From Moraxellaceae bacterium (lineage in GTDB: Bacteria; Pseudomonadota; Gammaproteobacteria; Burkholderiales; Rhodocyclaceae): a stretch of 64,000 bases of DNA. The notes under the pieces were generated by a model. The model made no database searches. It was given only the letters and a program-made list of their open reading frames with translations, and had not been told where the DNA came from. The DNA is taken from assembly GCA_031119205.1 (NCBI GenBank), contig JAVHYF010000006.1, forward strand, positions 62,001 through 126,000, in the 5' to 3' direction. Each line of letters starts with the position of its first letter. Positions within the stretch are counted from its first letter, which is position 1. Below are positions 1 to 64,000 of the stretch, in pieces. Position numbers and translations under genes: made by a program.

Positions 1-609
1 TGGAACGGTGACGCCCGCCTGGCCGTGCTTGACCCCGCCAACGGGCGCTGGCGCCCGGTTACCCGCCTGTCATGGTCCTTCGAACCACGACGTCTGCTCT
101 CCGCGGAATTCCTGTGGCGCTTCAGCGTTGCAGATGGCGCGCCTTTCAGCCTCGCGGCCACGCCGGGCGGGGTCCGCGCGGAGGGTGTCAGCCTGCAGGT
201 TCCGGCCCGCTTCGCGCTGGAGCGCATTCCCCACATGTTCGGCCGCGCGGGCTGGCGGGGCGATCTCAGCATCCAGATTCCCGGCCTGCTGTGCAGCTGG
301 CGCGGCCGCTGCGATGGCAAGGCGCAGGCCACCTGGCGTGGCGCAGCTGCAGATCTTTTCCAGGGGCGCGCGCTCGGCGACTACCAGTTGCTCGCCAACG
401 CCAGCGATGGCTCCGTAAGCCTTGCACTGCAGACGATCTCGGGTGACGTCCGCCTGAGCGGCACCGGCGAACTCGATCCCCAGGGGCGGCTGCGCGCAAG
501 CGGCGTCGTGGAGGGCGACCCGGCCTTCGTCGGACGGCTGCCGAACATCGCGGGCCAGTGGGTCACGCAGGAAAGTCCGGCGCGCTTCCGCTTCAACGTC
601 AGTTACTGA
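1..609 (+). CDS. gspN: Type II secretion system protein N (GspN), 3' part
   Basis: Open reading runs from the first base of the window to TGA at 607-609, so the N-terminus lies outside. The visible 202 residues are a beta-rich, soluble-looking stretch with alternating hydrophobic residues and no membrane segment. They fit the periplasmic part of GspN, an inner-membrane-anchored accessory protein of the type II secretion apparatus. GspN has no catalytic motif, so the call rests on overall resemblance (for example SLQVPARFALERI and the LSGTGELDPQGRLRASG stretch near the end). In betaproteobacteria gspN usually ends a gsp operon, which would lie to the left. Nothing downstream continues that operon. 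Confidence 0.6.
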   Translation, partial: WNGDARLAVLDPANGRWRPVTRLSWSFEPRRLLSAEFLWRFSVADGAPFSLAATPGGVRAEGVSLQVPARFALERIPHMFGRAGWRGDLSIQIPGLLCSWRGRCDGKAQATWRGAAADLFQGRALGDYQLLANASDGSVSLALQTISGDVRLSGTGELDPQGRLRASGVVEGDPAFVGRLPNIAGQWVTQESPARFRFNVSY

Positions 610-790
610 GCATCCACCGCGGCACCATGGACGCTTGGTCTTTGTCACGACCATCCGCTACCATGCGCGCCGTCCAGGCCGACTGCCGGACATTTGCATT
701 GAACCTGGCTGCCTCCTGCGGGCAGCGAAGCACAAGAACATCCCGCCGGCTCCGTATCGGGGCCCGACGGGACGCTGCGGGGAGAGACAG

Positions 791-3070
791 ATGTTGCGGC
801 AAGACACGACGGCACTCGCGCGTGCCGGAGAAGCACTGAACGAGCACGCAGGAATCGCCCCGGCCACGGCGCTGGACTACTGGCAACAGAAGCTGGCCGG
901 AGCCCCCGGCCTGCTGCAGCTTCCCACGGATTTCCCGCGCCCCGCCCGGCAGGCACCCGAGCGCGCCACCCATCACTTTGCGTTCGGCCAGGCGCTGGCC
1001 AGCGCGCTGCGCGGAGACAGCGCCCCTCTCACGCTGCTCGCGAACCTTGTTGCCGGGCTGTCCATCCTGCTGTCGCGCTACAGCGCCAGCGATGATCTGT
1101 GCATTGCATGCAGGGCAGACAGCCTCGCCGGACTCACCCTGCCGATCAGGCTGGCGGGCCCCGGCACAAGCTACGCGAATCTCGTTGCACACACCCGCAA
1201 CGGCCTCGCCGATGCGGCCACCCATGCCGGCGGCAGCATCGAGCAACTGGTGCACGATCTGGCAGTCCCGCTGACGGACAGTCACGCGCCGCTGGCGCAG
1301 GTCGGCCTCAGCCTGTGCCCCGCCGGTATGGCACCAGCACATGAGGGCGACAGGCTGGACCTGCATCTCGTGATAGCCGATGACGCCGGACTCACCACCG
1401 AGCTGCGCTACGACCCGGCGCTGTTCCGGGCAAGCACTGCAGCACGCATGGCTGGACATCTGCAGCAGCTATTGCAAGCAGCCCTGCAGGATCCCGACCA
1501 GCATCCGGCCCGCCTGCCGATGCTGACGACAGATGAGTACCGCCAGATCGTAGTGGACTGGAATGCGACGAAAGCACCGCTTCCCGTCCAGTGCGTGCAT
1601 GACATCGTCGAGGAGCACGCACGCAAGGCGCCGCATGCCCCCGCAGTCGTGATCGGCACACAGGCACTGAGCTACGGCGAGTTGAACGCGCGCGCCAACA
1701 AACTCGCGCGCTACCTCCGCGATCACGGCGTAGGCCCGGATGTACTGGTCGGCGTATCAGTCAGCCGCTCGCTGGACATGATCGTCGGCATGCTGGGCAT
1801 CCTCAAGGCTGGTGGCGCCTATCTGCCACTGGACCCAAGCTACCCGGCGGACCGACTCGCCTACATGGTGGAGGACGCACGCCCTGCCTTGACGCTCACG
1901 CAGGAAGCCCTGTTGCCGAAACTGCCGGCAATGGACGCGCCGGCCGTCTGCCTTGACCGCGACTGGCACGCCATCGCCGGCTACAGCGACGCAGCACCCG
2001 ACCCGACCGCCGGACTGCGCAACCTTGCGTATGTCATCTACACCTCCGGCTCCACCGGCCGCCCCAAAGGCGTTGCACTGGAGCACATCGGCCTGACCAA
2101 CCTGTGCCATACGCAGGCCGACGCATTCGAAGTCACGGCGGACAGCCAGGTGCTGCAGTTTGCCTCGATCAGCTTCGATGCTGCAGTGTCGGAAACCTTC
2201 GTCACCCTGAGTCGCGGCGCCTGCCTGCATCTGATCCGGCAGGAGTCACTGCGCTCCTCGCAGGAGATCCTCAAGGTGCTCGATCAATCCGCCATCACGG
2301 TGGTGACCCTGCCACCCTCGCTGCTATCAGTGCTGCCTGCGCATCCCTTGCCGGCTCTCAGGACGCTCGTGCTGGCAGGAGAAGCGTGGCCACCGGAACT
2401 CGCCCGTCTGTGGGCCCCGGGTCGCCGCATGCTGAATGCGTATGGACCGACCGAGGGAACGGTCTGCGCGACCTGGGCCCTGATAACCGAGGACGTCGCA
2501 CACAACGTGCCGATCGGTCGCCCGTTGCCGAACGTCACCGTGTACATCCTGGACGAGCATCACCAACCCGTGCCCGTGGGCGTACCGGGTGAGCTCTACA
2601 TCGGCGGCATCGGGCTGGCACGCGGTTACCTGAATCGTCCGGAACTCACGGCCGAACGTTTCGTCCCGCACCCCTTCTCCGGCAACAGCGGAGAGAGGCT
2701 CTACCGCAGTGGCGACAAGGCGCGCTACCTCCCGGACGGCAACATCGAGTTCCTTGGCCGTATCGACAACCAGGTCAAGCTGCGGGGATACCGGATCGAA
2801 CTTGGCGAGATCGAGGCCGCGCTCACTGCTCACCCGTCCATCCACGATGCTGCCGTCATGGTTCGTGAGGACCACCCGGGCGAGCGCCGACTGGTGGCAT
2901 ACGTGATCAGCGACCAGCCCCTGGAAGGAAAGCAGCTTCGCGCGCACCTCCGCCAGAGCCTGCCTGACTACATGCTGCCGCAGCACTATGTGCAACTTGC
3001 GGCATTGCCGCTTAGCCCGAACGGCAAGGTGGACCGTCGCAGTCTCCCCCCCCCGTTGCCTGCGGCCTGA
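791..3070 (+). CDS. NRPS protein: C-terminal lobe of condensation domain + adenylation domain, no carrier domain
   Basis: 759 residues. ATG at 791 follows GGAGAGA; in-frame codons back to 635 lack homology. Residues ~25-240 match only the second half of a condensation domain: ALDYWQQKLAGAPGLLQLP, an LLSRYSASDD equivalent, a worn C6 motif (THAGGSIEQLV for HQDxPFE) and SHAPLAQV (C7). The N-lobe with HHxxxDG is absent. Residues ~250-755 are a full adenylation domain: A3 YTSGSTGRPKG (417-427), A5 NAYGPTE (549-555), A7 YRSGDKARYLPDG, A8 RIDNQVKLRGYRIELGEIE and A10 lysine in PNGKVDRRSL (743-752). The protein stops there, so the carrier must be separate, probably the next gene. Aligned to GrsA by eye, the pocket residues read D-A-S-T-V-A-A-V-C-K, which suggests Phe/Tyr-like aromatic substrates. 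A run of nine C (3046-3054) sits at the end of the A domain. Confidence 0.85.
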   Translation: MLRQDTTALARAGEALNEHAGIAPATALDYWQQKLAGAPGLLQLPTDFPRPARQAPERATHHFAFGQALASALRGDSAPLTLLANLVAGLSILLSRYSASDDLCIACRADSLAGLTLPIRLAGPGTSYANLVAHTRNGLADAATHAGGSIEQLVHDLAVPLTDSHAPLAQVGLSLCPAGMAPAHEGDRLDLHLVIADDAGLTTELRYDPALFRASTAARMAGHLQQLLQAALQDPDQHPARLPMLTTDEYRQIVVDWNATKAPLPVQCVHDIVEEHARKAPHAPAVVIGTQALSYGELNARANKLARYLRDHGVGPDVLVGVSVSRSLDMIVGMLGILKAGGAYLPLDPSYPADRLAYMVEDARPALTLTQEALLPKLPAMDAPAVCLDRDWHAIAGYSDAAPDPTAGLRNLAYVIYTSGSTGRPKGVALEHIGLTNLCHTQADAFEVTADSQVLQFASISFDAAVSETFVTLSRGACLHLIRQESLRSSQEILKVLDQSAITVVTLPPSLLSVLPAHPLPALRTLVLAGEAWPPELARLWAPGRRMLNAYGPTEGTVCATWALITEDVAHNVPIGRPLPNVTVYILDEHHQPVPVGVPGELYIGGIGLARGYLNRPELTAERFVPHPFSGNSGERLYRSGDKARYLPDGNIEFLGRIDNQVKLRGYRIELGEIEAALTAHPSIHDAAVMVREDHPGERRLVAYVISDQPLEGKQLRAHLRQSLPDYMLPQHYVQLAALPLSPNGKVDRRSLPPPLPAA

Positions 3071-3368
3071 TTTGTTTGCGACTGCCGGAGCATGCTTCGT
3101 GGCGGCCCGACTCGTTTATTACGGTCGTTCGCGCAAACTGCGAAATACAGCTACCCGAAAGGGCAAACCCTCCGTTTGTCTGCGAATCAAAAATGCCACA
3201 CAGACAAAATTGCCTGCATACAAAAATTTGAGATAAGCTTATATGGCTTTGTTATGCAATTTAACTAACAAAGTATAGAAGAAACAAAAAATACCCATAA
3301 AAATCAATCAATTGCGCCTCGCTAGGTTGGCGCAAAACAATAAAAACAACAATAACAACGGAGGCGCC
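3071..3368. other. AT-rich intergenic leader before the carrier-protein gene
   Basis: About 300 bases without a gene, much richer in A/T than its surroundings from ~3130 on. It contains AAAATCAATCAA at 3300-3311, also found at 18985-18996 before another cluster gene. A weak sigma70-like pair, TTGTTA (3249-3254) and TATAGA (3274-3279), has a 19-base spacer and is only suggestive. A GGAGG ribosome site (3360-3364) ends the region. The A domain frame stops at 3070; the overlapping frame continuing to 3236 encodes no carrier-protein motif. Confidence 0.5.
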
Positions 3369-3707
3369 ATGAATAACGCTGAAAATAACAGCGATCTCTG
3401 TGACGTCGTAGAAAAAGAAAAAAAGAACACGGATACGCCTGACCATCTGGTGGTCGGCGCGAGGTCATCTTCCGTAGTCGAATCGCTGCGCAGCATCTGG
3501 CAGGAATTGCTGCATGTATCGGCTATCGACGACACCGATGACTTCTTCGACCTGGGGGGGGATTCCCTTGGAGCCATCAGGATGCTCGAACGGATCGGTC
3601 GTGAATTCGGTGAGGATCTGCTTGAACCGGACATCATCTACACCGCCAGCCGGTTCGGTGATCTCGCCGCAGCCATCACCGCAGCGCTCGATCAGCGCGA
3701 GCCCTGA
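3369..3707 (+). CDS. Stand-alone peptidyl carrier protein (thiolation domain)
   Basis: 112 residues; ATG at 3369 with GGAGG nine bases upstream. Residues 1-33 are an Asn/Lys/Asp-rich, probably disordered leader. Residues ~36-108 are a thiolation domain with DDFFDLGGDSLGAIRML; Ser66 is the predicted phosphopantetheine site. The LGGDSL form is typical of NRPS carriers, so this probably receives the amino acid activated by the upstream adenylation protein, which lacks a carrier. A run of eight G (3554-3561) encodes the Gly-Gly just before the active serine; slippage there would destroy the protein. No phosphopantetheinyl transferase is encoded in the window. Confidence 0.88.
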   Translation: MNNAENNSDLCDVVEKEKKNTDTPDHLVVGARSSSVVESLRSIWQELLHVSAIDDTDDFFDLGGDSLGAIRMLERIGREFGEDLLEPDIIYTASRFGDLAAAITAALDQREP

Positions 3708-4004
3708 AAACTTGAACACCTGTAGCGCCTGAGCCTTGTGTAGCACAGGGGTGGCTTCAACCACCCCACCTGAAACACCGCTGCCCTGATGCCGCCAGCC
3801 GGTCTCGAGTGCAGAGGCGCATGTCATTGGCTGCAACCCGGGCCATGACCTGCTGGTAGCGCCGGCGACGCCGAAGGCCCGCCGAGTTAGACGAAACAAC
3901 CCAACACAGCATTACCGCGACTCTGGATTGCGGTGGACCGCTGTCGGCCGCAAGCAGCGGCTAACGCGGACAGCCATCGGGTCCGTTCAGACGAGGAATG
4001 AGCC
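3708..4004. other. Intergenic region with one hairpin
   Basis: Roughly 300 bases between the carrier gene and the next adenylation gene. It holds a perfect 7-bp hairpin, GGGGTGG (3748-3754) and CCACCCC (3761-3767), with a 6-base loop but no T-run, so it may be a weak terminator or a transcript-stabilising stem. No convincing ORF or promoter was seen. A purine-rich GAGGAA ribosome site lies at 3993-3998, just before the next start. Confidence 0.4.
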
Positions 4005-5315
4005 ATGCTCCTGATCAGTAAAGCTTTCGAGAACTACGCCGAACGTCCCTTCCTGGATCTCGGCACTACGCGCAGCAGCTTTGCCGAGATCGGCGAGACA
4101 GCAAACCGCATCGCCAAGCATCTCAGCGAGATTCCCGATGCGCCCTTCGTGGTGGTGGACTGTGCGGATGTCCAGCGTTATGTCGCCGTCTTCTGCGCCT
4201 GCGTGATCGCCGATAGAACCGTCGTGCCGTTCAGCACGCTGAAGCTGTCTTTCGAAGACCTGTCCGAAGCCCTTCCCGGCTTCGTCTTCATCGACGACAA
4301 GGGCGACCTCTCCACGCACCAGGGCACAGGGCAGGCCCAACGCAAGAGCGGCGACGTGTACTGCCTGTTCACCTCCGGCACTACCGGCAAGCCCAAGGGC
4401 ATCCTCGTTTCACGCGACAACCTGGAAGCCTATGTCGAGGGCATTTCCGGATTCATCCCCGAGTACACGCAGGCGACGAGCATCTCAGCGGTGTTCTCGC
4501 CGCTGTTCGATCTCTTCTATCACGACCTGCTGCTTGCCATGACCTACGGCGCGACACTACAGGTGCCATCGCCACGCGAACGCATGCTGATGGCGGAGTT
4601 CGTGCAGTCGCGCAAGATCGATCTCTGGTTCTCCACACCGACGCTCGCAGCGAACATCCTGGCGGCGCGTGCGCGCATGCCTGCGGCGGCCGAGAAACCG
4701 GTATCCATCCCGGTCTCACTGTTCTGTGGCGAGCGCCTGGGTGCTGGCCTGGCGATCGACTGGCACGGTCTGGGCAAGGGCGAGATCATCAACGTGTACG
4801 GTCCTACCGAGACCACCATCGCGTGCACCGGCGAACGCCTTGACCTTGACGGTCTTGAGCCGACCTCGGACGTGTCCATCGGCAAACCCTTCGGCGGCAA
4901 TCGCGGTGAGATTTCGCCGCACGGCACGCTGCTCATCCGCGGTCCGCAGGTCGCACGCTACCTGCACAGCACGGAAGTCGAGTTCTTCGACACCAAGGAT
5001 CTCGTGTCCGAACAGGACGGCAGGTATTTCTTCCATGGTCGGGCCGACGGACAACTCAAGATCAAGGGCATGCGCATCGAGAAGGAAGAGCTCGAACGCG
5101 TTGCCTGTGCCGTGCCCGGCGTGAAGTACGCCAAGATCCAGACCATCCTGCAGGACGGTCTCGTCAGTGGCTTCAATGTGATCGTGGTGGGTGACGCACC
5201 CGCCCGCAACATCACCGAAGCCTACAAGCAACGTTATGGCGCCGCGCTTATGCCGAGCGGCGTCGAATTCGTCGAAGAGTTTGCGACAGGTACCTCGGGC
5301 AAGGCCCGGGTTTGA
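4005..5315 (+). CDS. Stand-alone amino-acid-type adenylation enzyme (AMP-dependent ligase)
   Basis: 436 residues, short for the ANL superfamily. It carries the P-loop-like A3 motif FTSGTTGKPKG, A5 as NVYGPTETT, A7-like TKDLV, A8-like GRADGQLKIKGMRIEKEE and a C-terminal GTSGKARV that ends at the catalytic-lysine motif. The A4 region reads FDLFYHD, retaining the aspartate that in amino-acid-activating domains holds the alpha-amino group, as in FDxSxxE. An amino acid is therefore more likely than a plain fatty or aryl acid. It is followed 14 bases later by a small carrier protein, so it most likely loads that protein. Compare free A/T pairs such as DltA-DltC or prolyl-loading enzymes. The substrate is not predictable from sequence alone. 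Confidence 0.8.
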   Translation: MLLISKAFENYAERPFLDLGTTRSSFAEIGETANRIAKHLSEIPDAPFVVVDCADVQRYVAVFCACVIADRTVVPFSTLKLSFEDLSEALPGFVFIDDKGDLSTHQGTGQAQRKSGDVYCLFTSGTTGKPKGILVSRDNLEAYVEGISGFIPEYTQATSISAVFSPLFDLFYHDLLLAMTYGATLQVPSPRERMLMAEFVQSRKIDLWFSTPTLAANILAARARMPAAAEKPVSIPVSLFCGERLGAGLAIDWHGLGKGEIINVYGPTETTIACTGERLDLDGLEPTSDVSIGKPFGGNRGEISPHGTLLIRGPQVARYLHSTEVEFFDTKDLVSEQDGRYFFHGRADGQLKIKGMRIEKEELERVACAVPGVKYAKIQTILQDGLVSGFNVIVVGDAPARNITEAYKQRYGAALMPSGVEFVEEFATGTSGKARV

Positions 5316-5329
5316 GGAGGAGTCCCATC

Positions 5330-5563
5330 ATGCTGAAGGATCGTATCGTCTCGGAACTGCTGGCCCATCGTGAGTCGGGCGTCATCAAGGTCGACAACGA
5401 CTATGAACTGGACTCGCTCGCCAAACTGGAGGTCATTGCCTTCCTGGAAGGCCTGAAGCCCGGGCTGCTGGACAAGTGCTTCAACGAAGTCGCCGACGCG
5501 AGCACGCTCGACGCGATCATCGTGGTCTTCGAGGCCTACGAGCCGGCGGGCGCCATCGCCTGA
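5330..5563 (+). CDS. Small acyl/peptidyl carrier protein
   Basis: 77 residues; ATG at 5330 preceded by GAGGAGG (5314-5320), chosen over an in-frame start at 5312 that lacks a ribosome site. ELDSLAKLEVIAFLE places the predicted phosphopantetheine serine at residue 29 in a DSL motif. The four-helix carrier fold is plausible, though the protein is at the short end for the family. The stop overlaps the start of the next gene (TGATG), so translation is coupled. Likely client of the adenylation enzyme just upstream and substrate carrier for the KASIII-like and dehydrogenase proteins downstream. Confidence 0.75.
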   Translation: MLKDRIVSELLAHRESGVIKVDNDYELDSLAKLEVIAFLEGLKPGLLDKCFNEVADASTLDAIIVVFEAYEPAGAIA

Positions 5564-6441
5564 TGTCGATGCAGCGGCTTCCCCGTATCCGCATCGACGC
5601 CTATCGCCGTCACAGTTTCCGTGAGCAACGCCCCGCCCCCACGGTGATGCCGTGGCTGGACAGCTATTACCAGGGAATGCTGGCGCCATATGGCATCCCG
5701 ACCGATCCGGTCCAGATGTCCATGGGGCGGAACAACAGCTTCCTGGCAATGGCGAGCCACGTCCTCCAGGAACTGCATGACGATTGCCCGCTGACGGACA
5801 CCGGCTTGCTGCTCATGGCGCACCAGACGCTGGATACGTTTCATCCCTTCCAGTCGACCACCACCCTGCTCTGTCGCGCATTCGGCATCGATGCACCCGC
5901 CGTTGCCCTGACCGAACAGGAGCGGAGCACACCGTGCATCGGCCTGACCATCCTGCTTGCAGCCTTGCGCCAGACGGACTTCAAGGGTGCCGGCCTGTTG
6001 CTGGTACTCGACCAGGCCACACAGCCGTATCGCGGTGACTGGCACCCGCAGGAGAGCATCGACAATGCGTTGGTCCTGCGCCTGAGGGCTGCCGGAGACG
6101 ATGCGGGTACAACGCTGGATGGCCGTCGCTTCTGGCGTGAGTCAGGGAACGCCGATCCCGCGTGGATCTCCCAGTGCATCTATGCCTGGCTGGATAGCGC
6201 GCGCGTCGAGATGTCCGCCGTCGATGTGGTGGCAGACCCCGCGTTCGCGGCGGGCCTTGTGGCTGAAATGCCCGGCGTGCGCGTGCATGAATCGCAGTCT
6301 TGCTATATGTCCAGCGCAGATCTCATGTCGGTGCTCGACAGACTGGAGGACGGTGCGAAGAACGTCTTGCTGACGCACCTCACCCGCGACGGACATCTCT
6401 ACCTGTTCCTGTTCCGCCAGGGGACGCAATGCTCTATCTGA
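5563..6441 (+). CDS. KASIII-like (thiolase-fold) protein, divergent
   Basis: 292 residues, start ATG overlapping the preceding stop. The layout follows a ketoacyl-ACP synthase III: LLLMAHQTLDTFHPFQSTTTLLCRAFGI resembles the N-half, and STPCIGLTILLAAL places Cys125 where KASIII has its active cysteine (AACSG). DNALVLRLRAAG is like the oxyanion/mid-domain strand. In the C-half the usual catalytic His and Asn positions appear lost: VVADPAFAAGL stands where a VxHQAN-type motif is expected, and CYMSSADLM where GNTSAAS is. It may therefore be a non-decarboxylating acyltransferase or a structural partner of the following KASIII-like protein, with which it overlaps by 13 bases. Family assignment is from strand-by-strand reading, not a search. 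Confidence 0.55.
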   Translation: MSMQRLPRIRIDAYRRHSFREQRPAPTVMPWLDSYYQGMLAPYGIPTDPVQMSMGRNNSFLAMASHVLQELHDDCPLTDTGLLLMAHQTLDTFHPFQSTTTLLCRAFGIDAPAVALTEQERSTPCIGLTILLAALRQTDFKGAGLLLVLDQATQPYRGDWHPQESIDNALVLRLRAAGDDAGTTLDGRRFWRESGNADPAWISQCIYAWLDSARVEMSAVDVVADPAFAAGLVAEMPGVRVHESQSCYMSSADLMSVLDRLEDGAKNVLLTHLTRDGHLYLFLFRQGTQCSI

Positions 6442-7355
6442 ACAAAGTTGCCAGCTACCTGCCGCCAGGTCGTGGCCAGGTCATGGAAATGGCCGGGGGC
6501 CTCCACCTGACGCCGGCCACGGCGACGCTCTACCAGAAGGTGTACGGACTCGACACCATCGCACTGGCCGAAGGCGAGACGCTGCGCGACCTGCTGGATC
6601 AGGCGCTGACACGCATCCTCCCCGTAGAGGATGCAGACCGGAAGCGCATCAAGTACATATTCCACTGCCATGCCGCACCTTGTGTGTGCCCTGCCGGCGC
6701 CGAACTCGTCAGCGCGCTGCAACGCAAGCACGGGTTGCAGCACGCCGTGGCGGTCGGGCTCGCGCAGGATCAGTGCGCGACGCCACTGACAGCCTTGCGC
6801 CTGGCAGAAGTACTGCTGGCAGACGAGAGCGATGACGCGCAGGTCCTCCTGCTTACCGGTGAAATCTCCTTCCAGGAGCGACTGCGCGTGATCCCCAACA
6901 CCACCATCATCGGCGATGCGTCAGCCGCCTGCCTGGTGGGAAAGCGCGGCGACCACAATGCTGTCCTGACGCTCGCGCAACGGAAGTTCGAACATGCCGC
7001 CGTGCAGCCGACCACGCCCGGCATACCGGTGCCCGCCACCAGTTACGGCGAGGACCTGATCCACGTGATCCGCGATGCGCTCGATGCGGTGTCGATGAAG
7101 ATCGAGGACCTCTCCCTGATCCTAGTGCACAACGTTAACGCCATCTCGTGGAAGTTCTTCGCACGCAACTTCCCCTGCTCGCCCGAACTGCTCTTCCTGG
7201 ACAACATCCCGAAGGCAGGCCATTGCTTCACATCGGACCCCTTCATCAACTACTGCGACGCAGTGCAGACCGGACGGCTCAAGCCGGGCGACCATTTCAT
7301 GATGGTGTCGGTAGGCACCACGTCCACGTTTGCGGCCGTCGTGCTGCGCCACTGA
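6429..7355 (+). CDS. KASIII-family condensing/acyltransferase enzyme
   Basis: 308 residues; start ATG 6429 lies inside the 3' end of the previous gene. Recognisable 3-oxoacyl-ACP synthase III features: Cys116 in DQCATPLTAL (nucleophile), IGDASAACLVG, His234 in ILVHNVNA (catalytic His) and a C-terminal LKPGDHFMMVSVGTTSTFAAVVL that matches the family's last strand pair. The third catalytic residue, Asn in GNTSAAS, is replaced by His265 (AGHCFTSD). Such changes are known in KASIII relatives that transfer acyl groups to O or N instead of doing a Claisen condensation (CerJ-type enzymes). Likely pairs with the upstream KASIII-like protein. The substrate is probably a carrier-bound aminoacyl or acyl group from this cluster. 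Confidence 0.75.
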   Translation: MLYLNKVASYLPPGRGQVMEMAGGLHLTPATATLYQKVYGLDTIALAEGETLRDLLDQALTRILPVEDADRKRIKYIFHCHAAPCVCPAGAELVSALQRKHGLQHAVAVGLAQDQCATPLTALRLAEVLLADESDDAQVLLLTGEISFQERLRVIPNTTIIGDASAACLVGKRGDHNAVLTLAQRKFEHAAVQPTTPGIPVPATSYGEDLIHVIRDALDAVSMKIEDLSLILVHNVNAISWKFFARNFPCSPELLFLDNIPKAGHCFTSDPFINYCDAVQTGRLKPGDHFMMVSVGTTSTFAAVVLRH

Positions 7356-7371
7356 ATCCCGGACTGCCCGC

Positions 7372-8580
7372 ATGCGCTCCGTTCATCTGACCGAGGCTCA
7401 CCATCAGTTCCGCGCGCAGGTCCGCGGCTTCCTCGATGAGCACATGCTGCCCTTCGCCGAGGCATGGGAGCTTGAGCGCGGCATGCCTCGACGTGCCTGG
7501 AAGCAGTTCGGCGACCACGGCCTGCTTGGCCTCGCGCACGCCACAGAGCATGGTGGCAGCGCACGAGACATCTTCCACTCGATCGTCTTTCTGGAAGAGC
7601 TCGGTCGCACAGGCTACGCAGGCGTGCGTGCCAGCGTCTCGCTGCATGCCTACATGGCGACCCACTACCTGGCCCGGCACGCAACAGCCGATCTGCGCGC
7701 GAAATATCTCGGACCCTCGATCCGTGGCGAGAAGATCGCTGCGCTCGCGATCACCGAGCGAGATGCCGGTTCCGATCTGTCCCGACTCGCCACGACTGCC
7801 GTGCGCGATGGCGACGACTACATCGTCACCGGCGGAAAAGTGTTCATCACCAATGGCGCCAACGCCGACTACTACGTCGTCGCGGTGCGTACCGCGACGC
7901 CTGACCCGCAGGTTCGCCGCGCCAACACCGGAGTCTCCCTGCTGATCATCGATGCCCGCGTGCCTGGCGTGACGATCCAGCGGCAGGAGAAACTCGGATG
8001 GCATGCAGCTGCCACGGCAGAGTTGCGGTTCGAGCAGGTCCGCGTCCCGGCAGACCGGCTCATCGGTCGTGAGAACAGCGGCTTCATGTACCTCATGCGC
8101 GGCTTCCAGCTGGAGCGACTGGTGGCAGCCGCCCTGGCCGTTGGAGGCGCCGAGCGAAGCCTCGATACGACGCTGGCCCACGTGACCTCCCGTCAGGCAT
8201 TCGACGGCAAGCTGTCCAGCCTGCAGGCCATCCGTCACCGGCTCGCCGACCTGACGACTGAGCTGGCAGGCGCCCGGGCGTTCACGTACCACGCCGCCTG
8301 GTGTTACGCAGAGGACGAACTCTCGGTCACCGAATGCTCGATGGCAAAACTGCTGAGCACCGAGCTCGCCTGCCGCATCGCGGACGCCAGCCTGCAGCTA
8401 CAGGGGGCGAGAGGCTATCTGGCAGACTCGGACATCGCTCGCATCTACCGGGATGCTCGCGCCGGCACGATGGCGGGTGGCGCGACAGAAGTCATGCGGG
8501 ACATCATTGCGCAACAGCTGATCGACCTCGGCCCCGCCCGCGAAGGACAACATCAGGCACGAAGTTCAGCCAAGGCCTGA
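7372..8580 (+). CDS. Acyl-CoA dehydrogenase-family flavoprotein, probably acting on a carrier-bound substrate
   Basis: 402 residues; ATG 7372 is 16 bases after the previous stop. It has the full acyl-CoA dehydrogenase layout: N-terminal helices, the FAD-contact region ALAITERDAGSDLSRL, the substrate/FAD beta domain with GGKVFITNGANADYY, and a C-terminal helical domain ending GGATEVMRDIIAQQL. At the place where short-chain enzymes carry the catalytic Glu (YEGTSE) the sequence reads AGGATE, so the base is either elsewhere or absent. In NRPS-type clusters, enzymes of this family oxidise aminoacyl-S-carrier proteins (for example the prolyl-PCP oxidases of pyrrole pathways). The position after an A/carrier pair suggests that role, but this is inference. 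It ends tail-to-tail with the following minus-strand gene, overlapping by 28 bases. Confidence 0.8.
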   Translation: MRSVHLTEAHHQFRAQVRGFLDEHMLPFAEAWELERGMPRRAWKQFGDHGLLGLAHATEHGGSARDIFHSIVFLEELGRTGYAGVRASVSLHAYMATHYLARHATADLRAKYLGPSIRGEKIAALAITERDAGSDLSRLATTAVRDGDDYIVTGGKVFITNGANADYYVVAVRTATPDPQVRRANTGVSLLIIDARVPGVTIQRQEKLGWHAAATAELRFEQVRVPADRLIGRENSGFMYLMRGFQLERLVAAALAVGGAERSLDTTLAHVTSRQAFDGKLSSLQAIRHRLADLTTELAGARAFTYHAAWCYAEDELSVTECSMAKLLSTELACRIADASLQLQGARGYLADSDIARIYRDARAGTMAGGATEVMRDIIAQQLIDLGPAREGQHQARSSAKA

Positions 8581-9851
8581 CCGATCCGTTGGTCGACGAT
8601 TTCCGCCGCCAGCGAGTCGTTGTTCGCGCCTTTCACCCCTTTGACCCAGAAACGGATCTGCGAGCCGGGGTAGACCCACCAGATGAATTTGAAATCATTG
8701 GAAACACGCGGATCGCTGCGCAGCGGATAAAGCGTGACCGGGGTTCCGAACATCGGGAAGTCATCCCGGACAGTGACATCCACCGACAGTCTGCCGAATT
8801 TGAGCGAACTGCCCTCCGGGGGAGCAGGATAGGCCGACCCGATTGCATGACCGATTTCCTGGACCGGAATCATCCCGTAACTGGCCATCGCCATGAAAAG
8901 TTCGCGGTGCATTCCACGCAAGCGTGTTAACGCCCCCGCTCCGGAGGACAAGTCCAGGAAAACCGGCATGGTCGTCGCAAGATGACCAACCAGCCCCGCC
9001 GCGCCGCTGAAATGGCGATTCGAGAACGAGCTGGTGAAAAACAACCCCTGACGATCGAGGGTGCGCGCGCCGGCCGTCGCGCTCAATAGCATCAGCAGGG
9101 TCGTCGGGCTGATTTTCTCGCGTTCGGCAAGGGTGAACAGCGCTGCACTCTCCTCGGCCTGCAGGACACGCCCGTGCATATAGGCGCCATTTGCGTCGCC
9201 AGCCATCTGCAGCATGCCGATACCACCCGCGATCCTGATGGACTGATGAATGCGCTCACAGACGCGTTCAAGTTGAACCTGGTAATCGCGGCTGGCCATC
9301 CAGGCGTTATGACTGGCGACGAAATCGGACAGCCTGCAGGACAACGGCGCGAAATCCGGCTCAACCCCTTTGAGATGGGCAAGGTAGAGCTCACTCAACT
9401 CCCACAGCAGTATCCGCATCGCTGCCAGATCGGCCAGCGCCTGCGCGACTGAAAACACGAGCACACAGCGTCCGGACGCGACCTGCAACAGGTGCACACG
9501 GGAGAGCGAAGAGGCTGTCGAATCAAAGCCTTGCGCAAACAATTCCGCGACCCGGTCATGCACAGCGGCGTCCTCCGCCGCATTCATCGACCAGTCTTCA
9601 AGCGTGAGCGTCAGCCCGACCGCTGAAGCCACCCGCCGCTCCAGGCCCTCTCTGTTGCGGACGAAATACGTGCGCAGCGCTTCATGCCGCAGGCCAAGAA
9701 GCAGCAAAGCCTGCCGCAATATCTCCGGGTCCAGACTGATATCGAACAGCAGGGCGCGAGCAAGGCCAGCCGCCTTTCCAGAGCGCAACTCCCGGTATTC
9801 GTGAAATGAGACTTCGCTGACAGACTCCGTCGTCGCAACCACATTGAACAT
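8553..9851 (-). CDS. Stand-alone condensation-domain protein with degenerate HHxxxDG
   Basis: 432 residues, the length of a complete condensation domain; ATG at 9851 has GGAGGCGG upstream on the minus strand. Residues ~12-65 resemble the acceptor-side N-lobe (FHEYRELR; LRHEALRTYF, as in HxxLRT). The active-site segment reads LVFSVAQALADLAAM (res. 131-145), aligning to LLLSLHHxxxDGxSM: both histidines are lost (Ala136, Gln137), Asp141 is kept and Gly is Leu142. Flanking text (RILLWELSELYLA) is standard. The protein probably cannot do normal His-catalysed amide formation; it may be a binding or gatekeeping domain, or work with the C-lobe fragment at 791-3070. Divergent from the di-heme gene across an AT-rich gap. 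Confidence 0.7.
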   Translation of the reverse strand: MFNVVATTESVSEVSFHEYRELRSGKAAGLARALLFDISLDPEILRQALLLLGLRHEALRTYFVRNREGLERRVASAVGLTLTLEDWSMNAAEDAAVHDRVAELFAQGFDSTASSLSRVHLLQVASGRCVLVFSVAQALADLAAMRILLWELSELYLAHLKGVEPDFAPLSCRLSDFVASHNAWMASRDYQVQLERVCERIHQSIRIAGGIGMLQMAGDANGAYMHGRVLQAEESAALFTLAEREKISPTTLLMLLSATAGARTLDRQGLFFTSSFSNRHFSGAAGLVGHLATTMPVFLDLSSGAGALTRLRGMHRELFMAMASYGMIPVQEIGHAIGSAYPAPPEGSSLKFGRLSVDVTVRDDFPMFGTPVTLYPLRSDPRVSNDFKFIWWVYPGSQIRFWVKGVKGANNDSLAAEIVDQRIGQALAELRA

Positions 9852-10644
9852 GGCTATTCCGCCTCCCGTGCGGTGTCATCCATTTCCACAACTACCGATC
9901 CGGCCCGGAGTCTAGTTTTCGATCTTCCTTCCCACAAGTCACGCCGGTCAGTCAGCTACGCAGACTGCAATCTATTTCTGTTGATTATCGTCTTTATCGT
10001 TTTACGCCACCTTCTTCAGCCGGCTTGAACAGCAATGAATTAAACGTTTATTTATAAAATTCATTGCGCAAGCGCACAACGACAAATTCAATAAAGTCAC
10101 CACAAACATACGTTCGTCATGTCATCCGGAAGAAATATTTGCTTCCGTTCGCATGTCCAACTAAAGTCCACCGACGCCGGAAAAAGCGTATTTTTCGGCA
10201 ATACCAATTAAAAAAATACGACAATTCAAACGGGGGCGCCGGATTCCCGGAAGAATGTCGCGGGCGGGGGACGATGGGGATGGAATTCTTGTCACGCGGG
10301 AGGCGGACAAGCGTAGCAGTGCGCGCTGCATTCAATCGGGCTTTAGTCCGCTTGAATGGCGAATCAATCCGGCCATCCGTGGCATTGGTGCCATTCCAGC
10401 CACGCCAGCCACTCCCTCTCGATGCCGCTCACGCGGTGCCCCCATTTCCCGTCTTTGCACCGCGCAGGCCCTGTTGCCCTTCGGCATATGCCCAACGGCC
10501 AGCGCGCGCCCGGCAGCCCTCTCAGTTCGTAGCACCCCTCGCAGCATCCTTGTCCCGCCCCAGCACAGCGCGAAACAGCGCCAGCCATTCTTCGCCGATG
10601 GCTCGCTGTGGCTTCTTCCGATAATCAAAGACGGCCCGCACATC
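9852..10644. other. AT-rich divergent regulatory gap
   Basis: About 790 bases without a supported gene between the divergent condensation-like gene and the di-heme peroxidase gene. From ~9950 to 10235 it is AT-rich, with a perfect inverted repeat at 10032-10067 and AAATACGACA at 10214-10223 (same 10-mer at 18995-19004). From ~10240 to 10644 base composition returns to high GC. That part has open frames in several phases, including one continuous with the di-heme gene, but no signal peptide or motif supports coding before 10645. Confidence 0.5.
10032..10067. promoter_or_regulatory. Perfect 10-bp inverted repeat, candidate operator
   Basis: GCAATGAATT (10032-10041) and AATTCATTGC (10058-10067) are exact inverse complements separated by 16 bases. 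The intervening DNA begins with another palindrome, TAAACGTTTA (10041-10050). Two arms about two helical turns apart (26 bp start to start) in an AT-rich divergent promoter region fit a dimeric or tetrameric regulator site. No regulator gene is adjacent. Confidence 0.4.
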
Positions 10645-12405
10645 ATGCCCATTACAAACAGAAGCAAGAATGTTCCAGCCTCGCTGCAGTCCTCGTTCCT
10701 GACCCTGGCTACCCTGCTGGTCCTCGCCGGTTGCGGCGCAGGCTCCGAGCAGAACGGCAGCGGCGCACAAGCCGGCCCGGCCGCCGCCGAAGCCGGCCGC
10801 GCGCAGATCGCCTCTGCGCCGGATGCTAATGGCAACTACCCGGACTGGCGCGGACTCTACCCGGACGCACAGGGGCGCTACCCTGACTGGCGTGGCTACT
10901 ACCCGGATGCACAGGGACGCTACCCCGACTACAACGGTCTCTACCCCGATGCAGAGGGCCGTTACCCTGACTACCGTGGTCTGTATCCGGACGAACATGG
11001 TCGCTACGCTGACTGGCGTGGCTTCTATCCGGACTCGACCGGGCAGTACCCCACGGACGCGCAGGCCAGCGTCATCAAGAACGAGTCCGGTTGGGCCCGC
11101 AACTACAGCACCGCCGGCTTCATCGACACCAGCACCAACAACCCGTTCTTCAAGCCCTTCGGCAATGGCCGCAGCTGCGGCACCTGCCACGACCCTGCAG
11201 AAGGTTTCACGGTCACGCCCAAGGGCCTGCAGGAGCGCTTTGCGCGCACCAATGGCGACGACCCGATCTTCCGCCAGGTGGACGGCACCAACTCGCCGAA
11301 CGCGCCGGTCGGCACGGTCGACGAGAAGCGCGCTGCCTACAGCATGCTGCTCGACAAGGGCGTCATCCGCGTCGGCCTCAAAATCCCCGCCAACGCACAG
11401 TTCGAACTCGTGAGCGTGCAGGATCCGTACGGCTACGCCAGCGCCAATGAGCTGTCGCTGTTCCGCCGCATCCTGCCCAGCACCAACCTGCCCTTCCTCG
11501 GCACGGTGATGTGGGACGGCCGCGAAAGCCCGCAACTGGGCCCCAACGCCACGCCGTACTGCCTGACCGGCAACCAGATCTGTTTCGACTTCCCGTTCAC
11601 CAACAGCCTGAAGATGCAGGCCCAGAACGCGACCACAGGACACGCGCAGTTTGCGCAAGGCCTGACCGCAGCGGAGCAGCAAGCGATCGTCGACTTCGAG
11701 ACCAAGCTGTTCACGGCGCAGGAGTACGACAACAAGGCGCAGTTCCTGATGGCCGCCAAAGGCAAGGGCGGCACGAAGGAACTGTCGAAGGTCGACTACT
11801 ACTTCGACATCAACGGCTTCCTGGACCCGCGCACCGGCCTGCCCGGCAACAAACTGACCACCATGCAGGTGTTCACGCAGTGGCTGACCAACCCCGGCAG
11901 CGCAGATCCTGCAGTGGCTGCAGCACGTGCGTCCATCGCGCGCGGCGAGAAGATCTTCAACACCAAGACCTTCACGATGGTCGGCGTGGCCGGCACCAAC
12001 GGCAACACCATCCTCAACGCCACCTGCACCAACTGCCACAAGACGCCGCAGGTCGGCAGCCTGTCGGTGCCCAACCTGTTCAACATCGGTGCCGCCGACC
12101 CGGCATGGAACCCGCGCAGCGATCTGCCGCTGTACACCCTGCGCAACACCGTGGTGGGTAGCGCGAACTTCGGCCGTACGATCCAGACCTATGACCCGGG
12201 CCTGGCGCTCAACACCGGCCGCTGGGGTGACATCGGCAAGGTGAAGGTACCCAGCATGCGCGGCCTGGCGACGCGTGCACCGTACTTCCACAACGGCACG
12301 CTGAAGACCGTTGAGGAGACCACGGACTTCTACATCCGCCGCTTCAACATGGTCATGACGCCGCAGGAGATCGCGGATCTCAACGCCTACCTGAAGACGC
12401 TGTAA
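10645..12405 (+). CDS. Lipoprotein di-heme cytochrome c peroxidase/MauG-family protein with YPD repeats
   Basis: 586 residues. ATG 10645 is chosen because it gives a lipoprotein signal peptide: positive N-region, hydrophobic LTLATLLVL, lipobox LAGC with Cys30. Residues ~61-138 are five tandem copies of a 14-residue unit (type YPDWRGLYPDAQGR), rich in Tyr, Trp, Asp and Gly. Then come two c-type heme sites, CGTCH (178-182) and CTNCH (461-465), and a C-terminal AP-YFHNGTLKTVEE region typical of di-heme peroxidases. The hemes are 283 residues apart, wider than the ~150 of classical bacterial CcpA, so this is a larger branch. Expected outside the inner membrane, anchored by lipid. Role: H2O2 reduction or MauG-like oxidation of a substrate. 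Ends in a strong terminator. Confidence 0.85.
   Translation: MPITNRSKNVPASLQSSFLTLATLLVLAGCGAGSEQNGSGAQAGPAAAEAGRAQIASAPDANGNYPDWRGLYPDAQGRYPDWRGYYPDAQGRYPDYNGLYPDAEGRYPDYRGLYPDEHGRYADWRGFYPDSTGQYPTDAQASVIKNESGWARNYSTAGFIDTSTNNPFFKPFGNGRSCGTCHDPAEGFTVTPKGLQERFARTNGDDPIFRQVDGTNSPNAPVGTVDEKRAAYSMLLDKGVIRVGLKIPANAQFELVSVQDPYGYASANELSLFRRILPSTNLPFLGTVMWDGRESPQLGPNATPYCLTGNQICFDFPFTNSLKMQAQNATTGHAQFAQGLTAAEQQAIVDFETKLFTAQEYDNKAQFLMAAKGKGGTKELSKVDYYFDINGFLDPRTGLPGNKLTTMQVFTQWLTNPGSADPAVAAARASIARGEKIFNTKTFTMVGVAGTNGNTILNATCTNCHKTPQVGSLSVPNLFNIGAADPAWNPRSDLPLYTLRNTVVGSANFGRTIQTYDPGLALNTGRWGDIGKVKVPSMRGLATRAPYFHNGTLKTVEETTDFYIRRFNMVMTPQEIADLNAYLKTL
10825..11058 (+). repeat. In-frame 42-bp tandem repeats in the di-heme gene
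   Basis: About five direct copies of a 42-base unit encoding YPD[W/Y]xGxYPDxxGR. The third residue pair of each unit varies (WRG, WRG, YNG, YRG, WRG), and the last copy starts with YAD and fades into YPTD. DNA copies are similar enough (TACCCGGACTGGCG, TACCCTGACTGGCG) to permit copy-number change by recombination. Confidence 0.85.
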
Positions 12406-12413
12406 GGCAAGCC

Positions 12414-12455
12414 AGCCGGGACGACACGGCAGGACGCCGTGTCGTCCCGGCTTTT
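12414..12455 (+). terminator. Rho-independent terminator after the di-heme gene
   Basis: A 17-bp perfect stem (12414-12430 with 12436-12452) with loop AGGAC is followed directly by TTT. It begins nine bases after the TAA of the di-heme gene, so the APS kinase gene downstream probably has its own promoter within the short gap to 12491. Confidence 0.85.
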
Positions 12456-12490
12456 CAGCAACACAACCCCGTTGGCATCACCTCTCACTC

Positions 12491-13030
12491 ATGAAAACTG
12501 ATCAAGGATGTGTGGTGTGGCTGACCGGAATCTCCGGCGCCGGCAAGTCGACGATCGCTTCCGCCATCGCGGCCAGCCTGCACGAGACCGGCAGGACCGT
12601 CCTGCCGGTTGATGGCGATGAACTGCGCGGTGGTCTCTCCAGCGATCTTTCCTTCACCGCGGCCGATCGTCTGGAGAACATGCGACGCGCGGCAGAGGTC
12701 GCCCACCTTGCAAGCAAGAGTGGACTCGTTACCGTCGTATCGCTGATCTCACCCTCGGCGCAGGGACGGCAGATGGTGCGCGAGCTGGTACGCCACGGCC
12801 GCTTCGCGATGGTCTACGTCAAGACACCGATCGAGGTCGCCGAATCGCGTGACGTCAAAGGCCTCTACAAGAAGGCACGCGCCGGCCTGATCGCCAACTT
12901 CACCGGCATCGGCTCGGACTACGAAGCGCCGCGCGACAGCGAGATCGTCATCGACACCACGACGACCTCACCCACCGCGGCAGCAGAACTGGTCGCGACC
13001 TATCTGCGGGGCAAGGGCTGGGTGGGCTGA
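12491..13030 (+). CDS. cysC: Adenylylsulfate (APS) kinase
   Basis: 179 residues, normal CysC length. It phosphorylates APS to PAPS using ATP. Visible motifs: P-loop GISGAGKS (res. 13-20), VDGDELRGGLSSDLSF followed by DRLENMRR (APS binding), the SLISP phospho-enzyme serine region, and VKGLYKKARAGLI. Stand-alone, without fused CysN, and no cysD/cysN or PAPS reductase is nearby. The next gene, on the other strand, is a PAPS-using sulfotransferase, so PAPS is probably made here for sulfonation rather than assimilation. A strong terminator follows. Confidence 0.93.
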   Translation: MKTDQGCVVWLTGISGAGKSTIASAIAASLHETGRTVLPVDGDELRGGLSSDLSFTAADRLENMRRAAEVAHLASKSGLVTVVSLISPSAQGRQMVRELVRHGRFAMVYVKTPIEVAESRDVKGLYKKARAGLIANFTGIGSDYEAPRDSEIVIDTTTTSPTAAAELVATYLRGKGWVG

Positions 13031-13061
13031 TCTCAACCCACTTCATCTCGTGAGACGAAAG

Positions 13062-13086
13062 AAAGCCCGGCATGCCGGGCTTTTTT
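13062..13086. terminator. Rho-independent terminator between cysC and the sulfotransferase gene
   Basis: An 11-bp perfect palindromic stem (13062-13083) centred on GGCATGCC is followed by a T6 run on the + strand, with AAA on the other side. It serves cysC (+) and may also stop the convergent sulfotransferase transcript, whose stop is at 13119. Confidence 0.85.
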
Positions 13087-13118
13087 GTATGCGTCGGACG
13101 TAGGCCTGCGCCAGACCA

Positions 13119-14027
13119 CTACCCGATTGCACCACCCTCCTTCAACCAGCGCGCGCAATCCTCTCCCAACTCGGCCCGTGCACGCGCCTCGTATTCTGCG
13201 ACGTCGCCCGCAGTCAGCGTATCTGCCCATCGACCGTTGACGCCCTTGTTGATGAACGTCTCTGCGCCGCCTGCAAGCCAGTCGCCACCGCCCCCGACAT
13301 GACGGGCGGCGTTCTGCTTCATCCAATCGAACGAGCAGTGATGCAGGATGGTCTCCCATTGCGGGCCGTCGACCGGGATGTCGAGGAAATCCGCGATCCG
13401 CCGTATCTCGCCGGCCATGTCGCGCTTCAGATCGACGAAGTGCACGAACATCACATTCGGCAGATGGCGCGCTGCCCACCAGCCACGCACGTTCTCCCAG
13501 AACGGCCACCACGGATGTCCATCTCCCGCCATCCATTCATGCCAGTACTGGTGGATGTCCGCAGTCGGCCGCTCGATCGGAGGCCCCACCAGACCCGGCG
13601 TCTTGTTCAGATTGTCGTACCACTGCTGGGTCGCGTTCGCGTGGTGGTTGTACATACTCCACACCACATCACGCCCGTCGCGTCCGATGTACAGGTACTT
13701 CGCCTTCGGCGAGAACACCAGTGCATCGATCGGCAGATGGGTCTTGATGAAGCGCCGATGGGTTTGTGCTTCCAGCGTCAGGAGTTTCAGCCCCTTGGAC
13801 GGATAGCGCAGGTCCAGCCAGGGCGAACGTTGTGCCACGTCGATGTCCGGGTCGCCATCGAAGACCAGTTGCGCCACGATCTGCTGCATCCAGGTCGTAC
13901 CGGACTTCGCGTAGGTCGCAATGACGATGTCGTCGTCGCGGAAGCGGAAGTCGTTCCACACCGTCGAATCGAAATGATGGTTTCTGAACTCGCGCGACTT
14001 CGCGGGCCAGGCAATCTTCTGGTCCAT
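13119..14027 (-). CDS. PAPS-dependent sulfotransferase
   Basis: 302 residues. It resembles the cytosolic sulfotransferase family: 5'-phosphosulfate loop YAKSGTTWMQQI, the catalytic-His region FIKTHLP, the 3'-phosphate site YIGRDGRDVVWSMYNH, and a C-terminal FINKGVNGRWADTL matching the RKGxxGDW coenzyme motif. It transfers sulfonate from PAPS to a hydroxyl or amine of a small molecule; the acceptor is not readable from sequence. No signal peptide, so it acts in the cytoplasm. Paired with the convergent APS kinase gene, which supplies the donor. A 7-bp hairpin (14066-14072/14088-14094) lies just upstream of its start. Confidence 0.9.
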   Translation of the reverse strand: MDQKIAWPAKSREFRNHHFDSTVWNDFRFRDDDIVIATYAKSGTTWMQQIVAQLVFDGDPDIDVAQRSPWLDLRYPSKGLKLLTLEAQTHRRFIKTHLPIDALVFSPKAKYLYIGRDGRDVVWSMYNHHANATQQWYDNLNKTPGLVGPPIERPTADIHQYWHEWMAGDGHPWWPFWENVRGWWAARHLPNVMFVHFVDLKRDMAGEIRRIADFLDIPVDGPQWETILHHCSFDWMKQNAARHVGGGGDWLAGGAETFINKGVNGRWADTLTAGDVAEYEARARAELGEDCARWLKEGGAIG

Positions 14028-14145
14028 GCCTCACCTCATGTGGTGGCAGGGTTGTGAAGGAGAAACCGGGCCGCGTCTGCACGACGAGGCCCGGCCGGAA
14101 AAGATAGCGACGCATCTACGACACGCCGCCAGAACAGCTGTCGGA

Positions 14146-14712
14146 TCAGTCTTTGAAGGCCTGCACCGCGAAGGACAGCGCGATGTCGTCGGACACGGCC
14201 GGAACCTTGGTCATGCCGAAGTCGGAGCGCTTCACCTTGGCCACCGCATTGGCGCCGATGGACTGACGGTTCTTCTGCACCGGATGCGGACCATTCTGGT
14301 AGCTCACCACCGTCAGCGTCACCGGCTTGGTAATGCCCTTGATGGTCAGGTTGCCGTCAACGGCCACCAGCTTGTCGCCGTCGAACTTGAGGCCGGTCGA
14401 CTTGAAGTTGATGGTGGGGTACTGCACGGCGTCGAAGAAATCAGCGCCCTGCAGATGGCCGTTGAACACCGCAAATCCGGTGTTCACCGACTTGGCATCG
14501 ATGCTGACCTCGACCGAACCGGCCTTCGCCGCGCTGTCGAGCTGGATCTTTCCGCTCATCTGGTCAAAGCGATGGAGCTGGTTGGTCCAGTTCAGATGGT
14601 TGTATTCGAAGCGGGCTGCGCTATGCGTCGGGTCGATCGAATAGCTCTCTACAGCTGCCACTGCGGCGCCAGCGCTCAGACCGAGAGCCAGACCAACGAT
14701 GATTCCTTTCAT
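14146..14712 (-). CDS. yceI: YceI-family periplasmic protein (first copy)
   Basis: 188 residues. N-terminal signal peptide (GIIVGLALGLSAGAAVAA), then the YceI lipocalin-like barrel: YSIDPTHSAARFEYNH, FDQMSGKIQLD, NGHLQGADFFDAVQYP, GNLTIKGITKPVTL and RSDFGM. YceI proteins bind isoprenoid or other lipophilic molecules in the periplasm; the exact ligand is unknown. Last gene of an operon with cytochrome b561 and a second YceI copy, 58 bases after the latter. Confidence 0.9.
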   Translation of the reverse strand: MKGIIVGLALGLSAGAAVAAVESYSIDPTHSAARFEYNHLNWTNQLHRFDQMSGKIQLDSAAKAGSVEVSIDAKSVNTGFAVFNGHLQGADFFDAVQYPTINFKSTGLKFDGDKLVAVDGNLTIKGITKPVTLTVVSYQNGPHPVQKNRQSIGANAVAKVKRSDFGMTKVPAVSDDIALSFAVQAFKD

Positions 14713-14770
14713 GCCGAGACTCCTCCAGGGGTTTTATGGGTACTACCTGTGAACGACCTGCTAGTTGCGT

Positions 14771-15352
14771 CTACTGCTTGCCAGTCCCGCCGGCACTTGC
14801 CAGCAGGCGAAACCTGATCTGTACGTCATGCGCGACCGTACCGGGGTCGGTCCACACACCTTCACCGATGCCGAAATCCGTCCGCCTCACCAGGAAGCTG
14901 CCCTCCAGCACGGCTTGCTGGCCCTCTTCACGAAGCGTCGCCCGCGCACTCACATCCTGGGTCTTGCCCTTGATGGTGAGCTTGCCTGTGACGTCATAAG
15001 CCTTCGGCCCCGCCGCCTTGATCGCCGTGGAAACGAACTGCGCACGCGGATGCGCCTTGGCGTTGAACCACTGCGCGCCCAGCACCTCGTCGTCCCCCTC
15101 GGCGGATCCGGTGTCGATGCTTGCGACATCGATATCGAAGCGTGCGCTAGCGCTGGCAGGATTTGCCGGGTCCAGCTTGAGCTGGCTGGTGAAACGCTTG
15201 AAACGCCCTTCCGTCGGGGCGTTCATCTGCTTGTAGACGAAGGCGATGCGACTACGCTCGGGGTCGATACGCGTGTACTCCACGGCCTTCAAAGGGACGG
15301 CCAGGGCACTGCCCAGCAACGCGAGGCAAAGGGTGGCACGCAGGTAGTTCAT
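14771..15352 (-). CDS. YceI-family periplasmic protein (second copy)
   Basis: 193 residues from ATG 15352, which overlaps the stop of the cytochrome b561 gene (ATGA). A signal peptide (LCLALLGSALAVPLKA) is followed by the YceI barrel: YTRIDPERSRIAFVYKQMN, EVLGAQWFNAKAHP, GKLTIKGKTQDVS and RRTDFGIGEG. It diverges from the neighbouring copy, so the pair is probably functionally split rather than a recent duplication. Coupling with cytochrome b561 follows the common yceJ-yceI arrangement. Confidence 0.9.
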   Translation of the reverse strand: MNYLRATLCLALLGSALAVPLKAVEYTRIDPERSRIAFVYKQMNAPTEGRFKRFTSQLKLDPANPASASARFDIDVASIDTGSAEGDDEVLGAQWFNAKAHPRAQFVSTAIKAAGPKAYDVTGKLTIKGKTQDVSARATLREEGQQAVLEGSFLVRRTDFGIGEGVWTDPGTVAHDVQIRFRLLASAGGTGKQ

Positions 15353-15921
15353 GACGGGACGTCCTGACGGGGTTTGAGGAAAGGAAGCATGCGTGCCAGC
15401 ACGTCGTCGCGATCCACGACGTGGTGCTTGAATGCCGCCAGGCTGTGCACGAGGACGATGATCGCCATCGTGCAATTCAGTGCGAAATGAACGGTCAGTA
15501 ATTGATCACCCAGTTCCCGGTCGCGTGGCAGCAGATCCGGCAAGGGCCACATGCCGAAGTACACGGTCGGCACGCCCTTGGCCGAACTCATCAGCCAGCC
15601 GGAGAGCGGCACGGCGAACATCAGTACATAGAGCAAGCGATGGCTCCATGCAGACAGGACTACCTGCCACGCCGGCATGTCGGCCGGACTAGCGGGTGCG
15701 GCATGACCAAGCCGCCACGCGAGGCGCAGCAATACCAACAGGAAGATCGTCACCCCCAGCCATTTGTGCCAGGAGTAATACTGCAGCTTGGCCGGAGAGA
15801 ACGGCAGGCCGGTCATGTAGAGACCGAGCCCGAAGCCTGCGGCAATGCCCAGCCCGATGATCCAGTGCAGGCCGATCGCAACGGGATGATAGGCGGCGAC
15901 GCGAGGCATCGGGCGGCTCAT
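15349..15921 (-). CDS. Cytochrome b561 family membrane protein (YceJ-like)
   Basis: 190 residues with four hydrophobic segments (about 15-38, 52-68, 92-110 and 142-162) and histidines placed for two b hemes (HPVAIGLHW, WHKWLG, WSHRLLY, VHFALN and VHSLAAFKHH). Passes electrons between quinol and a periplasmic partner. ATG overlaps the stop of the upstream ABC gene, and its own stop overlaps the yceI start, so all are translationally coupled. It may serve the YceI proteins or the di-heme lipoprotein. Confidence 0.85.
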   Translation of the reverse strand: MSRPMPRVAAYHPVAIGLHWIIGLGIAAGFGLGLYMTGLPFSPAKLQYYSWHKWLGVTIFLLVLLRLAWRLGHAAPASPADMPAWQVVLSAWSHRLLYVLMFAVPLSGWLMSSAKGVPTVYFGMWPLPDLLPRDRELGDQLLTVHFALNCTMAIIVLVHSLAAFKHHVVDRDDVLARMLPFLKPRQDVPS

Positions 15922-17708
15922 ACCGTCTGCAGTTCCAGCATGCCGGCAAAGTGGCCGCTGTCCTGGATCGCGAGATCCTGGTAGCGCCCTTCCTCGACGA
16001 TACGCCCCTGCTCCATCACGATGATGCGGTCGGCGCCCATCAGCGTGCGGATGCGGTGGGCCACGATGATGAGTGTCGTTTCGGTGCCGATCTCCGCCAG
16101 CAGGCGGGTCATGACGGATTGCTCCGTCAGCGCATCCAGCGCGGAGGTGGCTTCATCGAGCAACAGCAGTGACGGGCTACGGCACAACGCACGGGCGATG
16201 CCCACACGCTGACGCTGACCTCCCGACAGCGCGTAGCCGCGCTCGCCAACCAGGGTATCGAGGCCCTTGGGAAGCTGCTCAATGACTTCATCCAGGCAGG
16301 CGATGTGGCAGGCGCGCTTGAACAGCTCCGGATCGACCTCGCGCATCACCGTGATGTTGTCACGCAAGGACAGGCCGAACAGCTCGGTCTCCTGCAACAC
16401 AACCGACACGTTCGAGGTCAGTGCGTCGTGATCGATATCGTCCAGCGGTACACCACCGATCTCCAGCTGACCGCGATCTGCCCGGTACAGCCCCAGCAGC
16501 AGCTTCACCAGCGTCGACTTGCCCGAGCCGGATCGTCCGGCGATGCCCAGCTTCTCGCCGCGAGGCACATTGAGGTCGAAGCCGTCGAGAACGGTCCTGC
16601 CCTCGTAAGCGAAGCCGATCTGCCGGAAGCGCAGGTCTTGCCATTGCAGCGGGAATGGCTGTCCACCGCGCACGGTTTCGCCGGCTTTCGCAAAGAGCGG
16701 CATCATTCGCGACAGGTCGGCGAACCGCTCCACCAATGCCTGGAAGCGGTCCGTGAAGGTCATGGCCGACATGCGCATGGAATTGAAGTACTGGGAGTAG
16801 GTCAGCACCAGCCCGACACCGAGCTTGCCCGACAGGACCGCATAGGCAATGCCGCACAGGAAGACCACCCAGGCCAGGCTGTTGTGCACCTGGAAGCCGA
16901 TCCACTTGGTGTTGGAGAGGCGGATGCGCTCGTGCCCCAGTTGCCGGGCGACCTCCTCGCGTTGCTGGACACGATTCGCCATGTCGCCAGCCGCGCCCAT
17001 CGCCTTCACCGCCAGAATGTTCGAAGCCGACTCCACGAACACGCCACTGGCATTTTCGGTGGAGGCATTGATGCGCTGGCTGACACGCGCAATCGCGCGG
17101 TCGAAGTAGTACTCCAGCCCCGCCAGGCCCGCGATGTACAGGACGAAGAAGAAGATGAACGCGGGATGCAGCACCATGCAGGCGATCAGGGTGCCGACGA
17201 AGGCCACCAGCGGCGGCACGATGTCGTTGTGCAGCTGTGTCCAGTCGCGCACCGCATCCGCGCCGGTCTGCACACGCTGCGCCTTGTTGCCGGTGCTCTC
17301 CTGCTGGTGCCAGCCGAGCGACAGGCTCATCAGGCGCTCGAAGCCCCACAGCCGCGCCCGGTACCGCGAGTTCAGCGCAATCTGTCCGAGCTTGCGGCGG
17401 CTGCGCAGGCGGATGATGGCGTTCACCGCATTGGTGACGCCCAGCCCACCGATCATCCACACCAGCGGCATCAGGGTGTCACCGCTGCGATAGCCGATCA
17501 GGAAGTCCACCATCAGCCCGATGAGCAGCGGCGGCACCAGCTCGTAAGCCTGTCCCAGCGTGAAGATTCCCAGATGCAGCAGATAGCGGCGACGATCCTC
17601 CGCGAGGAAGAACCAGATCGCCGGAAACAGCCTGGACAGGCTGAACGGTTTGTCTCCCTCCCACGCCGGTACCGGCTGCTGCGCCCTGCTACTGGTCTGG
17701 ATGGCCAT
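15918..17708 (-). CDS. ABC exporter, fused membrane and ATPase half-transporter
   Basis: 596 residues. Residues ~40-330 carry about six membrane segments of the type I exporter fold; residues ~360-596 are the ATPase: Walker A GRSGSGKST, Q-loop VLQETELFG, signature LSGGQRQR, Walker B LLLLDEATSALD, H-loop IIVAHR. Probably works as a homodimer, exporting a lipid or small hydrophobic compound. The substrate is unknown, but its position among the biosynthetic and sulfotransferase genes makes the cluster product a candidate. First gene of a four-gene coupled operon (exporter, cytochrome b561, two YceI). Confidence 0.88.
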   Translation of the reverse strand: MAIQTSSRAQQPVPAWEGDKPFSLSRLFPAIWFFLAEDRRRYLLHLGIFTLGQAYELVPPLLIGLMVDFLIGYRSGDTLMPLVWMIGGLGVTNAVNAIIRLRSRRKLGQIALNSRYRARLWGFERLMSLSLGWHQQESTGNKAQRVQTGADAVRDWTQLHNDIVPPLVAFVGTLIACMVLHPAFIFFFVLYIAGLAGLEYYFDRAIARVSQRINASTENASGVFVESASNILAVKAMGAAGDMANRVQQREEVARQLGHERIRLSNTKWIGFQVHNSLAWVVFLCGIAYAVLSGKLGVGLVLTYSQYFNSMRMSAMTFTDRFQALVERFADLSRMMPLFAKAGETVRGGQPFPLQWQDLRFRQIGFAYEGRTVLDGFDLNVPRGEKLGIAGRSGSGKSTLVKLLLGLYRADRGQLEIGGVPLDDIDHDALTSNVSVVLQETELFGLSLRDNITVMREVDPELFKRACHIACLDEVIEQLPKGLDTLVGERGYALSGGQRQRVGIARALCRSPSLLLLDEATSALDALTEQSVMTRLLAEIGTETTLIIVAHRIRTLMGADRIIVMEQGRIVEEGRYQDLAIQDSGHFAGMLELQTV

Positions 17709-17791
17709 CTCGGGTGAATCCTGTCAGGACTGCTTTATTCGTCGGCACAGCAAAGCACTGCGCCCCTTTTCATACCTGCCCCACGCACAGC

Positions 17792-18946
17792 TCAGGTGGA
17801 TGCGGTTTCCAGTATTTCCAGCACCCGCTGCAGGACCGGCATCTCTGCCGCCTTTGCCTGCTCCAGATAGCGCGGCACCTCCGCCAGATGCCCACGGTCG
17901 GGCGGCAACAGCCGCCGTGCACACATCACGATCCGGCTGCGCGCCTGCTCACATAGCGACAGCACGCGACCGTATTCGGCGATCAAGGAATCGGGCAACT
18001 CATAACCTTGTCGCTGCAGCCATTTGAGGCGGTCCAGCATGCATTTCTTGTGTTCCCACAGGATATGGAATCCGCGGAAATCGACGCCGAGGACTTCACC
18101 GGTCTGCCGCCTGACAGCCAGGCGCTGGATGAACTCTCCCAGGAAGTCATAACAATCGACGCCGTAGCGGATTGCATCCATTGGCTGGCCGCTGCCGTGC
18201 AGATCCGGATCCAGGAGCGTATTGGTCGCGGCGAGATATTCCTGCAGCAAACGGACAAACCTGGCGTGCTCATACCCCGGGACAGGAAAGGCATCCTGGC
18301 GCGGCTTGAATAGCCTCGTTTTCTCGAACCACTGCGGCTGCACGGCGGCAAACGCCTCGTCGAATTCATCAAAACTGCAGCTGAGCCGGCTGTACTGGCT
18401 TTTCTTGTCGAATCCCGCGATCAGCAATTGCCGCTCGCTCTCCTGGCAGCCGAAAACCAGCAAACGATGACGGAAGTGGGCATGTCCGCCATTGAAGAGG
18501 ACGGGAATGTGGTACTCGTCGATGAAGGTCTCGACGCAATAGCCTTGTCCCAGGCGTTCCACCACACGCTCGGCCGCTGAGCCCCGCCCGGCAAGGAAAG
18601 CGTCCTTGTCGAGCGCGGGAGAATCCGCAAGCCAGGGATTGAAACGGGAGGTGCCCTCGGTGAAATGGATTTCACCTTTGGGCATGCGGCTGTATTTGAG
18701 AAAATCGTCAAGTTCAAGCTGACGGGAATCGCATTGAAGCTGCACGAAATTCCCGAAGAACCATGGCCATGCCGGGACATTCGCGAATGTGACAGCCAGG
18801 TGGTAGCTGTACATCATGTAACCGCGGACGGGCGACTCCACGACTGGAAGCTCGACCCGCGACGCTTCAGCCACCGGAAGGCGAATCGACGGTAAATCCT
18901 GAGATGCCGTAAGCGAATTGATGGTCACAACCTGTCCCCAGAACAC
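17792..18946 (-). CDS. Uncharacterised protein, faintly like BtrH/papain-fold proteins of peptide clusters
   Basis: 384 residues from GTG 18946; an alternative GTG at 18928 is possible. I do not firmly recognise it. The middle (GQGYCVETFIDEYHI, then HARFRHRLLVFGCQ-like HxHxxLxxG and LIAGFDKKSQYS, FDEFDEAF) recalls uncharacterised proteins beside Gram-positive NRPS genes and the BtrH family. In that family a papain-like domain is involved in moving an acyl group from a carrier protein to an amine. A clear N-terminal catalytic Cys motif is not visible. The C-terminal ~140 residues are helical. No signal peptide. Its AT-rich upstream DNA shares short sequences with the leaders of the NRPS genes, hinting at common control. 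Confidence 0.45.
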   Translation of the reverse strand: MFWGQVVTINSLTASQDLPSIRLPVAEASRVELPVVESPVRGYMMYSYHLAVTFANVPAWPWFFGNFVQLQCDSRQLELDDFLKYSRMPKGEIHFTEGTSRFNPWLADSPALDKDAFLAGRGSAAERVVERLGQGYCVETFIDEYHIPVLFNGGHAHFRHRLLVFGCQESERQLLIAGFDKKSQYSRLSCSFDEFDEAFAAVQPQWFEKTRLFKPRQDAFPVPGYEHARFVRLLQEYLAATNTLLDPDLHGSGQPMDAIRYGVDCYDFLGEFIQRLAVRRQTGEVLGVDFRGFHILWEHKKCMLDRLKWLQRQGYELPDSLIAEYGRVLSLCEQARSRIVMCARRLLPPDRGHLAEVPRYLEQAKAAEMPVLQRVLEILETAST

Positions 18947-19269
18947 CGGACTGGCATCAATCCGGCAGAAACCGTCGAAACAATAAAATCAATCAAATAC
19001 GACAGTCATGCCGGCAATTTGTTTTTATTTGTGGCTATTGACGCAGCGCGGACGGGAGGCTACAACCTCGGCGGCTCATAAGCAAGCTGGATATAGAAAT
19101 CAATAAACCGGCGTGCTTTCCGGAATTACCGCGGGTCCGGACGGGGTTATACGTATTACCGCTTCAGCAATCCTGGATTAACGAGATGGCAACAAATTCG
19201 CCATATTCCGGGACGCCATGACACAAGCCGACCGACGGCTACCTATTACAGAACGGGGAGGAAGATCCA
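18947..19269. other. AT-rich divergent intergenic region
   Basis: About 320 bases between divergent genes, AT-rich near 18980-19060. AAAATCAATCAA (18985-18996) recurs at 3300-3311, and AAATACGACA (18995-19004) recurs at 10214-10223. No perfect palindrome or convincing promoter hexamer pair was found. A GGGGAGGAAG ribosome site (19255-19264) precedes the + strand gene. Confidence 0.45.
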
Positions 19270-20460
19270 ATGTCACGCATGTCGCAGGACGCATACCCGC
19301 CGGAAACCACGCTCGCCGACAGGCAGCTGGAGGCTGCCGATATCCTCGCCAACATCCGGGCCCTCCGCCCGACGCTGCAGGCCCGCGGCGCGGAGATCGA
19401 GGAGTTGCGCCGGATCCCCGACGACGTGCTGGAGGCGGTGCGCCAGACGGGTGCCTTCCGCATGATGATGCCGCGCCAATGGGGTGGTCCGGAGATGAAC
19501 CCCATGCAGCTCAACGAAGCGCTGGAAGAGCTCGCGGTCGGTAATGCCGCCGTCGCGTGGTGCGTGATGATCCAGATCGATAGCGGCCAGTACAGCGGCT
19601 TGCTGGACCCCAGGGTCGCCCGCAAGGTCTTCCACAAGCTGGATGCCACGACGTCGAACGTCATCCGCGCAGCTGGCCGTGCGCAGAAGGTGGAAGGCGG
19701 ATACATCGTCAATGGCCGCTGGCCCTTCGCCAGCGGCTGCCAGCATGCGGACTGGTTTGCCGGCGGCTGCCATGTCTTCGAGCAGGATGGCAGCGGTCCC
19801 GTCACCGGCGCGGACGGACGCCCGCTGCATCGAATGGTCATCGCGAAGCGCGACGAATTCATCATCCACGACACCTGGTACACCACCGGCCTGCGCGGTA
19901 CCGGCAGCAACGACATCGAGGCCAAGGACCTGTTCGTTCCGGCTGACCACATGTTCGGCTTCGACACGCAGGCTCACACCGGCGCGCTCTACCAGTGGCC
20001 CGCCGTACTCGTCGCCAAGATGCCGGGCGTCGTGCTGGGCATTGCACGCAGCGCGATCGAACTCGTCACGCTGTACATGCGCAGCAAGAAAATGAAATCG
20101 GAATACGTGGCCCTCGCCGTCGCCGACGCGCAGACCCAGTACGCCTCCTCGCGCGCCTATGTGTACAGCACGCTGGAAACGCTATGGGCGCGACTGCAGG
20201 CCGGCCAGCAGCCAACCGAGCAGGAGCGCGTGGCGATCTATCTCGCGCGCGCCAATGCCTTCCAGTCGGCGCGGGCTGCCGTGCAGATCCTGTTCGATGC
20301 CTTCGGTGGTCCGGCGGTCTACAGCAAGAAGACGCCGCTGGAGCGCCACCTTCGCGATCTCACCACGGCTTGCCAGCACACCTTCGGACAACGGCGCGCG
20401 CAGCTGTCTGCCGGCGAAATGATGCTGGGCACGTTGGACGAGCCCGTGCTGTTCCTCTGA
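19270..20460 (+). CDS. Flavin-dependent monooxygenase / acyl-CoA dehydrogenase-like protein
   Basis: 396 residues; ATG 19270 with GGAGG eight bases upstream. It follows the acyl-CoA dehydrogenase fold but in the form used by two-component flavin monooxygenases (DszC/HsaA type): RQWGGPEMNPMQLNEALEELA, VNGRWPFASGCQHADWF, GTGSNDIEAKDLFVP, and a C-terminal helical domain with FDAFGGPAVYSKKTPLERHLRDL. These enzymes hydroxylate using reduced flavin from a separate reductase; no reductase is in the window. It could tailor the nearby cluster's product, or be unrelated catabolism. Ends convergent with the FAD protein gene, across a hairpin. Confidence 0.8.
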   Translation: MSRMSQDAYPPETTLADRQLEAADILANIRALRPTLQARGAEIEELRRIPDDVLEAVRQTGAFRMMMPRQWGGPEMNPMQLNEALEELAVGNAAVAWCVMIQIDSGQYSGLLDPRVARKVFHKLDATTSNVIRAAGRAQKVEGGYIVNGRWPFASGCQHADWFAGGCHVFEQDGSGPVTGADGRPLHRMVIAKRDEFIIHDTWYTTGLRGTGSNDIEAKDLFVPADHMFGFDTQAHTGALYQWPAVLVAKMPGVVLGIARSAIELVTLYMRSKKMKSEYVALAVADAQTQYASSRAYVYSTLETLWARLQAGQQPTEQERVAIYLARANAFQSARAAVQILFDAFGGPAVYSKKTPLERHLRDLTTACQHTFGQRRAQLSAGEMMLGTLDEPVLFL

Positions 20461-20484
20461 CAGGAAGCGGCGGGAGCGAAATGC

Positions 20485-20509
20485 CGGATGCGCGCCCGAC
20501 GCGCATCCG
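20485..20509. terminator. Hairpin between convergent genes
   Basis: Perfect 10-bp stem CGGATGCGCG (20485-20494) / CGCGCATCCG (20500-20509) with a 5-base loop, in the 58-base gap between convergent stops. No T-run on either strand, so termination strength is uncertain. Confidence 0.5.
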
Positions 20510-20518
20510 CATCGCAGG

Positions 20519-22147
20519 TCAGGCCACCTGCCGTCCGAGCAGGCTCAACGCGACGGCTTCGGCCACCTCGATACCATCTACACCCGCCGACAGGATGCCG
20601 CCCGCATAGCCCGCGCCCTCACCTGCCGGGAACAGGCCACGCGTATTGAGGCTCTGGTAGTCCTGGTTGCGCTTGATGCGTAGGGGTGAGGACGTGCGTG
20701 TCTCGACGCCGGTCATGATCGCGTCGTCCATGTCGAAGCCCCGGATCTGGCGGCCGAAGGCCGGCAGGGATTCGCGGATGGTCTGCACGACGAAATCCGG
20801 CAGGCACAGGCTGAGGTCGGTGGGCGTGACGCCCGGCTTGTACGACGGCACCACCGCGCCCAGCTCGGTGGACGCGCGTCCGGCCAGGAAGTCGCCGACG
20901 CGCTGGGCCGGCGCTGCGTAGTCGCCGCCACCTGCCTCGTAGGCCTTCGCCTCCCAATAACGCTGGAATTCGATGCCCGCCAGCGGATGACCGGGATAGT
21001 CCTGCTCCGGCGTCACGCCGACGACGATGCCGCTGTTGGCGTTGCGCTCGTTGCGCGAATACTGGCTCATGCCGTTGGTAACCACACGGTTGGGCTCGGA
21101 CGTGGCAGCCACCACGGTGCCGCCGGGACACATGCAGAAGCTGTAGGCATCGCGGCCATTCTTCGCGTGGTGCACCAGCTTGTAGTCAGCCGCCCCTAGC
21201 AGCGGATGACCGGCATTGGCGCCGAAGCGGGCACGGTCGATCAGCGATTGCGGATGTTCGATGCGCACGCCGATGGAGAACGGTTTGGCCTCGATGTACA
21301 CGCCCTTGCCGTGGAGCATCTCGAAGGTGTCGCGTGCGCTGTGACCGATGGCCAGCACGACGTGATCCGTCTCGATGTATTCGCCGCCGATGAGGCGCAC
21401 GCCTTTCACTTGCCCCTGATCGTCGCTGCCACGCTGGATGTCGATCTCTTCCACACGGCTGCTGAAGCGGATCTCGCCGCCCAGCGCGATGATGTCGGCG
21501 CGCATCTCCTCCACCATGCCGACCAGTTTGAAGGTGCCGATGTGCGGCTTGCTGACGTAGAGGATTTCCTCCGGTGCACCGGCCTTCACGAACTCGGTGA
21601 GCACTTTGCGGCCGAGGTAGCGCGGGTCCTTGATCTGGCTGTAGAGCTTGCCGTCGGAAAAGGTGCCCGCCCCGCCCTCGCCGAACTGCACGTTGGAGTC
21701 CGGATTCAGCGTGGACTTGCGCCACAGGCCCCAGGTGTCTTGGGTGCGTTCGCGCACGGCCTTGCCACGCTCCAGCACGATGGGACGGAAGCCCATCTGC
21801 GCCAGCAGCAGCGCCGCGAAGATGCCGCAGGGGCCGAAGCCGATCACCACCGGCCGCTTGCTGAACCCGGCCGGCGCCTGTGCGACGAACTTGTAGCCGG
21901 TATCCGGCGCCACCGTGACATGCCGATCGCCCGCAAAACGCTTGAGTACCGCCGCCTCGTTCTTCAGCGTCACGTCCAGCGTGTAGGTCAGGATGATCGC
22001 CGAGGGCTTGCGTGCGTCGTAGCCACGCCGGAAGACGGTGAATTCCAGCAGATCCTGGGCAGGGATACCCAGCCGCTGGAGGATGGCGGCCGGCAAGGCG
22101 TCTTCGGGGTGGTCGAGCGGGAGGCGTACTTCGGTCAGTCGCAGCAT
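20519..22147 (-). CDS. FAD-dependent dehydrogenase of the COG2509 type
   Basis: 542 residues from ATG 22147; an upstream GTG (22159) adds four residues, but MLRLTEVRLPLDH is the usual family start. An N-terminal small alpha/beta domain is followed by a Rossmann FAD site (VVIGFGPCGIFAALLLA), then FGEGGAGTFSDGKLYSQIKDP, a hallmark of this group. VLAIGHSARDTFEMLHGKGV and a C-terminal LFPAGEGAGYAGGILSAGVDG complete the FAD fold. These proteins are widespread and of unknown substrate; a role as flavin oxidoreductase is all that can be said. Convergent with the monooxygenase gene. Confidence 0.8.
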   Translation of the reverse strand: MLRLTEVRLPLDHPEDALPAAILQRLGIPAQDLLEFTVFRRGYDARKPSAIILTYTLDVTLKNEAAVLKRFAGDRHVTVAPDTGYKFVAQAPAGFSKRPVVIGFGPCGIFAALLLAQMGFRPIVLERGKAVRERTQDTWGLWRKSTLNPDSNVQFGEGGAGTFSDGKLYSQIKDPRYLGRKVLTEFVKAGAPEEILYVSKPHIGTFKLVGMVEEMRADIIALGGEIRFSSRVEEIDIQRGSDDQGQVKGVRLIGGEYIETDHVVLAIGHSARDTFEMLHGKGVYIEAKPFSIGVRIEHPQSLIDRARFGANAGHPLLGAADYKLVHHAKNGRDAYSFCMCPGGTVVAATSEPNRVVTNGMSQYSRNERNANSGIVVGVTPEQDYPGHPLAGIEFQRYWEAKAYEAGGGDYAAPAQRVGDFLAGRASTELGAVVPSYKPGVTPTDLSLCLPDFVVQTIRESLPAFGRQIRGFDMDDAIMTGVETRTSSPLRIKRNQDYQSLNTRGLFPAGEGAGYAGGILSAGVDGIEVAEAVALSLLGRQVA

Positions 22148-22294
22148 GCGCGAGGGCACGCGCCGGAGCGCGGCGGGAACATCGGAAAGGGCGCCATTCT
22201 ACCGGCTCGGGGCGGCAGCTTCGATTGGTGCCATGCACGGTCGTTGGCTGAGCCTGACGAGGCCGACACTACGGGGGCGTCAGCGCTTCGAACG

Positions 22295-22319
22295 GTTCCC
22301 TTCGACGGGCTCAGGGAAC
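22295..22319. repeat. Short palindromic sequence of the TTCGACGGGCTCAGGG type
   Basis: GTTCCC (22295-22300) and GGGAAC (22314-22319) flank TTCGACGGGCTCA. This resembles a short interspersed palindrome common in proteobacterial genomes. It lies in the 260-base gap between two minus-strand genes, which otherwise holds only low-complexity CACTGGCC-like text near 22350-22400. Confidence 0.35.
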
Positions 22320-22407
22320 GGCTGTACCGGATGGCCACGCCCGTTAGCACTCGTTAGCCCTCACTGGCCGTCATTGGCCCTCAGTGCCGCTCACGGCCAC
22401 CACGCCC

Positions 22408-25374
22408 TCAGGCCACGATCTGCAAACGACCGTCGTTCGGTTTGTGGAAGTCGCGGTACCAGGACACGAAGGCGCGCGCCGGCACCGGGCGGCAGTAGTG
22501 GTAGCCCTGGGCCAGGTGGCAGCCCAGCTTGGCCAGTACGCCCAGCACGGCGCGGTTTTCGACGCCTTCGGCAATCAGTTGCAGCTTTAGCGAGCGGCCC
22601 AGCGACACGATGGCCTCGACGATCGCACGGTCGGCCTGGTCCGTCTCCAGGTTGCGCACGAAGGAGGAATCGATCTTCAGCTTCTGGATCGGCAGGCGCT
22701 TGAGGTAGCCAAGACTCGAATAACCGGTTCCGAAGTCGTCGATGGACAGCGCGATGCCCAGCTCCTTCAGCGCAGCCAGGGTGTCCGCCGTATGGTCGGC
22801 CTCATGCATCACCACGCTCTCGGTCAGCTCAAGCTCCAGCTCCTGCGGCGACACGCCGTAGAGCTGCAGGGCCTCCTGCACGCGGAGCTTGAAATCTGGC
22901 TGGCGGAACTGCAGCGCGGAGACGTTCACCGCCACCGGGAAGGGCATGATCCCGTCGCGCGTCCATTCCGCGCGCTGGCGACAGGCCTCGCGCAACACCC
23001 AGCTGCCGATCTGCAGGATGAGGCCGCTCTCTTCCGCCACCGGGATGAACTTGGCCGGCGACACGCCGCCGAAGCGCTCGCTGTTCCAGCGGATCAACGC
23101 CTCCGCCCCCACCAGCTTGCGGGTGATGATGTCGATCTGCGGCTGGTAGTACAGCTCGAACTCGTCGCGGTCCACCGCCATGCGCAGGGCATGTTCGAGC
23201 GACAGGTTCTCTGCCGCCTCCTCGTTCATGTCGGGGCGGTACACCTGGTAGTTATTACGGCCCTGCGCCTTGGCGTGGTACATGGCCACGTCCGCGGTGC
23301 GGATCAGCATCTCCGCGTCGCTGGCGTCCCCCGGGTACAGGCTGACGCCGATGCTGGGCGTGATGGACAGGTCGTGCTCACCCACCCGCGCGGCCGGCGC
23401 CAGCGAGGCCAGGATGTGCTCGGCCACCAGCTCCGCATCCTGCTGCTGACGCACCTTGTGCAATACCACGATGAACTCGTCGCCGCCGACGCGGCACACC
23501 GTGTCGACACCCCGCACTGCACGGCGCAGGCGCTCGGCGACAGCCTGCAGCAGGCCATCGCCCACGACGTGACCCAGGCTGTCGTTGATGTTCTTGAAGC
23601 GGTCCAGGTCGATGAACAGCAGCGCCACGCAATGCTTGTCGCGGTCGGCCTGCGACATCGCCACATTCAGGCGGTCGTTCAGCAGCACACGGTTGGGCAG
23701 GCCGGTCAGCGAGTCATGGTGCGCCAGGTAGTGGATGCGTTCTTCCTGGGCCTTGCGCTCCGAGATGTCATTGAAGATGCCGACGATGTTGGTGATCTCA
23801 CCCGCCTGCTCTCCGCCCTTCTCAGCGCCCTGCCCCTTCTCGCTGCGGATAGCCGTCATCGCGAGCCATTGCGGATAGGCGCTGCCGTCGGCACGGGCGT
23901 CCCACACTTCGCCCGACCAGTAGCCGGCACTGCGCAGCGTGCTCCAGAGTTCGTCGTAGAAGGCCTCGTCGTGCAGGCCGGCATCGAGGAAAGGCGGGTG
24001 CTTGCCCACGATGTCCTCCGCCTTGCGGCCGGATATTTCGCAGAACGCCTTGTTGACGAACAGCACCTTGCCCGCGGGATCGGTGATGAAAACCGCATCG
24101 CCGATCTTGGCGAACACGGCCTGCCACAACGAAGACTCGCGCTCGCGCTGCTGCAGGGACAGCGCAAGGTCACGGAAAGCATTGTTGAGGTGGCCGATCT
24201 CGTCCGCGTCGTCGAAGTCCAGCCGCACCTTGTCGTACTCGCCCGCCTCCACGGCACGCACGGCTTCGGACAACGACGCCACCGGCTGGATGATCTCGGC
24301 ACGCGCCAGCCACAGGCCGATGGGCAACACCACGAGCCCCGACAGCACGAAGGCCAGCAGCACGTCCGCCATCGCGGAACGGGCCTGGGCACGCTGGGAG
24401 TCCTTGCTGATCGACAAGGCTAGATACAGCGGCGCCCCTTTCTCGACCGGCAGACGCATCACGCGCCCGGCGCGCTCCGCCGTGTCGTAGCGACCGGCAT
24501 CGCTGGCGAAGCGGCCGGCGTTGCGGTCTGACAGCAGCGGTGCGTCGGCCAGCACGTCGGCGGGCGGCGCACGGTCCAGCGCACCGACGAGCTTGCCGCC
24601 GGGCATCACCCAGCCGACATCGATTTCGCCATTCAGCAGGCGCGGCAGGTTGCGCTCGAAGACATGACCGAGGAAGAGCGCGATGTAGCCGACACGCCGC
24701 GTACCGCGTTCGCTGGTCACTTCCACCGGCGTGGACACGGTGAGCACCGGCTCGTCACCGACCACGCGCCAAGCAGCCCCGTCATTGCCGGCGGGCAGGC
24801 TCACGTCCTCGCGACGGATGGATTCGGCAGTCTGGCCGGGCACCTGGTAGGTCTGGTTGGTCTGCTCCTGCGCAGAGGCCGACTGCTCCGGGTCGCGCAG
24901 CGCAAAGGAGCCGATCTGCGGCCGCTGGCCACGTCCGTCGAAGTAGGACAGAGGCTGGCCGTCGCGGTCGTAGGCCACGACCAGCGCACGTGCAGTGGGC
25001 CCCACACGGGCCAGGCGGATGGTGATCGCGCGTTGGTGGGCGCGCAGCAGGATCTTCGGCTCATGGTTGTCGTAGCCACTGGCCACGCTGTCCAGCCGCA
25101 AGACCACGTTGGGGTCAGCAGAGAGGGAATTGAGCACGCGGCGGGATTCATCCAGCCGCGTCACATAGGTCTGCGCCAGACCTTCACGCATACGGTCGAA
25201 GCCCTGGTCGACGAGCTGCGTGTGGCCATGGCTCACCTGGCGCACGATGAGCACGCCGGCCACCCCCACCGTCAGCGCCATGGACAGGATCAGCAGCAGG
25301 ATGAGCTTCGCCCGCAGGGTGTGGATGCCCACGCGGTGAAGCTGCCGGTCGATGCGGTCTGCCAGACGTTGCAT
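22408..25374 (-). CDS. Membrane sensor diguanylate cyclase/phosphodiesterase (CHASE-like, HAMP, PAS, GGDEF, EAL)
   Basis: 988 residues. Membrane segment ~24-45 and a second ~325-345 flank a ~280-residue periplasmic sensor domain. Next come a HAMP linker (~350-400), a PAS domain (~410-540, IGDAVFITDPAGKVLFVN), a GGDEF domain with intact CRVGGDEFIVVL, and an EAL domain with GAEALIRW, ELTESVVM, IDDFGTGYSSL and AEGVE. Both catalytic motifs are intact, so it could make or break cyclic di-GMP depending on signal. Upstream DNA holds a TGATAC/GTATCA repeat that may be a control site. Not obviously tied to its neighbours. Confidence 0.92.
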   Translation of the reverse strand: MQRLADRIDRQLHRVGIHTLRAKLILLLILSMALTVGVAGVLIVRQVSHGHTQLVDQGFDRMREGLAQTYVTRLDESRRVLNSLSADPNVVLRLDSVASGYDNHEPKILLRAHQRAITIRLARVGPTARALVVAYDRDGQPLSYFDGRGQRPQIGSFALRDPEQSASAQEQTNQTYQVPGQTAESIRREDVSLPAGNDGAAWRVVGDEPVLTVSTPVEVTSERGTRRVGYIALFLGHVFERNLPRLLNGEIDVGWVMPGGKLVGALDRAPPADVLADAPLLSDRNAGRFASDAGRYDTAERAGRVMRLPVEKGAPLYLALSISKDSQRAQARSAMADVLLAFVLSGLVVLPIGLWLARAEIIQPVASLSEAVRAVEAGEYDKVRLDFDDADEIGHLNNAFRDLALSLQQRERESSLWQAVFAKIGDAVFITDPAGKVLFVNKAFCEISGRKAEDIVGKHPPFLDAGLHDEAFYDELWSTLRSAGYWSGEVWDARADGSAYPQWLAMTAIRSEKGQGAEKGGEQAGEITNIVGIFNDISERKAQEERIHYLAHHDSLTGLPNRVLLNDRLNVAMSQADRDKHCVALLFIDLDRFKNINDSLGHVVGDGLLQAVAERLRRAVRGVDTVCRVGGDEFIVVLHKVRQQQDAELVAEHILASLAPAARVGEHDLSITPSIGVSLYPGDASDAEMLIRTADVAMYHAKAQGRNNYQVYRPDMNEEAAENLSLEHALRMAVDRDEFELYYQPQIDIITRKLVGAEALIRWNSERFGGVSPAKFIPVAEESGLILQIGSWVLREACRQRAEWTRDGIMPFPVAVNVSALQFRQPDFKLRVQEALQLYGVSPQELELELTESVVMHEADHTADTLAALKELGIALSIDDFGTGYSSLGYLKRLPIQKLKIDSSFVRNLETDQADRAIVEAIVSLGRSLKLQLIAEGVENRAVLGVLAKLGCHLAQGYHYCRPVPARAFVSWYRDFHKPNDGRLQIVA

Positions 25375-25679
25375 GAAGGGTTCAGTTATCGGTTCAGCTT
25401 TTGGATTAGTTCGATGGACGTCCAGATGACCCGCAAAAGCTGGAATCCATTCCTTGCCGGCGCCACCGGCACGCGTCCCGCCACTGATACGAAAGTATCA
25501 ATGGAGTATCAACTGACATTGACGGCGCTCATGCCCTTCCAGTTGAGGGCTAACCCCAACTATTCCACGCATTTACACGCTTTTCCCGCTGACCGGCGAC
25601 GAAAGGCTTGCGGGCGGGCACATCAAACGAGAGATGTGCTCGCCTCGCCGCCCTGGCTCCAATACCTCACCACGCCGCC
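25375..25679. other. Intergenic region upstream of the GGDEF-EAL gene
   Basis: About 305 bases between the start of the GGDEF-EAL gene and the stop of the amidase gene. TGATAC (25485-25490) and GTATCA (25495-25500) form an inverted repeat with loop GAAA, and GTATCA recurs at 25506-25511. Apart from this and a GGTTCAG direct repeat near 25380-25395, nothing was recognised. Confidence 0.35.
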
Positions 25680-27080
25680 TCAGCAAGCAGCCTCAGCGAG
25701 ACAGCGCTCTGCCCACCAGGCAGCGCGCAGTACCAGCGGGTCGGCATGGCGCTGACCAACGATCTGCAGGCCCAGCGGCAATCCCGCCTTGCCGTGGCCA
25801 GCAGGAATGCTGATGGCCGGCACGTTGCAGTAGTTGAAGAGTGGCGTGTAGGCGGCGTGGCCACGCGGTCCGGCAGGCCTGCCGCCGATTTCCGGCGGGC
25901 CCATCAGGTCCAGTGCCCAGGCCTCGACCGGCGCGGTCGGGCACAGCAGCAGATCGTAGTCGGCGAAGAAGGCCGACAGTGACTGCGACAGCTTGTCGCG
26001 CAACATCAGCACTGCTGCCAGTTGCGGGCCACTCACCTGCTGGCCCAGGCGGATCTGGTCGGCGATCACGGGGTCGATGTCCTCAGGCCGGCGCGCCAGC
26101 GCCTCACCGAACAGGGCGGCCAGCTCGGCCTGCTGAAGAGCCAGCAGCGGATACTCGCGTGCTGCGGCCGGCCAGGCCGGGCTGGCCTCCTCGACCGCCC
26201 AGCCCGCGGCACGCAGGCGGGCCACAGAACCCTGCAAGGCAGCGGCGACATCCTCATCGATGGCCAGATCGCAACCCAGGTCCATCGAGAAGGCAACACG
26301 CAAAGGCGGCAAGGGTGCCTTGAGGCCGGACAGCACCTGCATGTGCGAGAACTCCGGCTGCGAGAGCGGATCTTGCGCATCGAAGCCCAGCAGGGACTGG
26401 AACATCAGCGCCACGTCCTCCACGTCGCGCCCGAGCTGACCGATCACCGACAGCATGTGGTTGGGGTCGTCGAAGCCCCAGGGATTCGGCACCGCACCCA
26501 GTGTCGGTTTGAAGCCGACCAGACCCGTATGGGCTGCAGGCCGCCGCGTCGACCCACCCGCATCGGTCGCGAGTGCGAGCGGACCCAGCCCTGCCGCCAC
26601 TGCAGCCACCGCACCACCTGACGAGCCGCCAGGGGTGCGCGACAGGTCCAGCGGGTTGCGGGTCGCACCGTGCAACAGGTTGGTCGTCACACCCTTGCAG
26701 GCGAACTCCGAACAGTTGGTGATACCCAGCATCACCGCACCGAGCGCGCGCAGGCGTGCCACACACCAGGAATCGCGCGGCGCCACGAAGTCGCGGAACA
26801 GGCGTGAGCCGAAAGTGGCGGGGCGGCCCTCGACCCACAGATTGTCCTTGGTGGTGAAGGGCACGCCGGCCAGCGGCAAGACCTCTCCCGCCGCCACGCG
26901 GCGATCCACGGCTTCCGCCTCGGCCAGCACGGCGACGCGGTCGAAGTGGATCAAGGCATTGAGCGCCGGATTGCGGCGCTCGACCTCGTCACAGATCGCC
27001 GCTGCCACCGCACGCGCGGTCAGCGCCCCACTCGTCACGCGCGCCGCAATGTCGCGTGCGCGCATCGTCCCGATATCCAT
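25680..27080 (-). CDS. Amidase (amidase-signature family)
   Basis: 466 residues from ATG 27080, preceded by AGGAAG; longer in-frame starts lack a ribosome site and homology. The Ser-cisSer-Lys triad is visible: FTTKDNLWV (Lys), TPGGSSGGAVAAVAAGLGP (cis-Ser) and DAGGSTRRPAAHTGLVGFKPT (nucleophile Ser; the usual Ile after GGS is Thr). It hydrolyses a carboxylic amide to acid and ammonia; the substrate is unknown. Divergent from the ABC importer operon, with one TTGTNNACAA box in front of each, so both are probably under the GntR regulator at 33160. Cytoplasmic; no signal peptide. Confidence 0.88.
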   Translation of the reverse strand: MDIGTMRARDIAARVTSGALTARAVAAAICDEVERRNPALNALIHFDRVAVLAEAEAVDRRVAAGEVLPLAGVPFTTKDNLWVEGRPATFGSRLFRDFVAPRDSWCVARLRALGAVMLGITNCSEFACKGVTTNLLHGATRNPLDLSRTPGGSSGGAVAAVAAGLGPLALATDAGGSTRRPAAHTGLVGFKPTLGAVPNPWGFDDPNHMLSVIGQLGRDVEDVALMFQSLLGFDAQDPLSQPEFSHMQVLSGLKAPLPPLRVAFSMDLGCDLAIDEDVAAALQGSVARLRAAGWAVEEASPAWPAAAREYPLLALQQAELAALFGEALARRPEDIDPVIADQIRLGQQVSGPQLAAVLMLRDKLSQSLSAFFADYDLLLCPTAPVEAWALDLMGPPEIGGRPAGPRGHAAYTPLFNYCNVPAISIPAGHGKAGLPLGLQIVGQRHADPLVLRAAWWAERCLAEAAC

Positions 27081-27160
27081 CTTCCTGCCCCTGGTCCTGT
27101 CATCGCGCACTGAAGAAGGGCTCCAGTGCGCAGACATAGTGCAATGTTTCGTTGCATGTT

Positions 27161-27170
27161 TTGTACACAA
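27161..27170. promoter_or_regulatory. Predicted GntR/FCD operator before the amidase gene
   Basis: TTGTACACAA, matching TTGTNNACAA found at three other cluster positions. It lies 81 bases upstream of the amidase start and 101 bp from the next box, in the divergent gap. Confidence 0.6.
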
Positions 27171-27261
27171 CTCTAACAACACAACACCGTAAATCTGGCA
27201 ATGCATCTCCGCAATTGATTGTTTTTTCGTATCTATTCGAAAACAAGACTGTCCATCATCT

Positions 27262-27271
27262 TGTTTACAAC
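27262..27271. promoter_or_regulatory. Predicted GntR/FCD operator before the ABC importer operon
   Basis: TTGTTTACAA, 54 bases upstream of the ATPase start at 27325. Same TTGTNNACAA core as the boxes at 27161, 33067 and 33911. Confidence 0.6.
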
Positions 27272-27324
27272 ATCTGGCATCTGCCTTGCTCTTCCAATCC
27301 ATCGCAAAAGATCCGTACCCGACC

Positions 27325-28416
27325 ATGAGCACCCCGGCACACGGCTTCAGCCTCACCCTGGACGACATCCTTCACCAGTACGGAAGCGCCATCGCGGTCG
27401 ACCACGTCACGCTGGAGATCGGGGCCGGCGAACTGGTGTCGCTGCTGGGCCCCTCAGGCTGCGGCAAGACGACGCTCCTGCGCATCATTGGCGGCTTCCT
27501 GCAGCAGACCTCGGGGCGGGTGATCGTCGGTGGTCGCCCGATCGACGACCTGCCGCCCAACAAGCGCGGTGTCGGCATCGTGTTCCAGAACTACGCGCTG
27601 TTCCCGCACATGAGCGTGGCGGAGAACATCGCCTACGGCCTGGCCGCACGTGGTGCGGATCGCAGCGCACAGAAAAAACAGGTGGGCGAAATGCTGGAGC
27701 TCGTACAGCTCAGCCACCTCGCGGAACGCCTGCCCAAGCAGCTTTCAGGCGGCCAGCAACAGCGCGTGGCGCTGGCACGCGCGCTCGCCGTGGAGCCGCG
27801 CCTGCTGCTGCTGGACGAACCGTTCGCCGCGCTCGACAAGAGCCTGCGCCTGGACATGCAGATCGAGATCAAGCGCATCCAGCGCCAGTCCGGCACCACC
27901 TGCATCATGGTGACGCACGACCAGGAGGAAGCGCTGTCGATGTCCGACCGCGTCGCCGTGCTGTCGCGCGGCAGGCTGGAACAGTTCGGCACGCCGACGG
28001 CGGTGTACGACCGCCCCGAAACCCTGTTCGTGAACCAGTTCGTCGGCACCGCCAACCAGTTGCAGGGAACGCTCGAAAGCACGTCGGCCGAAGCCTGCAG
28101 CGTGCGCCTGCCGGGCGGCCGCATCCTGCAGTGCGCCCCACCCCACGAAGCCCTGCCGGGCGGCAGCGACGTGATCGCCTGCGTGCGGCCGGAAAGCCTG
28201 CGCATCGGCAGCGATGCCGACGGCATTGCCGCGACCGTGGAGCTGGGTCTGCCGCTGGGCGCCACCATCGTGCACGAGGTGCTCACCGACGATGGCCTGC
28301 GCATCAAGACCTCCGAACCCCGCCTGCCCGGCCTGGAGCCACGTGCGCCGGGCAGCCGCATCACCGTCAGCCCGCTGGCCGCATCCGCGATCCGCGTTTT
28401 TCCCGTCCCTGCCTGA
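27325..28416 (+). CDS. ABC importer ATPase (PotA-like)
   Basis: 363 residues from ATG 27325. ATP-binding motifs: Walker A GPSGCGKTT, Q-loop VFQNYALFPHM, signature LSGGQQQR, Walker B LLLLDEPFAALD, H-loop MVTHDQEEAL. A C-terminal TOBE-like domain starts around residue 240 (FVGTANQLQG; ACVRPESLRIG). This is the ATPase form of polyamine/iron-type importers. First of four genes in an operon (ATPase, binding protein, two permeases) transcribed away from the amidase gene. The cargo is unknown; the context suggests an N-containing cyclic or amide compound. Confidence 0.92.
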   Translation: MSTPAHGFSLTLDDILHQYGSAIAVDHVTLEIGAGELVSLLGPSGCGKTTLLRIIGGFLQQTSGRVIVGGRPIDDLPPNKRGVGIVFQNYALFPHMSVAENIAYGLAARGADRSAQKKQVGEMLELVQLSHLAERLPKQLSGGQQQRVALARALAVEPRLLLLDEPFAALDKSLRLDMQIEIKRIQRQSGTTCIMVTHDQEEALSMSDRVAVLSRGRLEQFGTPTAVYDRPETLFVNQFVGTANQLQGTLESTSAEACSVRLPGGRILQCAPPHEALPGGSDVIACVRPESLRIGSDADGIAATVELGLPLGATIVHEVLTDDGLRIKTSEPRLPGLEPRAPGSRITVSPLAASAIRVFPVPA

Positions 28417-28433
28417 ACCTGAAGGAGTCGCAC

Positions 28434-29480
28434 ATGGACCTGAGTCGTCGCCGAGTACTGCAATCGGCACTCACCCTCGCCGCCGTACAACTGTTCCCCG
28501 GCATCACGCATGCCCAGGCCCGCCGCCTGGTGTTCGCCACCTTCACCGGTAGCTGGGAGGAAGCCCACAAGGCCGTGCTGGTGCCGGCTTTCCGCAAGGC
28601 CAACAACAACGCCGACATCACGCTGGACCCGATGCTGTCGGTGGACCAGATCGCCAAGGTGACGGCAGCACGCAACAACCCGCCCATCGACGTGATGCTG
28701 CACGATCCGGGCCCCGCGCTGACCGCCATCTCGCAGGACCTCGTGGAGCCCTTCCCGGTCGCGCAGAGCAAGTACTACAAGGACCTGATTCCCGAAGCCC
28801 AGGAGAGCATGGGCCCGGCTATCTTCTTCCAGGTAGTCGGTCTGACCTACAACCCGGAGACCGTGAAGAAAGCGCCGACTTCCTGGCTGGATCTGTGGAA
28901 GCCGGAGTTCAAGGGTCGCGTCGGCATCACCAACATGAACTCCACACTGGGCACCGGCTTCATGGTGGAACTGGCGAAGATGAAGGGCGGATCGGAGTCA
29001 AACATCGAACCGGCCTTCAAGGCCATCCAGGAACTGAAGCCCAACCTGGCCGCCGTCGCCGCCAACCCGGGCCAGCTCGCCTCACTGTTCCAGCAAGGGC
29101 AGATCGACATCAGCCCGGGCAACTTCAACGCCATCCAGATCCTCAAGGCGCAGGGCGTGCCGGTGGAATGGGTCGCACCGAAAGAAGGTGCCATCGCCTT
29201 CAAGACCACCATCCACGTCGTGAAGAACTCGCCCAACCGCGATCTGGCCGTGGCGCTGATCGAGGCCGCCATGTCGCCCGAGGTGCAGAGCAAGCTGATG
29301 CAGGCGCCCTACCTCGTCGTGCCCACCAACACCAAGGTGAAGATGGAAGGCGAGATCGCCAAGGCCCTCGCCAAGGATCACGCCGAGATGAAGAAGAAGT
29401 TCCTGTTCCAGGACTGGAAGAAGATCAACGAGCAGCGCGCCGGCTGGATCGAGCGCTTCAATAAGGACATCAAGGTGTAG
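28434..29480 (+). CDS. Periplasmic substrate-binding protein of the ABC importer
   Basis: 348 residues, 17 bases after the ATPase gene, with GAAGGAG upstream. The N-terminus SRRRVLQSALTLAAVQLFPG is a twin-arginine-like signal, so Tat export is likely. The mature protein has the two-lobe periplasmic-binding fold of the PotD/iron type (LVFATFTGSWEEAHK, FKGRVGITNMNSTLGTGF, FNAIQILKAQGVPVEW). This component fixes substrate specificity, which cannot be read here. Confidence 0.88.
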   Translation: MDLSRRRVLQSALTLAAVQLFPGITHAQARRLVFATFTGSWEEAHKAVLVPAFRKANNNADITLDPMLSVDQIAKVTAARNNPPIDVMLHDPGPALTAISQDLVEPFPVAQSKYYKDLIPEAQESMGPAIFFQVVGLTYNPETVKKAPTSWLDLWKPEFKGRVGITNMNSTLGTGFMVELAKMKGGSESNIEPAFKAIQELKPNLAAVAANPGQLASLFQQGQIDISPGNFNAIQILKAQGVPVEWVAPKEGAIAFKTTIHVVKNSPNRDLAVALIEAAMSPEVQSKLMQAPYLVVPTNTKVKMEGEIAKALAKDHAEMKKKFLFQDWKKINEQRAGWIERFNKDIKV

Positions 29481-29505
29481 GAATCCGAAACAAAAGGGCT
29501 GCGCA

Positions 29506-29587
29506 CGTCGCTGGCGGCATCTGGGTAAAAGATGGCTCACTCGCCGTGCGTAAGCACTGCTCTGCGCGAGCCGCCTGGCCAGCGACG
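29506..29587 (+). other. Structured spacer inside the ABC operon
   Basis: CGTCGCTGGC (29506-29515) and GCCAGCGACG (29578-29587) are exact inverse complements 62 bases apart, within the 196-base gap between binding-protein and permease genes. Such stems often stabilise the upstream, highly expressed binding-protein message. No terminator T-run. Confidence 0.45.
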
Positions 29588-29676
29588 CGCTCGCTCCATT
29601 TGTTGCGGATTCCACACGACTTATTGGCTCGCATTCCTGCAACACCATCGGAACGAAACTATCCAGGACTCCGCCC

Positions 29677-30531
29677 GTGCGCACCTTCACCCCGGTCACC
29701 GTCTACGGCCTGCGTTTCACGACACCGCTGGCGGCGTTCTTCGTCCTGTTCTTCCTCGCGCCTCTGTTGTTGCTGCTGTTCATCAGCCTGCACAACGACA
29801 CCGCGCTCACCGAATTCGGTTTCTCGCAGTACACCAAGTTCTTCACCGAAGGCTTCGCGCTGCCCATCCTCGCCGACACGCTGTGGCTGGGCGTGCAGGT
29901 CACGCTGCTGAGCCTGGTGCTGGGCTACGCGCTGGCCTGGGCCTTCGTGCGCAGCCGGCCATCGGTGCAGACCGTGCTGATCATGATCATCGTGATGCCG
30001 CTGCTCACCAGCGTCGTCGTGCGTACCTTCGCGTGGATCGTGATCCTGGGGCGCCAGGGCATCCTCAACACGGTGCTGATGAACTGGGAATGGATCGAGA
30101 CACCAGCCCGCCTGCTCTACACACGCAGCGGCCTGGTGGTCGCACTGGCCAACGTGCAACTGCCGCTGATGGTGCTGCCGCTGATCACCGCGCTGCAGCG
30201 CATCGAACCCAACCTGGAGGACGCCTCCTCCATCCTCGGCGCGAGCGCCTGGCGCACCTTCTTCAAGGTCACGCTGCCGCTGACGCTGCCCGGTGTCGTC
30301 GCCGGCTGCCTGCTGACTTTCGCTGCGTCGATCACCGCCTTCATCTCGCAATCGCTGATCGGTGGCGGGCAGATGCTGTTCATGCCCATGTACATCTACC
30401 AGCAGGCCTCCACCCTGCAGAACTGGCCCTATGCCGCTGCCATCTCGCTGGTCTTCCTGGTCGCGGTGATGGGCTGCGTGTCGGTGTTCAACATCCTCGG
30501 CCGGCTCTCGAAAGGTTACGCAACGACATGA
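29677..30531 (+). CDS. ABC importer permease 1
   Basis: 284 residues from GTG 29677, with AGGAC upstream. Six hydrophobic segments, the first about residues 15-38. The EAA loop contacting the ATPase reads EDASSILGASAWRTF then VTLPLTLPG. Its stop overlaps the start of the second permease (ATGA), so the pair is coupled and probably forms the heterodimeric channel. PotB-like. Confidence 0.9.
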   Translation: MRTFTPVTVYGLRFTTPLAAFFVLFFLAPLLLLLFISLHNDTALTEFGFSQYTKFFTEGFALPILADTLWLGVQVTLLSLVLGYALAWAFVRSRPSVQTVLIMIIVMPLLTSVVVRTFAWIVILGRQGILNTVLMNWEWIETPARLLYTRSGLVVALANVQLPLMVLPLITALQRIEPNLEDASSILGASAWRTFFKVTLPLTLPGVVAGCLLTFAASITAFISQSLIGGGQMLFMPMYIYQQASTLQNWPYAAAISLVFLVAVMGCVSVFNILGRLSKGYATT

Positions 30532-31343
30532 TCATCGGGCACCGTCACTCCCTCTCCGACCTGTCGCTGCGCATCACCCTGTGGGGTCTCGCCGCGCTGT
30601 CCATCATCCTGCTGCTGGCGCCCACGCTGGTGGTGCTGATCGTTTCCTTCACCAGCGGCTTCTCGCTGAAGTTCCCGCCACCCGGCTATTCGCTGCGCTG
30701 GTACGAGGCGCTCATCGACGCCTGGCAGCTGCACTTCGCGGCCTGGAACAGCATCAAGGTCGCCGCGCTGACCACGCTGCTGTCGGTAGTGCTGGGCGTC
30801 AGTGCCTCGCTGGGAATCGCGCGCTCCGAAAAGGCCATGGCGCGCGTACTCGACTCCTTCTTCATGTCGCCCTTGATCCTGCCGGCGCTGGCCTTCGGCC
30901 TGGCCTCGCTGATCTTCTTTTCGGAGCTGGGCATCCCGGTATCGGTCACCACCCTGGTCATCGGCCACACGGTGGTGTGCATTCCCTACGTGATGCGCAC
31001 CACCATCGCGGCACTGGCGCAGTTGCCCGCAACCTTGCTGGAGAGTTCGGCGAGTCTCGGCGCGGATCGCTGGTACTCCTTCCGCCGCGTCACCTTGCCG
31101 CTGATCGCACCGGGCGTCGGCGCGGGCGCCTTCATCGCCTTCATGTCCAGCTTCGACAACGTGCCGGTGTCGCTCTTCCTGCGCGACGCCCGCACCGACA
31201 TGCTGCCTATCCGCATGTGGCAGGACCTGGAAGGCAAGCTGGACGTGACCATCGCGGCCCTGTCGGGCGTGATGATCTTCGCCACGCTGATCCTGATGGT
31301 GGTGATGGAAAAACTGACCGGCATCACGAAGCGGATGCGCTGA
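30528..31343 (+). CDS. ABC importer permease 2
   Basis: 271 residues from ATG 30528, overlapping the previous stop. Hydrophobic segments at about 18-42, 74-98, 108-132, 138-158, 190-212 and 240-260. EAA loop ESSASLGADRWYSF followed by RVTLPLIAPGVGAG. PotC-like partner of permease 1. Ends before a 28-bp perfect palindrome. Confidence 0.9.
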   Translation: MIIGHRHSLSDLSLRITLWGLAALSIILLLAPTLVVLIVSFTSGFSLKFPPPGYSLRWYEALIDAWQLHFAAWNSIKVAALTTLLSVVLGVSASLGIARSEKAMARVLDSFFMSPLILPALAFGLASLIFFSELGIPVSVTTLVIGHTVVCIPYVMRTTIAALAQLPATLLESSASLGADRWYSFRRVTLPLIAPGVGAGAFIAFMSSFDNVPVSLFLRDARTDMLPIRMWQDLEGKLDVTIAALSGVMIFATLILMVVMEKLTGITKRMR

Positions 31344-31362
31344 GCTTGCACGCGCCGGGACG

Positions 31363-31390
31363 CGCCATTGCCGCAGCTGCGGCAATGGCG
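31363..31390. terminator. Palindromic hairpin between convergent genes
   Basis: A 28-base perfect palindrome (14-bp half: CGCCATTGCCGCAG) in the 55-base gap between the permease stop and the stop of the transthyretin-like gene. No T-run, but its position suggests a bidirectional end of transcription. Confidence 0.55.
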
Positions 31391-31398
31391 GAACGGAA

Positions 31399-31815
31399 TC
31401 AGGCGCCGCGGAACAGCGAGTAACCCCAGGGCGTCATCTTGAGAGGCAGGTGATAGTGCTGAGCTGGATCACGCATGACGAAGCGGAACGGGACGACGTC
31501 CAGGATGCCCGGCGCGCTGCCACTGGCGGCGAAGTAGTCCCCGGCATGGAAGCGCACCTCGTACGTACCGGCGACGATGCTCGAGGTCCGCGTCACCGGG
31601 TCGTCCCACACACCGTTGCTACCGAGCTCGCCCGCTGCGAGAAGTCGCGGCTGCGGCGCCATGGCCCACAACTCCACCTTCATGCCCGCCGCGGGAACGC
31701 CGCGTGCCACGTCCACACCGTGCATCGACACGCCGCCTGCCCCTGCCACTCCGTCACTCTCAACCTTGTCACCTGCCATGCCCTGCTCTCCCATCGGATC
31801 GATTGCTGGATTCAT
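31399..31815 (-). CDS. Transthyretin-like protein, 5-hydroxyisourate hydrolase family, altered signature
   Basis: 138 residues from ATG 31815; ATG 31779 is also possible. The family's N-terminal motif is seen as SMHGVDVARGVPAAGMKVELW, keeping the active His. The C-terminal block AQHYHLPLKMTPWGYSLFRGA matches the HYHVPLLLSPWGYSTYRGS hallmark, but the last tetrapeptide is FRGA instead of YRGS, the signature of 5-hydroxyisourate hydrolase. The Arg usually placed mid-protein may be TRTSS. The enzyme may still open a hydroxyisourate-like ring, or act on a related substrate of this hydantoinase cluster. No other purine-catabolic gene is present. Starts 15 bases from the divergent MFS gene. Confidence 0.75.
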   Translation of the reverse strand: MNPAIDPMGEQGMAGDKVESDGVAGAGGVSMHGVDVARGVPAAGMKVELWAMAPQPRLLAAGELGSNGVWDDPVTRTSSIVAGTYEVRFHAGDYFAASGSAPGILDVVPFRFVMRDPAQHYHLPLKMTPWGYSLFRGA

Positions 31816-31830
31816 TGAACCGGGCGCGCG

Positions 31831-33072
31831 ATGAACCCGCACACCCCCGACACACCATCCAGCAAGAACCGCGCCCCGCAGTCGCACCCCCTGCTCATGC
31901 GTACGCTGCTCGCGATGACCGGTGTGCAGGCCGTGGTGGGGATCGGCATCTTCGGCCTGGGTGTCGCCGCACCGCTGATCGGGCTCCCCGTGGAACAGCT
32001 GGGCTGGTTCAACACCATCGTCTTCGGGCTCGGCGCCGTGGGCGCCTCCTGGGCGGGCCCGCTTTGCTTGCGCTGGGGCGGAGTGCGCGTCTCGCTGGCC
32101 TGCGTCCTGTGCGTGTTTCTGGCCGCCATACTGCTCACCCTGCCCGCCACGTGGCTGGTGTGGCCCGCCGCGATAATGCTCGGACTCGCCTTCGGCCCGG
32201 ATACGCCGGCCAGTTCTGCCAGCCTGGTGCGAGTCACGACACCAGAGCAGCGCGGCAGCATCATCGCGCTGCGCCAGACCGGCAACCAGTGGGGCGCCAT
32301 CGCGGCCTCGCTGTGCCTGCCTGCCTTGCTGCTGCATGGCAAGCCGCTGGCCTTCGGCGTGCTCGCATTGTTGTGCGCGCTGCTTGTACTGGTGTTGTGG
32401 TCGCTACGTGACATCGACGCACCAGAGCCCGGATCACATGCAAGCCGTGCCGCGCTGCTGCCAACCTTGCGCGAGCAATGGCATACCAACGGCATGCGCG
32501 CGCTGCTGGCCTTGTCCGCCTGCTATGCCGCCGTGCAGATCGGCCTGAACGGCTTTGCGTTCAGCTACCTGGTGGGCGTGCTGGGCGAAACACCCGCCCG
32601 CGCCGGCCTGTACCTGGCCACCGCGCAGGCCGCCGGCCTCGTCGCACGCCTGCTCCTTGGCGCATGGGCGCGGCGCACCGACAGCACGGCGCGCGCGCTG
32701 GGCTGGATCGGCGCCGGCATCGCGCTCAGCACCACCGCCTTCGCACTGCTGCCGGCCGGCACCGCAGCCGTACTGATGTTCCCGTTGATGGGCGCCCTGG
32801 GCTTCCTCGTCTCCGGCTGGAACGGATTGCTGCTCGCCGAATTGTCCCGCCTCGCCGGGCCGACGCGCACGGCCGCATGGACCGGCGCCTGCATGACCGT
32901 CAGCTACGTCGGCCTGCTGATGGCGCCTCTGCTGTTCGCCACCGCAGGCAGCAACATGCGGCCGGTGTACCTGCTGCTCGCAGCCGGTTGTGCGGTCTGT
33001 GGCGTGGCCGTGCTGCGCACCAGGACGAGTCCGGAAGCTAGCGTTGCGCACCACGACCGTGCAGTTTTGTGA
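31831..33072 (+). CDS. MFS transporter
   Basis: 413 residues with about 12 hydrophobic segments in two six-helix halves around a central loop (about 205-225). ATG 31831; MRTLL at 31897 is an alternative. Motifs are those of small-molecule MFS carriers (LGLAFGPDTPASSASLVRV; RQTGNQWGAIAA). Cargo unknown, perhaps a degradation intermediate of the cluster. The stop codon (33070-33072) is embedded in the operator box before gntR. Confidence 0.85.
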   Translation: MNPHTPDTPSSKNRAPQSHPLLMRTLLAMTGVQAVVGIGIFGLGVAAPLIGLPVEQLGWFNTIVFGLGAVGASWAGPLCLRWGGVRVSLACVLCVFLAAILLTLPATWLVWPAAIMLGLAFGPDTPASSASLVRVTTPEQRGSIIALRQTGNQWGAIAASLCLPALLLHGKPLAFGVLALLCALLVLVLWSLRDIDAPEPGSHASRAALLPTLREQWHTNGMRALLALSACYAAVQIGLNGFAFSYLVGVLGETPARAGLYLATAQAAGLVARLLLGAWARRTDSTARALGWIGAGIALSTTAFALLPAGTAAVLMFPLMGALGFLVSGWNGLLLAELSRLAGPTRTAAWTGACMTVSYVGLLMAPLLFATAGSNMRPVYLLLAAGCAVCGVAVLRTRTSPEASVAHHDRAVL

Positions 33073-33079
33073 ACAATCC
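33067..33079. promoter_or_regulatory. Predicted autoregulatory operator before gntR
   Basis: TTGTGAACAATCC. The core TTGTNNACAA is 33067-33076, and the whole 13-mer is the exact inverse complement of 33908-33920. It lies 84 bases upstream of gntR and overlaps the MFS stop codon. Confidence 0.65.
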
Positions 33080-33159
33080 TGCACGGGTTTTATGCCGACA
33101 ATCACCGGACCAATGGCACGCAGGTAGAATCAGCCGCGCCCCGTCCGGTCCGTTCCACC

Positions 33160-33843
33160 ATGGCCACCACTGACACCAGCAAATCCGACATCGTCCTGAT
33201 CGCCGAGCGCATCACCAACGCGATCATGGAGCACCGCCTGCCGCCAGGCGTGAAGCTCGCCGAGGAACGCCTCGCCGAGGCCTTCGACGTCAGTCGCACC
33301 AAGGTGCGCCACGCCTTGACGGTGCTCGCCAAGGAAGGGCTGGTCACGCTGTACCCCAACCGCGGCGCCTTCGTGGCCAGCCCGTCGGTGCAGGACGCGC
33401 GCGACGTGTTCGCGGTGCGACGCCTGCTGGAGCCGGAAGTCGTGCGCAATGTGATCGCCCGTGGCAGCAAGGCGGACCTGAAGAAGCTGCGCGCCCACAT
33501 CGCCAAGGAAGCGGACGCCCGCGCCAGCAATGACCGCCGTGCGGTCATCAAGCTGTCGGGGGAATTCCACATGCTGCTGGCGCGTATCGGCGGCAACCGC
33601 TTCGTCAGCAAGCTGATGGACGAGCTGTGCCCGCTGACATGCCTGATCATCGCCCTCTACGACTCGCCGAATACGCCGGCATGCCCGGAGGACGAACATT
33701 CCGCGCTCGTCGACGCCATCGAGCGCAAGGACGCGGCCAGCGCCAGCGAAATGATGCTGCATCACCTGCAGCACGTTGAGGACGAGCTGCGCCTGAGTGC
33801 CGGCGCCAAGGTCGACATCGACTGGGACCGCATGTTCGCCTGA
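33160..33843 (+). CDS. GntR-family regulator, FCD subfamily
   Basis: 227 residues. N-terminal winged helix (~10-75: AERITNAIMEHRLPPGVKLAEERLAEAFDVSRTKVRHAL, split here by reading only), then GLVTLYPNRGAFVA as the wing. C-terminal FCD ligand domain with likely metal/ligand histidines: GEFHMLLA, DEHSALVDAIERKD and HHLQHVE. FCD regulators usually repress by binding TTGTNNACAA-like palindromes and release on binding a carboxylate. Four such boxes occur in this cluster, one before this gene. Predicted local regulator of the amidase, ABC and hydantoinase operons. Confidence 0.92.
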   Translation: MATTDTSKSDIVLIAERITNAIMEHRLPPGVKLAEERLAEAFDVSRTKVRHALTVLAKEGLVTLYPNRGAFVASPSVQDARDVFAVRRLLEPEVVRNVIARGSKADLKKLRAHIAKEADARASNDRRAVIKLSGEFHMLLARIGGNRFVSKLMDELCPLTCLIIALYDSPNTPACPEDEHSALVDAIERKDAASASEMMLHHLQHVEDELRLSAGAKVDIDWDRMFA

Positions 33844-33907
33844 TCGTACGGGGCTGGCCGCCGTAAGCACAGGTTCAGCGAAGCAGATTGTGGCGCGCGT
33901 CTTGCTT

Positions 33908-33923
33908 GGATTGTTCACAATCC
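33908..33923. promoter_or_regulatory. Predicted GntR/FCD operator before the racemase-hydantoinase operon
   Basis: GGATTGTTCACAATCC: 7-bp perfect arms around a 2-base centre, the best palindrome of the four. It lies 37 bases upstream of the start at 33961, overlapping where a promoter would sit. Confidence 0.68.
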
Positions 33924-33960
33924 ATTCAACAAACAGATCCCTTCCAGGACTCAGCGCATC

Positions 33961-34689
33961 ATGACCACTCGTACCCTGCTCGGCATCCTCACGCCTTCAT
34001 CCAACACCTCCCTGGAACCGCTGACCAGCGCCCTGTGCGCGGCCGCGCCGGGGGTCAGTGCGCACTTCGCACGCTTTCCGGTCACCGAGATCTCGCTGAA
34101 GCCGCAGGCGCTCGGCCAGTTCGACGACGAGAAGATACTCGCCGCTGCGCGCCTGCTGGCGGACGCCAAGGTGCAGTGCATCGGCTGGAGTGGCACATCA
34201 TCCGGCTGGCTCGGACTCGAAGCGGATCGCGTGCTGTGCAAGCGCATCGAGGACGCCACCGGCATTCCGGCCACCACCTCCACGCTGGCGCTGGCGGAGA
34301 TCATGCAGAAGACCGCAGCCAAGACACTCGGCCTGGTGACGCCCTACCTCGACGACGTGCAGGCGAAGATCGTCAGCAACTTCGGCAGCGAAGGCATGGA
34401 GTGCATCGCCGAGCGTCACCTCGGCATCAGCGTGAACTTCGATTTCTCGGAAGTGACGGCCGCACAACTCGGCACGATGGTGGGCGAAGTCGCCGCGCAG
34501 AAGCCGGACGCGATCACCACTTTCTGCACCAACCTGCGCGCCGCCCACCTCGTCGCCGGCTGGGAGGCCGCGCACGGCATTCCGGTGTACGACACTGTCA
34601 GCACCGTGGTGTGGAAGATGCTGCGCATGCTGGGCTACGACACGCGCCAGATCGCCGGCTGGGGCTGTCTGTTCAGCGACGTGAAGTGA
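33961..34689 (+). CDS. Asp/Glu racemase-superfamily protein, single-cysteine (arylmalonate-decarboxylase/maleate-isomerase type)
   Basis: 242 residues. It shows the superfamily's two-domain layout: GILTPSSNTSLEPL near the start, IGWSGTSSGWLG and ITTFCTNLRAA. Racemases and maleate isomerases use two cysteines, the first in a CTS-type motif. Here the first position reads SGTS (Gly for Cys), while the second Cys is kept, as in arylmalonate decarboxylase (Gly/Cys). This points to decarboxylation or another one-cysteine chemistry rather than two-base racemisation. Cotranscribed with the hydantoinase gene 23 bases later. The substrate may be the product of hydantoinase plus an N-carbamoyl or amide hydrolysis step. 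Confidence 0.7.
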   Translation: MTTRTLLGILTPSSNTSLEPLTSALCAAAPGVSAHFARFPVTEISLKPQALGQFDDEKILAAARLLADAKVQCIGWSGTSSGWLGLEADRVLCKRIEDATGIPATTSTLALAEIMQKTAAKTLGLVTPYLDDVQAKIVSNFGSEGMECIAERHLGISVNFDFSEVTAAQLGTMVGEVAAQKPDAITTFCTNLRAAHLVAGWEAAHGIPVYDTVSTVVWKMLRMLGYDTRQIAGWGCLFSDVK

Positions 34690-34712
34690 GCAGTGAAAAG
34701 AGGAGCACGGCG

Positions 34713-36128
34713 ATGAGCTATGACCTGGTGATCCGCAACGCGCGCTGCGCGACCGCGTCCGACGTGTTCGACGCCGACATCGGCATCATCGACGGACGCA
34801 TCGTCGCGCTGGGGGCGCAGCTCGCCGCCGGCAAGACGGAGATCGACGCTGCGGGGTGCTACGTACTGCCCGGCGGCGTGGACGGCCACTGCCACCTGGA
34901 CCAGCCGATGAACGACGGCTCGAAGATGGCCGACGACTTCGAGACCGGCACCCGCTCCGCAGCCTGCGGTGGCACCACCACCGTCATCCCCTTCGCCTGC
35001 CAGATTAAGGGTGACACCTTGCGCGCCGCGGTCGAGGACTACCACCGCCGCGCCGAGGGCAAAGCCACCATCGATTACGCCTTCCACCTGATCGTCAGCG
35101 ACCCGACGCAGGCGGTACTGGAAGAGGAACTGCCAGCGCTGATCCGCGAGGGTTACACCTCGTTCAAGATCTACATGACCTACGACGACCTCAAGCTCGA
35201 CGATCGCCAGATCCTCGACGTGCTGAGTGTTGCGCGTGCCGAGGGCGCGATGGTCATGGTGCATGCCGAGAATACCGACTGCATCGCCTGGCTGACAGAG
35301 CGTCTCGTGAAGGCCGGCAACACCGCGCCACGCTTCCACGCAGACTCACGCCCGATGCTGGTGGAGCGCGAAGCCACCCATCGCGCCATCGCGCTGGCCG
35401 AGCTGGTCGACGTGCCTATCCTGATCGTGCATGTGTCCGGCCGCGAAGCGGTGGAGCAGATCCGCTGGGCGCAGTCGCTGGGCCTGCAGATCCACGCCGA
35501 GACCTGTCCGCAATACCTGTTCCTTACCAGCAGCAACCTGGACGCGACGGAGCACGACGGCCTGCATGGCGCCAAGTGCATCTGCAGCCCGCCGCCGCGC
35601 GACAAGGCCAACCAGGAAGTGATCTGGCAGGCGCTGGCGGGCGGCGTGTTCCGCGTGTTCTCGTCCGACCACGCACCTTTCCGCTACGAAGGCACCGACG
35701 GCAAGAAGGTCGGCGGCTGTCACGCTTCCTTCGCCGAGATTCCCAATGGCATTCCGGGACTGGAGACGCGCCTGCCGCTGCTGTTTTCTGCCGGCGTGCT
35801 GGATGGTCGCATCGACATCAACCAGTTCGTCGCACTGACCTCCACGAATGCGGCCAAGACCTACGGCCTGTATCCGCGCAAGGGCACGATCGCCGTCGGC
35901 GCAGATGCCGACCTGGTGATCTGGGACACACAGACGCCGCGCACCATCCGCAACGCGGACCTGCACCACGACGTGGACTACACGCCTTACGAGGGAATAG
36001 CCGTGCGCGCCTGGCCGGCGATCACGCTGTCACGCGGCGAAGTCGTGTGGCGTGATGGGGAATACCTCGGCAAGCCGGGCATGGGGCGCTTCCTGCCTTG
36101 CGACAAGCCCTGGGCGGGGCCGCGCTGA
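34713..36128 (+). CDS. Hydantoinase / dihydropyrimidinase
   Basis: 471 residues; ATG 34713 with AGAGGAG upstream. An amidohydrolase TIM-barrel with all metal ligands: GGVDGHCHLDQ (HxH), TSFKIYMTYD (lysine to be carboxylated), MVMVHAENTD, ILIVHVSGREA and SSDHAPF (Asp). It opens cyclic ureides such as hydantoins and dihydropyrimidines to N-carbamoyl acids. D-hydantoinase versus dihydropyrimidinase is not separable here. No carbamoylase is adjacent, unless the M20 or amidase gene plays that part. Follows the racemase-like gene in one operon. Its stop is seven bases before a REP-like repeat. Confidence 0.9.
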   Translation: MSYDLVIRNARCATASDVFDADIGIIDGRIVALGAQLAAGKTEIDAAGCYVLPGGVDGHCHLDQPMNDGSKMADDFETGTRSAACGGTTTVIPFACQIKGDTLRAAVEDYHRRAEGKATIDYAFHLIVSDPTQAVLEEELPALIREGYTSFKIYMTYDDLKLDDRQILDVLSVARAEGAMVMVHAENTDCIAWLTERLVKAGNTAPRFHADSRPMLVEREATHRAIALAELVDVPILIVHVSGREAVEQIRWAQSLGLQIHAETCPQYLFLTSSNLDATEHDGLHGAKCICSPPPRDKANQEVIWQALAGGVFRVFSSDHAPFRYEGTDGKKVGGCHASFAEIPNGIPGLETRLPLLFSAGVLDGRIDINQFVALTSTNAAKTYGLYPRKGTIAVGADADLVIWDTQTPRTIRNADLHHDVDYTPYEGIAVRAWPAITLSRGEVVWRDGEYLGKPGMGRFLPCDKPWAGPR

Positions 36129-36134
36129 CACGGA

Positions 36135-36168
36135 CGTAGGCCGGATAAGGCCACGGCCGCCATCCGGC
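36135..36168 (+). repeat. REP-like palindromic element, left unit
   Basis: Begins CGTAGGCCGGATAAGGCCA (36135-36153). Internal stem GCCGGAT (36140-36146) / ATCCGGC (36162-36168). This closely resembles the enterobacterial REP core. Paired in inverse orientation with 36247-36281. Confidence 0.7.
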
Positions 36169-36246
36169 ACGACGCGAAGCCTCGACTTCAGCAAGGCAAC
36201 ACGGTCACCGCACGCTTCGACGTCTACAACGGCCACGCCGGCCATT

Positions 36247-36281
36247 GCCGGATGACGGCCGATGGCCTTATCCGGCCTACG
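36247..36281 (-). repeat. REP-like palindromic element, right unit
   Basis: Bases 36263-36281 are the exact inverse complement of 36135-36153. Internal stem GCCGGAT (36247-36253) / ATCCGGC (36270-36276). It overlaps the 3' end of the M20 gene and contributes its TAG stop. Confidence 0.7.
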
Positions 36282-37449
36282 CCGAGGCGGGGCACCAGGC
36301 CTGCACGAGCTTCACCCAGTAGCTTGCACCCAAGGTCAGGATGTCGTCGTTGAAGTCGTAGCGGGCATTGTGCAGCATGCAGCCGCCCGCCCCCGCGCCG
36401 TTGCCGATCCACACGTAACAGCCCGACTTCTTTTCCAGGAAGTAGGCGAAGTCCTCGGCGCCCATGCTGGGGCGGATCGCCCAGTCCACGCGCTCTGCGC
36501 CGACCATGCCTTGCAGCACGTTGCGGCAGAACTCTGCCTCGGCGTCCGAATTCACCGTGGGCGGGTAGCCGTCGCGCCACACCATCTCGATCTGCAGGCC
36601 GAATGCTGCCGCCACGCCGTCGATGATCCGCTGCATGGACGCACGAGTCGCGCTGCGGATTTCCGGCCGCAGGGTGCGCACGGTGCCGCACAGGTCCGCG
36701 CGAGTGGGAATCGCGTTGTAGGCCTCGCCGGCGTGGAACTGCGTCACCGACAGCACGACGGCATCCAGCGGATCGGTGTTGCGGGAGGCAATCGTCTGCA
36801 ATGCAGTGACGAGCTGCGCGCCGGCGATCACCGGGTCCAGCCCCTGCTGGGGCATGGCGGCATGCGCGCCACGGCCGGTAATGGTGATGTCGAAGCGATC
36901 CGCACTGGCCATCACCGGTCCCGGCGTGACACCGAAGCGGCCGGCGGGCATCTCCGGCCAGTTGTGCATGCCGAACACGGCGTCCACCGGGAAACGCTCG
37001 AACAGGCCGTCCGCGATCATCGCCGGCGCCCCGCCCTCGCCTTCCTCGGCGGGCTGGAAGATGAACACCACCGTGCCATCGAAATCCGGCTGGGCCGCCA
37101 GATGTTCCGCCGCCGCCAGCAGCATCGTGGTGTGGCCGTCATGGCCACAGGCATGCATGCGGCCAGCATGCTGGGAACGATGCGTAAATTCGTTGAGCTC
37201 GGTGATCGGCAGCGCGTCCATATCGGCACGCAGTGCGATCGCACGCTTGCTGCTGCCACGGCGGATGACGCCCACCACGCCGGTGCGCCCGATGCCGGTG
37301 TGCGTCTCGATGCCGGCGGCACGCAGACGCTCGGCCACCAGGGCGGCGGTGCGGTGCTCGTCGAAGGCCAGTTCGGGGTGGGCGTGGATGTCGTGCCGGA
37401 CGCGGATGATGTCTTCGCGACGGGACTCGAGGGCGGCAAGTGCGGACAT
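36277..37449 (-). CDS. M20 amidohydrolase (hippurate hydrolase/N-acyl amino acid hydrolase type)
   Basis: 390 residues from ATG 37449; an upstream in-frame start adds 17 unlikely residues. M20 metal sites are visible: RADMDALPI, HACGHDGHTTMLL, FIFQPAEEGEGGA and MHNWPEMPAGRFG. The C-terminal SMGAEDFAYFLEKKSG and GGCMLHNARYDFNDD are typical of this group. Hydrolyses an N-acyl or N-carbamoyl amino acid. It could follow the hydantoinase in a pathway, though it is convergent with it. The stop codon lies inside a REP-like element, so the last residues may have been reset by its insertion. Confidence 0.88.
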   Translation of the reverse strand: MSALAALESRREDIIRVRHDIHAHPELAFDEHRTAALVAERLRAAGIETHTGIGRTGVVGVIRRGSSKRAIALRADMDALPITELNEFTHRSQHAGRMHACGHDGHTTMLLAAAEHLAAQPDFDGTVVFIFQPAEEGEGGAPAMIADGLFERFPVDAVFGMHNWPEMPAGRFGVTPGPVMASADRFDITITGRGAHAAMPQQGLDPVIAGAQLVTALQTIASRNTDPLDAVVLSVTQFHAGEAYNAIPTRADLCGTVRTLRPEIRSATRASMQRIIDGVAAAFGLQIEMVWRDGYPPTVNSDAEAEFCRNVLQGMVGAERVDWAIRPSMGAEDFAYFLEKKSGCYVWIGNGAGAGGCMLHNARYDFNDDILTLGASYWVKLVQAWCPASA

Positions 37450-37702
37450 GGCGCGACTCGTCTGGGGGTGGGCAAGCCCCGATTCTACACAGGTCGACAA
37501 GCGCTCCCGACCGGCCGCGCGGGCCTCGCGAAGAGTTCCCTGCCTCGCATTCGCCGCATCGCAACAATGCGCGTCGTTTGCGCCGGGTCAACCCGCATCG
37601 CGGGATTCGGTACTGAAATGGTACTGCCCGGAGATTGCTTTCCTTTTTTCAGGCTGCGGGCGGCGCATTGACGACGATGCGCCCAACACGATGGAGGTTG
37701 TG

Positions 37703-40264
<2,562 letters not shown>

Positions 40265-40287
40265 CAATCGACTTAAGCAAGCGAAAC

Positions 40288-40315
40288 AAAAATGCCGGCG
40301 AAAGCCGGCATTTTT
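40288..40315. terminator. Bidirectional Rho-independent terminator
   Basis: 12-bp stem (40288-40299 with 40304-40315) and GAAA tetraloop; A-run on one side and T5 on the other. Serves hppA (+) and the convergent RNA methyltransferase gene (-). Confidence 0.9.
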
Positions 40316-40345
40316 CATTTCAACGATCCGGCATCGACGCCCGGC

Positions 40346-41146
40346 TCAGACTGTGCGACGTTGCCTCACCTGTTCGAACAGGCACACGGCTGCAGCGGCT
40401 GCCACGTTCAGGGACTCGGCACCACCAGGCATGGGGATGTACACCCGGCGCGTCGCCAACGCAGCGAGGCCCGGCGACAAGCCGCGCCCCTCCGCACCGA
40501 ACAACCAGCAACTGGGTCCGGCAAGATCACAATCGAACACCGCCTGCGCATCATCCGCCAGCACAGTAGCCAGGCGTTGCCCCGCAAACGCTGACACCTG
40601 TGCCAGCAAGTCGACACGCTCGCGGATGCCCATCAGGAAGTGAGCCCCCATGCCGGCACGCAGGACCTTGGGCGACCAGGCCTGGGCACAGCCCTCACCC
40701 AGCCATGCACGGCGGATGCCGGCCGCGGCGGCGGTACGTAACAGCGTGCCGAGATTGCCGGCATCCTGCACGCCCTCCAGCGCGATGACATCGACCAGAC
40801 CGCTCTCACCCGCGCGCCCCTCCGCAATCGCCTCCGGTATCGCGATCTCGGCCAGCACACCGGTCGGTGTATCCACCGGGCTCAAGGCTTTGAACAGATT
40901 GCCCGGCAGGCCGATGGCGCGTATGCCAGCGTCCGCGCATTGCTCCTGCAGCGATGCGAGTTCAGCATCCAGCGGGAGGTCGGCCCACACGGTCGTCAGC
41001 GGGACCACACCTGCGTCCAGCGCTGCGCGCAGCAGATGTGCGCCATCGATGACGGTACGACCTTGCTCGCGGCGGTAGCGTGCTTCCTCGGCAAGCGCCT
41101 TGAGATGGCGGAACGTGGGGTTGTCGCGCGAGCTGATGAGCTTCAT
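40346..41146 (-). CDS. SpoU/TrmH-family RNA 2'-O-methyltransferase
   Basis: 266 residues. N-terminal RNA-binding region (SRDNPTFRHLKAL; IDGAHLL) followed by the knotted SPOUT domain. Motif 1 is VQDAGNLGTLLRTA, motif 2 LFGAEGRGLS, motif 3 IPMPGGAESLNVAAAAAVCLFE. Transfers a methyl group from SAM to a ribose in rRNA or tRNA; the exact site is not predictable, so no gene symbol is given. Last gene of the lpx-rnhB transcript, 15 bases after rnhB. Confidence 0.9.
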   Translation of the reverse strand: MKLISSRDNPTFRHLKALAEEARYRREQGRTVIDGAHLLRAALDAGVVPLTTVWADLPLDAELASLQEQCADAGIRAIGLPGNLFKALSPVDTPTGVLAEIAIPEAIAEGRAGESGLVDVIALEGVQDAGNLGTLLRTAAAAGIRRAWLGEGCAQAWSPKVLRAGMGAHFLMGIRERVDLLAQVSAFAGQRLATVLADDAQAVFDCDLAGPSCWLFGAEGRGLSPGLAALATRRVYIPMPGGAESLNVAAAAAVCLFEQVRQRRTV

Positions 41147-41161
41147 GCCAGCCTCAGGCGC

Positions 41162-41740
41162 TCAGAAAAGGCGAGCCTGGTCGATGATGGCGCGCACCGG
41201 CGCGAAGCTGCGGCGGTGCTCGTCGATCACGCCGTGCAGCTCGATGGCCGCCAGGTGTTCGGGGGTCGGATATCCCTTGTGGCGCGCAAAACCGTACTGA
41301 GGGTAGCGCGCATCCAGCGACACCAGCAGGCGGTCGCGATGTTCCTTGGCGAGGATCGAAGCCGCCGAGATGGCCGGCTCCAGCGCGTCACCCTGCACGA
41401 TCGCGCGCGCGGGCATCAGCAGGCCGACCGGAATACGGTTGCCATCCACCAGCACCTCGGTGGGAATCGTTGCCAGTGCCTCCACCGCGCGACGCATGGC
41501 GAGCATGCTGGCGTGAAGGATGTTGATCGTGTCGATTTCAGCCACCGTCGCCTCGGCCACGGCCCAGGCCAGCGCGTGGCTGCGGATCTGCTCCTCCAGG
41601 CGGGCGCGGGCACGCGCCGTGAGTTGCTTGGAATCGTTCAGGCCACTGATCGGACGGGACGGGTCCAGGATGACCGCCGCGGCGACCACCGGCCCGCACA
41701 ACGGCCCACGGCCTGCTTCATCAACCCCGCAAACGTGCAT
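41162..41740 (-). CDS. rnhB: Ribonuclease HII
   Basis: 192 residues; ATG 41740 overlaps the lpxB stop by one base (TGATG), with GGAGG inside lpxB. Motifs: [14 protein letters not shown] (first catalytic Asp-Glu), [32 protein letters not shown], and [11 protein letters not shown]. Cleaves the RNA strand of RNA-DNA hybrids and removes single ribonucleotides. The lpxB-rnhB coupling is common in proteobacteria. Confidence 0.96.
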
Positions 41741-42897
41741 CAATGCCTCCTGCCCGCCTCGATCAGCGGCAGCAGGGCTTCCGCTGCACGCTCAGCAGTG
41801 TTCTGTCTGAGGCTGAGGTGCATGTCGGTGAAACCTTCGACGAGCTGCTCCACCGCTTCGCGGTCGTTCAGCCAGCGCTCGATGGCATCGGCGAGAGCAG
41901 CCGGCTTCACATCGTCCTGCTCGAACTCCGGCACGACGAAACGTCCCGCGAGGATGTTCGGCAGTGAGAAGTAAGGAAGGTAGACCATGCGCTTGACGAT
42001 TCGATACGTCATGTTCGCCACGCGGTAGGCCGCCACCATGGGCCGCTTGAGCAAGGCAGCCTCCAGGGCAGCAGTGCCGCTGGCCAGCAGCACGACATCA
42101 CAGGCAATCATGGCCTCGTGCGAGTGGCCGAACAACAGGCGGATCGGTAGCTCGGCAGCGTCCTGGCGGGCAAGTGCCTCCTCGAAGATCGTGCGCGTCT
42201 CGCGCGTGATCAGCGGCACCAGGAACAACAGGTCCGGATGGCGCTCTGCCAGCAGACGCACTGCGCCGATGAAATCGTCCGCCAGGCGCGACACTTCACC
42301 AACACGGCTACCTGGCATGACGGTGACAATGCGCGCGCCTTGCGGCAACTGGAGTTGTTCGCGCGCACCCTCACGGTCCGGCTGAAGAGGAAACTCGTCC
42401 GCCAGCGGATGCCCGACGAAGCTCGCCGGGATGTTGTGCTTCGTGTACAGCTCGGGCTCGAACGGGAACAAGCACAGCACATGATCGGCAGCCTTGCCGA
42501 TGCCATGCACGCGACCGCCGCGCCAGGCCCAGATCGACGGGCTGACGAAATGCGCGGTGCGGACGCCAGCCTTGCGCAAGCGCTGCTCCAGACCAAGATT
42601 GAAGTCCGGTGCGTCGATACCGATGAAAAGGTCCGGCGGATCGGCCTTGAGCCGGCGGATCAGGTCAGCACGGATGCCCCACAGCTCGCGATAGCGACGC
42701 AGCACCTCCACCAAGCCCATGACGGCCAGGCGCTCGCTCGGCCACCACGAAGTGAAGCCCTCGGCCTCCATCTTCGGACCGCCGATGCCGACGCACTCCA
42801 TGTCCGGGAAGTGGGCACGCAGGGCCCGGATCAGATGCGCGGCCAGCAGGTCACCCGAGGCCTCACCAGCGACCATGGCGATACGCACTTTCGCCAT
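41740..42897 (-). CDS. lpxB: Lipid-A-disaccharide synthase
   Basis: 385 residues. Family start [20 protein letters not shown]; also [62 protein letters not shown] and LPGSRVGEV-like MPGSRVGEV. Condenses UDP-diacylglucosamine with lipid X at the inner-membrane face. Seven bases after lpxA in the envelope operon. Confidence 0.97.
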
Positions 42898-42904
42898 GGC
42901 GTGC

Positions 42905-43684
42905 TCAGCGGATGATGCCGCGCTTCGAAGCTGCCAGGAAGTCGCGCATCACCTGCAACTCGGCCGTTTCATCAGCCATCGCTGCAATGGTCTCGCGGGC
43001 CTGCTCGAGCGTAAGGTTCTGGCGATAGAGCGCCTTGTAGGCGCGCTTGATCTGTGCAATGGCTTCCGCCGAAAAGCCGCGACGGCGCAAGCCTTCGCTG
43101 TTGATGCCATGCGGGGTGGTCGGGTTACCGGCGTGCATCACATAGGGCGGCACGTCCTGCGTAATGATTGCACCGCCACCGGCCATGCTGTGCGCACCGA
43201 TCACACAGAACTGGTGCACCGCTGCCATGCCGCCAAGGATCACGTGGTCACCCAGATGGATATGCCCACCCAGAGTCACGTTGTTGGCCATGATGGTATT
43301 GCTGCCGACCTGGCAATCATGGCCGATGTGGACCGACGCCATGAACCAGTTGTCGTCACCGATGCGCGTGACACCGATGTCCTGCGCGGTGCCGATGTTG
43401 AAATTGCAGTACTCGCGGATGGTGTTGCGATCACCGATCTCCAGGCGGGTAGGCTCGCCTGCGTACTTCTTGTCCTGCGGAATCTCGCCCAGCGAGGTGA
43501 ACTGGAAGATGCGATTGTCGCGACCGATCTTCGTATGGCCCTTGATGACCACGTGCGGACCGACAACCGTACCTTCGCCGATCTCGACATGCTCGCCGAT
43601 GACGCTGAATGGGCCGATCTCGACGCGATCGCCGATCTTTGCGCCGGGATGAACCAGAGCGGCGGGGTGGATGTTTGCGCTCAC
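42905..43684 (-). CDS. lpxA: UDP-N-acetylglucosamine acyltransferase
   Basis: 259 residues, normal LpxA length. Hexapeptide-repeat left-handed helix from residue ~5 ([20 protein letters not shown]), catalytic-His region [12 protein letters not shown], and [13 protein letters not shown]-like [14 protein letters not shown] at the start of the C-terminal helical part. First committed acylation of lipid A. Lies between fabZ and lpxB, as in most proteobacteria. Confidence 0.97.
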
Positions 43685-43691
43685 AGCCTGC

Positions 43692-44147
43692 TCACTTCCC
43701 CGACTTGCCCGGGCGGATCGCGCACATCAGTTCGGCCTCGACCGCCAGCTCACCATCGACGCTCGCTGTGCCCTTGTATTTCCAGATGCCACGCATGTTG
43801 CGCTCGATGAACATCTCGTAACGCAACTGATCGCCGGGCACCACGGGGCGCTTGAAGCGCGCGTTGTCGATACCGGCGAACAGCAGTTGCGAATCGGAGT
43901 CCGGTGTCACACCCACGGTCTTGAAAGACAGCATCGCGGCCGCCTGGGCCATGCCTTCGAGGATCAACACGCCAGGCATCACCGGCATGTGCGGAAAATG
44001 CCCGTTGAAGAATTCTTCGTTGATGGTGACGTTCTTGATGGCGATGACCCGCTTGCCCAGTTCCATCTCGACGATGCGGTCGATCAGCAGGAAGGGATAG
44101 CGGTGTGGCAGGTAGTTCTTGATCTCGAGGATGTCGATCACGCTCAC
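43692..44147 (-). CDS. fabZ: (3R)-hydroxyacyl-ACP dehydratase
   Basis: 151 residues. Hot-dog fold: [15 protein letters not shown], then [21 protein letters not shown] with the catalytic His and, further on, the paired Glu. Dehydrates 3-hydroxyacyl-ACP in fatty acid elongation; its position by lpxA/lpxD balances membrane lipid and lipid A supply. Overlaps the lpxD stop by four bases. Confidence 0.97.
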
Positions 44148-45181
44148 GTCTTGTTTTCCAGTTCTTTCAGGCGTTTTTCAAGTTTTTTGATGCGCTCGGC
44201 CATTTTGTCGAGGTTATGCACGTACGCCGCATTGCGCAGCCATTCGGCATGGGGCTGCGTGGAAATCACGGACGAGTAAGCCCCCTTCTCGGAAAGGCTT
44301 CTGGTAACGCTCGCATGTCCGGTTACCGTGATGTCGTCACCAATCACAAGATGCCCCGCCACACCTGACGCGCCACCGATGATGACGCGGCGGCCGATGC
44401 GCGTGCTACCAGCTATTCCCACCAGCGCGGCAATCGCAGCGTTTTCGCCGATATGACAGTTATGGGCGACGTGCACCAGATTGTCGAGCTTGGCGCCATT
44501 TTCGATCACCGTATCGTCGAGCGCCCCACGGTCGATGCAGGCATTGGCACCTATCTCCACATCGTCGCCGATCAGTACGCGGCCAATCTGCGGAATCTTC
44601 TCCCAACTGCCGTCGCGGCGCTTCGCGATGCCGAAGCCATCCGACCCGATCACCGTACCAGGATGCAGGATGCAGCGTTCGCCCACCTCGCAGCCCTGTT
44701 TGACCACGACGCGCGGGTGAATGAAAGTCCCGGCTCCAATCCGGCAACCCCGTTCGACCACGACGCCTGGCCCGATCACGACACCCGCGCCGATCACGCA
44801 GTCTTCGTCGACGAAAGCCTGGGCCGCGACACTGGCGTCCGGCGGCAGCGGACTCAGCACGACCGCAGAGGGATGAATGCCCGGAGCGGGCACGGGCACA
44901 GGGTTCAGCAGCTGCGACACCCGGGCGAAGTACAGATACGGGTCATCGACGATGATGCGCGTACCAGCCCATGCATCCGCCAGCTTGCGCGGCAGGATGA
45001 CCGCGCCGGCGTTTGTGCCATCAAGTGCCTTTAGGTACTTGTCGCTGACGATGAAACCGATCTCGCGGGATGTCGCACGCTCCAGCGGCGCGACCTGTTC
45101 GATAACGACGTCGCCGTCGCCCATCAGTTCTCCACCCAGAGCCTCGACGATGGCACGGGCGGATGATGCATGCTGATTCAT
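44144..45181 (-). CDS. lpxD: UDP-3-O-(3-hydroxyacyl)glucosamine N-acyltransferase
   Basis: 345 residues. N-terminal uridine-binding domain (~1-100), hexapeptide-repeat helix ([16 protein letters not shown]..., [15 protein letters not shown]), catalytic region [13 protein letters not shown], and a C-terminal coiled helix ([14 protein letters not shown]). Adds the second acyl chain of lipid A. Seven bases after skp. Confidence 0.97.
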
Positions 45182-45188
45182 CGTAACC

Positions 45189-45695
45189 TCAGCGCGCCGG
45201 TGCGTCCGCCAGGACCTTGATGACCTTGTCCGTGATGTCGATCCGCGGGCTGTGATGCACGGCGTCCTGCACGATCAGGTCGTACTTCTCGGCCTTGGCA
45301 ACATCACGGATCGCCTGGTTGGCCCGCTCCAGCACAGCGGCCAGCTCTTCGTTCTGGCGCTGATTGCGGTCTTCCCTGTATTCCCGTTGCTTGCGATTCA
45401 GTTCGCGACTGAGATCGGCAAACTCACGCTCACGCTGCTTGCGCTCGTTCTCGTTCATCGTGAGGGAGTTCTTCTCGAGGTACTCCTTCAGGGAAAGGTG
45501 CTGCTTCTCGACATTGCGCAGCTCGGCTTCCCGTTTTTCGAACTCACGCTCGAGCCGCTTCAGTGCACGCTGGGCCGGCACCGATTCACGCATGACGCGG
45601 TCAGCGTTCACGAAACCGATCTTGATGTCCGTCTGCGCGATAGCCACTGCCGGCAAGAGCGCACAACAAACCGTGGCAAGAAAACGCTTCATCAC
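45189..45695 (-). CDS. skp: Periplasmic chaperone Skp/OmpH
   Basis: 168 residues. Signal peptide (FLATVCCALLPAVAIAQ), then KIGFVNADRVMRESVPAQ and a long charged coiled coil (KRLEREFEKREAELRN through ~res. 125) that forms the Skp tentacles, ending DITDKVIKVL. Holds unfolded outer-membrane proteins in the periplasm for the BAM complex; bamA is the gene just before it. Confidence 0.94.
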   Translation of the reverse strand: MMKRFLATVCCALLPAVAIAQTDIKIGFVNADRVMRESVPAQRALKRLEREFEKREAELRNVEKQHLSLKEYLEKNSLTMNENERKQREREFADLSRELNRKQREYREDRNQRQNEELAAVLERANQAIRDVAKAEKYDLIVQDAVHHSPRIDITDKVIKVLADAPAR

Positions 45696-45701
45696 AGACT
45701 C

Positions 45702-48002
45702 CTAGAAGACCTGGCCGATCTGGAACTGGAAGCGGCGCACTTCGTCGCCCTCCCGTTTGTTCAACGGGAAGCCATAACTGAACTTCATGGGCCCCAAAGG
45801 AGACACCCAGGTTAGACCCAAACCCGTACTGAACCGCAACGGGCCCGAACTCTCCGTCGTGGAGTCGGTATCCCACACCTGACCGGCATCCAGGAAAGCG
45901 GACAAGCGCGTGCTCTTGCTGTTCTCGCGCATTCCGGGGAACGGGAAGAGCAGCTCTGCCCCTGTCAGGAAGCGCGTTGTGCCACCAATTGCCTCGTACC
46001 GAACGTTCGTGCTGTTCCAGACACGAGGGCCGAGCGAGTTGTCATCGAAACCACGAACCGAACCGATGCCGCCTCCATAGTAGTTCTTGAAGAACGGATA
46101 CGCCTTGCCCCCGTAGGCTTTGCCGTAAGCAAGATCAGTATTAAGCATCAGGGTGAAAGTCGGATTCAAAGCAAAGAACCGTTGCCATTGATAGTTGGCA
46201 CGCGCGTATCGCGTCTCACCCGGCGGGATGGCGACATCCAGCGCCACCCGCTGGTAAAGACCGGTCGTCGGGTAAAGAATGCTGTCCCGCCTGTCGTCCG
46301 ACCACGACGCAGTTGCCAGGACGGTTGTCGACAGTCCCCCGAACTGATCAACGTGTCGTGTGTACTGGGGAGGGCTGTCAGGCAGGATCGTGATGCGCGT
46401 GTGATCGAACGACAGACCAAAACGAACTGCTTGATCCTCCGAAATCGGCATGCCCAGACGCAAGCCAGCTCCCGTGGCTTCAGACTTGTATTTCGCCACC
46501 ACATTCAGCGAGGTAGGGTCGACTCGCCTGTTATAGACATCAAAACCACCGCTGAGGCCATCCGGCGTCAGGTATGGGTCGGTGTAGGAGGCGGAAATAT
46601 TGCGGTTGATACGGCCCGTTGAAACCTGCAGGGCCAGCGAATTCCCGGATCCGAACAGGTTCTCCTGCGAGATACCGGCAGAGAGAACCATCTTTTCCGT
46701 CTGAGAGTAGCCGGCACCCAGCGTGAAATTACCTGTCGGTCGCTCTTTGACCTCAACCGTCAGATCGACCTGGTCTGTCTGGTTCGGAATGGGCGTTGTG
46801 TCGATACTCACATCTTCGAAGTAGCCCGTGCGATTCAGCCGTTCCTTGGAGCGCTCCACCAGCGTGCGATCGAACCAGGCGCTTTCGGGCTGACGGAACT
46901 CGCGACGGATCACCACGTCACGCGTCTTGGAGTTGCCGACTATGTTGATGCGATTCACATATGCCCGACGACCCGGATCGATGTAGAAGGTCAGTGCTAC
47001 CTCACGCTTGGTCTGGTCCACCTCGGGCGCGGCATTCACGTTGGCAAACGCGTAACCCTCGTTGCCAAGACGGTCACTGATCTTGCGCGAGGTTTCGTTC
47101 AGGTTCTGGCGCGAAAAAATCTCGCCGGGCTTGATCTGCACCAGCGCCTTGAGCTCCGCTTCCGGCACCAGCATCTCACCCGCCAGGCGCACGGACGAAA
47201 CCTTGTATTGCTCGCCCTCCTTGATCGCCAACGTGATGTACACGTCTTTCTTGTCCGGCGTGATCGAGACCTGGGTCGAGTCAAAGGCAAAGTCCAGGTA
47301 GCCGCGGTTCAGGTAGTAGGACTTGATGGTTTCCTGGTCAGCCAGCAGCTTGACCTTGGAGTACTGGTCGTCCTTGGTAAACCAGGAGAGCCACCCTGTC
47401 GTAGCCTGTGACATCAGGTCGATCAGGCGACTTTCGCTGAACACCTTCGCACCGATGACCCGGATTTCCTTGATGCGCGCCGCCTCACCTTCCTCGATCT
47501 CGAAGTTGACCGCCACGCGGTTGCGCTCCAGAGGCGAGACAGTGGTCCGGATCTTGACTGCGTAGAAACTCTTGGTGAGGTAGAGACGCTTGAGCTCCTG
47601 CTCCGCTCGGTCCAGGGTCGAACGATCAAATATGCGGGACTCAGAAATCCCCGCATCCTTGAGCCCCTTGCGCAGGGTCGCCTCGTCGAACTCCTTGTTG
47701 CCGGAGAAAGCCAACTGGGCGATGGCCGGGCGCTCGTCCACCGACACGACGATCGTGTCACGGTCAGCCTCGATGCGCACGTCCTTGAAAAAGCCCGTGG
47801 CATAGAGCGCCTTCACGGCAGCAGCCACGCTCTCGTCGGTAACCGTGTCACCGATCTTGATAGGCAGATAGCTAAAGACGGTGCCCGCCTCAGTGCGCTG
47901 GATGCCATCTACCTTGATGTCCTTCACCACGAAGGGGGTGAAGCCATGCGCGAGCGAGCCGAATGCCGCCATGACAGCAGCAGCCAGAATCTTGAGTTTC
48001 AT
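45702..48002 (-). CDS. bamA: Outer-membrane assembly factor BamA
   Basis: 766 residues. A signal peptide is followed by five POTRA domains (~22-420; start FVVKDIKVDGIQRTE) and a 16-strand barrel with the conserved loop VRGFDDNSLGPR; it ends in the outer-membrane sorting Phe (QIGQVF). Core of the complex that inserts beta-barrel proteins. Located between rseP and skp, the usual order. Confidence 0.97.
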   Translation of the reverse strand: MKLKILAAAVMAAFGSLAHGFTPFVVKDIKVDGIQRTEAGTVFSYLPIKIGDTVTDESVAAAVKALYATGFFKDVRIEADRDTIVVSVDERPAIAQLAFSGNKEFDEATLRKGLKDAGISESRIFDRSTLDRAEQELKRLYLTKSFYAVKIRTTVSPLERNRVAVNFEIEEGEAARIKEIRVIGAKVFSESRLIDLMSQATTGWLSWFTKDDQYSKVKLLADQETIKSYYLNRGYLDFAFDSTQVSITPDKKDVYITLAIKEGEQYKVSSVRLAGEMLVPEAELKALVQIKPGEIFSRQNLNETSRKISDRLGNEGYAFANVNAAPEVDQTKREVALTFYIDPGRRAYVNRINIVGNSKTRDVVIRREFRQPESAWFDRTLVERSKERLNRTGYFEDVSIDTTPIPNQTDQVDLTVEVKERPTGNFTLGAGYSQTEKMVLSAGISQENLFGSGNSLALQVSTGRINRNISASYTDPYLTPDGLSGGFDVYNRRVDPTSLNVVAKYKSEATGAGLRLGMPISEDQAVRFGLSFDHTRITILPDSPPQYTRHVDQFGGLSTTVLATASWSDDRRDSILYPTTGLYQRVALDVAIPPGETRYARANYQWQRFFALNPTFTLMLNTDLAYGKAYGGKAYPFFKNYYGGGIGSVRGFDDNSLGPRVWNSTNVRYEAIGGTTRFLTGAELLFPFPGMRENSKSTRLSAFLDAGQVWDTDSTTESSGPLRFSTGLGLTWVSPLGPMKFSYGFPLNKREGDEVRRFQFQIGQVF

Positions 48003-48006
48003 GTGT

Positions 48007-49371
48007 TCAGCCGGGAAGCAGGCGATTGATGTCGTTGAACAGGGCCAGCATCGACAGCAGAACCAGCAGGGTCAGACCCAGGCGCTGGCCTGCTTCCATC
48101 ACGCGTTCGGACAGCGGACGCCCCCTGACAAATTCGGCCACATAATACAGTAAGTGCCCCCCATCCAGCACCGGCACGGGCAGCAGGTTGAGCACGCCCA
48201 GACTGATGCTGACCAGGGCAAGGAAGCGCAGGTAGTGCTCCACACCCATGCGGGCTGTCTGCCCCGCGTAATCGGCAATGGTCACCGGGCCGCTGACATT
48301 CTTCAGCGAAACGACGCCGGTGATCATGCGATACATCACCTTCAGCGTGAAGATCGACGTCTCGGCAGTCTGCTCGACCGACCGGACGAAGCCATCGACG
48401 ACGCCATAGCGCATGGTGATCAGATGGCGCTGCAGCAACTCGGGATCCTGTTGCACCTCGACGCCGAGGCGACCACGCGAACCCGACTTGTCGCTTACAA
48501 GCTCGGGCTGGATCACCATCTCCAGTCGCTGCCCGCCGCGTTGCACGACCAGTCGTGTGTCCTGCCCGCCGCGTTTTGCAATGTAGCTCGCAAACGCCCG
48601 CCAGTCTTCCACAGGCTGTCCGTCGACCGCCATGAAGTGGTCACCCGGCTGGAGGCCGGCGCGCTCGGCAGGTCCGCCCGGCATCGTGCGTCCCACGATG
48701 GCAGGCAATGGCGGCAAGCCCACGGTCAGTCCGAGCTGCGCCAGTGCATCAGGCGCGCCATCGTCGATCTTCACGTCAGCCAGGTCGAGATGACGGATCT
48801 CCCGTGCTCCGCGCGCGGTCGATACTTCGACCTCGATGCGCTTACCGTCTATGGCGTGATCGATGATTGCCCAACGCAGGTCAGAGGCAGACTCGATCGA
48901 CTCGTCTGCGACCTTCTCGATGCGGTCGCCCACCACCAGGCCGGCGCGTTCCGCTACCGATTGCGCAGACACCGCCCCTACCACTGGAGCCAGCTCCTGG
49001 CTGCCGTGCAGGAATACGCCCCAGTAGATGAGGATGGCCAGCAGGAAATTGGCCAGCGGTCCGGCCAGCACGATGATGGAGCGCTTGCCCAGCGACTGGC
49101 GGTTGAAGGCACGATGACGCTCTGCAGGCGGCACCGCCTCCTCGCGCTCGTCCAGCATCTTCACGTAGCCACCGAGTGGAATGGCCGACAGCGCCCATTC
49201 GGTGCGATCCGGCCCCAGTTGTCGGGCAAAGATGCGCGGCCCGAAGCCGAGCGAGAAACGCAGCACCTTGACGCCGCAAAGACGCGCCGCGAGATAGTGA
49301 CCGTACTCGTGAACCGCAATCAGGATCGCCAGGGCGACCAGGAACCACCAGATGTAATGCAGGATGCTCAT
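48007..49371 (-). CDS. rseP: Site-2 zinc protease RseP
   Basis: 454 residues. Zinc site [14 protein letters not shown] in the first membrane helix, a tandem pair of PDZ domains (~115-300), and the second active-site motif [16 protein letters not shown] in a C-terminal membrane helix. Cleaves anti-sigma factors and signal-peptide remnants within the inner membrane. Start overlaps the dxr stop by four bases. Confidence 0.96.
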
Positions 49372-50552
49372 TGCTGTCTTGAGACGATTTCCGCGCGAGC
49401 AAGTTCGCGAGCAGCTGCATCAGCGCCCAGTGCATCTTCCAGCACCGTCACCGGGCGACGCACACTGCGCGCCAGGACGGACTCGACAACCGCCGAGATA
49501 TCCGTGAAGCCGAGGCGCCCCTCGAGGAAAGCCGCCACGGCCTCCTCGTTCGCGGCATTGAGCACCGCGCAGGCGTCGCCGCCCACCTCCAGCGCATCGA
49601 AGGCAAGGCGCAAGCAAGGGAAACGCTGCAGATCGGGCTCCTCGAAACTGAGCCTGCCGATCTTCGCGAGATTGAGGCGCTCGACCCCTGATGAAATCCG
49701 CTCCGGCCAGGCCATTGCGTGTGCGATCGGCGTACGCATGTCCGGGTTGCCCAGCTGTGCGATGACCGACCCGTCGACGTACTCGACCATCGAATGGATG
49801 ACGCTCTCGGGATGGATCAGCACGCCGATACGGTTCGGCTCGACGCCGAACAGCCAGCGCGCCTCGATGACCTCCAGCCCCTTGTTCATCATCGACGCGG
49901 AATCGACCGAGATCTTGCGGCCCATCACCCAGTTCGGATGAGCACAGGCCTGATCCGGCGTCATGGCGGCGAGCTGCTCCACCGGCGTGCACCGGAAGGG
50001 GCCGCCGGAAGCCGTCAGGACGAGACGACTGACGCCGCATTGTTGCAAGCCATAGTCAAACCCGGTGGGCAGTGACTGGAACAGGGCGTTGTGCTCGCTA
50101 TCGATCGGCAACAGCGTCGCGCCGGCGGTACGCACGGCATCCATGAAGAGGCTGCCGGCCAATACCAGCGACTCCTTGTTGGCGAGCAGCACACGCTTGC
50201 CAGCCTGCGCAGCAGCCAGCGATGACTCCAGCCCGGCAGCACCGACGATGGCAGCCATCACCGTGGTCACATCGGCAGCTATGGCCACGTCGACCAGCGC
50301 CTTGCGCCCCACCAGGACTTCGGTGCTACTTGCCGTCCCCAGGCGATCACGCAGGTCGCCAGCAAGTATGTCGTCCGCCACCACTGCAAAACGCGGCCGG
50401 AACTGCGCACATTGCTGCGCCAACCGTTCAATCTGCCGATTGCCGCTCAGGGCAAAGACTTCGAAGCACTCGGGATGACGCGCCACCACGTCCAGCGTGC
50501 TGACGCCGATGGATCCAGTGGCACCAAGAACGGTGAGAACCTGTTTCGACAT
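49368..50552 (-). CDS. dxr: 1-deoxy-D-xylulose-5-phosphate reductoisomerase
   Basis: 394 residues from ATG 50552 (the longer in-frame start is inside cdsA). NADPH site [27 protein letters not shown], metal/substrate region [42 protein letters not shown] and [17 protein letters not shown]. Second step of the MEP isoprenoid pathway, matching uppS in the same operon. Confidence 0.97.
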
Positions 50553-50556
50553 GAGT

Positions 50557-51354
50557 TCAGAGCAACAGCAGCAGACCCAGTAACGGCAGCGTAGAGGTAA
50601 GGCTGTCCACGCGATCCAGCACGCCGCCATGTCCGGGCAGCAACGTGCCGCTGTCCTTCATGCCTGCCTGGCGCTTGGCGAGTGACTCGAAAAGATCGCC
50701 CAGGACGCTCAACGCGGCATAGCACAGTGCCAGCACGGCAAAGGCAATGACACCACCGCGCTGCGCAAGGGCCGGCTCGAACTCACGCAGGATCAGCGCA
50801 TACGCCAGCACCGCCACGGCACCACCGATCGCCCCCTCCCAGCTCTTTCCCGGACTGATGCGGGGCGCAAGCTTCCGTCGCCCGATGGCACGACCGACGA
50901 AGTAGGCCGCCGTATCCGCGATCCACACGGCGATCATGCCGTAGAGCAGCATCCAGGGACCGTGCTGGTTACGTATCAGCACCATGGCGACCGCCGCCGG
51001 CAACAGGACGAGCAACCCCAGCCAGACCTTTTTGCCACCCTCTGCCAGCGGCGCAGCACCCGGCCTCATCAAGGCGGGCACCCACACCAGCCAGAAGACG
51101 AGTCCGACCGCCAGCAGCAAGGGCCACGCGATGAAAGCAGGCCACAGTGCGGCGACCACCGCCATCGCCGCAAGCGCGGCGCTCAGCAGCATGCCCGCGG
51201 TATCGGACAAACCGGCAAGGCGACGCCATTCGCCGCCGGCGACCCAGACGATGGCCGCCACGAACAGCCCCCAGGCCCAGCCTGGCAGCAAGAACAGCGC
51301 CGCGGCAAACACCGCGACCATGACGATTGCGGTGAGTACGCGCTGTTTAAGCAT
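50557..51354 (-). CDS. cdsA: Phosphatidate cytidylyltransferase
   Basis: 265 residues from ATG 51354, which overlaps the uppS stop by eight bases. About seven to eight membrane segments and the C-terminal CDP-alcohol signature [20 protein letters not shown] then [13 protein letters not shown]. Makes CDP-diacylglycerol for phospholipid synthesis. Confidence 0.95.
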
Positions 51355-52120
51355 GTTCGCCCGGTGAGGGTACGAGCTGCTCGCTGGTGCGGCCGTAGCG
51401 ACGCTCGCGTTTCTGATAGGAAGCGATCGCCTCATCGAAAGCCGCATCATCGAAATCCGGCCACAGACGATCAGTGAAGTAGAACTCGGCGTAAGCCAGC
51501 TGCCACAGCAGGAAGTTGCTGACACGCTGCTCGCCACCGGTACGGATGAACAGGTCCGGCTCAGGCGCGTCCGCCATGCTCAGATAGGGCGCGAGATCTT
51601 CCTCGCCATAACTGCCGACCTTGCCGGGATGCTCGGCCACCATGCGGTTCATGGCCTGAAGGATGTCCCAGCGCCCGCCGTAGTTGGCCGCGATGGAAAG
51701 CGTCATCGCCGAATTGCCGGCGGTCATCGCCTCGGCCTCGCGGATCGCAGCCACGAGGTCGACGTTGAAGCGCGACATGTCGCCGATGATACGCAGGCGG
51801 ATACCGTTCTTGTGCAGACGGGAGACCTCGTCCTTCAGTGCCTGCAGGAACAGGTTCATGAGGAAGGACACTTCGTCCGGCGGCCGCCGCCAGTTTTCCG
51901 AACTGAACGCAAACAGCGTCAGGTGCCGGACACCACGGTCGATGCAGCGGCGCACGACCGCGCGAACCGTTTCCACGCCACGCTTGTGACCCGCGACGCG
52001 AGGCAGGAAACGTTTCTTTGCCCAGCGCCCATTGCCATCCATGACGATGGCAATGTGCTGCGGCACCGCGGCCGAATCGGGCACTTCGCGCGTCGAGCTG
52101 ATGAACCGCGACAGGACCAT
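51347..52120 (-). CDS. uppS: Undecaprenyl-diphosphate synthase
   Basis: 257 residues from ATG 52120; a TTG at 52129 adds three residues and cannot be excluded. Pyrophosphate-binding IAIVMDGNGRWAKKR, GHKRGVE, LTLFAFSSENWRRP and the C-terminal DLFIRTGGEQRVSNFLLWQ with its Glu for IPP/metal. Builds the C55 lipid carrier for peptidoglycan and O-antigen. Confidence 0.96.
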   Translation of the reverse strand: MVLSRFISSTREVPDSAAVPQHIAIVMDGNGRWAKKRFLPRVAGHKRGVETVRAVVRRCIDRGVRHLTLFAFSSENWRRPPDEVSFLMNLFLQALKDEVSRLHKNGIRLRIIGDMSRFNVDLVAAIREAEAMTAGNSAMTLSIAANYGGRWDILQAMNRMVAEHPGKVGSYGEEDLAPYLSMADAPEPDLFIRTGGEQRVSNFLLWQLAYAEFYFTDRLWPDFDDAAFDEAIASYQKRERRYGRTSEQLVPSPGEHA

Positions 52121-52170
52121 GTCGGGCAACCGTGGCTGGAAAGGATGAGCAGAACGAGTCGCGAGGCGGC

Positions 52171-52728
52171 TCAGATCTGCATCAGTTCCTGTTCTTTGTG
52201 CGCGAGCAGCTTCTCGGTCTCGCCGATGTACTTGTCGGTGAGCTTCTGGATGTCGTCCTGGGCACGGCGCTCGTCATCTTCGGCGATGGTCTTGGCCTTC
52301 AACGCATCCTTCAACGACGTATTGGCGTCGCGACGCACGTTGCGGATGGCAACCTTGGCATCCTCGGTCTCACCGCGCACGATCTTGATGAGATCCTTGC
52401 GGCGCTCTTCGGTCAGCGCGGGCATCGGCACGCGCACCACGTCGCCCATGGTGGCGGGGTTCAGGCCCAGGTCGGAATCACGGATCGCCTTCTCGATCTT
52501 GGCGATCATCGGCTTCTCCCAAGGCTGGACACCGATCGTGCGGGCATCCAGCAGCGACACGGCGGCAACCTGGTTGATCGCCGTCGGCGTACCGTAATAG
52601 TCGACCATCACGTGGTCGAGCAGGCCGGTGTGGGCACGGCCGGTACGCACCTTGGCCAGATCGTTCTTGAGCGCTTCCACCGACTTCTGCATCTTCTGTT
52701 CGGTGGTCTTCTTGAGATCGGGAATCAT
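52171..52728 (-). CDS. frr: Ribosome recycling factor
   Basis: 185 residues, the standard length. Coiled helical domain and small domain ([73 protein letters not shown]). Splits post-termination ribosomes with EF-G. Between pyrH and uppS. Confidence 0.98.
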
Positions 52729-52760
52729 CGCGTACCTCTCGTTACTTGTTCAGCACTTGT

Positions 52761-53474
52761 TCAGATGTGCACCATCGTGCCTTCGTCTTCGCCCATCACC
52801 ACGCGACGCAGCGCGCCCGGCTTGAACAGGGAGAATACGTTGATCGGCAGCTTCTGGTCACGACACAGCGCAAAAGCGGTGGCATCCATGACCTGCAGGT
52901 TCTTCGCAATCGCTTCGTCGAAGCTAATCTTCGCGTAGCGGGTCGCGTTCGGGTCCTTCTTGGGATCCGCCGTGTAGATACCGTCGACCTTGGTGGCCTT
53001 CAGCACGATCTCTGCGCCGATCTCGGTGCCACGCAGCGCGGCTGCGGTATCGGTGGTGAAGAACGGGTTGCCGGTGCCAGCAGCGAAGATGACGATCTTG
53101 CCTTCTTCGAGATAGCGGATGGATTTGCCGCGGATATACGGCTCCACCACCTGCTCGATGTTCAGTGCCGACTGCACACGGGCAGCCACACCGGCAACGC
53201 GCATCGCATCGCCAAGCGCCATGGCGTTCATGATGGTTGCCATCATGCCCATGTAGTCGGCCGTGGCGCGGTCCATGCCGGACGCAGCGCCCGCCATGCC
53301 ACGGAATATGTTGCCGCCGCCTATGACGATCCCGATCTCCACACCAAGGCGCTGGACCTCGGCCACATCACTCACGATACGTGAAACGATGCCCTGGTTG
53401 ATGCCGTAGGCATCGTCGCCCATGAGGGCTTCACCAGAAAGTTTGAGCAGGATGCGTTTATAGGCGGCGGGCAT
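52761..53474 (-). CDS. pyrH: UMP kinase
   Basis: 237 residues. Amino-acid-kinase fold: [59 protein letters not shown] and [14 protein letters not shown]. Phosphorylates UMP to UDP; hexameric and normally regulated by GTP/UTP. Usual rpsB-tsf-pyrH-frr order. Confidence 0.98.
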
Positions 53475-53483
53475 TGATACTCC

Positions 53484-54383
53484 TCAGCGAGCAGCTGCAG
53501 CGGCAGCGGCCTGGGCGGCCACTTCTGCGGCGAAGTCATTCACCTTCTTCTCGATGCCTTCGCCCACCACGTACAAGGTGAAGCTGGCAACGGAAGCCGA
53601 TTTCGACTTCAGCAGTTGCTCGATGGTCTGCTTGCCGTCTTCAGCCTTCACGAAGACCTGGGACAGCAGGGTGACTTCCTTGAGGAATTTCTGCACCGTG
53701 CCTTCGGCGATCTTTTCCAGCATGGCTTCGGGCTTGCCCGATTCCTTGGCCTTCTCGATCGCCACGCGACGCTCGGTTTCAATCAGATCGGCCGGCACGC
53801 CGGAAGCGTCCAGCGACTTCGGCTTGGAAGCCGCGATGTGCATCGCCACGTCCTTGCCCAGCGCTTCTTCACCGCCGACCAGGTCAACCAGCACGCCAAC
53901 CTTCGAACCACCGTGGATGTAGCTGACGACCTTGCCTTGCGCCTCGACGCGCTGAAAGCGACGGACCGAGATGTTCTCGCCGATCTTGCCGACCAGTGCG
54001 GTGCGCACGGCGTCAACGGTGGAGCCTTCCAGCGGCAAAGCCGACAGGGCAGCAACGTCCGCCGGGTTCTTGGTAGCGATCAGTTCGGCCACCGACTTGG
54101 TGAAAGCCAGGAAGTCATCGTTCTTGGCTACGAAGTCGGTCTCGCAGTTCACTTCGACGATGGCAGCCAGCTTGCCGTCGGCGGAGATGTAGGTGCCGAC
54201 GATGCCTTCCGCCGTCACGCGGGCCGCGGCCTTGCTGGCCTTGTTGCCCAGCTTCACGCGCAGGATCTCTTCTGCCTTGCCCAGATCGCCGTCGGCTTCG
54301 GTCAGGGCCTTCTTGCATTCCATCATCGGCGCGTCGGTCTTCGCGCGCAGCTCGGCCACCATGCTTGCGGTAATTGCCGCCAT
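53484..54383 (-). CDS. tsf: Elongation factor Ts
   Basis: 299 residues from ATG 54383 (upstream in-frame codons lie in the rpsB-tsf gap). N-terminal UBA-like module [20 protein letters not shown] then the signature ITADGLV-equivalent [11 protein letters not shown], and [13 protein letters not shown]. Recycles EF-Tu-GDP. 111 bases after rpsB, separated by a hairpin that may reduce tsf expression relative to rpsB. Confidence 0.98.
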
Positions 54384-54424
54384 GATCACTCCTGAATTAA
54401 GTCTTTGATTGCCTGATTGACAAA

Positions 54425-54441
54425 GCCCCGCATAGCGGGGC
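54425..54441 (-). terminator. Hairpin between rpsB and tsf
   Basis: GCCCCGC (54425-54431) / GCGGGGC (54435-54441) with a 3-base loop; read on the minus strand it is followed by TTTG. Weak terminator or attenuator lowering read-through from rpsB into tsf. Confidence 0.55.
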
Positions 54442-54494
54442 CTTGCCGGGGACGACAGGCGCACGCGCCCAGCGTCCAGTATCGATGAAGCGTA

Positions 54495-55256
54495 TTACGC
54501 CTGTTGCGCGTCGGCGCCGTCTTCCACTTCCACGAACTCTTCGCTCGAGGAAACGGCAGCAACCAGATCGGCCACAGCGTTGTTACGACCTTCCAGCACG
54601 GCATCAGCCACGCCAGCGGCGTACAGGCGGATAGCGCGGGACGAGTCGTCGTTACCCGGGATCACGTAATCCACGCCTTCCGGCGAGTGGTTGGTGTCGA
54701 CCACGGCCACGACCGGGATGCCCAGCTTCTGGGCTTCGGTGATGGCGATCTTGTGGTAACCCACGTCGATCACGAACAGGGCATCCGGCAGGCCGGCCAT
54801 GTCCTTGATACCGCCCAGGCTCTTCTGCAGCTTGACCAGTTCGCGCTGGTTCAGCAGCGCTTCCTTCTTGGACAGGCGCTCGGACGAACCGTCGGCGAAC
54901 ATCTGCTCCATGTCCTTCAGGCGCTTGATCGAGCCCTTGACGGTTTTGAAGTTGGTCAGCATGCCGCCGAGCCAGCGCTCGTCGACGTAGGGCACGCTGG
55001 CGCGTTGCGCTTCTTCAGCGAGAATCTCGCGAGCCTGGCGCTTGGTGCCCACCATCAGGATGGTGCCGCGGTTGGCGGACAGCTTGCGGATGAAAGCCAT
55101 CGCCTCGTTGTACTTCTGGAGCGTCTTCTCCAGGTTGACGATGTGGATCTTGTTGCGATGGCCGAAGATATAGGGGGCCATCTTGGGGTTCCAGAAGCGC
55201 GTCTGGTGGCCGAAGTGGACACCGGCTTCCAGCATTTGACGCATGGTCACGGACAT
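54495..55256 (-). CDS. rpsB: 30S ribosomal protein S2
   Basis: 253 residues. Begins [20 protein letters not shown] and has [58 protein letters not shown] and [25 protein letters not shown] (each read separately). Short acidic tail. Starts the rpsB-tsf-pyrH operon, with its own promoter ~155 bases upstream. Confidence 0.98.
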
Positions 55257-55410
55257 GGAATGAACTCCGATTTACAGGTTTAACCTCCGCTCGCGCTGGC
55301 AGCCTGACCGGCCGACCCTTTCGCCCCTTTCCAGAGGCGAACCTGTTACGCAAGCGTGCGAATTTGCTCCGCGGCACGCAAAGACCGTGCATCACGAAGC
55401 AGAGCCCGAG

Positions 55411-55440
55411 ATTTTAGCAGGTGAAACACCCTGAACTCAA
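55411..55440 (-). promoter_or_regulatory. Sigma70 promoter for rpsB
   Basis: On the minus strand: -35 TTGAGT (55440-55435), 18-base spacer, extended -10 TGC-TAAAAT (55416-55411 for the hexamer). It leaves a ~150-base leader before rpsB, long enough to hold an autoregulatory S2 site. Confidence 0.65.
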
Positions 55441-55445
55441 GCCCG

Positions 55446-56360
55446 TCAGGACTCCTGAGCCTGAGCGATGAGCCGCTGCGGCTGCATGCGGCCGGCTCGC
55501 CATTGCCCCAGGCCGAGGAATGACTCGCCGTAGACACGGCAGGTCTCGCCCTCGACAACATCCCCCTCCGCCTCGACCGCCTGCCCGAGCCGGAAGCGCG
55601 CTGCGGTCGGCGGATCAAGGCGGACCTCAGGGAAATGTGCAACCAGCGTATCCACGGGCAAGAGCAAAGCCGTGCGCTGGTCTTCAGGAAGGGCCTCGAT
55701 CGCCTCCATCGTGGTTGCCGCATCGAGCCCAAGCGGGCCAGCGGCAATCCGTCGCAGCGCAGACAGATGCGCGCCACAGCCGAGAGCCTCGCCAATATCC
55801 TCGCCCAGGGTGCGGATGTAGGTGCCCTTGCTGCAACGGACCCGCAGACTCACGCTCTCGGGCGCAATCGCGAGCACTTCGATCCCGTGAATGCGCACGC
55901 ACCTGGCCTTGCGCTCGATCTCCACACCCTGGCGCGCGTACTCGTACAGCGCCCTGCCCTGATGCTTGAGCGCCGAATACATCGGCGGCACCTGTTCGAT
56001 TTCGCCGACGAAACGCGCGCAGGCGGCGTGGATGGCGGCCTCATCCACGACGACCTCGCGACGGCTCAGCACCTCGCCCTCGACATCCCCGGTCGTGGTT
56101 GTCACCCCAAGGCTCAGCGTCGTCTCGTAAGCCTTGTCGGCATCCAGCAACAACTGGGAGAACTTGGTCGCTTCACCCAGCAAGACCGGCAGCAGACCAG
56201 AGGCCATCGGGTCCAGCGTGCCGGCGTGGCCGGCCTTGGCCGCATTCAACAGGCGCCGCGCCCGCTGCAAGGCGGCATTGCTGCTCGCGCCGTGTGATTT
56301 GTCGAGCAGGAGCACGCCATCGACCGCGTCACCGCGGCGGCGACTGGCACGCCCCATCAA
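55446..56360 (-). CDS. truB: tRNA pseudouridine-55 synthase
   Basis: 304 residues. DKSHGASSNAALQRAR, then GHAGTLDPMASGLLPVLLG with the catalytic Asp, YETTLSLGVTTTTGDVEG, and a short C-terminal PUA-like domain. Modifies U55 of tRNA. Start overlaps the rbfA stop by four bases. Confidence 0.97.
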   Translation of the reverse strand: MMGRASRRRGDAVDGVLLLDKSHGASSNAALQRARRLLNAAKAGHAGTLDPMASGLLPVLLGEATKFSQLLLDADKAYETTLSLGVTTTTGDVEGEVLSRREVVVDEAAIHAACARFVGEIEQVPPMYSALKHQGRALYEYARQGVEIERKARCVRIHGIEVLAIAPESVSLRVRCSKGTYIRTLGEDIGEALGCGAHLSALRRIAAGPLGLDAATTMEAIEALPEDQRTALLLPVDTLVAHFPEVRLDPPTAARFRLGQAVEAEGDVVEGETCRVYGESFLGLGQWRAGRMQPQRLIAQAQES

Positions 56361-56761
56361 TCGTTCTCCGGCTCGACGTCGTCCGCAGTGCCCGTGCGCG
56401 AACGATCCTCGGCGATCACCTTGTCGATCAGTGCCGACATGCGATTGCCGTTCTCGATCGAACGGTCGTAGACGAAGTGCAGTTCAGGCGTCGTATGGAT
56501 ACGTACGCGACGACCCAATTCGCGACGCAGGAATCCACTGGCGCGACGCAGACCGACGAGGATGTCTTCAACCCCCTCCTCGCCCGTCATCGACGTGAAG
56601 AACACTTTGGCGTGCGCGTAGTCCGGCGTGATTTCCACTTCGGTCAGCGAAATGAAACCGACGCGCGGGTCCTTGACCTCGGAGCGGATCAGCTCAGCGA
56701 GTTCACGGCGGATCTGTTCGACCACACGGGCCGAGCGGGAATATTCCTTAGGCATGAACAC
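56357..56761 (-). CDS. rbfA: Ribosome-binding factor A
   Basis: 134 residues. KH-type fold with SARVVEQIRRELAELIRSEVKDPRVG (read in two parts), TEVEITPDYAHAKVFF, LGRRVRIHTTPELHFVYD. Acts in 16S rRNA 5'-end maturation. Between infB and truB; a terminator-like hairpin precedes it. Confidence 0.97.
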   Translation of the reverse strand: MFMPKEYSRSARVVEQIRRELAELIRSEVKDPRVGFISLTEVEITPDYAHAKVFFTSMTGEEGVEDILVGLRRASGFLRRELGRRVRIHTTPELHFVYDRSIENGNRMSALIDKVIAEDRSRTGTADDVEPEND

Positions 56762-56781
56762 TGCCCTCCTGTTTCAAAACA

Positions 56782-56803
56782 AACGGGCCCCGCAGGGCCC
56801 GTT
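56782..56803 (-). terminator. Attenuator-like hairpin between infB and rbfA
   Basis: 9-bp perfect stem (56782-56790 / 56795-56803) with a 4-base loop, followed on the minus strand by TGTTTTG. Probably partial termination after infB rather than the end of the operon. Confidence 0.6.
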
Positions 56804-56823
56804 CTTGCTGTCTAGCCCGGCAC

Positions 56824-59562
<2,739 letters not shown>

Positions 59563-59577
59563 GTGCTGCGTTCCCCT

Positions 59578-61050
59578 TTACTCGAACCAGTGCGCGCGCG
59601 CCTTGGTAATCAGATCCTTGGCGCGGGCTTCGTCCAGGCCACCCATCTCGACCAGCTCGTCGACCGCCAGGTCAGCCAGATCATCCCGCGTCTTCACGCC
59701 GGACTGGGCCAGCTTCGCTGCCAGCGTCTTGTCCATGCCATCCAGCGTCAGCAGGTCTTCGGCCACGCCTTCGAGTTGCTCTTCGTTGACGATGGCTTCG
59801 GTCAGCAACACGTTGCGCGCACGGGTGCGCAGTTCGTTGACCGTGTCTTCGTCGAAGGCTTCGATTTCCAGCATTTCGGCGAGCGGCACGTAGGCCACTT
59901 CTTCCAGCGAGGAGAAACCCTCCTCGATCAGGATGTCAGCCACTTCCTCGTCGACGTCCAGCTTCTCGCAGAACAACGAGCGCAGACGCCCCTGCTCTTC
60001 TTCACTCTTGCTGGCCGCGTCTTCAACCGTCATCAGGTTGATGTTCCAGCCAGTCAGCTCCGAGGCCAGTTTCACGTTCTGACCACCGCGACCGATCGCC
60101 ATGGCCAGGTTGGCTTCATCAACCACCACGTCCATGCTGTGTGCTTCTTCATCGACGACGATGGAGCTCACTTCGGCAGGCGCAAGTGCGTTGATGACGA
60201 ACTGCGCCGGGTCAGCCGACCACAGCACGATGTCGACGTTCTCGCCACCCAGCTCATTACGCACGGCGGTCACGCGGGAGCCACGTAGGCCCACACAGGT
60301 GCCGATCGGGTCAACGCGCGGATCGTTCGACTTGACGGCGATCTTGGCGCGCAGGCCGGCATCACGCGCGGCAGCCTTGATCTCCAGCAGACCATCTTCG
60401 ATCTCGGGCACTTCCAGCTCGAAGAGCTTGGAGATGAAATCCGGCGCGCTACGCGACAGGATGAGTTGCGGGCCACGGGCAGCGCGATCGATACGCAACA
60501 GGTAGGCACGCACGCGGTCACCCACCCGCAGGTTTTCCTTCGGGATCTGCTGGTCACGCGGCAGCACAGCCTCCAGACGACCGGCCTCGACGATGGCGTT
60601 ACCGCGTTCGATGCGCTTGACGCTACCCGTCACCAGATGCTCGCCGCGCTCCAGGAAGTCGTTGAGGATCTGCTCCCGCTCTGCGTCACGGATCTTCTGC
60701 AGGATGACCTGTTTAGCCGCCTGGGCACCGATACGACCGAAGTCGACGACCTCTACCGGGTCTTCGATGAATTCGCCCAGTTCGATATCCGGGAATTGTT
60801 CGCGCGCGTCGATGATGCCCATCTGCGCTTCGTCGTTCTCGACTTCGGCATCCAGCATCACCAGCCAGCGGCGGAAAGCTTCGTATTCGCCGGTTTCGCG
60901 ATCGATGGCGACGCGCACGTCGGCCTCGTCATGGACGCGTTTCTTGGTAGCCGAGGCCAGAGCCAGCTCCAGGGCCGTAAACACGACTTCCTTGTTCACG
61001 TTCTTCTCACGTGCCAAGGCATCTACAAGCAGCAGCACTTCGCGGCTCAT
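59578..61050 (-). CDS. nusA: Transcription factor NusA
   Basis: 490 residues from ATG 61050. N-terminal RNA-polymerase-binding domain ([18 protein letters not shown]), S1 domain (~135-200, [19 protein letters not shown]), tandem KH domains ([34 protein letters not shown]) and two C-terminal acidic repeats that bind alpha subunit or N proteins. Sets pausing, termination and antitermination. Its own operon leader carries an intrinsic terminator. Confidence 0.98.
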
Positions 61051-61099
61051 CGCTCCACTCTCCCGCAATCCAGTTTCATTTCGTCAATGCAACGGCTCG

Positions 61100-61528
61100 T
61101 CAAAACTGCGGCACCAGCCGAGCCTTCTCTATCTGATCGAGGGCGAAGAGCTGCTCACCCTTGTCGGTCGACAACACCACTTGCCCGTCACGCAAACCAT
61201 CCAGGCGACCGACGAAATTGCGCTGATTCCCCACCGGCACATGCAGGCGGACCTGCGCCTGCTGGCCCGCGAAACGCTCGAAATCGGCCGGTTTCTTCAG
61301 CGGCCGGTCCAGGCCGGGCGAAGAAACCTCGAGGCGGTCGTAGTCGACGCCTTCGACCTCGAAGATCCGCTGCAGCTGGTTGCTCACCGCCACGCAGTCT
61401 TCGACATGGATGCCACGCTCGATATCAATGAACACGCGCAGCAGACGTCCCTTGGGCGACAACTCGGTATCCACGAGTTCGTAACCCAGACCTGCCACGG
61501 CTTGCTCAACGATTTCCGCGATGTTCAT
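61100..61528 (-). CDS. rimP: Ribosome maturation factor RimP
   Basis: 142 residues from ATG 61528; an upstream in-frame start lies beyond the leader terminator. Two small alpha/beta domains: LVDTELSPKGRLLRVFID, HVEDCVAVSNQLQRIF, YDRLEVSSPGLDRPLKKPADF. Helps 30S assembly. First gene of the rimP-nusA-infB operon. Confidence 0.96.
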   Translation of the reverse strand: MNIAEIVEQAVAGLGYELVDTELSPKGRLLRVFIDIERGIHVEDCVAVSNQLQRIFEVEGVDYDRLEVSSPGLDRPLKKPADFERFAGQQAQVRLHVPVGNQRNFVGRLDGLRDGQVVLSTDKGEQLFALDQIEKARLVPQF

Positions 61529-61548
61529 TTCGACGCCACAAATAAAAA

Positions 61549-61565
61549 ATGGGCGCAACGCCCAT
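61549..61565 (-). terminator. Intrinsic terminator in the rimP-nusA leader
   Basis: ATGGGCG (61549-61555) / CGCCCAT (61559-61565), 3-base loop, followed on the minus strand by a T6 run. It sits about 20 bases before the rimP start and ~110 bases after the predicted promoter, so it should attenuate the operon. Confidence 0.75.
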
Positions 61566-61660
61566 CTTTCAAAACCCAATCAGACGGTGCTGGCTACCGG
61601 GTGATGAACCTTTCCCGGTTTGCTTCCTCCCAGACAGGCAAGGGCCAGCGAATCCGAAAG

Positions 61661-61689
61661 ATTGTAGCATGCCGCCGCAGCGCAGTAAA
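61661..61689 (-). promoter_or_regulatory. Sigma70 promoter for rimP-nusA-infB
   Basis: On the minus strand: -35 TTTACT (61689-61684), 17-base spacer, extended -10 TGC-TACAAT (hexamer 61666-61661). The leader then runs ~110 bases, with an ACCGGG/CCCGGT stem, to the terminator. Confidence 0.65.
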
Positions 61690-61801
61690 TCAGCCCCTTA
61701 GCTTGCCCCTGCAGTGCCAGCCGCGACTTGATGCAGCGCGAAAGCCCCGGCCGACACTGTCTGTAGAATCCCTCGCCTGAAGCTTCCAACCTTCCATCGC
61801 C

Positions 61802-62311
61802 ATGCTCACCAGAATTCCGCCGCGCCTCGCCTTCTTCCTGATCTTCCTGTTCTGCACCGGCCTCATTACGGCGGGCCTGATCCTCCAGCATTTCAAGGGC
61901 CTCCACCCCTGTCCGATGTGCATCATGCAACGCTACGCCTTCATGACCTGCGGTCTGGTGGCATTGCTGGCAGCCCTGCACAACCCGGGCAACACCGGGC
62001 GACGGGTATACGGGGCGCTACTGGCCATCAGCGCAGTGGCAGGCATCGGCGTAGCGATCCGCCAGAGCTGGTTGCAGATATTTCCATCGCCCGAAGTCAT
62101 GTGCGGTCCCGATCTGTCTTATATGGTCAATGCATTCCCGCTGGGGCAAGCCTTGCCGATGATCTTCAACGGCGACGGCGACTGCAGCAAGATCGACTGG
62201 ACGTTCCTGGGGCTGTCGCTCGCCAACTGGGCGATCGTGTTCTTCGCGCTGGTCATCGTTGCCAGCATCTGGCAGACCCTGCGAAGCTATCCCCGCCGCA
62301 CCTTCGGCTAA
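61802..62311 (+). CDS. dsbB: Disulfide bond formation protein DsbB
   Basis: 169 residues with four membrane helices. First periplasmic loop has HPCPMC (Cys37, Cys40); second has Cys101 (VMCGPDL) and Cys128 (GDCSKID). All four cysteines of the electron path are present. Reoxidises DsbA and passes electrons to quinone. No dsbA in the window. Confidence 0.95.
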   Translation: MLTRIPPRLAFFLIFLFCTGLITAGLILQHFKGLHPCPMCIMQRYAFMTCGLVALLAALHNPGNTGRRVYGALLAISAVAGIGVAIRQSWLQIFPSPEVMCGPDLSYMVNAFPLGQALPMIFNGDGDCSKIDWTFLGLSLANWAIVFFALVIVASIWQTLRSYPRRTFG

Positions 62312-62338
62312 GTGAAGCGCCTGTCGGCGCATTTCACA

Positions 62339-62367
62339 TTACGAAATAAAGTTGTATCGAGTAAGAT
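62339..62367 (+). promoter_or_regulatory. Promoter placing transcription start at the iclR ATG
   Basis: TTACGA (62339-62344), 17-base spacer, TAAGAT (62362-62367). A start seven bases on coincides with the ATG at 62374, and no ribosome site is seen, so the message may be leaderless. Confidence 0.45.
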
Positions 62368-62373
62368 GCAGGC

Positions 62374-63171
62374 ATGCCTGACATGCCTGCATCTCCAGAC
62401 GCCGCCGAAGCCAAGGACAAGGGCTCCATCCAGGTCATCGACCGCATGATGAGCCTGATCGACGCCTTGGCGACGCGTACCGATGACGCCACGCTGAAGC
62501 AACTGGCGCTGGACACCGGGCTGCACCCGTCCACTACCCATCGCATCCTGGCCGCGCTCACGACGGCCGGCTTCGTCGAGCGAGGCGACCAGGGCTCCTA
62601 CCGCCTGGGCATCCGTCTGCTGGAGCTCGGCAACCTCGTCAAATCGCGCATCTCGGTACGGGAGGTCGCCATGCCGGCCATGTTGCGCCTGCATACCACT
62701 ACAGGCGAGAGCGTGAACCTCGGCATCCGCGACGGCGACGAGATTGTGTACGTGGAAAGGACGTCCAGCGGGCGCTCCGCAGTCCGCGTCGTGCATATCG
62801 TCGGCGCCCGCGCGGCTCTGCATACGACGGCCACCGGCAAGCTCTTCCTTGCCGAGGACGGCATCAAGAAGGCCCACGACTACGCGAAGCGCACCGGCCT
62901 GCCCGGCAGCACCCCCGCTTCCATCACCGACATGCGCAACTTGGAGCGGGAGATCGAGCGGGTGCATCGCCACCATGTCGCCTACGACATCGAGGAAGTG
63001 GAGATCGGCGTACGCTGCATCGCAGCCGGCATCCGCGACGACAGCGGCGCACTGGTTGCAGGGCTGTCTCTGTCCACGCCAAGCGAGCGCTTCAATCCCG
63101 ACTGGGCGCCAGTAATCCGTCAGACCGCAGAAGAAATCTCGCGCGCCATCGGCTACGTGCCGCGGCGCTAG
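62374..63171 (+). CDS. IclR-family transcriptional regulator
   Basis: 265 residues; ATG 62374, with a second in-frame ATG at 62383. N-terminal winged helix (~25-85: TLKQLALDTGLHPSTTHRIL; RLGIRLLELG) and C-terminal GAF-like effector domain with DEIVYVERTSSG, LHTTATGKLFLA, VEIGVRCIAAGIRD and GLSLSTPSERF. Effector and targets are unknown; both neighbours (dsbB, pbpG) are unrelated core genes. Confidence 0.93.
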   Translation: MPDMPASPDAAEAKDKGSIQVIDRMMSLIDALATRTDDATLKQLALDTGLHPSTTHRILAALTTAGFVERGDQGSYRLGIRLLELGNLVKSRISVREVAMPAMLRLHTTTGESVNLGIRDGDEIVYVERTSSGRSAVRVVHIVGARAALHTTATGKLFLAEDGIKKAHDYAKRTGLPGSTPASITDMRNLEREIERVHRHHVAYDIEEVEIGVRCIAAGIRDDSGALVAGLSLSTPSERFNPDWAPVIRQTAEEISRAIGYVPRR

Positions 63172-63185
63172 ATGTGCAGATGCCA

Positions 63186-63223
63186 CAAATACAAAGGGCC
63201 GCAATTGCGGCCCTTTGTATTTG
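63186..63223. terminator. Bidirectional terminator between iclR and pbpG
   Basis: A 38-base perfect palindrome centred on GCAATTGC, with A/T-rich ends (CAAATAC ... GTATTTG). It lies between convergent stops at 63171 and 63238. Confidence 0.85.
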
Positions 63224-63237
63224 AATCCGTGCGGCGA

Positions 63238-64000
63238 TCAGTTGCGCATCGGCAGGATGGCTTCGACCCATTTGCGGACGCGCTGGGCGTCACCAATGCG
63301 GGTGTAGCGCCCCCAGGAGTCCAGCAACACGATGGCCACCGGCTTGTCGCCTAGCCAGGCCTGCATCACCAGGCACTTGCCGGACTCGTTGATGAAACCG
63401 GTCTTGGATACGCCGATCTGCCAGTCCGGGCTGGCCACCAAGGAGTTGGTGTTGCGGAACTGCTGGGCACGGCCACGCACCGCAACCGAGTAATCCGAGG
63501 TCGTGGAGAACTCGCGGATCAGTGGGTAATGCGAGGCAGCCGACACCAGTTGCGCCAGGTCGCGAGCCGACGACACATTGCCCTTGTTCAGGCCGACGCT
63601 GTCATAGAAGCGCGTGTCATGCAGGCCAAGCGCATGCGCCTTGTGGTTCATTGCCTCGATGAAGGCAGCCTGGCCGCCCGGATAGTGGCGCCCCAGCGCC
63701 GACGCGGCGCGGTTCTCGGAAGACATCAGAGCCAGACGCAGCATGTCTTCGCGCGACAGGGTCGTCCCCACGCCAAGGCGTGAGCCCGTGCCCTTCAGGC
63801 GATCCAGGTCCTCTTCGCTGATGACCAGTTGCTCATCCAGACCCATGTGCGCGTCCAGCACCACCATTGCGGTCATCAGCTTGGTGATGGAGGCAATCGG
63901 CAGAACTGCGGCGGAATTCTTCTCGAGGATGACTTCGCCGGAATTTAGGTCCTGAACCAGAAACGCGGAAGAACGCAGCAGCGGGTTGCCCTCGCGATCG
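63238..64000 (-). CDS. pbpG: D-alanyl-D-alanine endopeptidase (PBP7/8 type), 5' end outside window
   Basis: 254 codons are visible, running off the right edge; the true start is missing. Penicillin-binding serine peptidase motifs: SITK (SxxK nucleophile) in LPIASITKLMTAMV, SEN (SxN) in ALMSSENRAASALG, and KTG in IGVSKTGFINESGKC. Cuts peptidoglycan cross-links in the periplasm. The short C-terminus (no PBP5-like domain) supports the endopeptidase rather than carboxypeptidase branch. Confidence 0.9.
   Translation of the reverse strand, partial: DREGNPLLRSSAFLVQDLNSGEVILEKNSAAVLPIASITKLMTAMVVLDAHMGLDEQLVISEEDLDRLKGTGSRLGVGTTLSREDMLRLALMSSENRAASALGRHYPGGQAAFIEAMNHKAHALGLHDTRFYDSVGLNKGNVSSARDLAQLVSAASHYPLIREFSTTSDYSVAVRGRAQQFRNTNSLVASPDWQIGVSKTGFINESGKCLVMQAWLGDKPVAIVLLDSWGRYTRIGDAQRVRKWVEAILPMRN

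Follow-up and report, generated by a model that had tools for sequence, protein, structure and literature searches.

Gene content of the cluster

Eight genes occupy positions 791 to 9851 of the window, i.e., the whole stretch of 64,000 nucleotides that was analyzed (Table 1). The gene set described in a first-pass annotation is real, in that all eight reading frames are open, possess one terminal stop each and lie at most a few codons from where they had been placed. Pfam domains were found in CA, PCP, A2, KAS2, ACAD and the C-like protein, and no Pfam match was obtained for KAS1 or the ACP-like protein. The five genes between 4005 and 8580 are tightly packed with two overlaps; the start of KAS1 overlaps the stop of the ACP-like gene (TGATG), and the 3' ends of ACAD and the C-like gene overlap tail to tail. 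The motifs of CA, PCP, A2, KAS2 and ACAD appear intact by eye. Pfam detected no thioesterase or phosphopantetheinyl transferase domain in the eight genes, as had been noted, and two phosphopantetheinyl transferase-family matches lie elsewhere in the same genome. The downstream gene, used as a marker of the insertion site, gave no match at E ≤ 1e-40 in seven genomes of the same genus.

Table 1. Genes of the cluster, with positions in the window and the basis of each assignment
Gene	Description	Position	Strand	Basis
CA	Condensation C-terminal lobe fused to an adenylation domain	791..3070	+	Pfam
PCP	Free peptidyl carrier protein, motif FFDLGGDSLGA	3369..3707	+	PF00550 (2.2e-14), ORF check
A2	Short free-standing adenylation enzyme	4005..5315	+	PF00501 (1.7e-34)
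ACP-like	Divergent putative carrier, 77 aa, ELDSL	5330..5563	+	Motif, size, position
KAS1	Degenerate thiolase-fold partner	5563..6441	+	Profile-profile comparison, model, Foldseek
KAS2	KASIII-like, C116, H234, GH265...D270	6429..7355	+	PF08541 (ACP_syn_III_C, 4.9e-12), model, Foldseek
ACAD	Acyl-CoA-dehydrogenase-like flavoprotein	7372..8580	+	ACAD Pfam domains
C-like	Stand-alone condensation-like protein	8553..9851	-	PF00668 (profile positions 33-321 of 456, 3.4e-17)

Loading genes and the stand-alone condensation-like protein

CA covers only positions 194-455 of 456 of the Pfam Condensation model, without the N-lobe, followed by AMP-binding (3.8e-85) and AMP-binding_C domains. Its specificity code, DASTVAAVCK, was read by hand and is presumably tyrosine-like. 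The closest match of A2 in the Protein Data Bank was 4oxi (4.8e-28), which is AlmE, a glycine enzyme with residue roles given in PMC11253843. All three AlmE pocket residues checked by residue mapping are kept in A2 (D169, L170 and C241), and its substrate is predicted to be glycine or D-alanine. AlmE of Vibrio cholerae is likewise a free adenylation enzyme with the same D/L/C pocket; the Alm system modifies lipopolysaccharide, whereas Pfam found no lipid A transferase domain in the eight window genes. AlmF is a small carrier, comparable to the small ACP-like protein of the window. A specific orthology of A2 to the adenylation proteins adjoining KAS genes elsewhere was unsupported, with scores of at most ~122 bits against 124-129 bits for AMP-binding/NRPS proteins of unrelated plasmids.

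The assignment of the ACP-like protein as a carrier is motif-based. Pfam gave no match to it at E 10 or below, the PP-binding profile included; it matched the ACPs of KAS clusters weakly (E 0.002), and hhalign gave a probability of 2.2% against the ACPs of related loci.

When aligned with C domains of its own genome, the stand-alone C-like protein reads AQALADL at the HHxxxDG site and the catalytic histidine is absent; the same site reads HHLIWDG, HHIVGDM and PHIVSDA in three of the four own-genome proteins compared, the fourth of which did not align. Since CA retains the C-lobe only and the C-like protein lacks its histidine, the cluster contains no canonical condensation active site, in agreement with the first-pass annotation.

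KAS1 and KAS2

The structural model of KAS2 (pLDDT 93) has NatS, ChlB3, DpsC and CerJ as its closest Foldseek matches. C116 and H234 are invariant in the KAS2-family alignment, and where FabH has GN, KAS2 carries GH...D, i.e., a histidine with a nearby aspartate instead of the asparagine; His265 with Asp270 is present in 112 of 117 Cys-His sequences. KAS2 is probably an acyltransferase. KAS1 was assigned to the thiolase fold through profile-profile comparison with the KAS2 family (96.6%, E 5e-10, over the N-terminal half of KAS1). Its model also reached pLDDT 93, and the best match in the Protein Data Bank was ChlB3 (E 1.1e-11, TM 0.67, rmsd 9.2), with FabH also matched; by its model KAS1 fits known KASIII folds only moderately. 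Arg121 occupies the position of the catalytic cysteine in KAS1 and no histidine aligns. These substitutions, along with the missing N-lobe of CA and the AQALADL of the C-like protein, bear out the earlier remark that several active sites depart from the textbook form. The structure alignments comprised 45 and 36 sequences, counting those from the window, and both models are of single chains.

When the genome of the window was searched with a profile of 45 partner sequences, KAS1 was the one strong match; a single weak match (1.3e-6) fell in a gene for which a KASIII match was obtained as well. Outside that genome, no KAS2 relative above 29% identity was found in four overlapping whole-genome searches (121, 398, 399 and 369 genomes); the best relative in a GTDB scan had 41% identity.

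The adjacency of one catalytic and one degenerate KASIII-like subunit recalls PqsBC of Pseudomonas aeruginosa, in which PqsB is the degenerate member. The matches of KAS2 include PqsC, in sequence as well as in fold (5dwz and 6esz by fold). The reaction of PqsBC is a C-C condensation that yields a quinolone, unlike the amide formation that is proposed below for the KAS pair. A PqsBC-like heterodimer forming a C-C bond here, such as one linking an aminoacyl or acyl thioester to a beta-keto or malonyl unit, is considered distinctly unlikely, as the PqsC sequence match is weak (E 0.0045), NatS, ChlB3, DpsC and CerJ outrank PqsC by fold, and those related enzymes for which the product is known belong to amide-making pathways (PMC12186527 and PMC7756342).

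Conservation of the KAS pair in related loci

The first-pass annotation had named conserved co-occurrence in other genomes as support for a single system. Among the best 79 of 167 confirmed relatives, close species included, KAS2 is accompanied by a KAS1-like partner in 76 loci, or in 71 of 79 under a strict count. Loci that fail the strict count have no partner, on short or cut contigs (L046, L062, L096), a partner that retains one of the catalytic residues at the aligned position (L083, L102), or a matched stretch below 230 aa (L092, L094, L099). KAS matches below 150 aa were left out, and partners were called by their residues because an iterated KAS1 profile also gathers KAS2. Of the 76 loci, 73 have a partner of 230 aa or more, and in 63 of these 73 the gene immediately upstream of the KAS1-like partner encodes an ACP; the window shows the same arrangement. 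This co-occurrence and adjacency rule out that the homologues are merely scattered.

KAS1-like degenerate partners occur across Actinomycetota, Bacillota and Pseudomonadota, and the degeneracy of KAS1 is therefore likely functional. It also weighs against the view that the cluster is decayed or non-functional, and that its truncated C domain, the inactive C protein and KAS1, and the divergent ACP are relics. The deviation of the catalytic parts and the lack of a close KAS2 relative in the four whole-genome searches would be expected under decay, but all eight frames are open and the motifs of five proteins are kept by eye, and we regard decay as very improbable.

KAS2 nests with support of 0.99 in a clade of 70 KAS proteins; most of the loci encoding them also contain genes for an ATP-grasp enzyme, a BtrK-like decarboxylase, an ACP and an ACAD. 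Among the best 79 of the 167 relatives, a decarboxylase is present in 67 loci and an ATP-grasp gene in 63; profile searches found neither at positions 1-10500 of the window. The combination seen in the window (tyrosine-like C-A, PCP, AlmE-like A, KAS pair and ACAD, with no decarboxylase) was absent from 12 decarboxylase-free loci mapped gene by gene.

The flavoprotein

We take ACAD to be of the isovaleryl-CoA-dehydrogenase type, with the LERLV glutamate. It matched 2pg0 (1.5e-82), 1ivh (5.3e-61) and 4irn (1.9e-47) in the Protein Data Bank, and its score stayed under the threshold for each of the 21 listed NCBIfam families. Pairwise scores with the ACADs of the KAS cassettes were mostly 41-86 bits, with 159 and 211 bits in two loci, against 281 bits with the generic 2pg0. 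An iterated cassette-ACAD profile matched the window ACAD well (220 bits, 4e-65); like the ACADp and Adom profiles, it was iterated once and is broad, and together these also match the window's ACAD, CA and A2.

CloN2 of aminocoumarin pathways moves a PCP-bound unit to another carrier, and the occurrence together of A, PCP, ACAD, ACP and KASIII resembles the CloN1-CloN7 set. It could be supposed that ACAD oxidizes an amino acid attached to PCP, in the manner of pyrrole formation, and that its transfer from there to ACP falls to the KAS pair. ACAD partly matches prolyl-carrier dehydrogenases, 4irn included, but its scores against RedW (204 bits) and PigA (194 bits) are far below the curated cut-offs of 650 and 500, the CA code as read by hand is presumably tyrosine-like rather than proline-like, and KAS1 and A2 would have no role. 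This prolyl-PCP reading is accordingly weak, and we hold it to be quite improbable.

Comparison with known pathways

No characterized pathway with this set had been known to the first-pass annotation. That no such pathway is near is not supported, as the KAS type, free ACP, loader and dehydrogenase recur in AFC-BC11 biosynthesis and, by gene set, in that of bolagladin and autucedine/olenamidonin; KAS2 likewise resembles the KASIII-like enzymes of these lipopeptide pathways. For AFC-BC11, a KASIII-like enzyme was reported in 2025 to form an amide with no C domain involved (PMC12186527), and the same has been proposed for a few other lipopeptides. According to PMC12186527, AfcL transfers a peptidyl chain onto Lys-CoA, C domains taking no part, deletion of afcO abolishes the product, and the active site of both is given as Cys/His/Asp. 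A joining or release step, as had been suggested for the KASIII-like pair, fits AFC-BC11.

The afc cluster of the Burkholderia cepacia complex shares with the window a free A, a free carrier, Cys/His/Asp KASIII-like proteins, ACAD-like enzymes and C-domain-free peptide bonds, but differs in its VinN-type A for aspartate, decarboxylase, FAAL, fatty-chain genes and single carrier (PMC12186527). It differs further in the partner: the afc-like locus examined, from B. cenocepacia, gave no KAS1-like match at E ≤ 10, and the partner may therefore not always be needed. The KAS upstream of the decarboxylase in that locus reads GHACCSD. The bol cluster of Burkholderia gladioli has a free A, a free ACP, an ACAD and two KASIII homologues in which the cysteine is changed (Ser, Thr), and BolM or BolP is proposed to acylate beta-alanyl-ACP; unlike the window, it has a BtrK-like decarboxylase, a citrate-primed fatty acid and a tetramodular NRPS (PMC7756342). 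In Streptomyces, the 3-oxoacyl-ACP synthase OleH/AutS of olenamidonin and autucedine has been suggested to join acyl-CoAs to a residue attached to a carrier, thereby acylating a carrier-bound amine; the product is a multi-residue lipopeptide built from a carrier-bound DHA residue, whereas the window has no megasynthase (PMC11204786). Pathways of the Aut, Bol and Afc types carry genes for loading beta-alanine or beta-amino acids (ATP-grasp or VinN-type A, BtrK-like decarboxylase), and at positions 1-10500 the window has none of these, its A2 being AlmE-like.

It could be hypothesized from the bolagladin and autucedine pathways that A2 directly loads beta-alanine, or some similar residue, and that the KAS pair uses a fatty acyl-CoA for its N-acylation, with ACAD forming the enamide and CA/PCP adding tyrosine, in the manner of an N-acyl-dehydroamino-acid starter pathway. 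The KAS2 clade, the ACP-KAS adjacency, BolQ-type ACAD logic (PMC7756342), the 220-bit cassette-ACAD match and the use this would give CA/PCP as a short NRPS module all agree with such a starter. It is rather unlikely, given that the A2 pocket is of the AlmE/DltA-like alpha-amino type with AlmE as its best solved relative, decarboxylase and ATP-grasp are missing, and the sole C protein lacks its histidine.

The KAS pair is part of a widespread, only partly studied family and stands in an unfamiliar combination with its neighbouring genes in the cluster, and the related loci suggest that KAS2-type enzymes usually have a degenerate KAS1-like partner and a free ACP. The words "dimer", "oligomer" and "subunit" do not occur in the main texts of PMC7756342, PMC12186527 and PMC11204786, and a partner subunit therefore seems not to be discussed there; among the papers listed in our literature search, none concerned KAS1-like partners of this family.

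Proposed pathway

We propose, tentatively and with a probability of about 0.45, that the cluster encodes a split thiotemplated pathway to a small acyl-amino acid or dipeptide, in which the KAS pair forms an amide on ACP-bound glycine (or D-alanine). In the supposed order, CA would put an aromatic amino acid onto the free PCP, in keeping with its tyrosine-like code, and A2 would put glycine or D-alanine onto the small ACP. KAS2 would be catalytic and KAS1 a dead structural partner; Cys116 of KAS2 would take up the acyl or aminoacyl chain, which the KAS1/KAS2 pair would transfer to the amine of the residue on the ACP, making an amide in place of a C domain. The flavoprotein would desaturate a carrier-bound residue. 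Because glycine cannot be desaturated, ACAD would have to act on another residue, or the substrate of A2 would not be glycine.

Amide formation is proposed because the fold of KAS2 is closest to NatS, ChlB3, DpsC and CerJ and the enzyme falls in the 70-member clade; because AfcL, OleH/AutS and BolM/BolP are described, in the papers cited above, as shown or proposed acyl or peptidyl transferases to amines; because the KAS pair recurs in 76 of 79 loci (71 strictly), with an ACP before the partner in 63 of 73; and because A2 keeps the AlmE pocket residues, no intact C domain is present and the genes at 4005-8580 are closely packed. Counted against it are an ACP too divergent for a profile match, the lack of the genes that serve loading (ATP-grasp or VinN-type A) and decarboxylation in lipopeptide cassettes, the mixed scores of ACAD against the cassette ACADs, the B. 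cenocepacia locus without a partner and the TM of 0.67 for KAS1.

A more specific version, possible yet doubtful, is that the KASIII heterodimer (KAS2 with dead KAS1) replaces a condensation domain and joins tyrosyl-PCP and glycyl- or D-alanyl-ACP into an amide, the flavoprotein then giving a dehydro residue. If true, this would be dipeptide synthesis without a C domain from two alpha-amino acids on two free carriers, and in a KAS family that spans Actinomycetota, Bacillota and Pseudomonadota the degenerate partner would be an obligate subunit that has gone unrecognized. The cluster offers a compact, eight-gene test case without megasynthases, in which the KAS unit occurs together with a loader of the AlmE type and, apart from it, a module of the tyrosine type.

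The C-like protein may be a binding or scaffold protein, or could catalyze another step without the usual histidine. Only Pfam-confirmed C neighbours were used in comparing related loci (one profile seed, at 11251-12573 in L106, is by eye a transporter), and stand-alone C neighbours so confirmed occur in L075 and L100.

The KASIII-like pair

KAS2, the KASIII-like protein, carries Cys116, His234-x-x-Asn237 and GH265-x4-D270, the GH being GN in FabH. Of 117 Cys-His sequences, counting that of the window, 112 have both the His and the Asp of the last motif and 5 have Asn. The structures nearest its predicted model (pLDDT 93) are NatS, ChlB3, DpsC and CerJ; CerJ is an acyltransferase, and ChlB3 is labelled as one among these matches. 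The adjoining KAS1 has no Pfam hit, but is a thiolase-fold protein as modeled, since profile comparison (96.6%), the predicted model (pLDDT 93) and Foldseek (E 1e-11, TM 0.67) agree. In each of the two alignments its Arg121 falls where the Cys would be, and His234 of KAS2 has no His opposite it in KAS1.

Cluster organization

The window belongs to a single contig in a genome of 4.6 Mb. Genes upstream of the cluster look like type II secretion genes, as judged by eye and gene order rather than by family search, and a cytochrome-peroxidase-like frame, likewise read by eye, begins downstream; the cluster limits were therefore placed between them. Spacing is tight across the five genes at 4005-8580, with ACP and KAS1 overlapping in TGATG and KAS1 and KAS2 sharing 13 bases. 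A tandem repeat coding for YPDxxG-type repeats lies close to the N-terminus of the peroxidase-like frame.

Coordinates of features in the window and at related loci
Feature	Record	Coordinates	Strand	Remark
Cluster	window	791-9851		
CA	window	791-3070	+	C-lobe and adenylation
PCP	window	3369-3707	+	free carrier
A2	window	4005-5315	+	free adenylation enzyme
ACP-like	window	5330-5563	+	77 aa
KAS1	window	5563-6441	+	degenerate partner
KAS2	window	6429-7355	+	KASIII-like
ACAD	window	7372-8580	+	acyl-CoA-dehydrogenase-like
C-like	window	8553-9851	-	stand-alone
Peroxidase-like frame	window	10255-12405		
Tandem repeat	window	10836-11034		42-base unit, 4.7 copies
GHAFGSDPW frame	L112	12263-13210		
ACAD-adjoining protein	L033	15731-16453		
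ACAD-adjoining protein	L092	3477-4127		
ACAD-adjoining protein	L028	8407-9057		
Plasmid cluster	L027	606-18277		Rahnella aceris p2
Non-afc cluster	L030	9292-19478		Burkholderia cenocepacia

Loaders, carriers and accessory enzymes

Of the 456-position condensation profile, CA matches only 194-455; behind this lies a complete A domain, whose code, DASTVAAVCK, hand-read against the GrsA pocket, resembles that of tyrosine. A2 is short (436 aa), and its best solved relative is 4oxi. This is the glycine-activating AlmE, with pocket residues D247, L248 and C316 (review PMC11253843), which correspond to D169, L170 and C241 of A2 (chain numbering offset 20). D-alanine is a possible substrate as well, because the DltA pocket also has D, L and C (same review).

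PCP is a clear PP-binding domain. The ACP-like protein matched no family with the threshold relaxed to E 10, and resembled the ACPs of related loci at motif level only; it lies directly upstream of KAS1, where 63 of 73 related loci place an ACP, and is a weak candidate for that role. ACAD matches isovaleryl-CoA dehydrogenase (5.3e-61) and looks competent from its LERLV motif, whose glutamate presumably corresponds to that of the latter enzyme. It scored 41-86 bits against single ACADs of related lipopeptide-type cassettes in most loci (159 and 211 in two), and 220 bits with the broad cassette profile versus 281 with generic 2pg0. The C-like protein lacks the condensation catalytic His and may be non-catalytic.

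Conservation of the pair

A GTDB scan gave 167 KAS2 relatives; the best 79 loci, which are not independent of one another, were analyzed. The highest identities among these were 37% over all 308 residues (L031), 39% over 4-308 (L045) and 41% over 35-308 (L038). A second KAS-like protein with Cys or His lost at the aligned columns occurs in 76 of these best 79 (71 when both must be lost and length is at least 230 aa); the three loci with no partner (L046, L062, L096) are short or ended by a contig edge. Broad iterated profiles placed a BtrK-like decarboxylase near 67 of the 79, ATP-grasp near 63, ACP near 72 and ACAD near 63. The decarboxylase is absent from 12; in five of those (L075, L083, L086, L087, L100) the ACP adjoins the partner. 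Two of the five, L075 and L100, have a gene for a stand-alone C protein as well; the arrangement in the window is therefore matched in part. In the tree, a Cohnella sequence is sister to KAS2 (0.95, long branches), both inside a 70-member clade (0.99) that mixes decarboxylase-bearing and decarboxylase-free loci.

In whole-genome searches, KAS2-like proteins turned up in 8 genomes out of 121 relatives at E <= 1e-3, most of them as weak matches, and in 6 of 398 from the phylum at 1e-6. At 1e-10, 2 of 399 genomes from the order and 1 of 369 from the class had one. These sets overlap, and each count includes the own genome. Outside that genome none exceeded 29% identity in these sets, and none was found in seven same-genus genomes.

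Proposed pathway

In bolagladin synthesis, the KASIII homologue BolM or BolP, with Ser or Thr in place of Cys, is the proposed catalyst for the condensation of beta-alanyl-ACP and a fatty acyl thioester; when the ACAD gene bolQ was deleted, the product was saturated (PMC7756342). OleH/AutS is the proposed ligase of acyl-CoAs onto a carrier-bound residue in olenamidonins (PMC11204786). For AFC-BC11, beta-alanyl peptides form a covalent conjugate with AfcL in vitro, the tripeptide then passing to Lys-CoA, and deletion of afcL or afcO each abolished the product (PMC12186527). At the afc-like locus L112 of B. cenocepacia, the KAS directly before the decarboxylase resembles KAS2 (9.8e-41 against the KAS2-family profile) and is taken, from gene order, for AfcO. 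The locus yielded no KAS1-like partner. The gene sets of related loci would place BolM/BolP and AutS/OleH in the KAS2 subfamily. What these enzymes share, whether shown or proposed, is that they form an amide with an amine tethered to a carrier or CoA.

Unlike related lipopeptide pathways, the window has no beta-alanine genes, and for this reason A2 would offer glycine (or D-alanine), to be acylated by the KAS pair, perhaps with a tyrosyl group. We put amide formation by the pair on this residue at slightly under even odds (about 0.45); the two-amino-acid version, with the tyrosyl group as acyl donor, is rather unlikely.

Further observations at related loci

The L112 frame with a GHAFGSDPW motif was missed by both KAS profiles and may be AfcL or AfcM. 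A 200-240 aa protein adjoins ACAD in cassettes, with no Pfam match in the two tested; by eye it resembles a degenerate ACAD half, and perhaps makes a second dead-partner pair. Its profile matched in 61 of 79 loci, an upper bound because ordinary ACADs match too. Plasmid-borne clusters of R. aceris, A. vitis (L029) and Tritonibacter (L028) each hold at least three KASIII-like proteins, besides degenerate partners, three AMP-binding enzymes, ACPs, ACADs and P450; two have a type III PLP enzyme. Ten Rahnella plasmid records have KAS2 matches. The second, non-afc B. cenocepacia cluster (L030) combines two ACAD-like frames, an ACP, two KAS-like and two partner-like frames, A and a BtrK-like decarboxylase, shortly upstream of a frame resembling, by eye, a LuxI-type gene.
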